Notes under the pieces: generated by a model | Database searches by the model: none | What the model was told of the DNA's origin: nothing | Seen by the model: only the letters and a program-made list of their open reading frames with translations | Translations under genes and position numbers: made by a program | Origin: a virus | DNA: 42,181 bases | IMG/VR virus record: IMGVR_UViG_3300049460_000024 | Location: 1-42,181 of that record | Reading direction: 5' to 3' (one strand) | Shown: piece after piece, positions 1-42,181 of the stretch | Layout: every line of letters begins with the position of its first letter | How positions within the stretch are numbered: position 1 is the first letter of the stretch

Positions 1-2
1 TC

Positions 3-227
3 TCTCGCAATATGGCTTGTAATGTGGTGCAGGGGCATTTCCACTCTAAGTTTGCAATCCAATTTTGGAGTAACCCAAACAATCTGTTCTGGAGTATGCA
101 AGCAGGCTGTTTGATTGATGATAAGAGCATGGCGATGGCTTATAACAAGTTGACATTGGAACGGCCTATTATTGGCACTGGATTGATTATTAATAGTATG
201 CCTATTTTGGAGGCAATGCCGCTATGA
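3..227 (+). CDS. Metallophosphoesterase, C-terminal part (5' end outside the window)
   Basis: The frame is open from the first complete codon at position 3, so this is the tail of a longer gene. It carries a GHFHS motif (the GHxH metal-binding block of calcineurin-like phosphoesterases) followed by FWSMQAGCLIDD and RPIIGTGLIIN. That arrangement is typical of the C-terminal end of phage phosphoesterases that act on nucleic acid or nucleotide phosphodiesters. The ATG at 12 is internal, not a start. The stop overlaps the dUTPase start by four bases, so the two are probably translationally coupled. Family call rests on the motif and recalled similarity; the rest of the active site is not in the window. 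Confidence 0.72.
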   Translation, partial: SRNMACNVVQGHFHSKFAIQFWSNPNNLFWSMQAGCLIDDKSMAMAYNKLTLERPIIGTGLIINSMPILEAMPL

Positions 228-670
228 AAGTAAAAATTAAGAAGATGTACGACGATGTAAAGCTGCCAGTATTCGCAACTGAAGGCTCTGCCTGTTTCGA
301 CATCCATGCGTACAACTTAGATGTCCCTGCAATCATCAGCAACGGCGACAGCATTATCATTGACACTGGCCTCCAATTTGAGATTCCAGAACATCACGTA
401 ATGCTCATCTACAGCCGCAGTGGGCATGGTTTTAAGAATGATGTTCGCCTTAGTAACTGTGTAGGAGTGATTGACAGTGACTATCGTGGTGAACTGAAGG
501 TAAAGCTGATTGCTGATTTCTGTGTGGATGGCACTCCGTTGAAGATTTATGAAGGTGATCGGATTGCTCAAGCTATGGTGCTGAAGCTTCCTAAAATGGA
601 ATTGACTGAGGTTGAGAGTCTGTCTAGTACTGTGCGTGGAGCTAAAGGCTTTGGGAGTACAAACAAATGA
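224..670 (+). CDS. dut: Trimeric dUTPase
   Basis: Hydrolyses dUTP to dUMP and pyrophosphate, keeping uracil out of phage DNA and supplying dUMP for dTMP synthesis. All five conserved motifs of the homotrimeric family are visible in order: motif 1 GSACFDIHAY (21-30), motif 2 SRSGHG (64-69), motif 3 GVIDSDYRG (81-89), motif 4 GDRIAQAMV (111-119) and the C-terminal glycine-rich arm RGAKGFGST (138-146). At 148 residues it has the usual length. The start overlaps the upstream gene (ATGA), and the stop overlaps the next small gene the same way. Its function fits the neighbouring ribonucleotide reductase. Confidence 0.97.
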   Translation: MKVKIKKMYDDVKLPVFATEGSACFDIHAYNLDVPAIISNGDSIIIDTGLQFEIPEHHVMLIYSRSGHGFKNDVRLSNCVGVIDSDYRGELKVKLIADFCVDGTPLKIYEGDRIAQAMVLKLPKMELTEVESLSSTVRGAKGFGSTNK

Positions 671-813
671 TGTCCAAATACGAACTCCAAGATGAAATTG
701 ATTTCTGGAACATGCGTCGAATGGATGCCCTTCGTGAAATGGAAATGGCAGAAGCTCAGATTGATGCTTTAGAATGGAAGATGGCACAGTTTGACAATGA
801 TGACGAGGAATGA
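667..813 (+). CDS. Small acidic helical protein, unknown
   Basis: A 48-residue reading frame with an ATGA overlap with the dUTPase stop, so probably coupled to it. The product is rich in Glu, Asp and Met and looks like one amphipathic helix or short coiled coil (segments DEIDFWNMRRMDALREM and AQIDALEWKM). It has no membrane segment and no recognisable domain. Its last codons contain the -35 element of the promoter for the ribonucleotide reductase. Support is the tight overlap and the gap it fills between two certain genes; function unknown. Confidence 0.6.
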   Translation: MMSKYELQDEIDFWNMRRMDALREMEMAEAQIDALEWKMAQFDNDDEE

Positions 814-819
814 TATAAT
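791..819 (+). promoter_or_regulatory. Consensus sigma-70 promoter for nrdJ
   Basis: TTGACA at 791-796 and TATAAT at 814-819 are separated by exactly 17 bases: a perfect match to the bacterial housekeeping promoter. The -35 box sits in the last codons of the preceding small gene. Transcription would begin about 25-30 bases before the nrdJ start codon at 854. Confidence 0.92.
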
Positions 820-853
820 CTCTGTCTTTCTCAAAATAACATAAAGGTTTTAA

Positions 854-2713
854 ATGGACAAACAAGCACTAGCAGACATCACAACGTTCAACAAATACGC
901 AAAATATGTCCCACAACTAGGACGACGAGAGAACTGGGAAGAAATTGTTTCCCGTAACGCTGCCATGCATAAAGAAAAATATCCAAACATGGCTGAGAAG
1001 ATTGATGATGTATATGAGAAATTTGTCAAGACCAAACGTGTACTGCCATCCATGCGCTCTCTGCAATTTGGTGGTCGTCCTATTCTGCTGAATGAAGCCC
1101 GCATCTTTAATTGTGCGTATGCTCCAGCAGAGTCTACTAAGTTTTTCAGTGAACTAATGTTCCTGCTGCTTGGTGGCACAGGTATGGGATACTCTGTACA
1201 GCAGCGCCATGTTGGGAAGCTTCCAAAAGTGAAGAATCCTGAATCGGATGGAGAATATAAGTTTCAAGTGCAGGACAGTATTATTGGCTGGAGTGATGCA
1301 ATTAAAGTTGTCACCAAAGCTTTCTTCTATGCTGGCACTCTCCCCACTTTTGATTATCGGGATATCCGTGAAAAGGGCAGTGAACTAATTACTACAGGCG
1401 GGAAGGCTCCCGGACCTGCACCGCTGGAAGCTTGTGTGAATCAATTGATTGTCCTGTTGCGTGGGGCTATTGGACGTAAGCTGCGCCCCGTAGAAGTCCA
1501 CGATATGGCGTGTATCATTGCCGACGCTGTGTTGGCAGGAGGTATTCGCCGTGCTGCCATGATTTCCCTCTTTGATAGAGATGACGAGGAAATGCTCACT
1601 TGCAAGGCGGGAGAATGGTACATCACACATCCGTATCGCGCTCGCTCTAATAATTCTGCTGTGCTTCCTCGTGGTGAAGTGTCTGAAGAAGAGTTTACGT
1701 CTCTGATGAAACGTGTAGAAGAATCTGGATGTGGTGAGCCGGGAGTGTATTGGACTAACAACAAAGATTGGGGAACTAATCCATGTTGCGAAATCGGGCT
1801 GCGCCCCTATCAAATGTGTAACCTGACGGAACTGAATGCAGGTAAGATTCATACACAAGAAGAGTTTAATGAGACGGCAGCAGCAGGGGCATTCATTGGT
1901 ACGTTACAAGCAGGCTACACAGACTTCCACTATCTGAACCCTAAGTGGAAACTGGCTTGTGAAAAGGACAGTCTGTTGGGCGTTTCGATGACGGGCATTG
2001 CATCTGGTACTGTTGAGAAACTGGACATGAAGGAAGCTGCCAAACATGCCAAAGATTCTAACGCTGAAACAGCTAAAGCTTTGGGTATCAATCGCGCCTC
2101 TCGTGTAACTTGTGTGAAGCCAGCCGGTACTACGTCTCTTGTACTCGGTACGTCCAGTGGTATTCATGCTTGGCACAATGATTATTACATTCGACGCATG
2201 CGTGCAGGCAAGGATGAACAACTAGCACAATATATGATGCAGGCTTCTCCAAACCTCGTAGAACAAGATGTGTTTGTTCCACACCAAGTAGTGTTGAGTT
2301 TCCCGCAGAAGGCTCCTGAAGGCGCTACGCTGCGCACAGAGAGTATGTTTAGTTTACTTGAACGTGTGAAGAATGTAGCTATTAATTGGGTGAGTAATGG
2401 TCATCGTAAAGGTGACAACCAACACAATGTAAGCTGCACAATCTCTGTGAAAGAAGGTGAGTGGGAGCCTCTGACGAAATGGATGTGGGAGAACAAAGAG
2501 CACTACAACGGTATCTCTGTTCTTCCTTATTTTGGTGCAGAAGCTTACCCACAATTGCCATTTGAAGATATCACTAAACGGCAATACGAAGAGATGCTTC
2601 CTTGGCTTGAGGGGATTGATATTGGCAAAGTGTATGAGGAAAATGGAGATGGTGTAGATTTGGCAGCAGAACAGGCGTGCAGCGGGGGTCAGTGTGAGTG
2701 GAAAGCTGTCTGA
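854..2713 (+). CDS. nrdJ: Class II (adenosylcobalamin-dependent) ribonucleotide reductase
   Basis: Reduces ribonucleotides to deoxyribonucleotides using a radical made from coenzyme B12. The 619-residue chain resembles the monomeric class II enzymes. C87 (RIFNCAYAP) and C322 (MCNL) are the expected redox pair. The NPCCEI block places the radical cysteine at C311 and the catalytic Glu at E313, with the usual 11-residue gap between C311 and C322. The C-terminal C609-SGGQ-C614 pair is the re-reducing cysteine pair. Other family blocks are GGTGMGYSVQ (107-116) and VKPAGTTS (421-428). No N-terminal ATP-cone is visible. The second Cys in PCCEI (C312) is unusual at that position. A perfect promoter lies just upstream and dut lies two genes before. 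Confidence 0.95.
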   Translation: MDKQALADITTFNKYAKYVPQLGRRENWEEIVSRNAAMHKEKYPNMAEKIDDVYEKFVKTKRVLPSMRSLQFGGRPILLNEARIFNCAYAPAESTKFFSELMFLLLGGTGMGYSVQQRHVGKLPKVKNPESDGEYKFQVQDSIIGWSDAIKVVTKAFFYAGTLPTFDYRDIREKGSELITTGGKAPGPAPLEACVNQLIVLLRGAIGRKLRPVEVHDMACIIADAVLAGGIRRAAMISLFDRDDEEMLTCKAGEWYITHPYRARSNNSAVLPRGEVSEEEFTSLMKRVEESGCGEPGVYWTNNKDWGTNPCCEIGLRPYQMCNLTELNAGKIHTQEEFNETAAAGAFIGTLQAGYTDFHYLNPKWKLACEKDSLLGVSMTGIASGTVEKLDMKEAAKHAKDSNAETAKALGINRASRVTCVKPAGTTSLVLGTSSGIHAWHNDYYIRRMRAGKDEQLAQYMMQASPNLVEQDVFVPHQVVLSFPQKAPEGATLRTESMFSLLERVKNVAINWVSNGHRKGDNQHNVSCTISVKEGEWEPLTKWMWENKEHYNGISVLPYFGAEAYPQLPFEDITKRQYEEMLPWLEGIDIGKVYEENGDGVDLAAEQACSGGQCEWKAV

Positions 2714-3056
2714 CATTTGGAACGATAATTTCCCTCCTTTGAATCTTTACAATTGCCCAGACACACATCGTTATGAGCAATTGGTTCAAGGGAGGATTTT
2801 TAAAACAGTCGAGAGACAAACTGTGGAGAAACAAATGACCAAACTAATCGTACCAATCAGCGAGCGTATAGCCAGTAAAATCGTTGCAGAGCATCCTTCC
2901 CTCACAGGGGTAATCGAAAAATCTACCACAGTGTTCTATGCTAACGATAAACCTATTATGTCTATGACACGCTCTCTAGACGAAGAATCTGGACAATATT
3001 GGGTGAGCTATCAAGTGTATTGTGATGAGTATAGTTTGAAGGAGGACAATCCTTGA
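2694..3056 (+). CDS. Unknown protein downstream of nrdJ
   Basis: The open frame begins with GTG at 2694, overlapping the nrdJ end by 20 bases, and gives 120 residues. A second candidate start, ATG at 2835, has a GGAG 6-7 bases upstream and the GGAGAAACAA leader this phage uses elsewhere; it would give 73 residues beginning MTKLIVPISE. I list the long form because otherwise about 120 bases between two genes would be empty, but the short form may be the main product. No recognisable domain. The C-terminal half looks like a small beta-sheet fold (STTVFYANDKPIMSM, QYWVSYQVYCDEY). The stop overlaps the next start. Confidence 0.6.
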   Translation: MSGKLSDIWNDNFPPLNLYNCPDTHRYEQLVQGRIFKTVERQTVEKQMTKLIVPISERIASKIVAEHPSLTGVIEKSTTVFYANDKPIMSMTRSLDEESGQYWVSYQVYCDEYSLKEDNP

Positions 3057-3637
3057 AATCAATTTCGGTGAAGGATGTTCGTCTTATTTCTGCACTCAGT
3101 CACCTCTCAGATTTTGAAGTAGTCCATCCAGATTTTGATGCAACGGTAAATCCTTATTTGTTTGAATATGGGTTTGACTTGTCGAAGGGTTTGTTTTATA
3201 CTGTGTCACATCATAGACGACTAGATAGGAGTGCTTGTACAGGGTTCGTTATCACTGGTGAAGTACGTTGTGATGCAGCTTTCCGCCTATCACCCTTCTG
3301 TTCTGTGGAAGACAGGTTGATTGCAGCAGGAAAGTATGACCAATCGTTGGCAAGGGAACTGGCAGCAATGTGCAATGTCGCACAATCAAACTACGGTGTG
3401 TCCTTTGCTTTGGACAATGAAGAGGAAAAAGAATTGTATCAGGATCAAGAAACGATTGATAAGATTGAAGATGAGTTGGAAGCTCTAGAGGCTGTGTTGC
3501 TCAACATTCGTGGCAATCAGCATCGACGCGATGGTTCTTTGAAGCGTCCACAAGACTACCACTTTGAGGAACCTCGTGAGAAAGAGCGCCGTAAGAAGAA
3601 AAACCGTGTGTCTCTCAAACACCGTGAAGTAGCTTAA
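3053..3637 (+). CDS. Unknown protein with highly charged C-terminus
   Basis: A 194-residue frame starting with TTG that overlaps the upstream TGA (TTGA). GGAGG at 3041-3045 gives a good ribosome site at 7 bases. The N-terminal 110 residues look globular. From about residue 122 the chain turns acidic and helical (EEEKELYQDQETIDKIEDEL), then strongly basic (EKERRKKKNRVSLKHREV), a pattern seen in nucleic-acid or nucleoprotein binding tails. No family recognised. The next gene has its own promoter, so this probably ends the nrdJ unit. Confidence 0.75.
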   Translation: MKSISVKDVRLISALSHLSDFEVVHPDFDATVNPYLFEYGFDLSKGLFYTVSHHRRLDRSACTGFVITGEVRCDAAFRLSPFCSVEDRLIAAGKYDQSLARELAAMCNVAQSNYGVSFALDNEEEKELYQDQETIDKIEDELEALEAVLLNIRGNQHRRDGSLKRPQDYHFEEPREKERRKKKNRVSLKHREVA

Positions 3638-3646
3638 ACAAAACGC

Positions 3647-3675
3647 TTGACAGAAGCTTTGTCTGTATGTAGAAT
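3647..3675 (+). promoter_or_regulatory. Sigma-70 promoter for the small-gene operon
   Basis: TTGACA (3647-3652), 17-base spacer, TAGAAT (3670-3675). It lies in the gap between the gene ending at 3637 and the small membrane-protein gene at 3714. The -35 box is preceded by ACAAAACGC; the same 12 bases ACAAAACGCTTG recur at 37818-37829 in another promoter of this phage. Confidence 0.88.
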
Positions 3676-3713
3676 GTCTTCTGTCGAGTGACAAACAACA
3701 AAAGGAGAAACAA

Positions 3714-3887
3714 ATGAAATTTCTAGGAATCATCCCTGTAGCAATCTACTTCGCACTAATCGTAGGTTGGGTGTTGAATATTGTATCACTGTTCCACATG
3801 CTTGATGGCCCTGTTACAGCAATGTTTATCATGCGTGCTGTAGGTGTGTTTGCTGCACCTCTGGGTGGTGTGTTGGGCTATTTTTAA
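3714..3887 (+). CDS. Small two-segment membrane protein, unknown
   Basis: A 57-residue frame preceded by a strong AAAGGAGAAACAA ribosome site. The product is almost entirely hydrophobic: one segment from about residue 4 to 27 (IIPVAIYFALIVGWVLNIVSL), a short hinge with HMLDG, and a second from about 34 to 57. It would sit in the inner membrane. It is first after a strong promoter, so probably made early. Small early membrane proteins of phages often modify host membrane functions, but nothing here shows which. Confidence 0.8.
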   Translation: MKFLGIIPVAIYFALIVGWVLNIVSLFHMLDGPVTAMFIMRAVGVFAAPLGGVLGYF

Positions 3888-3896
3888 GGGGGATGT

Positions 3897-4127
3897 ATGA
3901 AATTCGGTCAAGAGCAACTTGAATTCATTGCAAAGCATTTCAAGCCCATCGGAGATATTCGTGCTGTACGAGATGGAATTGTAGAGAAGAGTGATATTGT
4001 ATGGTGGCGAGCGGATTATGGGCCTAAGTCTGTGACAGGTTTCTCAGAAGGACAACATTGGGACAACATGCTTCGTGGGTGGGAGTACTATCAGATTGAA
4101 GAACCAAAATACGGCTATATTGATTAA
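3897..4127 (+). CDS. Unknown 76-residue protein
   Basis: Starts nine bases after the preceding stop with GGGGG as ribosome site. The product is soluble and rich in aromatic residues (DIVWWRADYG, GWEYYQIEEPKYGYID). No motif recognised. Tight packing in the small-gene operon driven from 3647-3675 supports it being real. Confidence 0.78.
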   Translation: MKFGQEQLEFIAKHFKPIGDIRAVRDGIVEKSDIVWWRADYGPKSVTGFSEGQHWDNMLRGWEYYQIEEPKYGYID

Positions 4128-4136
4128 GGACAAACA

Positions 4137-4334
4137 ATGACGAAACAGAATAAGAATGTAAAGAAGCGCACTCTGGCGAAAGCTATCACTGCGTTGCATT
4201 TGCGTGGTGAGAAAGCGGCTGCAAGCACTACGCCACAGCATGGGAAGAAAGATGCCAATCGATTGTACACGAAGAACAAACGTGGCAGCAAAGACAGCCG
4301 ACAGGCTATTAAGAAGTCTAAGGAGAGTGTATGA
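4137..4334 (+). CDS. Small, very basic protein, unknown
   Basis: A 65-residue frame with many Lys and Arg (KQNKNVKKRTLAKAI near the start, NKRGSKDSRQAIKKSK near the end). This composition suggests binding to nucleic acid or to an acidic partner. No fold recognised. The stop overlaps the next start (ATGA), so translation is probably coupled. Preceded by AAGGACAAACA. Confidence 0.75.
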   Translation: MTKQNKNVKKRTLAKAITALHLRGEKAAASTTPQHGKKDANRLYTKNKRGSKDSRQAIKKSKESV

Positions 4335-4513
4335 CCACTGCACGTAAAGAGAACGAATCTTTTGAAGATTACAAAGTACGTCAGAAAGAAGACGCCATAG
4401 CTCTGAAAGCTTTCAAGCAAGGCACTCTGTTCTGGGATAGTTATTATCAAGGTACTTACATCAATCATGAGAAACAGGCTGCACGCAAACTGAAAGCACA
4501 GAAAGGTAACTAA
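4331..4513 (+). CDS. Unknown 60-residue protein
   Basis: Start overlaps the previous stop (ATGA) and the stop overlaps the next start (TAATG), so it is locked into the operon on both sides. The product is charged and mostly helical, with a central aromatic stretch (GTLFWDSYYQGTYI) and a basic C-terminus (KQAARKLKAQK). No family recognised. Confidence 0.75.
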   Translation: MTTARKENESFEDYKVRQKEDAIALKAFKQGTLFWDSYYQGTYINHEKQAARKLKAQKGN

Positions 4514-4884
4514 TGACTAAACTAATTGAATACAGTCGTGAAGTGATGCCCCTCGTTAGAAAGCTGCAAGACCAGAAGGATGCTCTTAAAGCACAAAAGG
4601 AGTCTGACGAGCAAGTTGTTTTGCTACAACAAAATGTCAAGATTGCGCAAAAAGCACTTGCGGAGCATCTTGAAAGTGACGATAGTGTAACGGCAATGTT
4701 GCAGGAAATTAAGGAGACTTCTAAAGAAATCCAACAGGCTGTGAAGGCTGCTTCTAAAGGTAGTGGGTACAAGAGCAAGGAATTGAAATCGTATTTCTTC
4801 GACCGTGCCAAAGAAGATGCTGTAGTTAAGAAAGTGGTGATTGGTAAGCTGTACGACCAACTCAATGACGAAATTAACGAATAA
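4513..4884 (+). CDS. Coiled-coil protein, unknown
   Basis: The 123-residue product has long heptad-like runs (about residues 14-50 and 62-83) typical of a coiled coil, a short Ser/Gly/Lys linker (ASKGSGYKSKEL) and a C-terminal segment with Phe-Phe-Asp (SYFFDRAKED). It overlaps the upstream stop by one base. No enzyme motif or membrane segment. Structural or adaptor roles are possible; none is shown. Confidence 0.78.
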   Translation: MTKLIEYSREVMPLVRKLQDQKDALKAQKESDEQVVLLQQNVKIAQKALAEHLESDDSVTAMLQEIKETSKEIQQAVKAASKGSGYKSKELKSYFFDRAKEDAVVKKVVIGKLYDQLNDEINE

Positions 4885-4904
4885 TTTACAATAAAGGAAA
4901 TTCC

Positions 4905-5174
4905 ATGTCTATCCTCGTTCAAGCCCAAACCCTGCTTACCATCTTGAGCTATGCATCCGAAGTGATCCAATCCGTAGAAGCTGTCTCCGCTGGTGCTGCT
5001 GGCGCAGATAAGAAAACTTTGGCGCTGTCCGTCATTCGGAGCATATATGATGCGACGGCTCCCGCCGTCCCTTTCGATTCCCTGTACAACCAAGTGTCGG
5101 GCATTGTGGATGCGCTGGTGAGTTTCTACAACACGATTGGTAAGTTTGCTAAGTCGCTGAAGCAAGCTGCATAA
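4905..5174 (+). CDS. Small helical phage protein, unknown
   Basis: An 89-residue product with AAAGGAAATTCC as ribosome site. It is Ala/Ser/Val-rich with amphipathic helices; the segment SVIRSIYDATAPAVPF is its most distinctive part. I faintly recall similar proteins in other phages but cannot name a function. It is the last plus-strand gene of the left arm. The stop is followed at once by the minus-strand terminator hairpin and 97 bases later by the plus-strand terminator. Confidence 0.75.
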   Translation: MSILVQAQTLLTILSYASEVIQSVEAVSAGAAGADKKTLALSVIRSIYDATAPAVPFDSLYNQVSGIVDALVSFYNTIGKFAKSLKQAA

Positions 5175-5207
5175 AAGAAAGCCACAAACCTTTGCAGGCT
5201 GTGGCTT
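5171..5207 (-). terminator. Terminator of the minus-strand late operon
   Basis: AAGCCACA (5179-5186) pairs with TGTGGCTT (5200-5207). On the minus strand the hairpin is followed by TCTTTTAT, a U-rich tail. It lies 137 bases beyond the last minus-strand gene and directly against the plus-strand stop codon at 5174. On the plus strand it is followed by A-rich sequence, so it should act only on leftward transcripts. Confidence 0.75.
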
Positions 5208-5254
5208 AAAAGGAAGATGTCTACAAACATCTAACATAACAATCTGCGTTTTGT
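5171..5254 (-). ncRNA. Candidate ~84-nt small RNA
   Basis: A minus-strand promoter (5261-5289) would start transcription near 5254, and a Rho-independent terminator ends it near 5171. The interval holds a first hairpin, AGATGT/ACATCT (5215-5220 with 5227-5232), and then the terminator hairpin, and has no start codon with a ribosome site. Promoter, short structured body and terminator together form the layout of a small regulatory RNA. It is also the tail of read-through from the lysis genes. Inference from sequence only. Confidence 0.45.
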
Positions 5255-5260
5255 AAAACA

Positions 5261-5289
5261 AATCTACACCAAGGGGAGCTTCCTGTCAA
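5261..5289 (-). promoter_or_regulatory. Putative minus-strand promoter in the convergent zone
   Basis: TTGACA (complement of 5284-5289), 17-base spacer, TAGATT (complement of 5261-5266). The -35 is perfect and the -10 matches four of six positions. It lies inside the plus-strand terminator hairpin (-35 in its loop) and points towards the terminator at 5171-5207. Confidence 0.5.
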
Positions 5290-5306
5290 GGGATAGCTCC
5301 TCTTTT
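5271..5306 (+). terminator. Terminator of the left plus-strand operon
   Basis: AAGGGGAGCT (5271-5280) pairs with AGCTCCTCTT (5295-5304) over ten positions with one G-U pair. The loop is 14 bases and the 3' side continues as TTTT and an A/T-rich stretch. It lies about 100 bases after the last plus-strand gene and 40 before the end of the first minus-strand gene. Confidence 0.85.
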
Positions 5307-5344
5307 AATTTATGCATGAATAAGTGACAACAAGTTTCCCGTTC

Positions 5345-5842
5345 TCATTTGCTCTGGAAAACATCGTATTGCTCAACTTTTCCATTCGTGCTATTGTGCT
5401 TGAGCCATTCTCGCGCTCGTTCAAGAACGTCGTCAGAGAGGGTGCTAGAAGCTCCTGTAGAGGTATCTCCACCTTTGCTGACATGTGGCACGACAGGAGA
5501 CTCTTGGGCAGCACTGGAGGCTTCTGAAGGGCTAGGCAGAGCTTGTTGGGCTTCTCGTACGGAAGTCTCTCGCACGGCTGCTGGTTTGAAGCCCAAGCGG
5601 TGGTTGGTGATAAAAAGAATGACTGTGTTGACCCCAAAATACAGCAGACCAGCAAGCATGTAACATGTCTGCGAATCCAGTGGAATGTTGACCCCAAAAG
5701 CTTTTCCAAGTTCTACTCCTACAAGCAGCAAGGACACTAAGGCAGGTACGACCACTGATTGCTGCTTCAGCCAGAATTCTTTGTTGGCTACCTGCTTACC
5801 TGATTGAAACAACTCCCACAGGAGCTTCATTTTACCGAACAT
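5345..5842 (-). CDS. Putative holin
   Basis: A 165-residue product with two clear membrane segments (about 29-49, VVVPALVSLLLVGVELGK, and 60-79, CYMLAGLLYFGVNTVILFIT) near the N-terminus. A long polar Ser/Ala/Pro-rich linker and a charged tail follow. The two-segment layout and the 11-base overlap with the endolysin gene upstream suggest the holin that forms inner-membrane holes and times lysis. GAGGAAAAATT precedes the ATG at 5842; a second ATG four codons in is possible. The cytoplasmic-type tail of about 80 residues is longer than in most holins. It is the last gene of the late operon. Confidence 0.62.
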   Translation of the reverse strand: MFGKMKLLWELFQSGKQVANKEFWLKQQSVVVPALVSLLLVGVELGKAFGVNIPLDSQTCYMLAGLLYFGVNTVILFITNHRLGFKPAAVRETSVREAQQALPSPSEASSAAQESPVVPHVSKGGDTSTGASSTLSDDVLERAREWLKHNSTNGKVEQYDVFQSK

Positions 5843-6242
5843 AATTTTTCCTCAATTCCTCTAGTGACAAATTTGGCAACTGGAAGTGAGCCATCTCTTT
5901 GAACGTCTCCCACCTTCCGGCCCACTCCATTCCTAGTTGCTCTCCGATACATCCACACTTAACAAACAACTTTGTGTCATTCCAGATAGCTTTACCATTG
6001 ATGATTGGTACGAAGTCAAATGCCACTCGGAAGTTGTGGTAAGATTGTCCCGGCTTTGCATTGGTTAATCTGCTTCCGGGTTTAGTCCTACCTTGATCGT
6101 ACAGAGCTTGTTGCGATTCATAGTCACGATATGTGGACGTAATGATGACATCAATTCCATTCTTCTTACACAACTCAATGAATGCTTTGCATTTCTCTTG
6201 CATCTCTGGAACAAGGTCTTCTACCTTGCGGGAATTTATCAT
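5832..6242 (-). CDS. Endolysin, M15-family L-alanyl-D-glutamate-type peptidase
   Basis: A zinc peptidase that cuts the peptide stems of peptidoglycan at lysis. The 136-residue protein shows the family's S-x-H-x6-D block (S67, H69, D76) and the later His (H119 in MAHFQLP) that complete the zinc site, as in the T5 endolysin family. TSTYRDYESQQALYDQGRT (35-53) is the usual substrate-side block. The usual Gly in H-x-x-G is Arg here (HNFRVAFD). No signal peptide, so release depends on a holin. The start has AAGGAGAACAA and overlaps the upstream gene by four bases. Confidence 0.92.
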   Translation of the reverse strand: MINSRKVEDLVPEMQEKCKAFIELCKKNGIDVIITSTYRDYESQQALYDQGRTKPGSRLTNAKPGQSYHNFRVAFDFVPIINGKAIWNDTKLFVKCGCIGEQLGMEWAGRWETFKEMAHFQLPNLSLEELRKNYVR

Positions 6243-6490
6243 TTGTTCTCCTTAATGAAATTGTCCAGCTTGTCATTAAGGCGTTGCAGAGACTCCCTGA
6301 TAGATTCCATTGCCATACGCATTTCCTCGCGTGACGCATACTTCTCAGCCACAACTACTTTGAAATCGCTGAAATCCTTCTGAGTGTCCTTCACTTGCCC
6401 CTTCAAATCCGTAATCATCGACCACAATACAACTCCCAACATACTAAGTAAAATAGATAATATCGGCCAGACCGCTGTTAAACTTTCCAT
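6239..6490 (-). CDS. Membrane-anchored coiled-coil protein of the lysis cassette
   Basis: I place the start at 6490, where AGAGGGAATTTAAT gives a proper ribosome site; an upstream in-frame start has none and would overlap the previous gene. The 83-residue product has one N-terminal membrane segment (about 6-24, VWPILSILLSMLGVVLWSM) followed by an amphipathic coiled coil to the end (IRESLQRLNDKLDNFIKEN). Small proteins of this shape are common beside phage endolysins, with proposed roles as accessory holin or inner-membrane spanin. Which applies here is not shown. Confidence 0.7.
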   Translation of the reverse strand: MESLTAVWPILSILLSMLGVVLWSMITDLKGQVKDTQKDFSDFKVVVAEKYASREEMRMAMESIRESLQRLNDKLDNFIKENK

Positions 6491-6491
6491 A

Positions 6492-6779
6492 TTAAATTCC
6501 CTCTGATTTCTTGCAATGATCTTTATCAAAAACGTCTAAGAGTTTGCATAGTCTGCATCCCCATAATTTATTTTCCTTCATGGCTCTATAAGCCCTGCTG
6601 CTAATTGTCTCTCTAGATCTTCCGTTAAAGCTTGTGTTAGCAAGCCTATCAAATGCTACACCAATCTCCCAAGCCTTTTCAGGATTGAATATAATTGAAT
6701 GTAGCAATCGGATGACAGAGAACAATCCCGCTAGACAGCAGATGAGCCAAACAATGATTAGCTTGGCTCGTTCCATCAT
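6492..6779 (-). CDS. Small membrane protein with Cys-rich C-terminus, lysis region
   Basis: A 95-residue product. A hydrophobic N-terminus (about 6-30, LIIVWLICCLAGLFSVIRLLHSI) is followed by a soluble part containing SRETISSRAYRAMKEN and GCRLCKLLDVFDKDHC. Phage proteins with a similar 'TISSRAYRA ... LCKLLD ... DHC' ending occur near lysis genes, but I know no function. The Cys/His pattern could bind metal or form disulfides. Start and upstream stop overlap (ATGA). Confidence 0.72.
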   Translation of the reverse strand: MMERAKLIIVWLICCLAGLFSVIRLLHSIIFNPEKAWEIGVAFDRLANTSFNGRSRETISSRAYRAMKENKLWGCRLCKLLDVFDKDHCKKSEGI

Positions 6780-7252
6780 TCAGGCCATGTGAAAGGGGGC
6801 ATCATAGATACAGCCTCTTCTGGAGATGGCATGGGGTGTTCGCCTTGCTGCACGGCTTCTAGGTAATCGTAAGCGCTAGCCCATGTTTGTGCCATCCACT
6901 GTTGCAGAGCATTGCCTTCTGCGCGGAAACGCTCACAGCGTTCAAATAGTGGAGATGCTTCGCCAACAATTGGTGTTGCACTGGCATATGCACAAGCACT
7001 CTTGATATCGTCGTATCCACGAGATTGAGCTACTGCGTCTAATGATCGTTGAATAGCATCTGCACCCTGTTTAACTACGGTGGCAGCATCAGGAACATCT
7101 GCGGGTGTAGGTGTGTTACCATCTTCTAGCCATATTAGATAGGCATCGTAATCTTTGTTTCCCACTGCGACAGGAATGAGAGCGCCATCTGATTCGCGTG
7201 TAATGAAAGAGGATTGTCTTGAAAGTTTGTACATTTCTGTTAGAGATTCCAT
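6776..7252 (-). CDS. Putative tail fibre assembly protein
   Basis: A 158-residue acidic protein directly downstream of the fibre gene, sharing one base with its stop (TAATG). The N-terminal part with YDAYLIWLEDGNTPTPAD is typical of fibre-assembly or chaperone-like proteins of tailed phages, which help fold or trim fibres and may stay on the tip. The C-terminus is Pro/Met-rich (MPSPEEAVSMMPPF). The call rests on this segment and on position. Confidence 0.65.
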   Translation of the reverse strand: MESLTEMYKLSRQSSFITRESDGALIPVAVGNKDYDAYLIWLEDGNTPTPADVPDAATVVKQGADAIQRSLDAVAQSRGYDDIKSACAYASATPIVGEASPLFERCERFRAEGNALQQWMAQTWASAYDYLEAVQQGEHPMPSPEEAVSMMPPFTWPE

Positions 7253-8670
7253 TAAAGCATCCTAGCGTTGGCTGTTATATGCACATACCATGCTGACCCT
7301 GCCGCTGGCGTGAATAGTGAGTTATTATTCAGTGTCACAATGCAGGACGTATCCCCTTGAGCTAGAGTTCCCGCAACAGTTTCAGTACCGCCAGCTTCAC
7401 GCCACACACCACCATTAGTTGACATAGGGTTATATGCGGTGTAAGAGGGAATAGACCGCATGACGCCGTGTTCCCATCTAGCAAAGTGGTACGCTGAAAT
7501 ACCATTACCACCTACAAACAAAGCCCCTCCCTGACCTGCATTATTCGCCACTGCTGTAGCTTGTGCAAAAGTCTTTCGATAATATCTTTGGCAAGCCACA
7601 ATTTCCTCTTCTATGGGTTTAGGCTCAAACAGTGTGGCTTGCGACCCCACTTGTGTGTAAACACCTGTCAAAGTAAACTGCGCTCCCGCCGTAGCAGAAA
7701 GTTTCGTGCCTGTTGTGGCAGCTACAAAATTACCATTCTGCCATGCGTCCAATGTGGCTGTCTGAAATGTGCTTCCGCTACCTAAGTCAAATGTCAGAAG
7801 CAATCCTAGAGAGGCTGCGGTACTCCACGTTCCTGTAGTATCACCGGGCACTACAAAAGATACCCTAGTGGGAATATTTGCCACGAGAGCGAAGAGGTGA
7901 CAGTATGATCGTGTGGCTGATGCTGCATTTCTAAGAGATACACAATAGTTACCTGTCACTGTACTTACCGCAACAAAACTTATAGTGATAGGCTGTGCAG
8001 AGGAAGTGCCCCAACCAAGACCTGCCAACCGAGTACCTTCTATTGGTTGAGACACACTGATGGCGTCACTTGCCACAGAAGTGCCTGTAGTGGTATTCGT
8101 CAACCTAAGTGCCATTCTGTATCCCGGTAATGGGGAGAATACCTGTTGTCCAACCAAAGTTGTTCCGTTAGTGCGTGTGTTAACAGTAAGCCACTGATCT
8201 ACAGGATATACAACTGCACCATTGGCAGCTTGAGTTACCCCCGCTCCAATAAATTCTTGACAGACAGCCATATCGGCGTTGATGACAAGATTTTTCAGAC
8301 TTGTAGGAACAACTTGTTGCCAATTAACCGTGTCCAAAGCAGGATCAATACTTGTGACACTATTTGGAGTAGTTTTTCGGTAAGTGAGGAAGTTAAGCAA
8401 ACTAAATACTGCTGTACCTTTAGTGTATGATGTTCCACTCACCCATAACGTTGCACTAGCTGTAGCTACAATAGTGGCTTGTGCAGCAGATGCAATTGTA
8501 GATGCTGTAGAGGCCACGCTGGCGGCGGTATTAACTTCCCCAGCAACAAGATTAGTCTGTGTTACAAAATTTGGCAACGCACCAAGCAAAGCATCTGATG
8601 CAGACACGAATGTTGCAGCGTCTTGTGTGCGGGATGGTACAGGAGTTGGGAGTGGAGTAATTGTTGTCAT
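7252..8670 (-). CDS. Tail fibre / receptor-binding protein
   Basis: A 472-residue Ser/Thr/Ala/Val-rich beta protein. The N-terminus (PVPSRTQDAATFVSASDALL to about residue 50) resembles the tail-attachment region of fibre proteins. A helical Ala/Ser stretch follows (50-75), then beta-rich domains. IVACQRYYRKTF, about 120 residues before the end, is a motif I recall from the distal parts of phage fibre proteins. It lies between a tail-tip protein and a fibre-assembly protein, the usual place for the host-binding fibre. The receptor cannot be told from sequence. Confidence 0.75.
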   Translation of the reverse strand: MTTITPLPTPVPSRTQDAATFVSASDALLGALPNFVTQTNLVAGEVNTAASVASTASTIASAAQATIVATASATLWVSGTSYTKGTAVFSLLNFLTYRKTTPNSVTSIDPALDTVNWQQVVPTSLKNLVINADMAVCQEFIGAGVTQAANGAVVYPVDQWLTVNTRTNGTTLVGQQVFSPLPGYRMALRLTNTTTGTSVASDAISVSQPIEGTRLAGLGWGTSSAQPITISFVAVSTVTGNYCVSLRNAASATRSYCHLFALVANIPTRVSFVVPGDTTGTWSTAASLGLLLTFDLGSGSTFQTATLDAWQNGNFVAATTGTKLSATAGAQFTLTGVYTQVGSQATLFEPKPIEEEIVACQRYYRKTFAQATAVANNAGQGGALFVGGNGISAYHFARWEHGVMRSIPSYTAYNPMSTNGGVWREAGGTETVAGTLAQGDTSCIVTLNNNSLFTPAAGSAWYVHITANARML

Positions 8671-8685
8671 TTATTGCCCTTCATG

Positions 8686-9837
8686 TTATGTTAGCCCCTC
8701 TAATTGAATTGTGCATATCGAGTATGTTGGGTATGCAATCTCTATAGAGAAATCTTTGTAGAATCCGTACACGAGTGCGGAATTATATTTCCCACTACCA
8801 ATATACAATGTTGGCCTAGCTCTGACGCTAGATAATAGGTTTTGAATCCCATCCACTTCTGTTGGTTCTACATATACAGTGAAATCAGCACGATTACTAA
8901 ATGCTCGCTCTACGATACTATAATTGCCGAAAGCATCACGCTCTTTAATGGAATAATCTTGAATACCTAATCTAGCACCATGCTCAACACCAAGTTTATC
9001 TGCTGAAATATCTCTACCTAGGCCAAGAATACATGCCCCGCACATAGCTGTACCGCCAGTATTATTTATAACGATTGTCAATGTAGCAGCACCATATAAT
9101 GGTAAGCCCTCAAACAACACATTAGTTTGCCTGTCAATTGGAGTGAAGAAATAACTGTACCAATCGATAATACCTGTGTTGGAAGTGAGTATTTGTGTTT
9201 GGTCATACACTGTACCATCTACAGTGTTCATAACGACCCGAATGGAGAATGCTGAAACATTCAAGAGTGCTATCGTATTGAAATAAACACCGGATGTGGT
9301 AAGTGTTGTAACAATTGTGTTTGAACTGCTTGTCTGACTTTGAACGCTTGTGTCAAACATTTTCCACTTATTTGTACTACCTGTGTCAATCCAATAATCT
9401 GTGTTAGTTACTGGAATATTGTAGTTGGTATTTAGTGTGTGAACACCGGATTGTGCACCACTTGTGTTAATTGGTGCCCCACCGGGAGTAGCTGACACGG
9501 AAAAACTATTACCTGTTATTGGTAGAACATATACCGTTGTACCCGCAACAAGCCCTGTAGGAAGTGATCCTGTCGTTGTCAAAACTATGGGCTGATTTAC
9601 TGCTATCGCAGTTCCAGCCGGAAAAGTAACAACACAAGGAGATGCAATTGTGAGAGTGACAGCAACTTGCGCACCAATAGCTGCCCTGTATGTTTTGTGT
9701 ATATTTGTACCGACAAATCTAACGTCTGTTCCTATTGTATATCCTGTTGTGGTAGAATACGCAGAGAAATCATTTTCAGATACGTTAGAAGATGTCAACA
9801 CGCTATCTGTGATAGCAATGGGTTGAACAATTTTCAT
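8686..9837 (-). CDS. Tail-tip structural protein (putative)
   Basis: A 383-residue beta-rich protein with many Thr, Ser and Val and no enzyme motif. The N-terminal 150 residues contain repeat-like loops (PTGLVAGTTVYVLP, GNSFSVSATPGG) like those of phage structural proteins. The C-terminal half (from about 230) resembles a tail-tip domain with RDAFGNYSIVERAFSNRADF. It lies directly after the tape-measure gene, where distal-tail or tip proteins normally sit. The start has CAGGAGAAAT. Its precise role in the tip is inferred. Confidence 0.62.
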   Translation of the reverse strand: MKIVQPIAITDSVLTSSNVSENDFSAYSTTTGYTIGTDVRFVGTNIHKTYRAAIGAQVAVTLTIASPCVVTFPAGTAIAVNQPIVLTTTGSLPTGLVAGTTVYVLPITGNSFSVSATPGGAPINTSGAQSGVHTLNTNYNIPVTNTDYWIDTGSTNKWKMFDTSVQSQTSSSNTIVTTLTTSGVYFNTIALLNVSAFSIRVVMNTVDGTVYDQTQILTSNTGIIDWYSYFFTPIDRQTNVLFEGLPLYGAATLTIVINNTGGTAMCGACILGLGRDISADKLGVEHGARLGIQDYSIKERDAFGNYSIVERAFSNRADFTVYVEPTEVDGIQNLLSSVRARPTLYIGSGKYNSALVYGFYKDFSIEIAYPTYSICTIQLEGLT

Positions 9838-9851
9838 ATTTCTCCTGAGGA

Positions 9852-9871
9852 GGAAGGGCGGAAGCCCTTCC
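9852..9871 (-). other. Hairpin just after the tape-measure gene
   Basis: GGAAGGGC (9852-9859) and GCCCTTCC (9864-9871) form a perfect eight-pair stem with a four-base loop (UUCC in the minus-strand RNA). It lies between the tape-measure stop and the next ribosome site. No U-run follows on the minus strand, so it is more likely an mRNA stability or partial-pausing element than a full terminator. Confidence 0.65.
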
Positions 9872-9875
9872 CATT

Positions 9876-12800
9876 TTAAGCTGCTACATCTCTTGTCTCT
9901 GGAATACCTTCACCATCCCACTTGCGATTGATCTTCAGCATTTCAGTTAGCTTCTGTACAGTAGCCAAATCACCAGCTTTGATACTTTCATCAAGCCTAG
10001 AAATAGCAGCAACAACATCTGCGCTACTCATATTACCCGACGGTCCACTATCGAGTCTGCGCATCAACTCTGCATTATCGGATTTAGGAATAATTCTTTC
10101 CCCCTCGTGTACCATTGCTGGCATATCGTAAGGGACGTAATTTGTACCAACAGCGAAAGGATGAAGTCCTTTGTACTCGTCACTACTCATGAAACCATTA
10201 GACAATTGCTCAACAGACCAACCAGATTTTGCGAGTCTAACCCATCCCGCCACACCCCCTTCCTCGCCTTCTCGGCCAAGATATTGCCTGTACAAACCCT
10301 TCACCATTTCCTCTGTAGGGTCAGGAGGTGGGACATACGCGGGGATGGGCGGCGGCACGGGGGGCGGTGCATTTTTATTTGCCAGAGCAGTAGTAAGTGC
10401 AGAGATAGAAGTAGCGAATGCCGATATTGCTTGATCTACAGATAACACTGTTGTATCAATCCCCTTCAAAACATCTAATTGACCTTTAGCGTCTTGGAGA
10501 GTTTTATCAGCGTTTGTTTGAATTGCATCTAGTATATCATTCAAACGGTCAACTGTCAATTGTGCAAGATCAAGCTGTGAAGATGCATTGCTCTGTAGCT
10601 TATTTAAATCGTCTGCTGTCTTAGCTTGATCGAAAGCATACTCTGCAAATGTGCTAAAGAACTTCTCTGATGGTTTGGAGATGTCTTTCAGAGCATTAGA
10701 CAATCCAGCCACTTTAGTTACATCTGCACCGCTGTTAGCAGCATTACTAATCAACGCTTGAGCACTCTTTCTTCGCGCAATATCCAATGCAGTTGATTCC
10801 ACTTTCGTAGAAGCTATTGCACTGGTGATAGCATCAAAGACAGATTTAATAGCCGCAACATTCTTCGTAGCAATATCAAGTCTTGCTTTAGCATCTACTG
10901 TCAATAACTTAGCTTGGTCATTTACAGCTTTTTCAAGCTTGCTATAAGCGTTTTCTGCATTAGTGACAGCCTTGTCATAAGCTGCACCTACAGTGTCTAC
11001 AGCGTTACTAAGTTGATCTGCTGCATCTGACACTTGACCGAAGATTGGTGCTAGATCAAGCAGGGAATTAAACAATGATGCTTGTGCAGCATTCGTCAAA
11101 TCCAAACTGTCCACAAGAGCTTTGAATCCAGCTTTAGAAGTTGGCATAGCTACATTCAACTCTTTGAATGCATCAGCCAGAGCTTTTTGTACAGGGGCTA
11201 ATTTCTGAGCGTCATCGTAGATAGCAGAAACATATGCGGCAGTTTTGTTTGTCAGTGCATCAGCACCACCTGCCAGATTAAGCAGCATTTCTCTAACTTT
11301 AGCAGAACCCAATCCAGCGCTCCCAAAAACTTGTTCCACAGTTTTGCCAAGAATATTTGCAACATTATTTGTTGCAGTAAATTCAGAAGACAGGCGCTCA
11401 AGCGTCTTAGATGCTGTCTCGCCTTGCATTGCAAATTGTCCAAGATTAGGTACGAGTCTGTTGGCAAATTCATCTCCCAAGTCCGTAAAGAACTTTCCAA
11501 CAGCTTCTTGGTTCTTTTGTTCGTCTGATCCAAAAGCAATATCAAAAGACTTCTTAAATCCATCAAGAGCTTGCCCACCTTCACCTAAGCTTTTAGCAAA
11601 AGCTATGGATACAACTTTGATGCTGTCAAACCCATTGGTAAATGTGTTTACTAGGTCTGGTGCAAGAGCTTGTTGATTCGTATATCGTTTATCGCTACGG
11701 AACCAGCCACCTTTTTCAATAATATTTTGATAGGTGTTACCACTCACTCCGTCATCCCCAACAGTGCCTCTAATACCGGCACTTTCTACTTTTGGATTAG
11801 CACGACCAAACAATTTTGTATTAATGCTTGCGCCTGTAAGAATATTTGCCAGAGCACCACCAACACCTACCTTCTGCAACAAACTGTTAAGCGCCAATGG
11901 AACGGCACCCACCATCTTACCAAGAGCATTAGTTGTACCGTTGTTAGGGTCAAATCCTTCTTTGCGGAAACCATTTGCAGCTTGCATGCCCGCGACAATC
12001 CATCCAACAATTGGGATTGCTGCGGCTGCACTAGAACCAGCAGACAAAGCACCCGTAGCTGCACTCCCTGCTGCACCACTAGCTTGAGCCGCAGCTACGG
12101 CTTGTGCTGCTTGTGTGGTGGTTAGCTGCATACCTGCACCAAAGGATGTAACCGCAGATGCTCCAAATGTCTGTCCTAATCCTTGTATGGCTGAACCAAG
12201 GCTAGAAGCAATTCCACTAGAGAATCCACTGTAAATAGCTTTACCAGCGCTAAACAATGTACTAGCTGTGCTCAAGGCACCTAAAGCGCTACCCCCACCA
12301 GAAGACCCTGCCTCAGATGAGCCTCCACCTAGCGCGCTGGCTGCTTGTGCCAAGCCTCCCATACCCAAACTACTGCCAACACTAGCCACAACATTCAACA
12401 GGAATGGCTTTGCAAACTCTTTCTTGATATAATCAATAATCGTCTTCTTGAACATATCCCGGATGGAGTTTGTTAAACTCTTCCAAATAGATGTTCCCTT
12501 ATCAAAGATGTGGTCAAATCCTGCCAAACCTGTGTCAACAATACTGTTTACAGTTTTCTTCCAATCTTCTAACTCGACATTGTGCATCTTCAGCTTGGTT
12601 GTTTCATCAATCTGTGCAATAGCTTTTTCAGATGCAACGAAAGCTTGTTCATAAGCGTCCAAAGCTCTCTTATCTCCAGATTCAGCAGCAGACTTGGCTT
12701 GTGCCAAATTCATTGCAATGATCTTCTTCTGAGCGTCAGCTTTAATTTCAACCTTTTTCTTTTCACTATCTGCAAATGCCAGAAGGCTATCAGCTTCAGC

Positions 12801-15800
12801 TTTGATTTCTTCTTCCGCAGCGCTTGCACCAATCTTTGTAATATTGTCGATAGCCTTAGCTACAGTTTCATATGCTGCTGCTTTCAAATACTGATTAGCA
12901 ATTGTGCGCTCTGCTGCGTCATTCAAATCAAGCTCTGCAACTTTTGCTCTAGCCAAATCAAGTGCTGTAGCTTTTGCTTTAGAGCCATACTCGCCCATTG
13001 CGTTAGCTTGCTCAATAAGTTGTGCTGCGCGAGTGTTAGAAGCTGTCGTAGCAGATTCAAACCTCTTCAGTTTGTCAGCAGCTTTAACATTCTCGTCAAG
13101 AGCTTTTGCACGTAACAGCAAAGCGTCAGTTTCATCTTTAGTCAAACCAATACGGGTAGCCAATGCAGAAGCTTCACGACCATATTGTCCAATAACGTCT
13201 TTAGTACCATTTACAATACTGTCTTTGTACGCTGTATAGCCAGCTACGCCGTCTTGTAATTTCTTGTTAAAATCTTCAAAAGCTTTAGCACGATCTTCAT
13301 CAAACTTCAGATTATCCTTTGCAACAGCAGATGCCAACACATTCATTTGGAATTCTTGAAGCTTGGCAGCAGACATTCCTTTAGATGCTTTAGCAGCAGC
13401 TTCAGAGTTCAATGCTGCAAGTGCCTCTTGCGTAGCCACTTCTCCAGCAACCATTGCACCAACAGAACCTTCTTCTTTAAGCAAGGCAATTCGTGCAGCA
13501 TGGCCTGCTACCCATTTGTTGTTGGAGTCAATCAGAGCTTCAAAGAAATTGTTGCTAGACTTCTCCTTAGTACCATCGAAAGTTTGTGTACCTGCATTAG
13601 CTTTAGCAAGAGCATCTTTATCTACTTGTTGTTGCTTCAACAAATCCCCTTGCTTTTGTGTGCCAACCACAATACGATCAACAACAGCAGAGGCTTTATT
13701 CTGAAAATCAACTTGAGCTTTCAGGGCGTCATTAACTTTGTTCTGTGCTTCTACAACAGCTTTAGCTTCAACAGAGCCGGTTTTGTCAAACGTGTAATCT
13801 TTAACCTTCTTTACATCAAAGTTGTCCTGAGCTTTGAATAATGCAGCTTGTGCTGCGGTCGTTGCATCTTGGAGATACATCTTCTGTTTCTCAAGAGCCA
13901 ATTTCTTTGTAGATTCTGCTTGCGCGTCGGTCAGGGTTTTGCCTGCCGACAGCCCTTTATTAACTTCTTCAATACGTTTGGCTTCAGCTTCCAGAGAACC
14001 TAAGAAGTCATTGTTATTTACATCAGCAAGCTTGCGTGTAGATTCTGCCAGTTCATCTGTAGAAGTTTTAGCTTTCTTTGTGTGGGCTTCGTAAAGTAGC
14101 CAACCAGTGGTAATCAAGCTGAGTGCGATACCAATACCCGGAAGCGCTTTAGCCGCCAAGCTTACAGCCGTGATACCAGCAGCCCCAACTTCAGCGGCAG
14201 TACCCGCAGCAAGGAAGCTTGTAGCCAAACCTGTGACAACAGTGATAAGTCCTGTTACTACTGGAATCAAACGAGTGAACAAAGCTCCGCCAGCCGTGGC
14301 AGCGCCAACAGCAAGGAACCCTTCAGCCACCGCCGTTAGCAATGGGATGTTATCAGCAATAACCTTAGACAGAGTTACAAAGCCGCTTGCAATGTTTGAC
14401 AGAGTGGTGCGGAAATCATCAGATGCAAACACAGAGCGAAGCTGTTGTGCAATTGCTACGATGGATGGTTCAAGTTCTTTGAATACACCCACAAACACTG
14501 TAGACAAAGTGTTACCTACAGACTTAATTTGATTCTCTGCGGTCAAAGCTTGTTGTGCTGCTACGAGAGCAGAAGTACCTGCTGCACTACCAATTTGCCC
14601 TTGAATCTCTTCAAGTTTGTTGGCATACTTTGTGGTATCATCTGCTGCCTGATTTACCAAGTCGCGCATCGATTCGACATCGCGCAGAGCACGTTCGCCA
14701 AAGATGTTAGTAATGATAGCTTTCTGCGACTTCAAATCAAATTTGTCAAGCGATTTAGAAAACTCTTCAAATGCTGGTACAATAGCTTTAGCCTTGCCAT
14801 TTACGTCTTGGAAAGAGAAACCGAGGGCATCCAAAGCCAATTTAGCTTTCTCTGTAGAACCTTGCGAGTTAGCATAGAAGTTTGTAATAGCTGTACCGGC
14901 AGCAGTGTTTTTGATACCAAGCTGTGCCAATGCTGCAGTTTGTGTTAGAATATCTTCAAACGATGCACCATATAATTTGTTTACTACAGACGCACGTTTA
15001 ACAGCTTCCGCGATAGAATCAACGGATGCCAAGGAAATGTTAGCTGCTTTTGTAATACCGTCAGCTAGATAATCATACTGTTGTGCTGTAGCGCCTACGG
15101 CTGTGCCGATTGTTACAAGAGATTCAGCAGCTTTCTCTATTGTAGAACCACCCGCTGTGGCAAGATTCAAAGCTGCACCAATAGCACTCACAGCATCTTT
15201 AGCTTTCAAGCCAGCAAGAATCAATACTTCAAAAGCTTTACTAACTTCTTGTGGACCGTAGATGCCTTGTCCAATATCTGTAATAGCGTTGCGCAATTCA
15301 ATCGTTTCAGCTATACTTGCCTCACCTTTGAGGCGGATTGCTTCTAGTGTGTTCTCTACTTCTGCACCAACACTGACAATCTGCTTCAGAGAGTAGCCTA
15401 TGGCTGCGCCAGCAGCTAGTGGTGCCAGATTACCATATGTCAGCCATAAAGCTCCTAGAGAGCCGGATAAGCCCCTTGCTGCGGCTTGTGCGTCAGACAT
15501 TGCTACAGTGTGCTGCCGGATTGTTGTAGTGCTCTGTGTGACGCTGGACGAGCTTTGAGCAAGCTTGCTACTCATTGTAGCAATCTCTGCTGACAGCTTG
15601 CTAATCGAGCCTGTGAGGGCTTTCATAGCTGTGTCAGAGGCGATAGTGGTGCGATTGACTACGGAGAGTGCATCAGTGATAGCTTTCGTACCAGACACAC
15701 TTGCGGAGAACTTCTGTACCATCTGCTCTACAGACGCGACAAGTTTCAACACTTTCTTTTCAGTGCTGTCTGCTGCATTGCCAAGTTTGTCTAGTTCTGT

Positions 15801-15866
15801 GGAGGCTTTTGTGATACCATCGCTGGTAACACGTATGTTCAAATTATCTATTGTGCTACCAGCCAT
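9876..15866 (-). CDS. Tape-measure protein
   Basis: Sets tail length and is ejected with the DNA. At 1996 residues it is the largest gene here. The N-terminal third has the TP901-type tape-measure core (AAGAAIGYSLKQIVSVGAEVEN onwards, with AFEVLILAGLKAKDA and AGTAITNFYANS). Hydrophobic segments follow around residues 500-600. A long helical Ala/Lys/Asp-rich middle comes next, then a Gly/Ser/Ala region. Near the C-terminus a DUF4214-like segment (RQYLGREGEEGG) is followed by FAVGTNYVPYDMPAMVHEGE, typical of tape-measure ends. The start is preceded by GGAAAG and follows the frameshifted chaperone pair, the standard order. Confidence 0.95.
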   Translation of the reverse strand: MAGSTIDNLNIRVTSDGITKASTELDKLGNAADSTEKKVLKLVASVEQMVQKFSASVSGTKAITDALSVVNRTTIASDTAMKALTGSISKLSAEIATMSSKLAQSSSSVTQSTTTIRQHTVAMSDAQAAARGLSGSLGALWLTYGNLAPLAAGAAIGYSLKQIVSVGAEVENTLEAIRLKGEASIAETIELRNAITDIGQGIYGPQEVSKAFEVLILAGLKAKDAVSAIGAALNLATAGGSTIEKAAESLVTIGTAVGATAQQYDYLADGITKAANISLASVDSIAEAVKRASVVNKLYGASFEDILTQTAALAQLGIKNTAAGTAITNFYANSQGSTEKAKLALDALGFSFQDVNGKAKAIVPAFEEFSKSLDKFDLKSQKAIITNIFGERALRDVESMRDLVNQAADDTTKYANKLEEIQGQIGSAAGTSALVAAQQALTAENQIKSVGNTLSTVFVGVFKELEPSIVAIAQQLRSVFASDDFRTTLSNIASGFVTLSKVIADNIPLLTAVAEGFLAVGAATAGGALFTRLIPVVTGLITVVTGLATSFLAAGTAAEVGAAGITAVSLAAKALPGIGIALSLITTGWLLYEAHTKKAKTSTDELAESTRKLADVNNNDFLGSLEAEAKRIEEVNKGLSAGKTLTDAQAESTKKLALEKQKMYLQDATTAAQAALFKAQDNFDVKKVKDYTFDKTGSVEAKAVVEAQNKVNDALKAQVDFQNKASAVVDRIVVGTQKQGDLLKQQQVDKDALAKANAGTQTFDGTKEKSSNNFFEALIDSNNKWVAGHAARIALLKEEGSVGAMVAGEVATQEALAALNSEAAAKASKGMSAAKLQEFQMNVLASAVAKDNLKFDEDRAKAFEDFNKKLQDGVAGYTAYKDSIVNGTKDVIGQYGREASALATRIGLTKDETDALLLRAKALDENVKAADKLKRFESATTASNTRAAQLIEQANAMGEYGSKAKATALDLARAKVAELDLNDAAERTIANQYLKAAAYETVAKAIDNITKIGASAAEEEIKAEADSLLAFADSEKKKVEIKADAQKKIIAMNLAQAKSAAESGDKRALDAYEQAFVASEKAIAQIDETTKLKMHNVELEDWKKTVNSIVDTGLAGFDHIFDKGTSIWKSLTNSIRDMFKKTIIDYIKKEFAKPFLLNVVASVGSSLGMGGLAQAASALGGGSSEAGSSGGGSALGALSTASTLFSAGKAIYSGFSSGIASSLGSAIQGLGQTFGASAVTSFGAGMQLTTTQAAQAVAAAQASGAAGSAATGALSAGSSAAAAIPIVGWIVAGMQAANGFRKEGFDPNNGTTNALGKMVGAVPLALNSLLQKVGVGGALANILTGASINTKLFGRANPKVESAGIRGTVGDDGVSGNTYQNIIEKGGWFRSDKRYTNQQALAPDLVNTFTNGFDSIKVVSIAFAKSLGEGGQALDGFKKSFDIAFGSDEQKNQEAVGKFFTDLGDEFANRLVPNLGQFAMQGETASKTLERLSSEFTATNNVANILGKTVEQVFGSAGLGSAKVREMLLNLAGGADALTNKTAAYVSAIYDDAQKLAPVQKALADAFKELNVAMPTSKAGFKALVDSLDLTNAAQASLFNSLLDLAPIFGQVSDAADQLSNAVDTVGAAYDKAVTNAENAYSKLEKAVNDQAKLLTVDAKARLDIATKNVAAIKSVFDAITSAIASTKVESTALDIARRKSAQALISNAANSGADVTKVAGLSNALKDISKPSEKFFSTFAEYAFDQAKTADDLNKLQSNASSQLDLAQLTVDRLNDILDAIQTNADKTLQDAKGQLDVLKGIDTTVLSVDQAISAFATSISALTTALANKNAPPPVPPPIPAYVPPPDPTEEMVKGLYRQYLGREGEEGGVAGWVRLAKSGWSVEQLSNGFMSSDEYKGLHPFAVGTNYVPYDMPAMVHEGERIIPKSDNAELMRRLDSGPSGNMSSADVVAAISRLDESIKAGDLATVQKLTEMLKINRKWDGEGIPETRDVAA

Positions 15867-15869
15867 AGT

Positions 15870-16337
15870 TTAGTTCTTTCCCATTGATCGTATTGTCTTC
15901 ATCCATTGCAATGCTTTGCGGAGTTCTGCTTCTTCGTCAATTTCATCTTCTTCCTTCTCAGGAGAATATGGCGCTGGACGTTGCGGGTCAGTGGCGCGAG
16001 AATACTCTGCGCAATATGCTTCTGACATTTTGATGATTGTTTCTTTTTCCCAAATGGAGAGTTCTAGTTTATTTTCTAATCTCCATGCTCTCAATTTCTC
16101 CCAATCCAAAGGGATCAAGCCCATCCCTGTAGATGTAGCCTGCCCACTATGAAAAAAAAGCTCAAGCAATGAGCTACAAGCCGGATCAATTTCTGGCATT
16201 ATGGCTTCTGCTTGAGCTTCATTGTCATCGCCAGATTTGAGAGCTTCTAGGCGGGATTGTTTTTGTTCGGTAGGTGTTGCACCATACCAACCCAACTGCT
16301 TGCAATAGAGTAGGAGACTTACTCGGCAGTCTTCATA
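15870..16337 (-). CDS. Tail assembly chaperone, frameshift extension (gpT-like part)
   Basis: This frame is the -1 frame relative to the gene ending at 16319. It has no usable start: the first possible codon (TTG at 16295) lacks a ribosome site and lies inside a protein-like segment (LLLYCKQLGWYGATPTEQ) that begins upstream of it. It is therefore best read as the extension of a fusion made by -1 frameshifting, adding about 155 residues to the first 128 of the upstream gene (about 283 in all). Such G/GT pairs coat the tape measure during tail assembly. The extension is acidic, with EKEEDEIDEEAELRKAL near its end. Confidence 0.8.
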   Translation of the reverse strand, partial: YEDCRVSLLLYCKQLGWYGATPTEQKQSRLEALKSGDDNEAQAEAIMPEIDPACSSLLELFFHSGQATSTGMGLIPLDWEKLRAWRLENKLELSIWEKETIIKMSEAYCAEYSRATDPQRPAPYSPEKEEDEIDEEAELRKALQWMKTIRSMGKN

Positions 16338-16720
16338 AAAGAAAGAGGATTTCCAATGAACTCTTGCACCTGATCACGAATCCATGCTACACTCTCATCT
16401 GCATACAGTGTTTTGAATTGTTCTGGAGTGGAGATTGGTTGTTCGTCTTCATCTACAAAGTTGGAAGTAGACACAGACAGAGCTACGAGGAAGTCCAGAG
16501 ATTCTTGGCGTTTTTCTTCCAGAGTAGATTCACGTTTGCCACGTTTGTTTGCTTTGGTCATCAGAGCGTCTACAGCTTTACGATGCTTGGCACTTGCTTG
16601 CCCGTACATGGTAATGCTCACTGGTTTATTTTCGACCTCTAGTTCAACGCCCGTTTCAGGGTCTACCAGATTCAGAGTTGCGGTTTCTTCGTATACTTTA
16701 GTTTTATAGTTAAATGCCAT
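16319..16720 (-). CDS. Tail assembly chaperone (gpG-like)
   Basis: A 133-residue protein between the tail-tube region and the tape measure, the normal place of the lambda gpG-type chaperone. The N-terminus (MAFNYKTKVYEETATLNLVDPETGVELEV) is beta-rich. The rest is helical and charged (MTKANKRGKRESTLEEKRQES). The ribosome site is AAAGGAATCTAC. A fraction of ribosomes is expected to shift near codon 128 into the -1 frame to make the longer product. Identification is by order, size and the frameshift arrangement. Confidence 0.82.
   Translation of the reverse strand: MAFNYKTKVYEETATLNLVDPETGVELEVENKPVSITMYGQASAKHRKAVDALMTKANKRGKRESTLEEKRQESLDFLVALSVSTSNFVDEDEQPISTPEQFKTLYADESVAWIRDQVQEFIGNPLSFMKTAE
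16337..16340 (-). other. Probable -1 ribosomal frameshift site
   Basis: On the minus strand the zero-frame codons are CTT TCT TTT ATG AAG ACT GCC GAG TAA. Four Us at 16340-16337 let the P-site tRNA-Phe re-pair after slipping back one base, giving Tyr (TAT) next. The -1 frame is open only from about 27 bases further upstream, so the slip must occur in this short interval. No X-XXY-YYZ heptamer of the lambda GGGAAAG type is present. The exact site is inferred. Confidence 0.55.
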
Positions 16721-16748
16721 TTGTAGATTCCTTTGAGTTATGTTATAT

Positions 16749-17708
16749 TTATACTGCTTGTTGCTCCGAGCTATGTTGCTCGTTTAGTTGTAGAAATAGC
16801 TGTTCAATGTGAAGTCTTGCTATTTCTGGGTCAAGGTCATAGAAGCACTCTGTACTTCCTGAGAAAGAATGTTTTGGTTGGTCATACAGTTTGCGGAAGT
16901 GTTTTAGTGATGTTTGTTCCAACTCTAAAATAAATCCACCATTCTCAGAATACATGGTATGATAAACTGCGAAGTTTAAACCTGATTTTCTGTTTATGTC
17001 TCTTAGTCTACCTAGAGATGGGAGTTTGTTTGTGATGCCTATTTTGGTCAAGTCACCATCTTGCAGAATATAGAGATGGGATGGAGATAATCTATCGTAT
17101 CCATGTTGAGCACAAGTTGTACAACCTCTTCCGGCCTTGTGGCTACCTGCTTTTATTTTAAACACTCCGTGAGCAGGGCATGTAACTTTCATCAGAACGT
17201 CTTGTCCTTCGTAGCTGTCACAGTATTCGTAAGTGTAGAAATTTGCGTGGGTTTCTTTACAGTCAACCAACCATTCATCTAGTGTACTTCGGCGCTTAAT
17301 GCTTCGCTCTACTAAGCTGCACTTTTGACAGCTATGCCCTAGTTTGTGATTTGATGCGCGAACTTTAAATTCGCCGTGGTCTGGGCAAACTACCGTTATT
17401 TTACTCTTATTACCCATATTCTGTGGTAAGATGTATGTATATTTGTTTGAGTAGATTTCACCAAACTCTTGTAACCACAACTCTTTAGACTTCTTCCTAG
17501 ATGTGATACAACGTTCAATCCCACACTCCCGACAACCATACCCACTCTTGTGACCAGAGGGTGTTATAAGAAAATCTCCATGAATGGAACAAGTCACAAT
17601 GGATTTTTCTTTAGCTGTCTTGTACACAAACTTTTCATATGTGTACTTACCTTCAAACATTTGTTCAAATTCCTTGATTCGTTTTGCAACGTCTACTACA
17701 ATGCTCAT
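16749..17708 (-). CDS. Free-standing homing endonuclease, zinc-finger repeats plus GIY-YIG-like domain
   Basis: A DNA endonuclease that would cut related genomes lacking it and be copied in by repair. The 319-residue protein has three similar units: CSIHG...GHKSGYGCRECG (40-63), CPDHGEF...NHKLGHSCQKC (108-130) and CPAHGVF...SHKAGRGCTTC (177-199). Each has a C-x2-HG start and C-x2-C end, likely zinc-binding DNA contacts. From 211 the block HLYILQDGDLTKIGITN resembles the GIY-YIG-type nuclease core. It sits between the tail-tube gene and the chaperone genes and is not a virion gene. Ribosome site AAGAAAGG. Its leader has unusual structure. Confidence 0.82.
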   Translation of the reverse strand: MSIVVDVAKRIKEFEQMFEGKYTYEKFVYKTAKEKSIVTCSIHGDFLITPSGHKSGYGCRECGIERCITSRKKSKELWLQEFGEIYSNKYTYILPQNMGNKSKITVVCPDHGEFKVRASNHKLGHSCQKCSLVERSIKRRSTLDEWLVDCKETHANFYTYEYCDSYEGQDVLMKVTCPAHGVFKIKAGSHKAGRGCTTCAQHGYDRLSPSHLYILQDGDLTKIGITNKLPSLGRLRDINRKSGLNFAVYHTMYSENGGFILELEQTSLKHFRKLYDQPKHSFSGSTECFYDLDPEIARLHIEQLFLQLNEQHSSEQQAV

Positions 17709-17770
17709 AAAGCCTTTCTTATTAAGTCTATATTATAAACGGAATAAGAGAGGCTTTACGGTTCCTCTCT
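17708..17770 (-). promoter_or_regulatory. Two competing hairpins in the endonuclease leader
   Basis: On the minus strand AGAGAGG (17770-17764) can pair with CCTCTCT (17753-17747). Alternatively TAAAGCCTCTCT (17758-17747) can pair with AGAAAGGCTTTA (17719-17708) over 11 of 12 positions. The second structure covers the ribosome site AGAAAGG and reaches the first base of the start codon. The two are mutually exclusive because they share CCTCTCT. This looks like translational control of the endonuclease; pairing is seen in sequence, function is inferred. Confidence 0.6.
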
Positions 17771-17773
17771 AGG

Positions 17774-17802
17774 AAACAAAAGAGACACAAACAGTGTCTC
17801 TT
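17774..17802 (-). terminator. Terminator after the major tail protein gene
   Basis: AAGAGACAC (17780-17788) and GTGTCTCTT (17794-17802) form a perfect nine-pair stem with a five-base loop. On the minus strand it is followed by TTTGTTTCC. It lies between the tail-tube stop (17848) and the endonuclease gene. It would trim tail-tube mRNA and limit read-through into the endonuclease. Confidence 0.82.
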
Positions 17803-17812
17803 AGATATAAAG

Positions 17813-17841
17813 ATTGTACCACACAATCAAACTATCGTCAA
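17813..17841 (-). promoter_or_regulatory. Putative promoter directly before the terminator
   Basis: TTGACG (complement of 17836-17841), 17-base spacer, TACAAT (complement of 17813-17818). Transcription would start near 17806, only a few bases before the terminator stem at 17802-17780. The first thing made is thus the hairpin, with the endonuclease gene behind it. An attenuated private promoter is the simplest reading. Confidence 0.65.
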
Positions 17842-17847
17842 GTTTCC

Positions 17848-18306
17848 TTACACTGTGATGATCGAATTGTCAATATCAAAAGTGAAGTTAAAACCCAAAA
17901 TCTGGTCAGCCGTGCCAACGTTTGTTTGATTGGTTGTAACAATACCTGTGAAATAGTCAGTTTGGCCTAGTGCAGCGGGATATACAATCTTGCAAGGGGT
18001 GGACAGACGCGACGTAAAGGCGGTACGTACGCCATCAAGTGCGGAACTTGTACTACGGGCACCCGTGAGTTGCAGAGTACCATAGTTCACAGAACCAGCA
18101 CGTTTTACGACGGCAGCGGTATCAACAGGGATGTGGTTAACCACAGTGGTTGTGCCACCAAGTTGACCAATGTTTGTAATGTCCGGCAAAATTTGCCAAG
18201 AAAGTGCGGCGAAGCCCGCTGCATCGTATGTTGCAGGAGTTTGTCCAACAGCCAAATAAACTTTAGTTGTTGCACTGGTCATCGCCAAAGAAGTTGCTAC
18301 AGGCAT
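17848..18306 (-). CDS. Major tail (tube) protein
   Basis: A 152-residue beta-rich protein (TTKVYLAVGQTPATYDAAGF near the start, QTDYFTGIVTTNQTNVGTAD and FNFTFDIDNSIITV at the end). It follows the tail terminator and precedes the chaperone pair, as tube proteins do. The ending, with a short beta hairpin after a tyrosine-rich segment, resembles lambda gpV-type N-domains without the Ig-like extension. It polymerises into the tube. A strong terminator follows, consistent with high expression. Ribosome site AAAGGAAATATAAT. Confidence 0.82.
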   Translation of the reverse strand: MPVATSLAMTSATTKVYLAVGQTPATYDAAGFAALSWQILPDITNIGQLGGTTTVVNHIPVDTAAVVKRAGSVNYGTLQLTGARSTSSALDGVRTAFTSRLSTPCKIVYPAALGQTDYFTGIVTTNQTNVGTADQILGFNFTFDIDNSIITV

Positions 18307-18325
18307 ATTATATTTCCTTTAAAAA

Positions 18326-18673
18326 TTATCGAGTAACGTATGCGACCAAACCGCTTGCACCAGTCATCGTAATCGTACCAGACAGATATGCAGAGATAGA
18401 GTCAAGACGAATAACTTTACGTGCAGCAGCAGCTACAGTAATGCTATAACCTGCGGAGACATCCACAGTAGCGCCCAAGCCGTCTGGGGCGATTGTTGTG
18501 GCCGAAGCACCATCAATGTTCAGCGTCAGCGAGCCACCCGTAGGATTATGCAGATGCAGTTCTTGACGGTCGCCAGAAGTGTAAGTAAGAGTGTCAGAAG
18601 CGCCCAACGTAGTAGGCGTAATTGTTACAGGAGTGTTTGCTCCGGTAATTGTGTGTGGAGCTAGAGCCGCCAT
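18326..18673 (-). CDS. Small beta-rich virion protein, unknown
   Basis: A 115-residue product rich in Thr, Ala, Gly and Ser with alternating hydrophobic residues (GGSLTLNIDGASATTIAPDG, GYSITVAAAARKVIRL). This suggests a single beta-sandwich. No Cys and no enzyme motif. Its place between the tail terminator and tail-tube genes suggests a tail-tube-associated or decoration role. Ribosome site AAAAGGAAATCAAT. Confidence 0.72.
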   Translation of the reverse strand: MAALAPHTITGANTPVTITPTTLGASDTLTYTSGDRQELHLHNPTGGSLTLNIDGASATTIAPDGLGATVDVSAGYSITVAAAARKVIRLDSISAYLSGTITMTGASGLVAYVTR

Positions 18674-18739
18674 ATTGATTTCCTTTTTAAATTACTTTGC
18701 AAAGTAGTTTGTTTGTTATATACTCTCGTATATGAGTTT

Positions 18740-19132
18740 TCAGCTTTCCTGCCTATAACTGACTGTAACAGGAACGACTCTGAAATTTGCGTCAATCATT
18801 GCGCGACCAATCTGAGGATGTTGTTCAATACTCACTGTTGCGAATGCTTGTTTATTATCTGCTGGATAGAGGTCTGCCACCATCTGTGCCAGTTCTTCTA
18901 CACGCTTGCTCCCTTGACCATCTGGACAACAGATGTTAATCTGTATCATGCCACGAATGCGTTTGCGAGAGAACTCCACGTTAGGGTTGGTTGTAGAAGA
19001 GTCTAGAAAGAAAAGTTGAACATACTCTGTTACTTTACTTCTGTCGAAAGGTTTCCCTTCAATAGACCTAGCGATATTGTTTGCTGTACAGAATGTACCT
19101 AGAACAGTTTCTAGTTCTGAACGAATTGTCAT
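18740..19132 (-). CDS. Tail terminator protein (gpU / DUF4128-like)
   Basis: A 130-residue protein whose start overlaps the previous stop (ATGA). Elements recalled from the family are FSRKRIRGMIQINICCPDGQGSKRVEELAQMV and the final FRVVPVTVSYRQ strand. These proteins cap the completed tail tube and make the head-joining end. Gene order (tail completion, terminator, tube) supports the call. Confidence 0.75.
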   Translation of the reverse strand: MTIRSELETVLGTFCTANNIARSIEGKPFDRSKVTEYVQLFFLDSSTTNPNVEFSRKRIRGMIQINICCPDGQGSKRVEELAQMVADLYPADNKQAFATVSIEQHPQIGRAMIDANFRVVPVTVSYRQES

Positions 19133-19569
19133 GTTTTCATACTCCCTTTCACAAAGGTGATAGCGTTGCGAATTGGGGCATAGGGGCCGAAGAAGCCTGT
19201 GTAGCCATCTTTCCTAGGCCATCCAAGATATTCAACACGATAGCTGTATGAGAGATTGTTTGAGATGCTGATATAGCCATCCCAACCTAGGAAAGCATTG
19301 GACGCCTTCAAATCTTCAATGCGATATCTGCTACCGGATGCAGACTCATCAGGAGATGTGCCAACAGTGTTGTTATCAGAATTAACTCCGAAGTACCAAC
19401 TGTTGGCGAACAAACCTTTTGCGTACACGCCCGGATACAGAGCATCATCTTGTAGGGGAGAATAATCAATGATCTTGTTTGCAAACTGAATCACTGTCTT
19501 GATTGCTTCATCATTCACATTCTTCTTTACAGCTTGAATGTTTTTCTTTAAGCTATCAGCAAATCCCAT
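19129..19569 (-). CDS. Head-tail joining / tail completion protein (HK97 gp10-like)
   Basis: A 146-residue protein starting with helical KKNIQAVKKNVNDEAIKTVI, with a conserved-looking centre (DGYISISNNLSYSYRVEYLGWPR) and GFFGPYAPIRNAITF near the end. The 'YRVEYLGWPR...APIRNA' pattern is typical of minor tail or connector proteins of the gp10 type. Its own perfect promoter lies 21-49 bases upstream. The stop overlaps the tail terminator start. Confidence 0.75.
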   Translation of the reverse strand: MGFADSLKKNIQAVKKNVNDEAIKTVIQFANKIIDYSPLQDDALYPGVYAKGLFANSWYFGVNSDNNTVGTSPDESASGSRYRIEDLKASNAFLGWDGYISISNNLSYSYRVEYLGWPRKDGYTGFFGPYAPIRNAITFVKGSMKT

Positions 19570-19589
19570 ATGACTCCTTAATGTCCATG

Positions 19590-19618
19590 ATTATACATCC
19601 TACAAGCAATATTGTCAA
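19590..19618 (-). promoter_or_regulatory. Perfect consensus promoter for the tail genes
   Basis: TTGACA (complement of 19613-19618), 17-base spacer, TATAAT (complement of 19590-19595): no mismatch to the sigma-70 consensus. The -35 overlaps the stop codon of the large gene upstream. It drives the tail completion gene at 19569 and those after it, so the tail block need not depend on read-through of the 6-kb surface-protein block. Confidence 0.92.
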
Positions 19619-22600
19619 TTTTTGGTAATATCTTCTTCATACACATATACATCTTTGACAAGAGTGCGTACAATACCTGACACATCTACAAGCTGCACAT
19701 CATAGTAGAACAACCCTACAATGTCTGACTGCTGTGCATTCGGAGCAAATCCGACCACGCCATTTACAGCATCTATCATGATTCCATTAAGCTGATAAAT
19801 CTGTGTAGAATCATCTGCTGGATTTCTGACGGAGCTTAATGTCATCGTCAACGTACTACCAGAAAGATCAACAGACAACCCATTGGTCTTGCTACTAATT
19901 ACGCCTTGATCTGCATAAGTGTCACCTCTAACTCTGTTTATTTGATCTGTACGACCATTTGTATTTGACCAAATTATTTCCAATCTATCACCAATGCCAA
20001 TTCCTCCGCTACCCATAATAACTAATGCTGTTAACCCTTGTGCAAGAGCACCACCTACAGAGGTTGTGATTGTTACATTACCAATCTGATTGTCCACACT
20101 CGCTGAAGCACCAGAAGCGTTAGCATTACCAACAGTGCATGTAATAGTTACAGGGCTAGTACCTACACCAACAGTGATTGTTGCAGTGCTGCCCGCTGCA
20201 TTAGCGTTACCTGCTACACAATTTATTGTCACACTTCCTGTTGTACTAATAGAGGCAGTTCTACCTGCTGCGTTAGCGTTACCTACAGCACATGTTATAG
20301 TTACAGGAACTAATGTGACGTTCAAGATTATAGGCGCTGTACCAACATCCACACCATCTACATAACCGCGCATAGTAACTGTTGTGTTAGCTCCAGTGTA
20401 CTTGAATGAACCATCTTCATTCATGAACATGCCACTAGGAAGAGGCTCTGGAACAAACCTTACTTGCTTGTTTGCGTCAGTAGGTAAGGAAAGCCAATTG
20501 TAGCCTGCTGCGGAACCGTCTCGTCCGGTTGAAGGGACAACAGATGCCAGCACACCGTATGCACGATTGCCACAAACAACTTTACCAGTGATTAGGCTGG
20601 CAGAATCTACGCGAACAGTAATACCGCTAGGGTCTAGCACTGCCGGGGGTGGTGGAGATGTTACAGAAGCAGGTGATACGGACCAAACAGGGTTTGCGTT
20701 GAAGCCGGCTGATAGTGTTGAGTAGTTCGATGCGCCAGTCATCCGGGTATAGGCGGCGTCCGCGCCAGTCGCGCCATGACGTACCGCATAAGCAATGGCC
20801 GGTATCAGATTGGCCCACACGCCTTTTTCAGCGGGACCGTAATCAGTGGTGTTGTAATACAGTGCGTTGACGGTGGGCGTGATATTCTGTGGCCCCACCG
20901 ATGTGCCAGTATAGGCCGCTGCATCATCGGCGTACCATGGTCCCGCACCACTTTGAAAATTAGGTGTGGTTGATGGTGAAGCAGAATACTCGTACACGCC
21001 AGCGCGCTCAAATCTATAACCTGATGTAGTGCCTAGCCTATGTACAACAGATTTTGCCTTCCACGCAAAAAACGCAGCCATCTTGGTTTTAGCAGTAGAA
21101 GAAATTGGCATATCGAATGCCAGTGCCATTCCCCATGCTGCTGTTCCAAAATCTTGCTGCCAGATAGGTATCATGCGCCTATCTGTAGCGACATCAGTGT
21201 ATATTTCATCTGCGGCAGGCTCTATAATGCCGAAAGGATTATTAGATTGTGCCACATAGATTTGATGGAAATATTCACAGTTGGCCTCAACGCTGGCGAT
21301 CAGTTCGCTGCGCAGCGCATCCCCTGTATCCGGCGTGGCGGCCAGCGCCTGTGCCAGCGTGCGGAAACGCCAAGCGCCCTGCCTCGTCTGCGTCATGGAA
21401 TTGCAGATGCCGGACGCGCCACTGAAGCCCGCTCGTGGCGTGTAAGCCGGTGTACCGTTACCCCCACCACGTACCCAGTCGGTGAGGGTGAAATGATTGG
21501 CTGTAGTGGCGAACTGCGTCTCTTCCTTGAAGTAGAAACGTCCGGTTAGCAGATATGCCATGTAACCCACACTCGGAGAGTGGGAGGCATCCCATGCTGG
21601 CCCATTGCCACCAGTTGGCACAGGTGTATAACTGCTGGTAGTAGAGGCACCCATATCTTTGATGCCTGACTCTGTGCCACCATTTAATACTGTTGTAGGG
21701 TAGGTAGAGAAAGCCGGTGGACGCTGTGTTGTTTCATCCCGAAAGTGAATGCAGTAGCGGCCTGCACTGTAGCCGTTGCGCACCACTGACGCATATAGGG
21801 CTGGACGGTCGGTTGCATTCGACACCAGATACAGCACATCATGTTCCGGCAGCAGGCCAATCGGACGCTGATAGCCGGATGATGGCATGGAGTCCGAACT
21901 ATAGTCGAAATTTCCTTGCTGAAGGGGAGTATACGTTGCCGCCTGCGCCGGTATGTTCCCACCACCAGCAGGCAATACGGCGCTATAGCTAGGCACCATT
22001 TCGGTAGCTTGCATGTAGGTTGGATCGACCAGCGGCGTCACGCCAGGCTCGGCACCCAACCAGTATGACAACGCCGTGCCATTGATCAGCACGGTGCGCT
22101 GATGGTGTTTCAGGTCGATCGCGCCGCTATAGCGGGATGTGCCGCCCAGTGTGAAGGCATACGTGTCTGATTTATTGGTCGGCGCAGCCACGCGGAAATA
22201 ACCATTCTCAATCCACGGCAGTACGTTGACTTCTCCACCTGAATATAGTCGAACTTCCAGCCACGCGACCAGATGCGGATCACTTCCAACAGACTTGCGG
22301 TATATCCAGCTACTCATTTTGGGGCCGCTAACCCACGACTGAAACGGAGAATCCCAATCTGTCGTGGACCACGACACAGAGCCAAAGCTGCCTGCATCCG
22401 TACTTACCGTGATACCTGTTGCCTTAAGGTCTGTAGTTGTGAGAGCTGTTCCCGCAGAAGGAATACCAATAGACAATGTAACTGTCAGCGCGGTATTTGC
22501 CACCAAAGAAGCTCTGCCGGAAATAATAGCAAATTTCAAAGAGCCATCAGGCCATGTATTCTTTGGTACAACCTGCATCTCAGAAATACTACCTACAACT

Positions 22601-22704
22601 TGGGAGCCAGCAGGTACATCACCTTTTTTAAATGCATGACCAAGTGAAAACGGAGCCTGTGACTGAGTGGTTGCAGATTTCAGTGTAAATGATGTTATAC
22701 TCAT
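19615..22704 (-). CDS. Large virion protein with polysaccharide-lyase-like (PcRGLX/YetA-type) region and glycine-rich repeats
   Basis: 1029 residues. The N-terminal part (PFSLGHAFKKGDVPAGS, VPKNTWPDGSLKFAIISG) looks like the first 'RIFT barrel' domain of the PcRGLX/YetA exo-rhamnogalacturonan lyase family. The middle (about 370-680) has Trp/Tyr-rich helical segments (QTRQGAWRFRTLAQALAATP, IPIWQQDFGTAAWGMALAF) fitting an alpha/alpha toroid as in such lyases. Four repeats of VTITCxVGNANAxG follow, then a beta domain ending YDVQLVDVSGIVRTLVKDVYVYEED. Likely a glycan-binding or depolymerising surface protein; catalysis is not shown. The middle is more G+C-rich than its ends, suggesting acquisition. 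Start overlaps the upstream stop (ATGA). Confidence 0.7.
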   Translation of the reverse strand: MSITSFTLKSATTQSQAPFSLGHAFKKGDVPAGSQVVGSISEMQVVPKNTWPDGSLKFAIISGRASLVANTALTVTLSIGIPSAGTALTTTDLKATGITVSTDAGSFGSVSWSTTDWDSPFQSWVSGPKMSSWIYRKSVGSDPHLVAWLEVRLYSGGEVNVLPWIENGYFRVAAPTNKSDTYAFTLGGTSRYSGAIDLKHHQRTVLINGTALSYWLGAEPGVTPLVDPTYMQATEMVPSYSAVLPAGGGNIPAQAATYTPLQQGNFDYSSDSMPSSGYQRPIGLLPEHDVLYLVSNATDRPALYASVVRNGYSAGRYCIHFRDETTQRPPAFSTYPTTVLNGGTESGIKDMGASTTSSYTPVPTGGNGPAWDASHSPSVGYMAYLLTGRFYFKEETQFATTANHFTLTDWVRGGGNGTPAYTPRAGFSGASGICNSMTQTRQGAWRFRTLAQALAATPDTGDALRSELIASVEANCEYFHQIYVAQSNNPFGIIEPAADEIYTDVATDRRMIPIWQQDFGTAAWGMALAFDMPISSTAKTKMAAFFAWKAKSVVHRLGTTSGYRFERAGVYEYSASPSTTPNFQSGAGPWYADDAAAYTGTSVGPQNITPTVNALYYNTTDYGPAEKGVWANLIPAIAYAVRHGATGADAAYTRMTGASNYSTLSAGFNANPVWSVSPASVTSPPPPAVLDPSGITVRVDSASLITGKVVCGNRAYGVLASVVPSTGRDGSAAGYNWLSLPTDANKQVRFVPEPLPSGMFMNEDGSFKYTGANTTVTMRGYVDGVDVGTAPIILNVTLVPVTITCAVGNANAAGRTASISTTGSVTINCVAGNANAAGSTATITVGVGTSPVTITCTVGNANASGASASVDNQIGNVTITTSVGGALAQGLTALVIMGSGGIGIGDRLEIIWSNTNGRTDQINRVRGDTYADQGVISSKTNGLSVDLSGSTLTMTLSSVRNPADDSTQIYQLNGIMIDAVNGVVGFAPNAQQSDIVGLFYYDVQLVDVSGIVRTLVKDVYVYEEDITKN
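20000..20310 (-). repeat. Four-unit repeat within the large surface protein
   Basis: Units of about 24-27 residues, each beginning VTITC-VGNANAAG or a close variant (VTINCVAGNANAAG, VTITCTVGNANASG, VTITTSVGGALAQG). The DNA shows matching near-copies around GCATTAGCGTTACC. The last unit has diverged. They probably form stacked short beta hairpins linking the enzyme-like part to the C-terminal domain. Confidence 0.8.
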
Positions 22705-24458
22705 TGTGCTGTTACCTTGATAGACCCCTCGTCCCCACTATCTACAATTGGAATTACCCTATAGACAGTGGTAGGACTTATAAGAGCATCACTAATTGCT
22801 GCGAGTAAGCCAGTGGAACTTGTTGTTAATCCAGTTTTAGTAAGAACTAAACTACCAGCGACAGTTTGAATTAGCACAGTAACATTTGTTTGACTGGCCC
22901 AAGGCGAAGCAGTGTTATTGCCAAGAGATAGTGCTGGAATTGTTCCAAGAGTAGGTGAAGCAGTTGTTACACTAGCAGACAAAGCAGGAGTGGAGCGATT
23001 ACCTGCTGCGTCATATGCTCTTACACGAACAGCATATGCGGTAGATTGTGTAAGCCCTGTAATTGCTTTCGTAAGGACATTACCCGCATCTGCATAAGTG
23101 CTACCGCCATTGATACTATACTCGTACCCTGTTACAGCCACATTATCGGAGCCAGCAGGCCACGAAATTGTAAAACCTGTCAATGTAATCGCACTAGATG
23201 TAATAGAACCAGCCAACACAGGAAGAGTTACATCAGAAGACGCACTTGTTGTAACAGCTAAAGAAAGAGGTGTTGCACGATTACCTGCTGCGTCATATGC
23301 TCTTACTTTGGTATTGTACAGAGTACTGGCTGTCAAACCTGTAACTGCTTTTGTCAGCACATTTCCTACATCACTGTATGTACTACCATTGTCAATACTA
23401 TACTCGTACCCTGTTACAGCCACATTGTCAGAAGCAGCAGGCCAATTCAATGTAAATCCACCACTTGTTACAGAGGAAGAAGTGAGACTACCATTCATTG
23501 TTGGCACCGTTACATCTGGTGCTGCTGATGTTGTTACAGCGAGGGATAATGGAGTAGCTTTATTTGCGGCGGCGTCATACGCACGCACACGAGTGTTGTA
23601 TAATGTGGAGGGAGCTAATCCTGTCACAGCTTTAGTGAGAACATTACCCGCATCTAAGTACGTTGTGCCTGCATCTGTACTATATTCATAGCCTGTAACA
23701 GCAGTATCATCGGATGCTGCAATCCAGCTAAGAGTGAACCCTGTAGAAGTGATGGAGCTAGATGTAATAGAACCATTCATTGTTGGTGCAGTTGTATCAG
23801 GAACAGTGCGGCTGATAGGGTGCACACCAGCATCCGTTACACCACCCACAGCAGTCATGGTACGTGAGCCGCCAATGGATGTGTAGGTGCCGCCGGAATT
23901 GTAAGTCTTAAAAGTCCAACCATCAACCCACCCAGCGGTGGCTTCAGGCTTAACCGTATCGGTCAGCAGTCCAGTAATTTGTGTCGGGGTTAGTGCAGTG
24001 TTGAACCAGTGCGCTTCAGCCACTTTTCCGTTTGCAAAATTAAACGGCGCTACGCTGGCATAATGCAACGCACCAATTACACAGAGGTCATGCTGTGATG
24101 TTTCATCTATGGTTGTACCACTGTTTGGGTATGCAGTATTATCACCAAAATAAACGTCCCAAGTTGTTGTACTTGTGAACGTAACCACGGCTAATTTCAG
24201 TGTTGACGTTATATTGTCAGTAGCCTGTAATGCCGATGCAGAATTACCTGATGCGCGGTTCGTAGCGTACTTGCTAGTGTGATTTGCATCTGTCCAAAAT
24301 GCACTAAATCGGCTCCCTGTGCTATGGCTTTGGCTGATATAAAATGAATCACCTGTGCCAGCATCACGCGACATCCACAGCATCATGGAGAATGGGAAGC
24401 CGGAGACAATTTTATTTGGGTACTCAAGATACCCTGTTCCATCTAATTTAAGTGCCAT
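22701..24458 (-). CDS. Lectin-like (LamG/ConA fold) plus three FN3 domains, virion surface protein
   Basis: 585 residues. The first 165 (GYLEYPNKIVSGFPFSMMLW, WDVYFGDNTAYPNSG, ANGKVAEAHWFNTALTPTQI) match the concanavalin A-like/LamG fold often used to bind glycans. Residues 221-502 are three fibronectin type III repeats of exactly 94 residues each, with VTGYEYS and VRAYDAA in every copy. A short beta domain ends the chain. FN3 and LamG modules are common on phage surfaces for weak carbohydrate attachment. It lies between connector genes and tail completion genes, not with the fibres. Ribosome site is weak. Confidence 0.8.
   Translation of the reverse strand: MALKLDGTGYLEYPNKIVSGFPFSMMLWMSRDAGTGDSFYISQSHSTGSRFSAFWTDANHTSKYATNRASGNSASALQATDNITSTLKLAVVTFTSTTTWDVYFGDNTAYPNSGTTIDETSQHDLCVIGALHYASVAPFNFANGKVAEAHWFNTALTPTQITGLLTDTVKPEATAGWVDGWTFKTYNSGGTYTSIGGSRTMTAVGGVTDAGVHPISRTVPDTTAPTMNGSITSSSITSTGFTLSWIAASDDTAVTGYEYSTDAGTTYLDAGNVLTKAVTGLAPSTLYNTRVRAYDAAANKATPLSLAVTTSAAPDVTVPTMNGSLTSSSVTSGGFTLNWPAASDNVAVTGYEYSIDNGSTYSDVGNVLTKAVTGLTASTLYNTKVRAYDAAGNRATPLSLAVTTSASSDVTLPVLAGSITSSAITLTGFTISWPAGSDNVAVTGYEYSINGGSTYADAGNVLTKAITGLTQSTAYAVRVRAYDAAGNRSTPALSASVTTASPTLGTIPALSLGNNTASPWASQTNVTVLIQTVAGSLVLTKTGLTTSSTGLLAAISDALISPTTVYRVIPIVDSGDEGSIKVTAQ
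22953..23798 (-). repeat. Three tandem 282-bp FN3 repeats
   Basis: Units at 23517-23798, 23235-23516 and 22953-23234 encode 94 residues each. Long near-identical DNA stretches are visible, for example around GTTACAGCCACATT (23129 and 23415) and ACCTGCTGCGTCATATGCTC (23000 and 23282). High DNA identity points to recent tandem duplication or ongoing gene conversion. Confidence 0.9.
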
Positions 24459-24470
24459 TTGTTCCGCCCA

Positions 24471-25595
24471 TTAAGAAGTTTTTATAAAATACCACTGCCC
24501 ACTACCGGACGGATTGATAACTATACCCTTTAGCAGTTTATGGTATTTAAGACGCCCATTAATACCCGCATTAGGGGCCGCATCCAACGTAGCTGACCCA
24601 GCCGCGAAATTGAACAGCGACATATCCCACGTTGTAGTATTGTTTGGTGTAATGACGTAGATATGACCTTGCGATGTACTGTAACCCGATGTCCAGTAGA
24701 AGACATCAAGGTCAGTGTTGTAAGTCATACCTGCGTATGAACTAACCAATGCCTCTGACACAAACTGGCTATAAGCTGCACTAGAATTAAAAGTAACTGT
24801 TTGCTCGACCCCGCCTGTACAAGCCCATTTACCTGCTACCAGAGTGTTACTCGGTCCTGCTGGACCGCCATCGCCCCACAGTAGTGTAAACATCTGGTCG
24901 CGCAAACTATCATACGAAACCGGATAACGTGCACCAACGGTTGGGGTGGTATTATTTGTCAAATATGTTTTTGACGTAGTGCTGACCCGTTTAAAGCCAT
25001 TAGTCCATATCTCACCACGCAGCGTGTCGATAACAGTACCAAAACCTGTGGCATCAATATATGGCCAAGTGCCGGGAGCGTCCCATAAGTTAGTTACTGG
25101 ATTGAAGCCATCGGATGCCTGTACATTAAATCCGTTAGGCCATGTTCCAGAGCCACCAATCATTATAAAAAGATCGGTGATATGATCCCAATGCCAATGA
25201 TCATACATATGCCGGGAACCGGGCTTTCCATCTGCATAGTAAAAGCCATCGGTAATTAACTGGCCCACAGGGGTAGGTGTGTTTACTACACTCCAGCTTG
25301 GAGTGTCCGCAGTTGCATTGAACTTAGTGACACCATTCCAATACCCATCACCATGACCGGCTTGTGGGCCTACGAAAATCTCGCCTGTTGTCTGCCTGAT
25401 ATCAAACGAACCCCACGCTGTCATGGTGGCACCACCACCATTGGTAATACCGGGAATGGCAACAACCTTGTTGACCGTGTTACCAGATGCGGTCAGCCAC
25501 GCTGGAGTAGCCCCTCCCCCACCAGAAGGAGTCATTCCACCATAAATACTAAGTCCATCCACCGATCCGTAAGTTTTAGAAATAGGAGTAACCAT
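24471..25595 (-). CDS. Putative beta-propeller surface protein
   Basis: 374 residues with repeated blade-like segments ending in aromatic residues and Gly pairs (WGSFDIRQTTGEIFVGPQAG, WDHITDLFIMIGGSG, YDSLRDQMFTLLWGDG, YNTDLDVFYWTSGYS, YHKLLKGIVINPSG). About six such units resemble kelch or galactose-oxidase-like propellers. No signal peptide; the Gly-rich segment GGMTPSGGGGATP near the start may be a linker. Placed with other surface proteins, it is probably part of the particle. Ribosome site TAGGAGATGAA. Confidence 0.6.
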   Translation of the reverse strand: MVTPISKTYGSVDGLSIYGGMTPSGGGGATPAWLTASGNTVNKVVAIPGITNGGGATMTAWGSFDIRQTTGEIFVGPQAGHGDGYWNGVTKFNATADTPSWSVVNTPTPVGQLITDGFYYADGKPGSRHMYDHWHWDHITDLFIMIGGSGTWPNGFNVQASDGFNPVTNLWDAPGTWPYIDATGFGTVIDTLRGEIWTNGFKRVSTTSKTYLTNNTTPTVGARYPVSYDSLRDQMFTLLWGDGGPAGPSNTLVAGKWACTGGVEQTVTFNSSAAYSQFVSEALVSSYAGMTYNTDLDVFYWTSGYSTSQGHIYVITPNNTTTWDMSLFNFAAGSATLDAAPNAGINGRLKYHKLLKGIVINPSGSGQWYFIKTS

Positions 25596-25613
25596 TTCAT
25601 CTCCTAAACTAAA

Positions 25614-26084
25614 TTAAACAGCAGTGAGTGTCAGAATATCGTTTGTACCGTTGGCCCAATCAACAGTGAGAGAACCAGTAACCAAAGAGATAGTGCCCGA
25701 CGAACTAAACTCTACAAAACCTAATGCGCGTTTGTTTGTATCTGTGTTGTTATAAATAATACCGTAAGCACCGTTAGTAAATCCAGATACATCTTGTGGC
25801 AGGGACAAAATATCTGCACGCAACGTAGGGATACCACTGACGAGCGTATAAGATTTGTTCGACAGCACTTGTGGGCCAGTATAAACAGAGCCAGAAGTAT
25901 TCACTTGGCTAGATGCAAAGTTAGTGGTGCCTGTGCCACCCCAATGAGGGGCTGCTGTTGCCGATGTGGGAACTGTGGAAGTTGTGACAATACCGATGCG
26001 AATATCATCAGAGCTAAGATTATGAACTTTATTGCCGAGGTCCATCAAACCTTGATTGAACCATTTTACTGTGCCGGTTGCCAT
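25614..26084 (-). CDS. Virion protein of unknown role in the connector region
   Basis: 156 residues, Thr/Ser/Gly-rich. It begins ATGTVKWFNQGLMDLGNKVHNL and contains DDIRIGIVTTSTVPTSATAAPHWGG and YTGPQVLSNKSYTL. The pattern is that of a conserved structural protein of tailed phages; I recall similar N-termini in other phage genomes but no function. It lies right after the head-completion genes. It begins like a cold-shock protein (TGTVKWFNQG), but the resemblance stops there. Confidence 0.68.
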   Translation of the reverse strand: MATGTVKWFNQGLMDLGNKVHNLSSDDIRIGIVTTSTVPTSATAAPHWGGTGTTNFASSQVNTSGSVYTGPQVLSNKSYTLVSGIPTLRADILSLPQDVSGFTNGAYGIIYNNTDTNKRALGFVEFSSSGTISLVTGSLTVDWANGTNDILTLTAV

Positions 26085-26096
26085 GTTATTTTCCTT

Positions 26097-26477
26097 TTAA
26101 TTGCGAACGTAGAGTTCGTAGTAGAGAACGTCTGTCATTGTGGGATTGAACTCTTTCACCGTCACAATGCGAAAAATCTTTGTACCAAGTTGAAGCTTGT
26201 CTGCTGATGGATCAATATCTGTTATGTATTGTGATGGTGCTAAAAACACTTGTTTGTCACCAGAGCGTACGAGTGTTTGTCCAGCAGTGCCATCCCCTTG
26301 TTCCTTGCGGATATAATCAAAAGGCATTGCACGCATGTTGTAGCGAGTTTCTGTGACGATATTTTCTGATGTGGCATCATCGTAGACGGATGTAGTTTTG
26401 ATGAGGACGGCGGATGTGCTCCAGCCTTGTTCAGTGAAAAATTCGGAGACTACTGAATGGAAGTCGGAAGTGCTCAT
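26097..26477 (-). CDS. Head completion / stopper-like protein
   Basis: 126 residues from the ATG at 26477, which overlaps the upstream stop (ATGA) and has GGTGGGA just upstream. An in-frame ATG four codons earlier lacks a ribosome site. The C-terminal half (FLAPSQYITDIDPSADKLQLGTK, FRIVTVKEFNPT, VLYYELYVRN) resembles beta-barrel head-closure proteins. Position after the adaptor protein fits a stopper. Family call is by order and shape. Confidence 0.6.
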   Translation of the reverse strand: MSTSDFHSVVSEFFTEQGWSTSAVLIKTTSVYDDATSENIVTETRYNMRAMPFDYIRKEQGDGTAGQTLVRSGDKQVFLAPSQYITDIDPSADKLQLGTKIFRIVTVKEFNPTMTDVLYYELYVRN

Positions 26478-26917
26478 ACTTCCCACCATCTTGTTTGTTG
26501 ATCTTTTTGTCCTGCTAAGTCATGTAGACGTTCTGTGACAGTTTGACCCCACCAAGCACTATTCCAGTCTGATACGAAGTCTTTTAGAGGACTGTCACCA
26601 TTTTGATCGTCAGTAATAAGATAGGGAAGTGCTGTATAAGACATCAGAGCAGGATTGCTGATTGTGTCAATCAAGAATGTGCGGTAATTTGCAAAGGCTT
26701 CAGCACCCCAAATTTCTAGCTGCACCATCTTTTTATGAGACTTGAACGCTAGTTGAGCAAGGACATATTGAGCACAAGTTTGGGCCGCAGCAGGAAGGTT
26801 CCCACTATTGTCATTGATTGTTACTTGGATTATTTCGTCGCTAAGAAACGGGATGTCTGAGACATCGCCAATTCTGTAGCGAATCTTACCTACGCCAGTT
26901 GTAATGTCGATACTCAT
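26474..26917 (-). CDS. Head-tail adaptor protein
   Basis: 147 residues. VGKIRYRIGDVSDIPFLSDEIIQ near the start, then a helix with AAQTCAQYVLAQLAFKSHKKMVQLEIWGAEAF, match the mostly helical adaptor proteins (HK97 gp6 / SPP1 gp15 class) that dock below the portal. It directly follows the major capsid gene, where adaptors usually lie. Ribosome site CTAGGAGAATAA. Confidence 0.72.
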   Translation of the reverse strand: MSIDITTGVGKIRYRIGDVSDIPFLSDEIIQVTINDNSGNLPAAAQTCAQYVLAQLAFKSHKKMVQLEIWGAEAFANYRTFLIDTISNPALMSYTALPYLITDDQNGDSPLKDFVSDWNSAWWGQTVTERLHDLAGQKDQQTRWWEV

Positions 26918-26936
26918 TTATTCTCCTAGTTGTGTT

Positions 26937-26964
26937 GACAAAAGACCCTCGTAAGAAGGTCTTT
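26937..26964 (-). terminator. Hairpin after the major capsid gene (weak terminator)
   Basis: AAAGACC (26941-26947) pairs with GGTCTTT (26958-26964) around a ten-base loop. On the minus strand the stem ends in UUU followed by UGUC, a short U-run. It would partly terminate capsid mRNA and lower expression of the connector genes behind it. Confidence 0.6.
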
Positions 26965-26978
26965 CAGCAATCTAACTA

Positions 26979-28022
26979 TTAGTTAGAAGTCGTAACTTTA
27001 ATCAGCGATGCAGGACGAGTGCAGAACAGGAGTGGCGAACTCTCCATTTCAAATTCAACGAATTCGTCTTTAGGGTCTACATAACTACGAACAAACAGTT
27101 CTTGACCGGGTTGATTGGCTTCCGACAGTTTGCTGGACGGACCATTGTAGCCACGGAACAGGTCTTTGACACCTTCAGCGTATGCAATACCTTCGTCAGC
27201 ATTGAACGCGACTTCTGTGGTGCCGTTTGGCAGGTTGAAAGTTGCATCATAAGATACAAACTCTACGCCACGGAAATTGAACGAATCGGTAATACCCCAC
27301 TGCATGTACTGCGACAGATCATCACGCAGCAATTGCTTACCACTGTTGATGTAGTATTGATAAGCATTTTTCATGTTAGGATGGCTGATTAGCTTGTCGA
27401 AGAAGCTTGGATCAACCAGAACTTGAACACCCGATATAGAACCGCCATTCTTCACGTTGGTCGAAATAGCCTTCTTCAGCAGACGCAGCTTTTGATCAAT
27501 GTTTGTCGTGGTTGTACCCAGAACAAAGTCAATCGTAGTTTGCGAGATACCAAATTCAGAGTACATATCTGCCATAACAATACCGTCAGGTGTTTTGGAA
27601 ACACCTTTCAAAGCTTGAATTTTCATGTACTCATTGGTAGCATCCCAAATGCGGCGCATATCTTCAAACTTCTCAGCCGTTGCACGAGCCAGAGTTTCTT
27701 CCATCACACCACCCGGAACGCGCCAGCCTTGGATATCCTCATTAGTCAGACGGTCAGCATGTTTGAAGTAGGCCAGTTTCAGGGCGAACGTGTCAGCAGT
27801 GCGCTCCTTGCCTTGTGTCGAGGCATTTGTACCACGAACCACTTGGGGCAGCAGAGTGATGTTGCTGTAGTCTTTATCAAACACAATTGCAGTTTGCGAA
27901 GTGGATTTCACATTAAACAGGTTGCGGCTGTTGATGAAACCGTATTGCAATGGAGTTTCAGTGATACCATCTACGAAGTCGGTTTCTTTGAAACTATTGA
28001 AATAGTCACGAATAATAGTCAT
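26979..28022 (-). CDS. Major capsid protein (lambda gpE family)
   Basis: 347 residues, typical for gpE-type capsid proteins (PF03864). Recognisable stretches are ETPLQYGFINSRNLFNVKST, TFALKLAYFKHADRLTNEDI, VPGGVMEETLARATAEKFED and PKDEFVEFEMESSPLLFCTRPASLIKV near the end. It forms the icosahedral shell by HK97-type folding. It follows the decoration gene and is preceded by AAAAGGAAATATATAA. A hairpin closes the gene. Confidence 0.92.
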   Translation of the reverse strand: MTIIRDYFNSFKETDFVDGITETPLQYGFINSRNLFNVKSTSQTAIVFDKDYSNITLLPQVVRGTNASTQGKERTADTFALKLAYFKHADRLTNEDIQGWRVPGGVMEETLARATAEKFEDMRRIWDATNEYMKIQALKGVSKTPDGIVMADMYSEFGISQTTIDFVLGTTTTNIDQKLRLLKKAISTNVKNGGSISGVQVLVDPSFFDKLISHPNMKNAYQYYINSGKQLLRDDLSQYMQWGITDSFNFRGVEFVSYDATFNLPNGTTEVAFNADEGIAYAEGVKDLFRGYNGPSSKLSEANQPGQELFVRSYVDPKDEFVEFEMESSPLLFCTRPASLIKVTTSN

Positions 28023-28050
28023 TTATATATTTCCTTTTAATGCACGTTAA

Positions 28051-28725
28051 TTAAACGCGGGTACGAGTAACAATGCGGCGTGCATTGAGTTTTTCTTGGA
28101 CATACGATTTCTGCGTAGCTGACAGCGTGTCCTTATACAGCAGGCTTGCACCAACAACGCCAGCCCAGCCACGCGACAGAACAGTCATCGAATAGTCAGT
28201 AGCGGTAGTCAGCGATGGCAGGTCTTTAACGCTCTCAATAACCACTGCTACATAAGTAGGCAGAGTAGCTACGTCAGCAGCAGCAATCCATTTCCACTTG
28301 TAAGTACCAGCAACAGCGATGGTTGCTGAATCGCCAGCTACAGCAGCAGTACCACCAGCGGTGATCGTGAACGACAGACCCATACCAGCTTCGCCATTAA
28401 CAGCCGTACCAGTAGCACCAGCGGTCAGCAGAACACCTTGTGGGTTATACAGATTGAAGGTTGTGGCAGCAGTGAACACGATACGATAGTTACCAACTTC
28501 AGCAGGATCAGTGATAGTGACAGCGCTGCAAGTGAAGTTACCAGTGTTGGTATCAGCAGTATATGTGCCAGTACCGGAAGTGATGGTACGACGGACAGCA
28601 GCACCTACATCCATACCCGTTTCAAAAGTTACGGTGACGTTTTCGCGGCAAACACCATATTCAGCGTTTTCTTCAAAAGCCAGTACACCAGACAGTTTAT
28701 TCGATCGCGAGGCGATTTTTGTCAT
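28051..28725 (-). CDS. Head decoration protein (gpD-like)
   Basis: 224 residues. The N-terminus, GVLAFEENAEYGVCRENVTVTF, followed by a repeat-like Thr/Gly/Ala-rich beta region (GTGTYTADTNTGNFTCSAVTITDP, AGNYRIVF-like strands) matches long head decoration proteins found next to gpE-type capsids, which trim and stabilise the shell. A C-terminal helix (DTLSATQKSYVQEKLNARR) is unlike the small lambda gpD. It would be abundant in virions. Ribosome site AAGGAAATATT. Confidence 0.72.
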   Translation of the reverse strand: MTKIASRSNKLSGVLAFEENAEYGVCRENVTVTFETGMDVGAAVRRTITSGTGTYTADTNTGNFTCSAVTITDPAEVGNYRIVFTAATTFNLYNPQGVLLTAGATGTAVNGEAGMGLSFTITAGGTAAVAGDSATIAVAGTYKWKWIAAADVATLPTYVAVVIESVKDLPSLTTATDYSMTVLSRGWAGVVGASLLYKDTLSATQKSYVQEKLNARRIVTRTRV

Positions 28726-28741
28726 AATATTTCCTTATTGA

Positions 28742-29569
28742 TTAAATTAAGATATTGCATTTATGTGACGCCTCTTGCGTCGGCATTCCCTGCCGGGATG
28801 ATTCGTACTCTTGTTTAAACAAAACCCACTCTACATCTTCGGAAGGAACCCATCCAGATTTGAACATTTTAAACATACAGGTAATTTTAGAATACTCGTA
28901 GCCAAGTTGCTTTGCGATGTGGGAGTGGCTTGTGTTCTGAACATAGACTAAATAAATAGCGTCTGCATTAACCCAAACATCCCTCTTTGCTGCAACGTGG
29001 TTCCAAGGAAATGTAGAACGATTCCTAGCTGTTTCCGACATTCTAATCTTAGTCTCTTCAGAAAGAACCTTACCCAATTTTGCAGCAGACATCTTGAGTT
29101 TCGTTTCTTCAGTAAACTTCCTACCTTTGTGGATAGCAGATATTTTGTCAGAAAACTCTTTAGGTCTTGTTATACCCATTTTAGAATCTGACATCTTTTT
29201 ACGAGTCTCATCAGAAGCAACGTGGCCCTTCTTAATAGCAGAAATCTTTGCTTTAAACTCATCTGTATGCTTAAACCCAAGAGTAGGATTATCCCCACCT
29301 ACACCATGATTCCACCCTATATGTGCAGCAGGTCTATACATATTTTCCACTAGCATACAGGCTTCATTGTCTAATTCATGCAAGACAGTCAGGACAATAG
29401 ATTCACCATATTTTCTCATCGCTGTGTATAGGTGACGGTTATTTCCAACTTTAGCATGTCGCTGATGTTGTTTAAATCTCTTTTCCACATGTTGTGAAGT
29501 TATACCTATGTATCCTTCAGAAAGCGGGTCAACATGTGAAGCGAGATGTATCCAATACACAAAAGCCAT
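28742..29569 (-). CDS. GIY-YIG homing endonuclease with NUMOD3 repeats
   Basis: 275 residues. The GIY-YIG core is at the N-terminus (VYWIHLASHVDPLSEGYIGIT, then RFKQHQRHA and YGESIVLTVLHEL). It is followed by at least four NUMOD3-type DNA-binding repeats (GFKHTDEFKAKISAIKKGH, RPKEFSDKISAIHKGR, KFTEETKLKMSAAKLGK, LSEETKIRMSE). An HTH-like segment follows (TSHSHIAKQLGYEYSKITCMF). It lies between the scaffold-like and decoration genes. The start is one base after the previous stop with no ribosome site, so expression probably depends on coupling. Confidence 0.93.
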   Translation of the reverse strand: MAFVYWIHLASHVDPLSEGYIGITSQHVEKRFKQHQRHAKVGNNRHLYTAMRKYGESIVLTVLHELDNEACMLVENMYRPAAHIGWNHGVGGDNPTLGFKHTDEFKAKISAIKKGHVASDETRKKMSDSKMGITRPKEFSDKISAIHKGRKFTEETKLKMSAAKLGKVLSEETKIRMSETARNRSTFPWNHVAAKRDVWVNADAIYLVYVQNTSHSHIAKQLGYEYSKITCMFKMFKSGWVPSEDVEWVLFKQEYESSRQGMPTQEASHKCNILI

Positions 29570-29570
29570 G

Positions 29571-30074
29571 TTATTTTTTATTCTGCGACTTTATGAAGGT
29601 ATTGAAGTGGATAGGCTTTTTATCAGCTTTCACTTGACCTTCAATACCTTGCTCTACAAAAGATTTCTCTTCTTTTACAGCAAGTTCTTTTTGGATGCCG
29701 AACACTTCAGCAAATTCAGCGTCTTCCATCATGTTAGCAAACTTGGCAAACTTAGTAGCTTTTTCGTCACCGAATTCTGCTGTCAGTTGGTTCATGCGAG
29801 CTTCCACTTTTTCATTGTGTGCTTTAGCAATTGCATCTTTAGTAGCTTGTTCTGCTACAGCTTTAGCTTCTGCAAATTGACCAAGTTGTTTCTTCAGTTC
29901 GTCAATTTGGCACATTGCTTCGGTCAGAGCCGTTTCTTGTGCTTCCATCTCACTAATCATTGCTTGGAACTCTGCACTATCTTTAAAGCTAACTTCTACT
30001 TGGGCTTGAGCCATAGTTTCTTCCTTCTTTTCAGGCTCAACGGCCCGTTTCATAATCGCGTCTAGAAATTTCAT
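29571..30074 (-). CDS. Scaffold-like protein
   Basis: 167 residues, highly charged and helical (EMEAQETALTEAMCQIDELKKQLGQFAEAKAVAEQATKD), lying between protease and decoration genes where assembly scaffolds are found. The C-terminal end is basic (KADKKPIHFNTFIKSQNKK), as in scaffolds that touch capsid subunits. The start overlaps the protease stop (ATGA). A second start at Met21 with AAGGAAGAAACT before it could give a 147-residue form. Function is inferred from composition and position. Confidence 0.65.
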   Translation of the reverse strand: MKFLDAIMKRAVEPEKKEETMAQAQVEVSFKDSAEFQAMISEMEAQETALTEAMCQIDELKKQLGQFAEAKAVAEQATKDAIAKAHNEKVEARMNQLTAEFGDEKATKFAKFANMMEDAEFAEVFGIQKELAVKEEKSFVEQGIEGQVKADKKPIHFNTFIKSQNKK

Positions 30075-30916
30075 TCAGTTGCTCCGTTAATAATATAATC
30101 AACAAACTCTGTACGTGTCATAATCTTGTTGACCAGACCCATTGACAGAGCATCTTCCGCCGTGTAAACTTTCGCTTGCGTGGCTTTCAAATCTTCTACA
30201 GAAATGTTTGTGTACTTGGATACGTGGGCACGGAATGCATCACCTAGCGTAGCTACTTTGGTATTCAAGTCTTCAATGAAGCCTTCTTTCCAAGAACCAT
30301 CATCATCAAAAGGAACTTTACTGGTGCCGTCAGTAATGAATGTCCGTTGATATCCGGCTTGTTCAAGAGCTTTGGAGTCGTTAATCAAGCAGATCAGTAC
30401 TCCAATCGAACCTGCTTCACCGTAAGGATTAACAACTACCTCATCACATGCACAAATGATTGCGTACATCGCCGAGCAAGCGCATCCGTCAATATACCCA
30501 TACAGTTTTACACCATTGTCATCGCACATTTGACGCAATTGGTCAGTTGATTCAAAGCATCCATATGCCTCACCACCCCCGCTGTCACAGTCAATGACAA
30601 TAGTTTTTGCACCTTGTGAGATAAGTTCTTCGGCTTGGTCAAGCATCATTTCGTATGAATAACCTCCGCACCAACCTTCCCATCCTGTAGTACGATAAGT
30701 GAGAGGACCACGAATAGTGATTACACCTACACCCTTTGCATCATCCAAATCTGGAGAAACATCGTCACTTTCGTTGTCACCATCTGGAAAGGTCATTAGA
30801 CCCGCGTTGCGATGGTCTAGATAGGACTCTATAGCTAGAAATCCTTCTTTGGAAATTAGTTGAGGCCGATTCTTCAGAGAAGCTGTAAGCCTAAGCAATT
30901 TATGTTTATTACTCAT
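30071..30916 (-). CDS. Head maturation protease, S49 (SppA-like, lambda gpC-type)
   Basis: 281 residues. Cuts scaffold and portal-associated parts during head assembly. The nucleophile is probably Ser148 (GCACSAMYAI) and the general base Lys200 (DGTSKVPF). Their 52-residue spacing equals that of the Ser/Lys pair known for B. subtilis SppA. The family block PYGEAGSIGV is at 164-173 and IVIDCDSGGGEAYG at 106-119. The usual Ala-rich stretch before the Ser is Cys-rich here. It follows the portal gene, the lambda order. Confidence 0.9.
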   Translation of the reverse strand: MSNKHKLLRLTASLKNRPQLISKEGFLAIESYLDHRNAGLMTFPDGDNESDDVSPDLDDAKGVGVITIRGPLTYRTTGWEGWCGGYSYEMMLDQAEELISQGAKTIVIDCDSGGGEAYGCFESTDQLRQMCDDNGVKLYGYIDGCACSAMYAIICACDEVVVNPYGEAGSIGVLICLINDSKALEQAGYQRTFITDGTSKVPFDDDGSWKEGFIEDLNTKVATLGDAFRAHVSKYTNISVEDLKATQAKVYTAEDALSMGLVNKIMTRTEFVDYIINGATE

Positions 30917-30927
30917 TGTTTTCCTTG

Positions 30928-32403
30928 TCAGGCATTTTCTTTATTCGACACACTGCTGTCTGAGCCTCCCGGTTTCTTACTTGTACCCTCACCTGCCGTC
31001 TTCATTCCATCACCTGCACGAGATTGCATGTCCTCTGGGAATAGCTTCTCATCTAGTGGCATATCTTCAGGAATCTCTTCAACTCCCATGGCTTCCAATA
31101 CTTTGTTGACAACGGCATGTGTGCGTGGAAGAATACCAACCGATTTAGTACGTTGTACAAGCTTACCAAGTTCGTCCCAATCCACAGAAACAATATCCTT
31201 AAACTCAAACGTAGCCATTCTGTCAGTATCCCAACCGTTCAACTCATATAAGGAACGCATCAGATCACTATTTAAAACAGAACGAATCTCTTTGAGACGG
31301 TATTCAACAGCCATTGCCAGAAGGTTTTCTTTACTGGATGCCAGAGAATATGAACCTTGCCCAGCACTGCCAAGTTTTACAACATCAACACTAAGCGCTG
31401 TAAGAATGTCTGTTTGCAGAGCTTCAATTACTTTGGGAATGTCAAAAGACTTGCCATATTTAGCTTCCAACAATTTTATGTCAATTGTCGGGTGCCCATT
31501 CTCGTCATTCATCAGAGGGTAGACAATACCTGATTGAGTACCTTTGACAAGGTTATTAGCCATGTCGATGAATTGTTGTGCTGCTGCTTTCTTCTCGTCT
31601 GTAGCTTGTGGATCAAGCAAAGCTGGAGGAACTCCGATGCAAGGGATGCCCTGCAAGTCCTTACTGATACCCAACATGAGTTGATCCTTGAGCAAACTCA
31701 TTTGTTTGTATGGTAAGAACACTGCTTTAAGTAAACTACGACCTTGTGGGTTTCCTTTAGTGGAATCAGCAGAGAAGATTAGAATTTTATTGCGATCAAT
31801 GCGCAATACCCCATCTTCATTCGTCAGTTGTTGATAGCGCTGTGGCTGTTCTAAGTTCCAGAGAGATTGTCCGATTGCTTGCAGGTCGCGGCCATCATCG
31901 GAGTAATACCAACGATAGATTGTATCTTGGGAACGAGGGGAAAGTTTGCGGAGACCGATTTTGCCATCGTTGAATTTGCTGCCATTCTTTTTAAGGCGGC
32001 GGCGATATACTTTCTCAGTTATTTGGAATCCATATCTGAGATATGTAATTACTTCCGTAATAAACTCTTTCCAACTGCCTTCCATGTCGTTCATACACGA
32101 TTCAACAAATTCGGCACGAGCTTTCTCAGTTTCATCTGCATCTTCTGGAGGCTCTACACACCATTCAACTCCGTTTGCCATCATTGTATAGACGTTGAAG
32201 GCTGTGGAGATGGTCGGGTCGTTCGCCAATTCGTCCACAACTTTCAGGATGTTGGGCCATTGGAATAACTTTTGTCGTTCTTCTAGAATCTGTTTTGCAT
32301 ATACTCTTAGGCCAGAATATCCAAATTCACCTAAAGCAACACGCGGGACTGCATTGTCAGGATCGGCTGCTAGTGCTGCCGAATTGGCTTTTTTAGCTGC
32401 CAT
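30928..32403 (-). CDS. Portal protein (DUF935 / Mu gp29-like)
   Basis: 491 residues. Forms the ring through which DNA enters and leaves. Typical stretches are VVDELANDPTISTAFNVYTMM (near 55), RYGFQITEKVYRRRLKK, LRIDRNKILIFSADSTKGNPQGRSLLKAVF and YGKSFDIPKVIEALQTDILTALSVDVVKLGSAGQGSYSLASS. The C-terminal 60 residues are acidic, then low-complexity (GEGTSKKPGGSDSSVSNKE). AAGGAGTTAT precedes the ATG at 32403, and a promoter is 28-56 bases upstream. Confidence 0.92.
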   Translation of the reverse strand: MAAKKANSAALAADPDNAVPRVALGEFGYSGLRVYAKQILEERQKLFQWPNILKVVDELANDPTISTAFNVYTMMANGVEWCVEPPEDADETEKARAEFVESCMNDMEGSWKEFITEVITYLRYGFQITEKVYRRRLKKNGSKFNDGKIGLRKLSPRSQDTIYRWYYSDDGRDLQAIGQSLWNLEQPQRYQQLTNEDGVLRIDRNKILIFSADSTKGNPQGRSLLKAVFLPYKQMSLLKDQLMLGISKDLQGIPCIGVPPALLDPQATDEKKAAAQQFIDMANNLVKGTQSGIVYPLMNDENGHPTIDIKLLEAKYGKSFDIPKVIEALQTDILTALSVDVVKLGSAGQGSYSLASSKENLLAMAVEYRLKEIRSVLNSDLMRSLYELNGWDTDRMATFEFKDIVSVDWDELGKLVQRTKSVGILPRTHAVVNKVLEAMGVEEIPEDMPLDEKLFPEDMQSRAGDGMKTAGEGTSKKPGGSDSSVSNKENA

Positions 32404-32430
32404 ATAACTCCTTTTTATTCATTAAGCAAG

Positions 32431-32459
32431 ATTGTAGCATGTAAGCAACTCTGTGTCAA
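32431..32459 (-). promoter_or_regulatory. Promoter for the portal and head genes
   Basis: TTGACA (complement of 32454-32459), 17-base spacer, TACAAT (complement of 32431-32436), with TGC directly before the -10 (extended -10). The -35 sits at the edge of a 12-pair inverted repeat. Transcription would start near 32424, giving a leader of about 20 bases before the portal start codon. Confidence 0.88.
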
Positions 32460-32479
32460 GTTTCTGTACAGAGTTGCTT
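32443..32479. repeat. 12-bp perfect inverted repeat over the portal promoter
   Basis: AAGCAACTCTGT (32443-32454) and ACAGAGTTGCTT (32468-32479), separated by 13 bases. One arm lies in the promoter spacer and touches the -35 box; the other is just upstream. Without a U-run it is not a good terminator for the terminase gene, which ends at 32490. It may be an operator or an mRNA 3'-end hairpin. Confidence 0.8.
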
Positions 32480-32489
32480 GTTTGTGATA

Positions 32490-34001
32490 CTACAGGGAGG
32501 GGATAGGTGATGGTTGCGTTAAATTCGGCATAGAAAAATTAGGCATTGTTTGGTTCCTAGCTAATGTCACAAAACTGTCACTCACACTATCCACTTGGTC
32601 ATCCTTCTGTACCTTCTGTATCTTTAAGTCAGAAGAGAAGCTCTCAAGCTCTTTAAAGAAGGCGTCATTCCAATCCCCTCTGACAACCTTCATGGCCCCA
32701 GCTTCTGCCATTGCACAAAATGGCAAGAACCTTGTTAGTTTAGACTTACCAGCGACAGTGGACGCTGTTTTACAAGTTATCCCGTTCTCTGCCAGCTTAG
32801 TCTTGTACAGGTACACAGCGCTTTTACCTGCTGCACCGGGATCGACAGGGATCACAACAGAGCATTCTTCAACACCATCAGCATGAGCAGTTTCAATAAC
32901 CTTACGTAGCACTCTGTCCGTAGTCTCTTGAATTCGTACAATATCCTCTACGTAATATACCCCCATAGAGTCCCTTGCCATTTTCGCGCCTACAGTAAAG
33001 TCAGGGTTGTTGGTTTTGGTTTTTGCTTCACTGGCAAAGTCCCAAGCCCTTACTCTGGTTGCTTTGACGGGGGCAGCTTCTACAATTTCTACCCACGATC
33101 TATCGAAGAACATACTTCCTTGCTCGCGCGCCGTCCACGATCCATGAAGGAATTTTAACTGATTGACGTAAGGCTGAGATAACAGGTTTGCCAAATAGCT
33201 GTTATTCTTCGGTGGTAGTAAGTAGGGATTATCAAAAACATTTGTTGGAATAAATCTGAAACTCTTAGGCATGAATAATCGAGTTTTCTCTTCTTTAGAG
33301 AAGGCATTCAACTGAGATTCAGTCATGCCGTGTGCATAAATTAAACCCTTCTCTCTTCCATACAATTCGTAGCACTCTTCTGGACTATCGGCCCATTTAG
33401 CTACATTATCTTCCACACAGAACCATCTAATTCGGTTTTCTGTACCATCTACTGGAACACCTGTGTCCGGGTCTAGGGAGTAGTCTACCCAATTCTTCAG
33501 GAAACTGTTAATATCAGGATTGCAAGTGAGGATAAGTTGCGGGTGGATTGTAGAGCCAACGGTACGGAGGCGAGATTGAAGGAACAATATTTGCTTCTCT
33601 GTCCACTTATCAGCAGCCTCATCCACCATAATTCTAGTAAGCTGGGAGCCTTGCCAAGAACCTAAATCCTCGTCACAAGATATTGCGGAGAATCCAATTG
33701 TTGCACCACTGGGAAACTCCCAAAGTTGTGCTTGCGTTTTGTAAGGAGTTTTGGTAAAATCAGAATAGATGTCTTTAGATGTATCAATCAAGCCACCTTG
33801 CCTCTTTAATTCGGGGGCGTACCTTCGTAAAATTGCACAACGAAAGCTTCTATCTTTAATACCGTCTAGGTTTTTAATCAAGCAAACTGCCGATTTACCA
33901 CCCCCGGCACCTCCACCTAGCAATATCACATCAGTAGTTTTATCAGCTAGGATGATTTGCTGCTTGGCAGAAATTGGCCCATAGGTTTTCTTTTTAGCCA
34001 T
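32490..34001 (-). CDS. terL: Terminase large subunit
   Basis: 503 residues from the ATG at 34001, chosen because CAAGGAGATTT lies directly upstream; a frame extension 15 codons longer has no ribosome site. Packages DNA with an ATPase motor and cuts concatemers with an RNase H-like nuclease. Walker A is GGGAGGGKS (29-37), Walker B is IMVDEA (124-129). Later acidic blocks RAWDFASE, VVIPVDPG and DDQVDSVSDSF fit the nuclease site. A terminator hairpin ends just before the ribosome site. Confidence 0.95.
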   Translation of the reverse strand: MAKKKTYGPISAKQQIILADKTTDVILLGGGAGGGKSAVCLIKNLDGIKDRSFRCAILRRYAPELKRQGGLIDTSKDIYSDFTKTPYKTQAQLWEFPSGATIGFSAISCDEDLGSWQGSQLTRIMVDEAADKWTEKQILFLQSRLRTVGSTIHPQLILTCNPDINSFLKNWVDYSLDPDTGVPVDGTENRIRWFCVEDNVAKWADSPEECYELYGREKGLIYAHGMTESQLNAFSKEEKTRLFMPKSFRFIPTNVFDNPYLLPPKNNSYLANLLSQPYVNQLKFLHGSWTAREQGSMFFDRSWVEIVEAAPVKATRVRAWDFASEAKTKTNNPDFTVGAKMARDSMGVYYVEDIVRIQETTDRVLRKVIETAHADGVEECSVVIPVDPGAAGKSAVYLYKTKLAENGITCKTASTVAGKSKLTRFLPFCAMAEAGAMKVVRGDWNDAFFKELESFSSDLKIQKVQKDDQVDSVSDSFVTLARNQTMPNFSMPNLTQPSPIPSL

Positions 34002-34011
34002 AAATCTCCTT

Positions 34012-34043
34012 GGAAACAACAAAAACCGCCTCTTGGACGGTTT
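34012..34043 (-). terminator. Terminator immediately before terL
   Basis: On the minus strand AAACCG (34043-34038) pairs with CGGTTT (34028-34023), extended by two C-G pairs with one bulged A. A four-base loop closes it. TTGTTGTTTCC follows. The U-rich tail runs directly into the terL ribosome site, leaving no room for a promoter in between. Confidence 0.75.
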
Positions 34044-34045
34044 CA

Positions 34046-34214
34046 TAAAATTAGGTGTCTATCAGCCACTCTATACCACAGAGATATCTGTTCCGTGATT
34101 CCTGCCAATAAACGTGATAGCCAAGCTGCTATCCTCTCCGCAAAACATTAGTACGTGTATAGCTCACGTTCGCTTTCCATCAGTCTTCGACAACAGTGCT
34201 GCAACCAAAATTAG
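34046..34214 (-). other. Unexplained leader segment between a small gene and terL
   Basis: About 170 bases without a convincing gene. The minus strand has several small stems (GATAGC/GCTATC near 34118-34135, ACAGA/TCTGT near 34077-34091). It also has a ten-codon frame (ATG at 34178-34180, stop TAA at 34148-34150), followed in the same frame by a protein-like 34-codon run (CFAERIAAWLSRLLAG...) with no start of its own. It may be a decayed gene or a structured RNA. No ribosome site seen. Confidence 0.4.
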
Positions 34215-34478
34215 TTATTTCTTACAAGTAAAACACTCGTAATACCATCCACAATCCCAAATACCAAGTTTCCCTAGACAAGTGGGGCAGACATCTTTCT
34301 CTAACAGAGTAGACGCTACAAAGTTCTCCCGCTTATTCTTCTCAAACACTTCCCATTTCTCTTCTATGGAAAGCTGTTTCTTTCCGAAAATAGCGTCCCA
34401 ATTATCGGAATATGTTTCTTTGCTTACTTCGCTAGGACGTTTCCAGCTACCCTTGCCAGCCTCTTCATGAAATGACAT
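34215..34478 (-). CDS. Small protein with a zinc-ribbon-like C-terminus
   Basis: 87 residues. The C-terminal third has CPTC (64-67) and CFTC (82-85), spaced like a zinc ribbon. Between them is LGKLGIWDCGWYYE. The N-terminal part is charged (SFHEEAGKGSWKRPSEVSKETYS). AAGGAGAAAACT precedes the start. It lies between the tRNA cluster and terL, probably on the transcript from 35021-35049. Function unknown; nucleic-acid binding is possible. Confidence 0.72.
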   Translation of the reverse strand: MSFHEEAGKGSWKRPSEVSKETYSDNWDAIFGKKQLSIEEKWEVFEKNKRENFVASTLLEKDVCPTCLGKLGIWDCGWYYECFTCKK

Positions 34479-34607
34479 AGTTTTCTCCTTATGTTATTGC
34501 TCCGTCAACTACTCTTGAATCAGGTATCTCACTGAAACATGTTTATAGCCAGTCCGAAGACTTTAGGGAACGTCTTCCCATTTCTATAAAGTCCCAAATG
34601 GGAACTC

Positions 34608-34681
34608 TGGAGCAGACAGAGAAAATCGAATTCTACTCTGCGAACCTTGGAAGGGTTGCGACACACCTTGTGTTTGCCTGC
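34608..34681 (-). tRNA. tRNA-Gly (TCC) with short D-arm
   Basis: On the minus strand the acceptor GCAGGCA pairs with TGTCTGC (one G-U). Discriminator T and encoded CCA follow. The anticodon loop is CTTCCAA with anticodon TCC at 34649-34651, and the T loop is TTCGATT. It resembles bacterial tRNA-Gly(TCC) in anticodon loop and TCCA end. The D region is only about 14 bases (CACAAGGTGTG...), shorter than normal, and the T stem has one mismatch. It may be a divergent but functional tRNA or one in decay. Confidence 0.72.
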
Positions 34682-34686
34682 GTTGT

Positions 34687-34772
34687 TGGTGCTCTCTGTA
34701 GGATTTTAACCTACGCGGGATTTCTCCTCCGGGTTACAAAGCCGGTGCAATCGGACACTATGCGAAGAGAGC
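34687..34772 (-). tRNA. tRNA, anticodon TGT (Thr by position), with long variable region
   Basis: On the minus strand acceptor GCTCTCT pairs perfectly with AGAGAGC, then A and encoded CCA. The T arm is GTAGG-TTAAAAT-CCTAC. The anticodon arm CCGGC-TTTGTAA-CCCGG puts TGT at 34736-34738 and has one C-C mismatch beside the loop. The region between anticodon and T arms is 14 bases with a small GGA/TCC stem, as in class II tRNAs, which is not expected for Thr. The D loop lacks the usual GG. Assignment to Thr is uncertain; tRNA nature is likely. Confidence 0.65.
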
Positions 34773-34779
34773 TTTAATC

Positions 34780-34867
34780 TGGCGGAAGATGTTGGAATCG
34801 AACCAACGCACCCATTTCTGAATGACAGTTTAGCAAACTGCTGCATTAACCTCTCTGCCAATCTTCC
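34780..34867 (-). tRNA. tRNA-Ser (GCT)
   Basis: On the minus strand acceptor GGAAGAT pairs with ATCTTCC, followed by G and encoded CCA. The anticodon arm GCAGT-TTGCTAA-ACTGT gives anticodon GCT at 34832-34834. A long variable arm and the T arm GTTGG-TTCGATT-CCAAC complete a standard class II serine tRNA of 88 bases. It would read AGC/AGU codons. It is first in the cluster after the promoter at 35021-35049. Confidence 0.96.
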
Positions 34868-34869
34868 TT

Positions 34870-34946
34870 ATTTCTCCAAAAGCTCAACTCTTCCTCGCTA
34901 TGTAGAGGAGGGCTACACATCGTCTCAAAGGAGCTTTTGGAGAAAT
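34870..34946. repeat. 16-bp perfect inverted repeat upstream of the tRNA cluster
   Basis: ATTTCTCCAAAAGCTC (34870-34885) and GAGCTTTTGGAGAAAT (34931-34946), 45 bases apart, with no mismatch. In the leftward transcript it forms a long stem ending three bases before the mature tRNA-Ser 5' end. It overlaps the 3' end of a small reading frame. A processing stem or decay-protection structure is plausible. Confidence 0.85.
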
Positions 34947-34994
34947 GCCCTCTTTTGGAAGGCACTTTGTTGCAGAATGGGTAACGTCTTTCAT
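34884..34994 (-). CDS. Possible small protein in the tRNA leader
   Basis: A 36-codon frame, ATG at 34992-34994, with GGGAG 6-7 bases before it. It lies about 20 bases after the predicted start of transcription from 35021-35049. The product (MKDVTHSATKCLPKEGISPK...) is small and basic. Much of its sequence is also one arm or the loop of the 16-bp inverted repeat, so the frame could be chance. A start two codons earlier is possible. Confidence 0.4.
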   Translation of the reverse strand: MKDVTHSATKCLPKEGISPKAPLRRCVALLYIARKS

Positions 34995-35020
34995 TTCCAT
35001 CTCCCTACAACACAAACAGG

Positions 35021-35049
35021 ATATTAACACCAATTAGCTTAGTTGTCAA
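35021..35049 (-). promoter_or_regulatory. Promoter for the tRNA cluster
   Basis: TTGACA (complement of 35044-35049), 17-base spacer, TAATAT (complement of 35021-35026). The -35 lies in the final codons of the putative small terminase gene. Transcripts would carry the leader frame, three tRNAs and the zinc-ribbon gene, then meet the terminator before terL. Confidence 0.88.
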
Positions 35050-35509
35050 GTTCTTTGTTTGTATCTGGCATTTCTACTGTCTGATTATCCCTAAAGTCCG
35101 GGTGGATATTCTCAAAGTCAAGCTGCGGAGTATCGTCATCATCTGTACTCCCGCCTCCAAGCACGCCCCTCACCCTTACTTCCGCAATCTTCCTCGTAAT
35201 CTCATCTTTGTTTCTTTGTTCAATGATTTTAGCATGGAAGTCCAGATAGTCTTTAGCAGCAGCCCTACGCTCTTTAGGATCATTGTTTTTATTAGTTGCT
35301 ACGTCTGCCAGAACATCCAACATCTCTTCTACACACTTAGCAGACTTCTTTATAGCTTTGTCTAGCTCATGACCACCAGAGCGCAGGAAGCTGCCATTGT
35401 CTGTTGTTTTCACTTTAAAGCTGCCTACAGGACGCCCACCCTTGCGTTTCTCTTCTACTTGCTCTACAATAACTCCATCTGAAGCATTGTTTTCTGTGTC
35501 CTCTGTCAT
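35039..35509 (-). CDS. Putative terminase small subunit
   Basis: 156 residues from the ATG at 35509, preceded by GGAGTGAATACA. The longer open frame upstream contains the promoter and has no ribosome site. A basic block (KRKGGRPVGSFKVK) and a helical, charged centre (LDKAIKKSAKCVEEMLDVLADVA, ERRAAAKDYLDFHAKIIEQRN) are followed by an acidic tail (STDDDDTPQLDFENI). Small terminases are DNA-binding helical proteins that select the packaging site. It is first in the late strand and the next protein-coding genes lead to terL. Family not certain. Confidence 0.58.
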   Translation of the reverse strand: MTEDTENNASDGVIVEQVEEKRKGGRPVGSFKVKTTDNGSFLRSGGHELDKAIKKSAKCVEEMLDVLADVATNKNNDPKERRAAAKDYLDFHAKIIEQRNKDEITRKIAEVRVRGVLGGGSTDDDDTPQLDFENIHPDFRDNQTVEMPDTNKELDN

Positions 35510-35531
35510 TGTATTCACTCCTAAAGACATT

Positions 35532-35560
35532 AATGTAGCATATAAGAGACATTCTGTCAA
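35532..35560 (-). promoter_or_regulatory. Leftward promoter of the divergent pair
   Basis: TTGACA (complement of 35555-35560), 17-base spacer, TACATT (complement of 35532-35537), with TGC directly before the -10 (extended -10). Transcription would start near 35525, about 16 bases before the start codon at 35509. Confidence 0.85.
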
Positions 35561-35570
35561 TTCGTGCTTC

Positions 35571-35599
35571 TTGACAGAAACAGCCCTACAGAGTACAAT
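35571..35599 (+). promoter_or_regulatory. Rightward promoter of the divergent pair
   Basis: TTGACA (35571-35576), 17-base spacer, TACAAT (35594-35599). The two -35 boxes of the divergent pair are ten bases apart and form an inverted repeat, TCTGTCAA/TTGACAGA. The first gene follows at 35632 with GAGGAG. Confidence 0.9.
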
Positions 35600-35631
35600 T
35601 CGTAGAAATTCACAAACAAAGAGGAGAAAAT

Positions 35632-35751
35632 GTGCCATCGCACTATGTAGATGTAGAGGAATTTGTAGCAAACTATGAATATACAGAGGAAGAACCCGCT
35701 GTATTTGACGACAATTTTATTAACCACCTTAAACAAGGAGAAGACAATTGA
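35632..35751 (+). CDS. Small acidic protein, unknown
   Basis: A 39-residue frame starting with GTG at 35632, preceded by GAGGAG seven bases away; the nearby ATG at 35630 stops after six codons. The product is strongly acidic (DVEEFVANYEYTEEEPAVFDD). It is first after the rightward promoter. Its stop overlaps the next start (TTGA). Very acidic small early proteins of phages are sometimes DNA mimics or inhibitors; nothing shows that here. Confidence 0.68.
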   Translation: MPSHYVDVEEFVANYEYTEEEPAVFDDNFINHLKQGEDN

Positions 35752-35981
35752 AACAAGAAAAAGTTATTCTGGATGCAGGTTTTCCATGTGCTCTGTACGA
35801 ATTGCAACAAGCTTTTGAGGATGGGTGGCGTCTGAGCCAACAACGTGAGCCTATTTATATTGCTGGGCTGTATGAAATTGTTGTTGAAAAAGAGGAATCT
35901 GTGGAGGAAACACCAGAGGTGAAACCTGTTGCAGAAACGCAACAACCTGCTGCCAAGCGTGGCCCTAAACCAAAAGGCTAA
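35748..35981 (+). CDS. Small protein with Ala/Pro/Lys tail, unknown
   Basis: 77 residues starting with TTG at 35748, overlapping the upstream stop; CAAGGAGAAGACAA is the ribosome site. The N-terminal half (KVILDAGFPCALYELQQAFEDGWRLSQ) looks globular. The C-terminus, from about 48, is acidic, then Pro/Ala-rich, ending AKRGPKPKG, an AT-hook-like basic tail. No family recognised. Confidence 0.75.
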   Translation: MKQEKVILDAGFPCALYELQQAFEDGWRLSQQREPIYIAGLYEIVVEKEESVEETPEVKPVAETQQPAAKRGPKPKG

Positions 35982-35984
35982 CCA

Positions 35985-36182
35985 ATGGAAGTCAAATTTG
36001 AGAATGGCCCTGTGCCTATCTACAAGCTCCGTAAAGGAATTCTTGTAAAATATGAGGATGATTTCTTTCACATTGAGTATGTTTATCGTGATAGTGCAGG
36101 CCATATTAAAATCACTTTGAGAGGAGCTTTTGAGGAAGTGGATGTACTGCCTAAGTTTGTAGATTGGCTTGAGCCGATGTAA
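35985..36182 (+). CDS. Small beta-rich protein, unknown
   Basis: 65 residues beginning three bases after the preceding stop. Alternating strands (VPIYKLRKGILVKYEDDFFHIEYVY, HIKITLRGAFEEVDVL) suggest an SH3-like or other small beta-barrel. No motif recognised. It closes the short operon from 35571; terminator and new promoter follow. Confidence 0.75.
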   Translation: MEVKFENGPVPIYKLRKGILVKYEDDFFHIEYVYRDSAGHIKITLRGAFEEVDVLPKFVDWLEPM

Positions 36183-36184
36183 AA

Positions 36185-36213
36185 TTGACAAATGACTCTC
36201 TGGGTGCTATTCT
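36185..36213 (+). promoter_or_regulatory. Promoter embedded in a terminator hairpin (for phoH)
   Basis: TTGACA (36185-36190), 17-base spacer, TATTCT (36208-36213) with TGC directly before it (extended -10). The spacer and -10 are the 5' arm and loop of the hairpin at 36194-36222. Transcription would start near 36220, beyond the stem, so new transcripts escape the terminator that stops upstream ones. Confidence 0.75.
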
Positions 36214-36225
36214 CAGAGGGTCTTT
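36194..36225 (+). terminator. Terminator of the 35.6-36.2 kb operon
   Basis: GACTCTCTG (36194-36202) pairs with CAGAGGGTC (36214-36222) over nine positions with one G-U, with an 11-base loop, followed by TTTAATTATTT. The U-run is short, so termination may be partial. Confidence 0.68.
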
Positions 36226-36249
36226 AATTATTTGTGAGGAACAAACATA

Positions 36250-37032
36250 ATGTCGAAATCAGCGAGTCGTTTTACGCGGAAAAGTAAGATTGATAAAGAA
36301 GTGCCCCCTGTACACAAAGATAAATTTCAGGAGGAAACGGCCTCACAACCCGTAGTGCCTAAATTTGAGGCAAAGACACAGAATCAGAAGCTTGCACTTG
36401 CCTATTTGCGAGAGGGTAAAACTGTTGTATCCCTACAAGGTAGTGCTGGTGTGGGTAAAAGTATTCTCGCTGCTTTCTGGGCTAGTACACAACTGAAGCA
36501 GAAGAAAGTAGAAGAAATTATCCTTATTCGCCCTAATATTTTGAATGGTAAAACAATCGGCCTGCTTTCAGGAGACGAAAAGCAGAAGCTTGAGCCGTTC
36601 ATGGCACAAACAATGGCACACTTCAAGAAGTTCCTCGGCACAGCATACCTCACATACTGCGTAAACAAAGGAATTATACAAACTCGTGCATTTGAATATG
36701 TTCGCGGGCGTTCTTTTGAGAATTGCATTGTCATAGTTGAAGAGGCACAAGGACTCACGCCAGAAGAGTACGAAACACTTCTTACTCGTGTTGGAGAAGG
36801 AACACAACTAATTCTGACGGGTGACAGCAGGCAAATTAATAAGGGCTTCAACACAGGAATGGACGTTACGTTCAAGATGATTGAAGACGCTGTGCAGAAT
36901 GAATATGATTTCTTGGATGATGAAGACCTTGATTGTTTGAATGATTCTGTTGGTGTTGTGCACTTCACGCCAGATGATATCCTGAGAAGCGGTTTCTGCC
37001 GAGCTATTGTGAAACTATACTACTATAAATAA
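36250..37032 (+). CDS. phoH: PhoH-family ATPase
   Basis: 260 residues. A RecA-fold ATPase of the PhoH family, common in phages; a role in RNA or phosphate-stress metabolism is suspected but not settled. Walker A is GSAGVGKS (64-71), the Walker B-type block is IVIVEEAQG (160-168; usual D-E is E-E here), and the sensor block is TGDSRQ (190-195). IRPNILNGKTIGLLSGDEKQK (93-113) is a further family block. The N-terminal 40 residues are basic and disordered. It is followed nine bases later by a ClpP-like protease. Confidence 0.93.
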   Translation: MSKSASRFTRKSKIDKEVPPVHKDKFQEETASQPVVPKFEAKTQNQKLALAYLREGKTVVSLQGSAGVGKSILAAFWASTQLKQKKVEEIILIRPNILNGKTIGLLSGDEKQKLEPFMAQTMAHFKKFLGTAYLTYCVNKGIIQTRAFEYVRGRSFENCIVIVEEAQGLTPEEYETLLTRVGEGTQLILTGDSRQINKGFNTGMDVTFKMIEDAVQNEYDFLDDEDLDCLNDSVGVVHFTPDDILRSGFCRAIVKLYYYK

Positions 37033-37041
37033 GGAGAAACA

Positions 37042-37743
37042 ATGAAACAAGATAAACGAGCAGACTTCCTAAAAATGTTTCAGCAAGAGCCAGATGAATT
37101 CCTCCCTGTCTCAACTCCTATCGCATACAGCCACATGTTCCGCCTCAACCGTGTATTTGAAGACATCTCGCAATTCAGTGCTTTGATTGACACTCTGGAG
37201 CAAGCTGGCGAGGGTGACATCATTCAAATTCGGCTTGCAAGCCCCGGTGGTAGTTTGGACGCAATCATTCCAGTGCTTGCTGCTATGGAAGGAACAGATG
37301 CTTTTGTGCACTGTCACGTAGATACATCTATTGCAAGTGCTGCTACATTCATTATGCTTCAAGGTGATATGATTACATTCAATCCTTTGGCAGATGTAAT
37401 GCTACACAATATTTCCTTTGGAGCAGGCGGTAGCGGTGGAAATGTAGAAGCAAGAGTGAATCATATCATCAAAACTTCCAACAAGCTAATCAAAGAGACA
37501 TACAAGGATTTTGTTAGTGATGCCGAGATGGAACGTCTTCTGAACGGACTTGAACTGTATTTCACTGCGGAAGAATGCACAGAACGTCTGAAGGCCCGCG
37601 ATGCTCTGCGTAAGAAAGAGGACGAGTCTATAGAGGATGATCCAAAGATAGTTGGAGAAGACATGGTGAAATTCATCGAAGACAATCCTGAATTGTTTAA
37701 AGAACCTGTGAAGACAGCACGTAAACCAAAGGCACCCAAATGA
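37042..37743 (+). CDS. ClpP-like serine protease
   Basis: 233 residues. The ClpP/crotonase-type fold is shown by IRLASPGGSLDAIIP (63-77), the nucleophile Ser99 in SIASAATF and His122 in VMLHNISFG, positions and spacing as in ClpP. The C-terminal 60 residues are acidic, then basic (EPVKTARKPKAPK), and unlike ClpP. It differs from the S49 protease on the other strand. No chaperone ATPase partner is in the window. AAGGAGAAACA precedes the start. It may process or degrade host or phage proteins early in infection. Confidence 0.85.
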   Translation: MKQDKRADFLKMFQQEPDEFLPVSTPIAYSHMFRLNRVFEDISQFSALIDTLEQAGEGDIIQIRLASPGGSLDAIIPVLAAMEGTDAFVHCHVDTSIASAATFIMLQGDMITFNPLADVMLHNISFGAGGSGGNVEARVNHIIKTSNKLIKETYKDFVSDAEMERLLNGLELYFTAEECTERLKARDALRKKEDESIEDDPKIVGEDMVKFIEDNPELFKEPVKTARKPKAPK

Positions 37744-37781
37744 TTATTCTTAAAGTCTGATCCATCTAAAGAGGTTTCATG

Positions 37782-37815
37782 CCCACCTATCCTAACGGAC
37801 GGTGGGTTTCTTTTT
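37782..37815 (+). terminator. Terminator after the ClpP-like gene
   Basis: CCCACC (37782-37787) and GGTGGG (37801-37806) form a six-pair G+C-rich stem with a 13-base loop, followed by TTTCTTTTT. It lies 39 bases after the stop and just before the next promoter. Confidence 0.9.
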
Positions 37816-37826
37816 GCACAAAACGC

Positions 37827-37855
37827 TTGTGTTGTAGAAGAAGCTGTGATACAGT
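37827..37855 (+). promoter_or_regulatory. Promoter for the 37.9-40.7 kb operon
   Basis: TTGTGT (37827-37832), 17-base spacer, TACAGT (37850-37855) with TGA directly upstream (extended -10). The sequence ACAAAACGCTTG that starts it (37818-37829) recurs at the 3647 promoter. The first gene starts at 37886 after TAGGAGAGTAAT. Confidence 0.75.
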
Positions 37856-37885
37856 AGCTACACATTACAAATTTAGGAGAGTAAT

Positions 37886-38128
37886 ATGATTGTTTACGGA
37901 TTCTACTACAACTCTTGCATCCATGAGAGTGCTGCTGGTCTTCAAAGCCTACATACAAATAAAGAAGGTGCTGAGAAAGCTATGGCACAGTTTGTTAAAG
38001 AGCACTTGGAAGACATTGAAGAAAGTAATAAGTGGTGTTTGGAGAATGAAATGGAGGAATGTGTTCGTGATGTTTCTCTCTATGATTGGCAACAAGTGTT
38101 TGTAGAGGAAATTGAGGTGAAAGAGTGA
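37886..38128 (+). CDS. Unknown acidic protein
   Basis: 80 residues, beginning MIVYGFYYNSCIHESAAGLQ and continuing as a strongly acidic helical chain (KEHLEDIEESNKWCLENEMEE). It ends EEIEVKE. No motif recognised. First in its operon; the stop overlaps the next start (GTGA). Confidence 0.78.
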   Translation: MIVYGFYYNSCIHESAAGLQSLHTNKEGAEKAMAQFVKEHLEDIEESNKWCLENEMEECVRDVSLYDWQQVFVEEIEVKE

Positions 38129-38673
38129 ATATCTTTTTAGTATCCGATACACATTTCAGCCACAAAGGGATTGTCAATTTCCTTCGTGCAGACGGTGTTA
38201 CGAAAGAACGCCCTTGGGATAACATTGAAGAAATGGATGAGGCTCTTGTAAAGAATTGGAATAGTGTTGTGTCTCCAAAGGATAAGGTGTATCATCTTGG
38301 GGATGTTTGTATCAATCGTTCTGCACTGAAGATTCTTAGTAGGCTAAACGGAGAGAAGCGACTGATTAAGGGAAACCATGATATCTTCCGTGTGGAGGAA
38401 TATGCCGAGTATTTCAAGGATATTCGTGCTGTTCATACGTTGAATGAATTTATTCTTTCTCATATTCCGTTGCACTCCGTATATGTGGAGGAACGGTGGA
38501 AAGGAAATATCCACGGACACCTGCACAGTGGAAGGGTTACTACAGTGGATTATGTTTGTGGGGATATGTTTGAAGTAATTGATCCACGTTATCTCTGTGT
38601 CTCTGTAGAACAAATTAACTACACACCAATCAGCTTTGAAGAAGCTAAGAAACGTTTTGAGGAACAGCAATGA
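38125..38673 (+). CDS. Calcineurin-like metallophosphoesterase
   Basis: 182 residues starting with GTG at 38125. All blocks of the family are present: D8-x-H10 (SDTHF), GD (59-60, HLGDV), GNHD (83-86), SHIP (112-115) and GHLH (131-134). They form a two-metal site for hydrolysing phosphomono- or diesters; the substrate is unknown. Short single-domain members are common in phages. The partial gene at the left edge belongs to the same broad superfamily but is a different protein. Confidence 0.93.
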   Translation: MNIFLVSDTHFSHKGIVNFLRADGVTKERPWDNIEEMDEALVKNWNSVVSPKDKVYHLGDVCINRSALKILSRLNGEKRLIKGNHDIFRVEEYAEYFKDIRAVHTLNEFILSHIPLHSVYVEERWKGNIHGHLHSGRVTTVDYVCGDMFEVIDPRYLCVSVEQINYTPISFEEAKKRFEEQQ

Positions 38674-38864
38674 AATTTAAACTTTACCGAATTAATGAGC
38701 AAGGTTTGGAAGAATTTCTTCTTATGAAATCTTATCCATACATTCAGTTTGAACAGTATTCTCCTGTGGCGCGTTTCTACCCTCGTGAGAATTCTTCTGT
38801 TCATGAGTGCTGCGGTGTATTCCATGTGCCCGCTGGTATGTTTGCAACTTTGGAGACTGAATGA
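38670..38864 (+). CDS. Unknown 64-residue protein
   Basis: Starts at ATG 38670, overlapping the upstream stop (ATGA). The product has a Tyr/Phe-rich start (MKFKLYRINEQGLEEFLLMKSYPYI) and a CC pair in HECCGVFHVPAG. No family recognised. Stop overlaps the next start. Confidence 0.75.
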   Translation: MKFKLYRINEQGLEEFLLMKSYPYIQFEQYSPVARFYPRENSSVHECCGVFHVPAGMFATLETE

Positions 38865-39121
38865 GTGATTTTCTTAATACATACCAACGAGCAATTTTTG
38901 ATAGCCAAAATTCTGGGCAAATTAAAATTCTAAACACTCTGGAGATTCGTAAGTATCTTCAAGGATGGTTTTACAATGTTGGGAGCGAGGGTGATATTGA
39001 AATGGATGTGTTGAGGGCTTTTAGTGATAAGCACTCTCTTGTTGATTGGTTTGGTACTGACAACATCCAGTATGATCCTGATTTCGCAGTAGACGTAGCA
39101 GAGGGGATTGTTAATGAGTAA
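38861..39121 (+). CDS. Unknown 86-residue protein
   Basis: ATG at 38861 overlaps the preceding stop. The product is soluble and acidic (EGDIEMDVLRAFSDKHSLVDWF, DPDFAVDVAEGIVNE). No recognised domain. The stop overlaps the HD-domain gene start by eight bases. Confidence 0.75.
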   Translation: MSDFLNTYQRAIFDSQNSGQIKILNTLEIRKYLQGWFYNVGSEGDIEMDVLRAFSDKHSLVDWFGTDNIQYDPDFAVDVAEGIVNE

Positions 39122-39647
39122 TGTAATTCATCTTGTGGGAGGAGGGATGTTTGACTTCAATTATCCAGAACGTAGCGTTTACAGCATTACAGACATTGCA
39201 CGCAACCTGTCTCACCTGTGCCGCTTCACTGGTTCTGTAAAGACTCTTTATAGCGTCGCACAGCATTCTTGGTATGTGTCTATGCTTCTAGAGAAATGGG
39301 GTCATCCAGAACTAGCTATGGAAGGGCTACTTCACGATAGTTCTGAAGCTTTCCTAGGAGACGTAGCATCACCATTGAAACAAATGCTGCCAGAATATAA
39401 AAAGATTGAGCACAAATGTGAGAAAGCAATCTTTGAGAAATATGAACTAGAGTTCCCTATGGATCGTATAACGAAAGACGCAGACAACGCTGTATTCGTA
39501 GCAGAGCGTCAGCAATTGCAACCATTGTGTCCACAGGACTTCGGTGGTATAGAGGCTGCTCCTTTCAAGATTGTTCCTTGGAATAGCCAGAAGGCTGAGA
39601 AGGAATTTATGAAACGATTCGTTGAGCTTGGAGGAGAGATTAAGTGA
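39114..39647 (+). CDS. HD-domain phosphohydrolase, YfbR-type 5'-nucleotidase-like
   Basis: 177 residues. I use the ATG at 39114, with GAGGGG 8 bases upstream. HD-type metal residues H51 (VAQHSWYVS), H74-D75 (LLHDSSEAFLGDVASPL) and a later Asp in TKDADN fit the YfbR/YedJ group, which removes phosphate from deoxynucleoside monophosphates. The E78-A-F-L-G-D83 block is characteristic. Together with dUTPase and ribonucleotide reductase it would adjust nucleotide pools, perhaps breaking down host-type nucleotides. Confidence 0.85.
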   Translation: MSNVIHLVGGGMFDFNYPERSVYSITDIARNLSHLCRFTGSVKTLYSVAQHSWYVSMLLEKWGHPELAMEGLLHDSSEAFLGDVASPLKQMLPEYKKIEHKCEKAIFEKYELEFPMDRITKDADNAVFVAERQQLQPLCPQDFGGIEAAPFKIVPWNSQKAEKEFMKRFVELGGEIK

Positions 39648-39778
39648 GAAAGTTTTTACACTACATAGTATTTCCAGTTGCATTAGGCGCAACACTAGTA
39701 TTGGGCAGTATTACATGTGACACTTGGCAGTATTGGGTTGTTGTCTTCTTGTATATCTTTAAAGTGGAGCTTAAATGA
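39644..39778 (+). CDS. Small membrane protein, unknown
   Basis: A 44-residue frame starting with GTG at 39644, overlapping the upstream stop (GTGA); GGAGGAGA gives the ribosome site. Two hydrophobic stretches (YIVFPVALGATLVLGSI and WVVVFLYIF) imply a membrane hairpin. The stop overlaps the next start (ATGA). No function visible. Confidence 0.68.
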   Translation: MRKFLHYIVFPVALGATLVLGSITCDTWQYWVVVFLYIFKVELK

Positions 39779-39945
39779 GAGCACGTAATAAATCATTTCA
39801 TGAGCACAACGGCGAGCACATCCTACGTCTTGTAGGAATAACCCTTGCAGCTTGTTTCTTTCCAGTCATTCTAAAAGCAATTGGTTGTCTGATTGTTGGG
39901 ATTGTGTTGGCTTGTATGTTTGTTGATTTGTATAAGAATATTTGA
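39775..39945 (+). CDS. Small membrane protein, unknown
   Basis: A 56-residue frame from ATG 39775, overlapping the previous stop. A polar start (RARNKSFHEHNGEH) leads into one long hydrophobic region (about 17-51, VGITLAACFFPVILKAIGCL then VGIVLACMFV). One or two membrane segments are likely. It forms a tandem pair with the small membrane protein before it. Confidence 0.68.
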   Translation: MRARNKSFHEHNGEHILRLVGITLAACFFPVILKAIGCLIVGIVLACMFVDLYKNI

Positions 39946-39955
39946 GGAGAACAGA

Positions 39956-40141
39956 ATGCGGGATGCCGACAATCACGCTGGATGGGCTGTACAAATGCTC
40001 ACTGACGGAGGCTGGATTCAGGTGACATCAGTTTGGAAACATAGATTTAATGCTGAGTTCCTGATGAAGAATAAGATAGATCAAGATGTTCTTTGGAAGA
40101 GACAGAAGATGGAATATCGTGTTGTGGAGGCTTTGTGCTGA
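39956..40141 (+). CDS. Unknown 61-residue protein
   Basis: Starts at ATG 39956 after GAGGAGAACAG. An upstream in-frame start would run through the previous gene and has no site. The product contains DGGWIQVTSVWKHRFNAEF and a basic, aromatic C-terminus (WKRQKMEYRVVEALC). No family recognised. Overlaps the next gene. Confidence 0.72.
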   Translation: MRDADNHAGWAVQMLTDGGWIQVTSVWKHRFNAEFLMKNKIDQDVLWKRQKMEYRVVEALC

Positions 40142-40671
40142 TTATTAAAGAGCACAAGAGTGCTTCCTATTCTCCACGTACATACCACAATGCTTCTGTG
40201 GCTGACATCACAATGGCGCTCGCTGTAGACCACAATACAGCAGGAGAGAAATGTACACAGAAGGCTGCTGGCGATAAGATTGTGAAATTGTATAGTGGTG
40301 AGGGTATCGGTAATATTGAGCTTGCTCGTCAACTATATTTCGCTATGAAGAAACTTGACGCACATTCTGTAAATGTCGCTGGTAATGGTATTTACACTTG
40401 GAGTAAACGAGGATTCGACCAACAAGATGTGAATCAAGCAGTCCATTACATTCTTTCTCTTGTACACCAACATTGGCCTATCACTAAGATTGTCTGTGGA
40501 GGGCAGACAGGCACAGACCTTGCTGGTGCTATAGCTGCCTATAAATTAGGTATTGATTGTGAGATGACATTACCTAAAGGCTTCAAGATGCGCTTTGAAG
40601 ATGGGAAGGATGTGGATACGAGTGAAGAGTTTGTGAGGAAGCTTGTTGTGGATTATGCGGAGATGTTGTAA
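40135..40671 (+). CDS. SLOG-fold protein (YspA/DprA-like Rossmann)
   Basis: 178 residues from GTG at 40135; GGAGG lies four bases upstream (CTG at 40138 is an alternative). The C-terminal half has CGGQTGTDLAGAIAAYKLGI (121-140) and MTLPKGFKMR, the signature of the SLOG superfamily that binds nucleotides or nucleotide-derived ligands. The N-terminal half (ASYSPRTYHN, NVAGNGIYTWSKRGF) seems part of the same module. Members may be ligand sensors, carriers or phosphoribohydrolase-like enzymes; none can be chosen. Last in the operon, followed by a terminator. Confidence 0.75.
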   Translation: MLIIKEHKSASYSPRTYHNASVADITMALAVDHNTAGEKCTQKAAGDKIVKLYSGEGIGNIELARQLYFAMKKLDAHSVNVAGNGIYTWSKRGFDQQDVNQAVHYILSLVHQHWPITKIVCGGQTGTDLAGAIAAYKLGIDCEMTLPKGFKMRFEDGKDVDTSEEFVRKLVVDYAEML

Positions 40672-40676
40672 ACATG

Positions 40677-40704
40677 AGGGCGTCCTAGCAGACGCTCTTT
40701 TCTT
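40677..40704 (+). terminator. Terminator after the SLOG gene
   Basis: AGGGCGTC (40677-40684) and GACGCTCT (40691-40698) pair over eight positions with one G-U, with a six-base loop, followed by TTTTCTTTG. A promoter begins five bases later. Confidence 0.88.
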
Positions 40705-40708
40705 TGTC

Positions 40709-40737
40709 TTGACATTACAAACCTTAAACGTTATACT
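40709..40737 (+). promoter_or_regulatory. Promoter for the serine recombinase
   Basis: TTGACA (40709-40714), 17-base spacer, TATACT (40732-40737). The recombinase start at 40770 has AATAGGAGAGCAAC before it. The gene thus has its own strong promoter and is closed by its own terminator. Confidence 0.92.
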
Positions 40738-40769
40738 GTCCCTATTGAATCTACAAATAGGAGAGCAAC

Positions 40770-41453
40770 ATGAAACAATTCATCGGCGTCATTCGCGTCA
40801 GTACTACATCACAAGGTGAAAGCCGTAATGGCCTAGATAGCCAGCGTGCAGAAATTGTGCGCTGGGCAGAACAGAACGGACACACATTGATTACTATCAT
40901 GGAGGAAGTTGCGTCAGGTAGCCTACCGCTTGTAGAGCGTCCTGTCATGACAATGGCTCTACAGATGGCTCGCAAGATGAAAGCTAAAGTTGTTGTGAGC
41001 AAGGTAGATCGTTGCAGCAGGCAAGCTGACATTGTGCATGACCTTATGCAGAAGAAAAAGATTGTTGTCTCTGTAGCTCTGGGCGAGGAAGCTGACGAAT
41101 TCATTCAACACATCTATGGTGGACTTGCAAGCAAGGAGCGCAAGATGATTGGTGAGCGTACTAAAGCTGGACTGGCAGCAGCCAAAGCGCGTGGAGTTGT
41201 TCTGGGCAACCGCACGAATCTTTCAGAGGCTCAGGAGATTGGTAGGGAGAAGCTTCGTCAGAAGGCAGACCAGTTTGCTATTAAATTGAAAGACCAGATT
41301 AATGAGTTTTTGCAGGCTGGTAAGAATTATTCTCAAATTGCTGAAAGGCTCAATTCTCTGGGAGTACGTACGGCTCGCGGAGGGGATTGGCATTGCTCTA
41401 CGATTTCTAATCTTGTGGCAAGGCTTCGCAGGGAAGGCTGTAAAATGGCTTGA
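40770..41453 (+). CDS. Small serine recombinase (resolvase/invertase family)
   Basis: 227 residues. Catalytic Ser11 lies in GVIRVSTTSQ (6-15), with SQRAEI, then KVDRCSR (78-84) supplying active-site Arg residues. A long helix with ERKMIGERTKAGLAAAKARG follows. The C-terminal 60 residues (NYSQIAERLNSLGVRTARGGDW...STISNLVARL) form a recombinase-type helix-turn-helix. It is larger than typical resolvases but much smaller than large serine integrases. It could resolve genome multimers, invert a segment, or act on the repeat-rich region just downstream. The gene stands alone between a promoter and a terminator. Confidence 0.92.
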   Translation: MKQFIGVIRVSTTSQGESRNGLDSQRAEIVRWAEQNGHTLITIMEEVASGSLPLVERPVMTMALQMARKMKAKVVVSKVDRCSRQADIVHDLMQKKKIVVSVALGEEADEFIQHIYGGLASKERKMIGERTKAGLAAAKARGVVLGNRTNLSEAQEIGREKLRQKADQFAIKLKDQINEFLQAGKNYSQIAERLNSLGVRTARGGDWHCSTISNLVARLRREGCKMA

Positions 41454-41470
41454 AATATCTTGTGCAAAGC

Positions 41471-41492
41471 GCCCTCTTCGGAGGGCTTTTTT
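41471..41492 (+). terminator. Terminator of the serine recombinase gene
   Basis: GCCCTC-TTCG-GAGGGC followed by TTTTTT: a six-pair G+C stem with a UUCG tetraloop and a six-base U-run, a textbook Rho-independent terminator. Confidence 0.97.
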
Positions 41493-42081
41493 ACGTCTAA
41501 ATTTTTATAAAATAATTTTCAGAATCGAGCTTTGTGGACAGAAAGTTGTAAATTTTATCAGAATAATATCAGGGATAATTGTGGTTATTTTGTGGATGGA
41601 TTTGAGTAGCTAAAAAGGTACATTTTCGCATTTATGGTCTAACACGGTTCTTCATCTCTGAATAGTTCATTTATAGACATTTTGAAATATCTGTAGTTCA
41701 TCTCTGAAGCATTTAGTCGCCCTGTCTTCCCTTCCAGTAACTCAGAATACCCTCTCAGGCTCACCAGATCGAGCCACATTCAACGATCCTGTCCTATCCC
41801 TTGCCACCCTACACGGATGAGCTATCGCGTCCCTAAGCGCTTGATTTCATTCAGAATTTGACCGTATAGGGATTGTAGGCATGTCCTGTAAGGACATGGA
41901 TAGCGGCCCTTCATAGGCTGGAGCTACTACAGGCGGTATGTTCGCATCGATTGAGCGCTATCTATACGCATTCCATTGCAGCCCAAGCAACATTCCACGC
42001 ACCTATCCCTTGCTATTGTGCAATGTTTCTGTGAAGAAATGGGGATTGGCGAGGACTGGAAGGGGATGCGAGGGAGGCTAT

Positions 42082-42099
42082 CTAGAACAAATGTTCTAG
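42082..42099. promoter_or_regulatory. 18-bp palindrome, operator-like
   Basis: CTAGAACA-AA-TGTTCTAG, a perfect eight-base dyad around a two-base centre. The core GAAC-N4-GTTC resembles the SOS box of some bacteria, but the host is unknown. It lies in a gene-free region, so it is more likely a protein-binding site than coding chance. Confidence 0.55.
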
Positions 42100-42141
42100 T
42101 TCATCTGCCTAAGAAAGAGGCACTGATAACGGTCTAACATA

Positions 42142-42181
42142 CTATGAACATCATAGCCACTGTGAGTATGACTATCATAGC
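42142..42181 (+). repeat. Pair of iteron-like repeats at the window edge
   Basis: CTATGAACATCATAGC (42142-42157) and GTATGACTATCATAGC (42166-42181) match at 13 of 16 positions and start 24 bases apart. Each also has internal dyad symmetry (TATGA/TCATA). The array may continue beyond the window. Such spaced repeats are typical of replication-initiator or repressor sites. Confidence 0.6.

Follow-up and report, generated by a model that had tools for sequence, protein, structure and literature searches.

A conserved competing stem next to a ribosome-site-hiding hairpin in the leader of a homing-endonuclease-type gene docked between phage tail genes

Hairpins that hide the ribosome site have been established for the endonuclease genes I-TevI, I-TevII, I-TevIII, segB and mobE, for which relief is ascribed to a promoter whose RNA omits the 5' arm (PMC2988022, PMC3014915). 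How selfish genes persist in strongly transcribed late operons without harm to the phage is a long-standing question, which has been answered mainly in T4-like phages. T5orf172 endonucleases with DUF723/CapR zinc fingers have been described for ICP1 and related vibriophages, in an article whose text does not contain the word 'hairpin' (PMC10448857).

The sequence analysed here, referred to as the window, is a 42,181-base IMG/VR virus record, and all coordinates are those of the whole window. Its minus strand carries a block of tail genes in the order tail terminator, major tail protein, endonuclease, two small genes (one of them chaperone-like) and a long ORF of tape-measure size, which agrees with the initial annotation, where a gene of homing-endonuclease type had been placed among late genes, here those of the tail. 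The promoter, the terminator hairpin and the two stems of the leader, termed H1 and H2 below, were likewise all found on the minus strand where that annotation had put them. The features of the locus are as follows.

15870..16295, minus strand: TAC2, a tail assembly chaperone-like gene (Pfam Phage_TAC_18, E=6e-6, slightly under the cut-off)
16319..16720, minus strand: TAC1, 133 aa, the downstream neighbour of the endonuclease and a probable tail assembly chaperone by position, its place adjoining TAC2 being conserved in relatives
16749..17708, minus strand: free-standing homing-endonuclease-type ORF, 319 aa, with DUF723-like zinc-finger repeats and a C-terminal GIY-YIG/MUG113-like domain
17706..17760, minus strand: H2, a hairpin of 23 bp that encloses the SD-like AGAAAGG (17719-17713) and the entire ATG (17708-17706)
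17747..17770, minus strand: H1, a competing stem of 7 bp, AGAGAGG (17770-17764) with CCTCTCT (17753-17747), which uses the 5' arm of H2
17780..17802, minus strand: intrinsic-terminator-like hairpin, 9 bp followed by the tail TTTTGTTT (-12.8 kcal/mol, z = -5.4, 0 of 200 shuffles as good)
17813..17841, minus strand: sigma-70-type promoter, TTGACG-17-TACAAT with TG ahead of the -10 (10/12 consensus match)
17848..18306, minus strand: major tail protein gene, which adjoins the slot on the upstream side (match to PHROG 158, major tail protein, with E=4e-10)

The endonuclease ORF matches PHROG 681 'endonuclease' with E=2e-49, and its Pfam matches to DUF723 and MUG113 both fall slightly under the cut-offs. 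Five of its residues, Y213, K222, G224, R234 and E264, which correspond to the Y, KxG, R and E typical of GIY-YIG enzymes, show no variation among 12 relatives. The combination of zinc-finger repeats with a GIY-YIG-type domain, together with a polymorphic presence at one site that is filled in some related genomes and empty in others, is that of the DUF723/T5orf172-type GIY-YIG class. By family likeness the ORF is probably a homing endonuclease, and homing would be its expected activity. The predicted structure has a mean pLDDT of 84 and a pTM of 0.41; Foldseek found nothing in the PDB that matched it at E below 0.001, among PDB sequences a profile search with the endonuclease returned nothing significant, and TAC1 had no family match of its own. 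Elsewhere in the window, a 12/12 promoter with TG at 791 lies ahead of a plus-strand ORF (854-2713) that resembles adenosylcobalamin-dependent ribonucleoside-triphosphate reductases (TIGR02505, E = 8e-67, short of the curated cut-off), and a plus-strand promoter, TTGACA-17-TATTCT (36185-36222), overlaps an 11-bp inverted repeat (36194-36222), possibly an operator or a terminator, that precedes a PhoH-like gene (36250-37032).

Relatives were obtained through searches with the capsid protein, an endonuclease profile and the tail protein, which yielded many contigs of one phage group, several of them 80-93 kb long. A search of viral contigs with the endonuclease alone gave no match, nor did a megablast against phage isolates, and tblastn of the tail protein against GTDB genomes found no relatives. 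In many of these related uncultivated phages, identified below by L numbers, the slot between the tail protein and chaperone genes holds diverse members of the endonuclease family, and in others it is empty; the window endonuclease shares an identity of only 25-36% with the other slot endonucleases. Comparison of the junctions shows that the endonuclease starts directly behind the foot of a hairpin, and that at the 3' end of the gene the DNA continues into sequence shared with empty slots.

In H2, positions 17760-17751 pair with 17715-17706, with more pairs inward, and the hairpin has a computed free energy of -23.9 kcal/mol (z = -7.9) that none of 200 shuffles equalled. One fold of the leader had been proposed to hide the ribosome site and to reach the start codon, and H2 does so by enclosing the SD-like motif and the whole ATG, in a stable stem of the read-through RNA, as is the case for the SD and/or the start codon in leaders of the I-TevI/mobE kind. 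When a stretch from SD to AUG that is less than 0.25 unpaired is taken as hidden, 52% of the 29 slot endonucleases are hidden, compared with 5% among 300 long-leader controls (p = 2e-8), and the unpaired fraction of 0.07 in the window is the joint lowest among the 29 slot leaders. In a wider, earlier set of 70 endonucleases the proportion was 26%, against 3% of controls. The part of H2 that reaches across the start codon covaries (p = 5e-5; p = 7.5e-4 with ten distinct leaders). On the basis of these folding calculations, H2 probably represses translation of the endonuclease.

H1 and H2 are mutually exclusive, since both use 17753-17747. The same arrangement is present in 14 leaders including the window (type A), which have a three-arm build a' - a - a*, where a:a* is H2 and a':a is H1. 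Covariation was assessed by a swap test that pairs each arm with its own partner or with partners from other leaders; this alignment-free test was chosen because the arm lengths vary, and column-based covariation counts on A5/A6 were set aside, as the MAFFT columns go out of register where the arms contain indels. For H1 the arms gave -12.2 kcal/mol per leader with their own partners and -6.6 with permuted ones (z -6.7), and for H2 -18.8 against -11.6 (z -7.3), values that come from permutation among related sequences, which amounts to less than a full phylogenetic test, though near-copies make it conservative. The signal persists with nine distinct leaders, whose 20-nt a arms average 46% identity (z -5.2 for H1 and -5.7 for H2), and the result holds with the window left out, while no clear signal came from control regions displaced upstream by 28 and 56 nt or from the ORF start (z -1.4 to 0.6). 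As both stems covary, the two-state architecture is conserved. The claim of two exclusive folds is thereby borne out, including against the outcome that the initial annotation had itself named as counting against it, namely that neither stem would be conserved in related phages. An Rfam scan gave no match at the leader, its matches within the window being limited to two tRNAs, and known riboswitch families were rejected for the leader on this ground.

The hairpin on which the endonuclease gene is docked is also kept without it. Endonuclease-free slots in L131, L134, L139, L166 and L167 retain a hairpin with the H2 core, which in L131 reads TTCTTCTAAGCATTCTT...AAGAGTTTTTAGAAGAA, and the arms of such hairpins covary in the endonuclease-free relatives (z -4.2). 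Some leaders of an unrelated type, type B (L007, L019), retain the H2-core hairpin separately, upstream. Furthermore, the endonuclease-free L002, L005 and L155 have both H1- and H2-like stems, and the pair may therefore serve another phage function; the endonuclease-free slots with H1-like stems (these three and L003) could be either ancestral or places from which the endonuclease has been lost. Downstream of the tail protein gene, L003 and L158 have an endonuclease-free slot in which the H1 stem AGAAGTGCCGTAAAGCACTTCT persists, perhaps as a scar left by an endonuclease since lost.

The promoter, which had been called near-consensus, has counterparts at the matching position in relatives: one lies directly past the stop of the tail protein gene in L002, L005 and L155, where there is no endonuclease, and in L033 and L036, where there is one. 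Promoter-like matches are common by chance, a scan finding 6 in the window against 4.8 in shuffles. Because endonuclease-free relatives carry a promoter at the same place, it belongs to the phage and is not endonuclease-specific. Moreover, it lies upstream of both arms, and its RNA therefore folds like read-through RNA; in L033 and L036 the two RNAs are computed to be equally accessible. The proposal that the gene stands behind its own attenuated promoter does not hold, as the promoter occurs without the endonuclease and its transcript has both arms and an unchanged fold. A promoter placed to give a translated RNA without the 5' arm, the further mark of leaders of the I-TevI/mobE kind, is lacking in the window and is present in others such as L040. 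Both the hairpin and the promoter seem to have been supplied by the phage itself.

In the relatives, forming H1 leaves 0.43-0.77 of the stretch from SD to AUG unpaired, against 0.03-0.24 in the free fold, and H2 is favoured over the H1 state by about 3.0-9.5 kcal/mol. The corresponding difference in the window is about 11.5 kcal/mol, and with H1 forced the stretch is only 0.29 unpaired. For the passage from H1 to H2, barriers of just 2.9-7.1 kcal/mol were computed, on account of which H1 was rejected as a long-lived kinetic trap. Given the much greater stability of H2 and these low barriers, H1 alone cannot long keep the leader open, and since it would be no long-lived trap, a thermodynamic role appears to be favoured. 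The window leader is strongly biased to the off state and not balanced, because H1 lies some 11.5 kcal/mol above H2, and with so weak an H1 and so costly an opening the endonuclease should be almost fully off.

The reading that we favour, with a probability of roughly 60%, is that of a docked endonuclease with H2 as its default lock and H1 easing the opening of that lock. A free-standing GIY-YIG-type endonuclease gene would have docked on the 3' foot of a pre-existing phage hairpin between the tail-protein and chaperone genes, so that its SD and ATG came to lie in the 3' arm of the hairpin. H2 would then form in every transcript that crosses the gene, whether by read-through from the tail gene or from the upstream promoter, and translation would be off by default. 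The upstream arm a' would pair with the 5' arm of H2 to give H1, making H2 cheaper to open, with the freed arm being caught by H1 once a ribosome or another factor breaches H2, or before H2 closes on the nascent RNA. The resulting leak would be low and non-zero in the relatives and nearly shut in the window. This use of H1 for capture, and with it a small set leak, is what we infer from the computed energies. More tentatively, the two-state RNA of the tail-protein/chaperone junction might constitute a ready-made translational lock for many docked endonucleases, which the capture stem would turn into a switch that has a memory or a fixed degree of leak, not a simple on/off hairpin; this wider picture appears somewhat unlikely.

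A simpler explanation is that H2 alone matters and that H1 in the window plays no part in regulation, being either a relic that has decayed or a short intermediate of folding. The window H1 is the weakest of the 14-leader set, with 7 bp and -9.2 kcal/mol (z = -2.3; 7 of 200 shuffles as good, which is marginal alone), shuffling of its upstream arm gives p = 0.26, and it lies 11.5 kcal/mol above H2 with a low barrier towards it. However, the pairing in H1 covaries among divergent leaders whether or not the window is counted, and the unrelated type B leaders show a similar overlapping upstream stem; a plain lock appears somewhat unlikely. We also consider it unlikely that H1 and H2 serve the tail protein or chaperone genes, through mRNA 3'-end protection, processing or termination, with the hiding of the start as a by-product of docking. 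Such a native role would suit the retention of the hairpin in several endonuclease-free lineages and of both stems plus the promoter in L002, L005 and L155, but not the covarying extension of H2 through the start codon in endonuclease-bearing leaders, nor the much more frequent hiding of start sites in sense-oriented slot endonucleases than in control genes.

Control at the level of transcription, with the promoter and immediate terminator as the main element, perhaps under phage antitermination, and the leader folds as secondary, seems quite improbable. Among 14 promoter-like sites inspected in the window, that of the leader is the only one with a strong terminator at once behind, and the terminator, whose strength had been correctly read, has counterparts in the endonuclease-free L005 and L155, so that the promoter-terminator order is kept there and in the window despite different stem sequences. 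Nevertheless, L033 and L036 have the promoter without the terminator, and the module also exists without an endonuclease. The terminator (17802-17780) has no base in common with H1 (17770-17747) or H2 (17760-17706), and since its arms do not overlap with theirs there is no terminator/antiterminator exchange; an attenuator of that kind, which needs an arm in common with an alternative stem, was rejected. The attenuation put forward in the initial annotation is not sustained, the terminator occurring in only some promoter-bearing relatives and sharing no arm with H1 or H2. A relief of the T4/I-TevI type, in which a promoter inside H2 would give a late translated RNA without the 5' arm, is very unlikely for the window. 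An exact TATAAT is found in the H2 loop about 29 nt before the ATG, and other endonucleases of the family do have a promoter start inside the hairpin, yet on inspection this motif lacks a TG extension as well as a -35 hexamer at 16-18 nt, the window has 17 copies of TATAAT, and the copy in the loop is not conserved among the remaining 13 type A leaders. A promoter inside the window H2 was rejected for want of a -35 and of conservation.

Across the family, a clade of similar endonucleases (support 100/100) mixes leader types A and B, and a sister pair at 99/97 consists of L086 (type A) and L079 (type B); judging by this tree, leader and protein assort independently. A T4-like promoter that starts inside the hairpin is present in L040, L059, L067, L016 (at 11135) and L019 (at 11135), a set that includes endonucleases of this slot as well as some beside the capsid gene, and endonucleases outside the tail slot with the promoter -10 inside the hairpin, as in I-TevI, were found in L016, L019, L067, L112 and L114, those at 11136 in L016 and L019 adjoining the 3' side of the major capsid gene. 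In L016 and L093 a group I intron match lies directly behind the endonuclease ORF. In isolate phage records, 8 of 12 endonucleases are on the strand opposite to their annotated neighbours and have more open ribosome sites (0.30-0.77), the twelve records being a small sample that was not randomly drawn; these open antisense copies fit with a need for a lock in sense-oriented copies. The antisense copies (L168, L169, L173, L174, L175, L177, L178 and L179) belong to Vibrio, Klebsiella, Salmonella and Edwardsiella phages, and twice, in Vibrio phage 1.285.O and Salmonella phage 9NA, they lie beside the major tail protein gene.

Possible pseudoknots were also observed. By eye, a further class of endonuclease leaders was noted in which the hairpin loop is complementary to a stretch adjacent to the SD, in L012, L016 (3711), L033 (2534), L093, L101, L109, L110 and L113, with the loop and SD-side sequences changing in step (CTACAC/GTGTAG; CTGTACT/AGTACAG in L109; CTCTACT/AGTAGAG in L033). 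In L072, L081, L061 and L108, three of which are near tRNA genes, an anti-SD lies in the loop of an upstream hairpin and may form a pseudoknot over the ribosome site.

One slot thus contains very different endonucleases under at least three leader designs, namely the three-arm leader without an internal promoter, a second overlapping-stem design and a T4-like promoter in the hairpin, and this variety amounts to a natural comparative test of translational silencing. The docking of the endonuclease gene on a phage hairpin suggests a way for a mobile gene to be silent from the outset, namely by making use of the RNA structure of its host.

Several known systems resemble this locus in part. The T4 genes I-TevI, I-TevII, I-TevIII and segB are alike in that a stable hairpin hides the ribosome site on read-through RNA (PMC2988022, PMC3014915). 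In the T4 leaders, however, a late promoter in or next to the hairpin gives an RNA without the 5' arm, whereas the window promoter is upstream of both arms; unlike them, the family of the window has a conserved second exclusive stem and a phage-derived hairpin core. The difference from I-TevI that the initial annotation had seen thus stands with regard to the second exclusive stem, and not with regard to the hiding of the ribosome site, which has also been published for I-TevII, I-TevIII, segB and mobE (PMC2988022). In that review, mobE of Aeromonas phage Aeh1 is likewise a free-standing endonuclease with a ribosome-site-hiding hairpin; it differs in that its product is of the HNH type, that it lies within a ribonucleotide reductase gene and that its promoter is arranged as in T4, and it is described there with no two-state leader (PMC2988022). 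The ICP1-type endonucleases share the modular zinc repeats, the GIY-YIG-type domain and the variation in presence and absence at gene boundaries (PMC10448857). Regarding the folds, the leader of the MS2 maturation-protein gene and the aapA3/hok mRNAs likewise pass through a transient alternative stem before a stabler ribosome-site-hiding fold, as discussed in PMC6733600; their genes and folds are different, and the low barrier computed here argues against a long-lived transient state unaided. No two-state endonuclease leader is described in the open-access literature examined. In computed terms, the leader is a ribosome-site-hiding endonuclease hairpin of the sort known elsewhere, to which a conserved competing stem appears to have been added.
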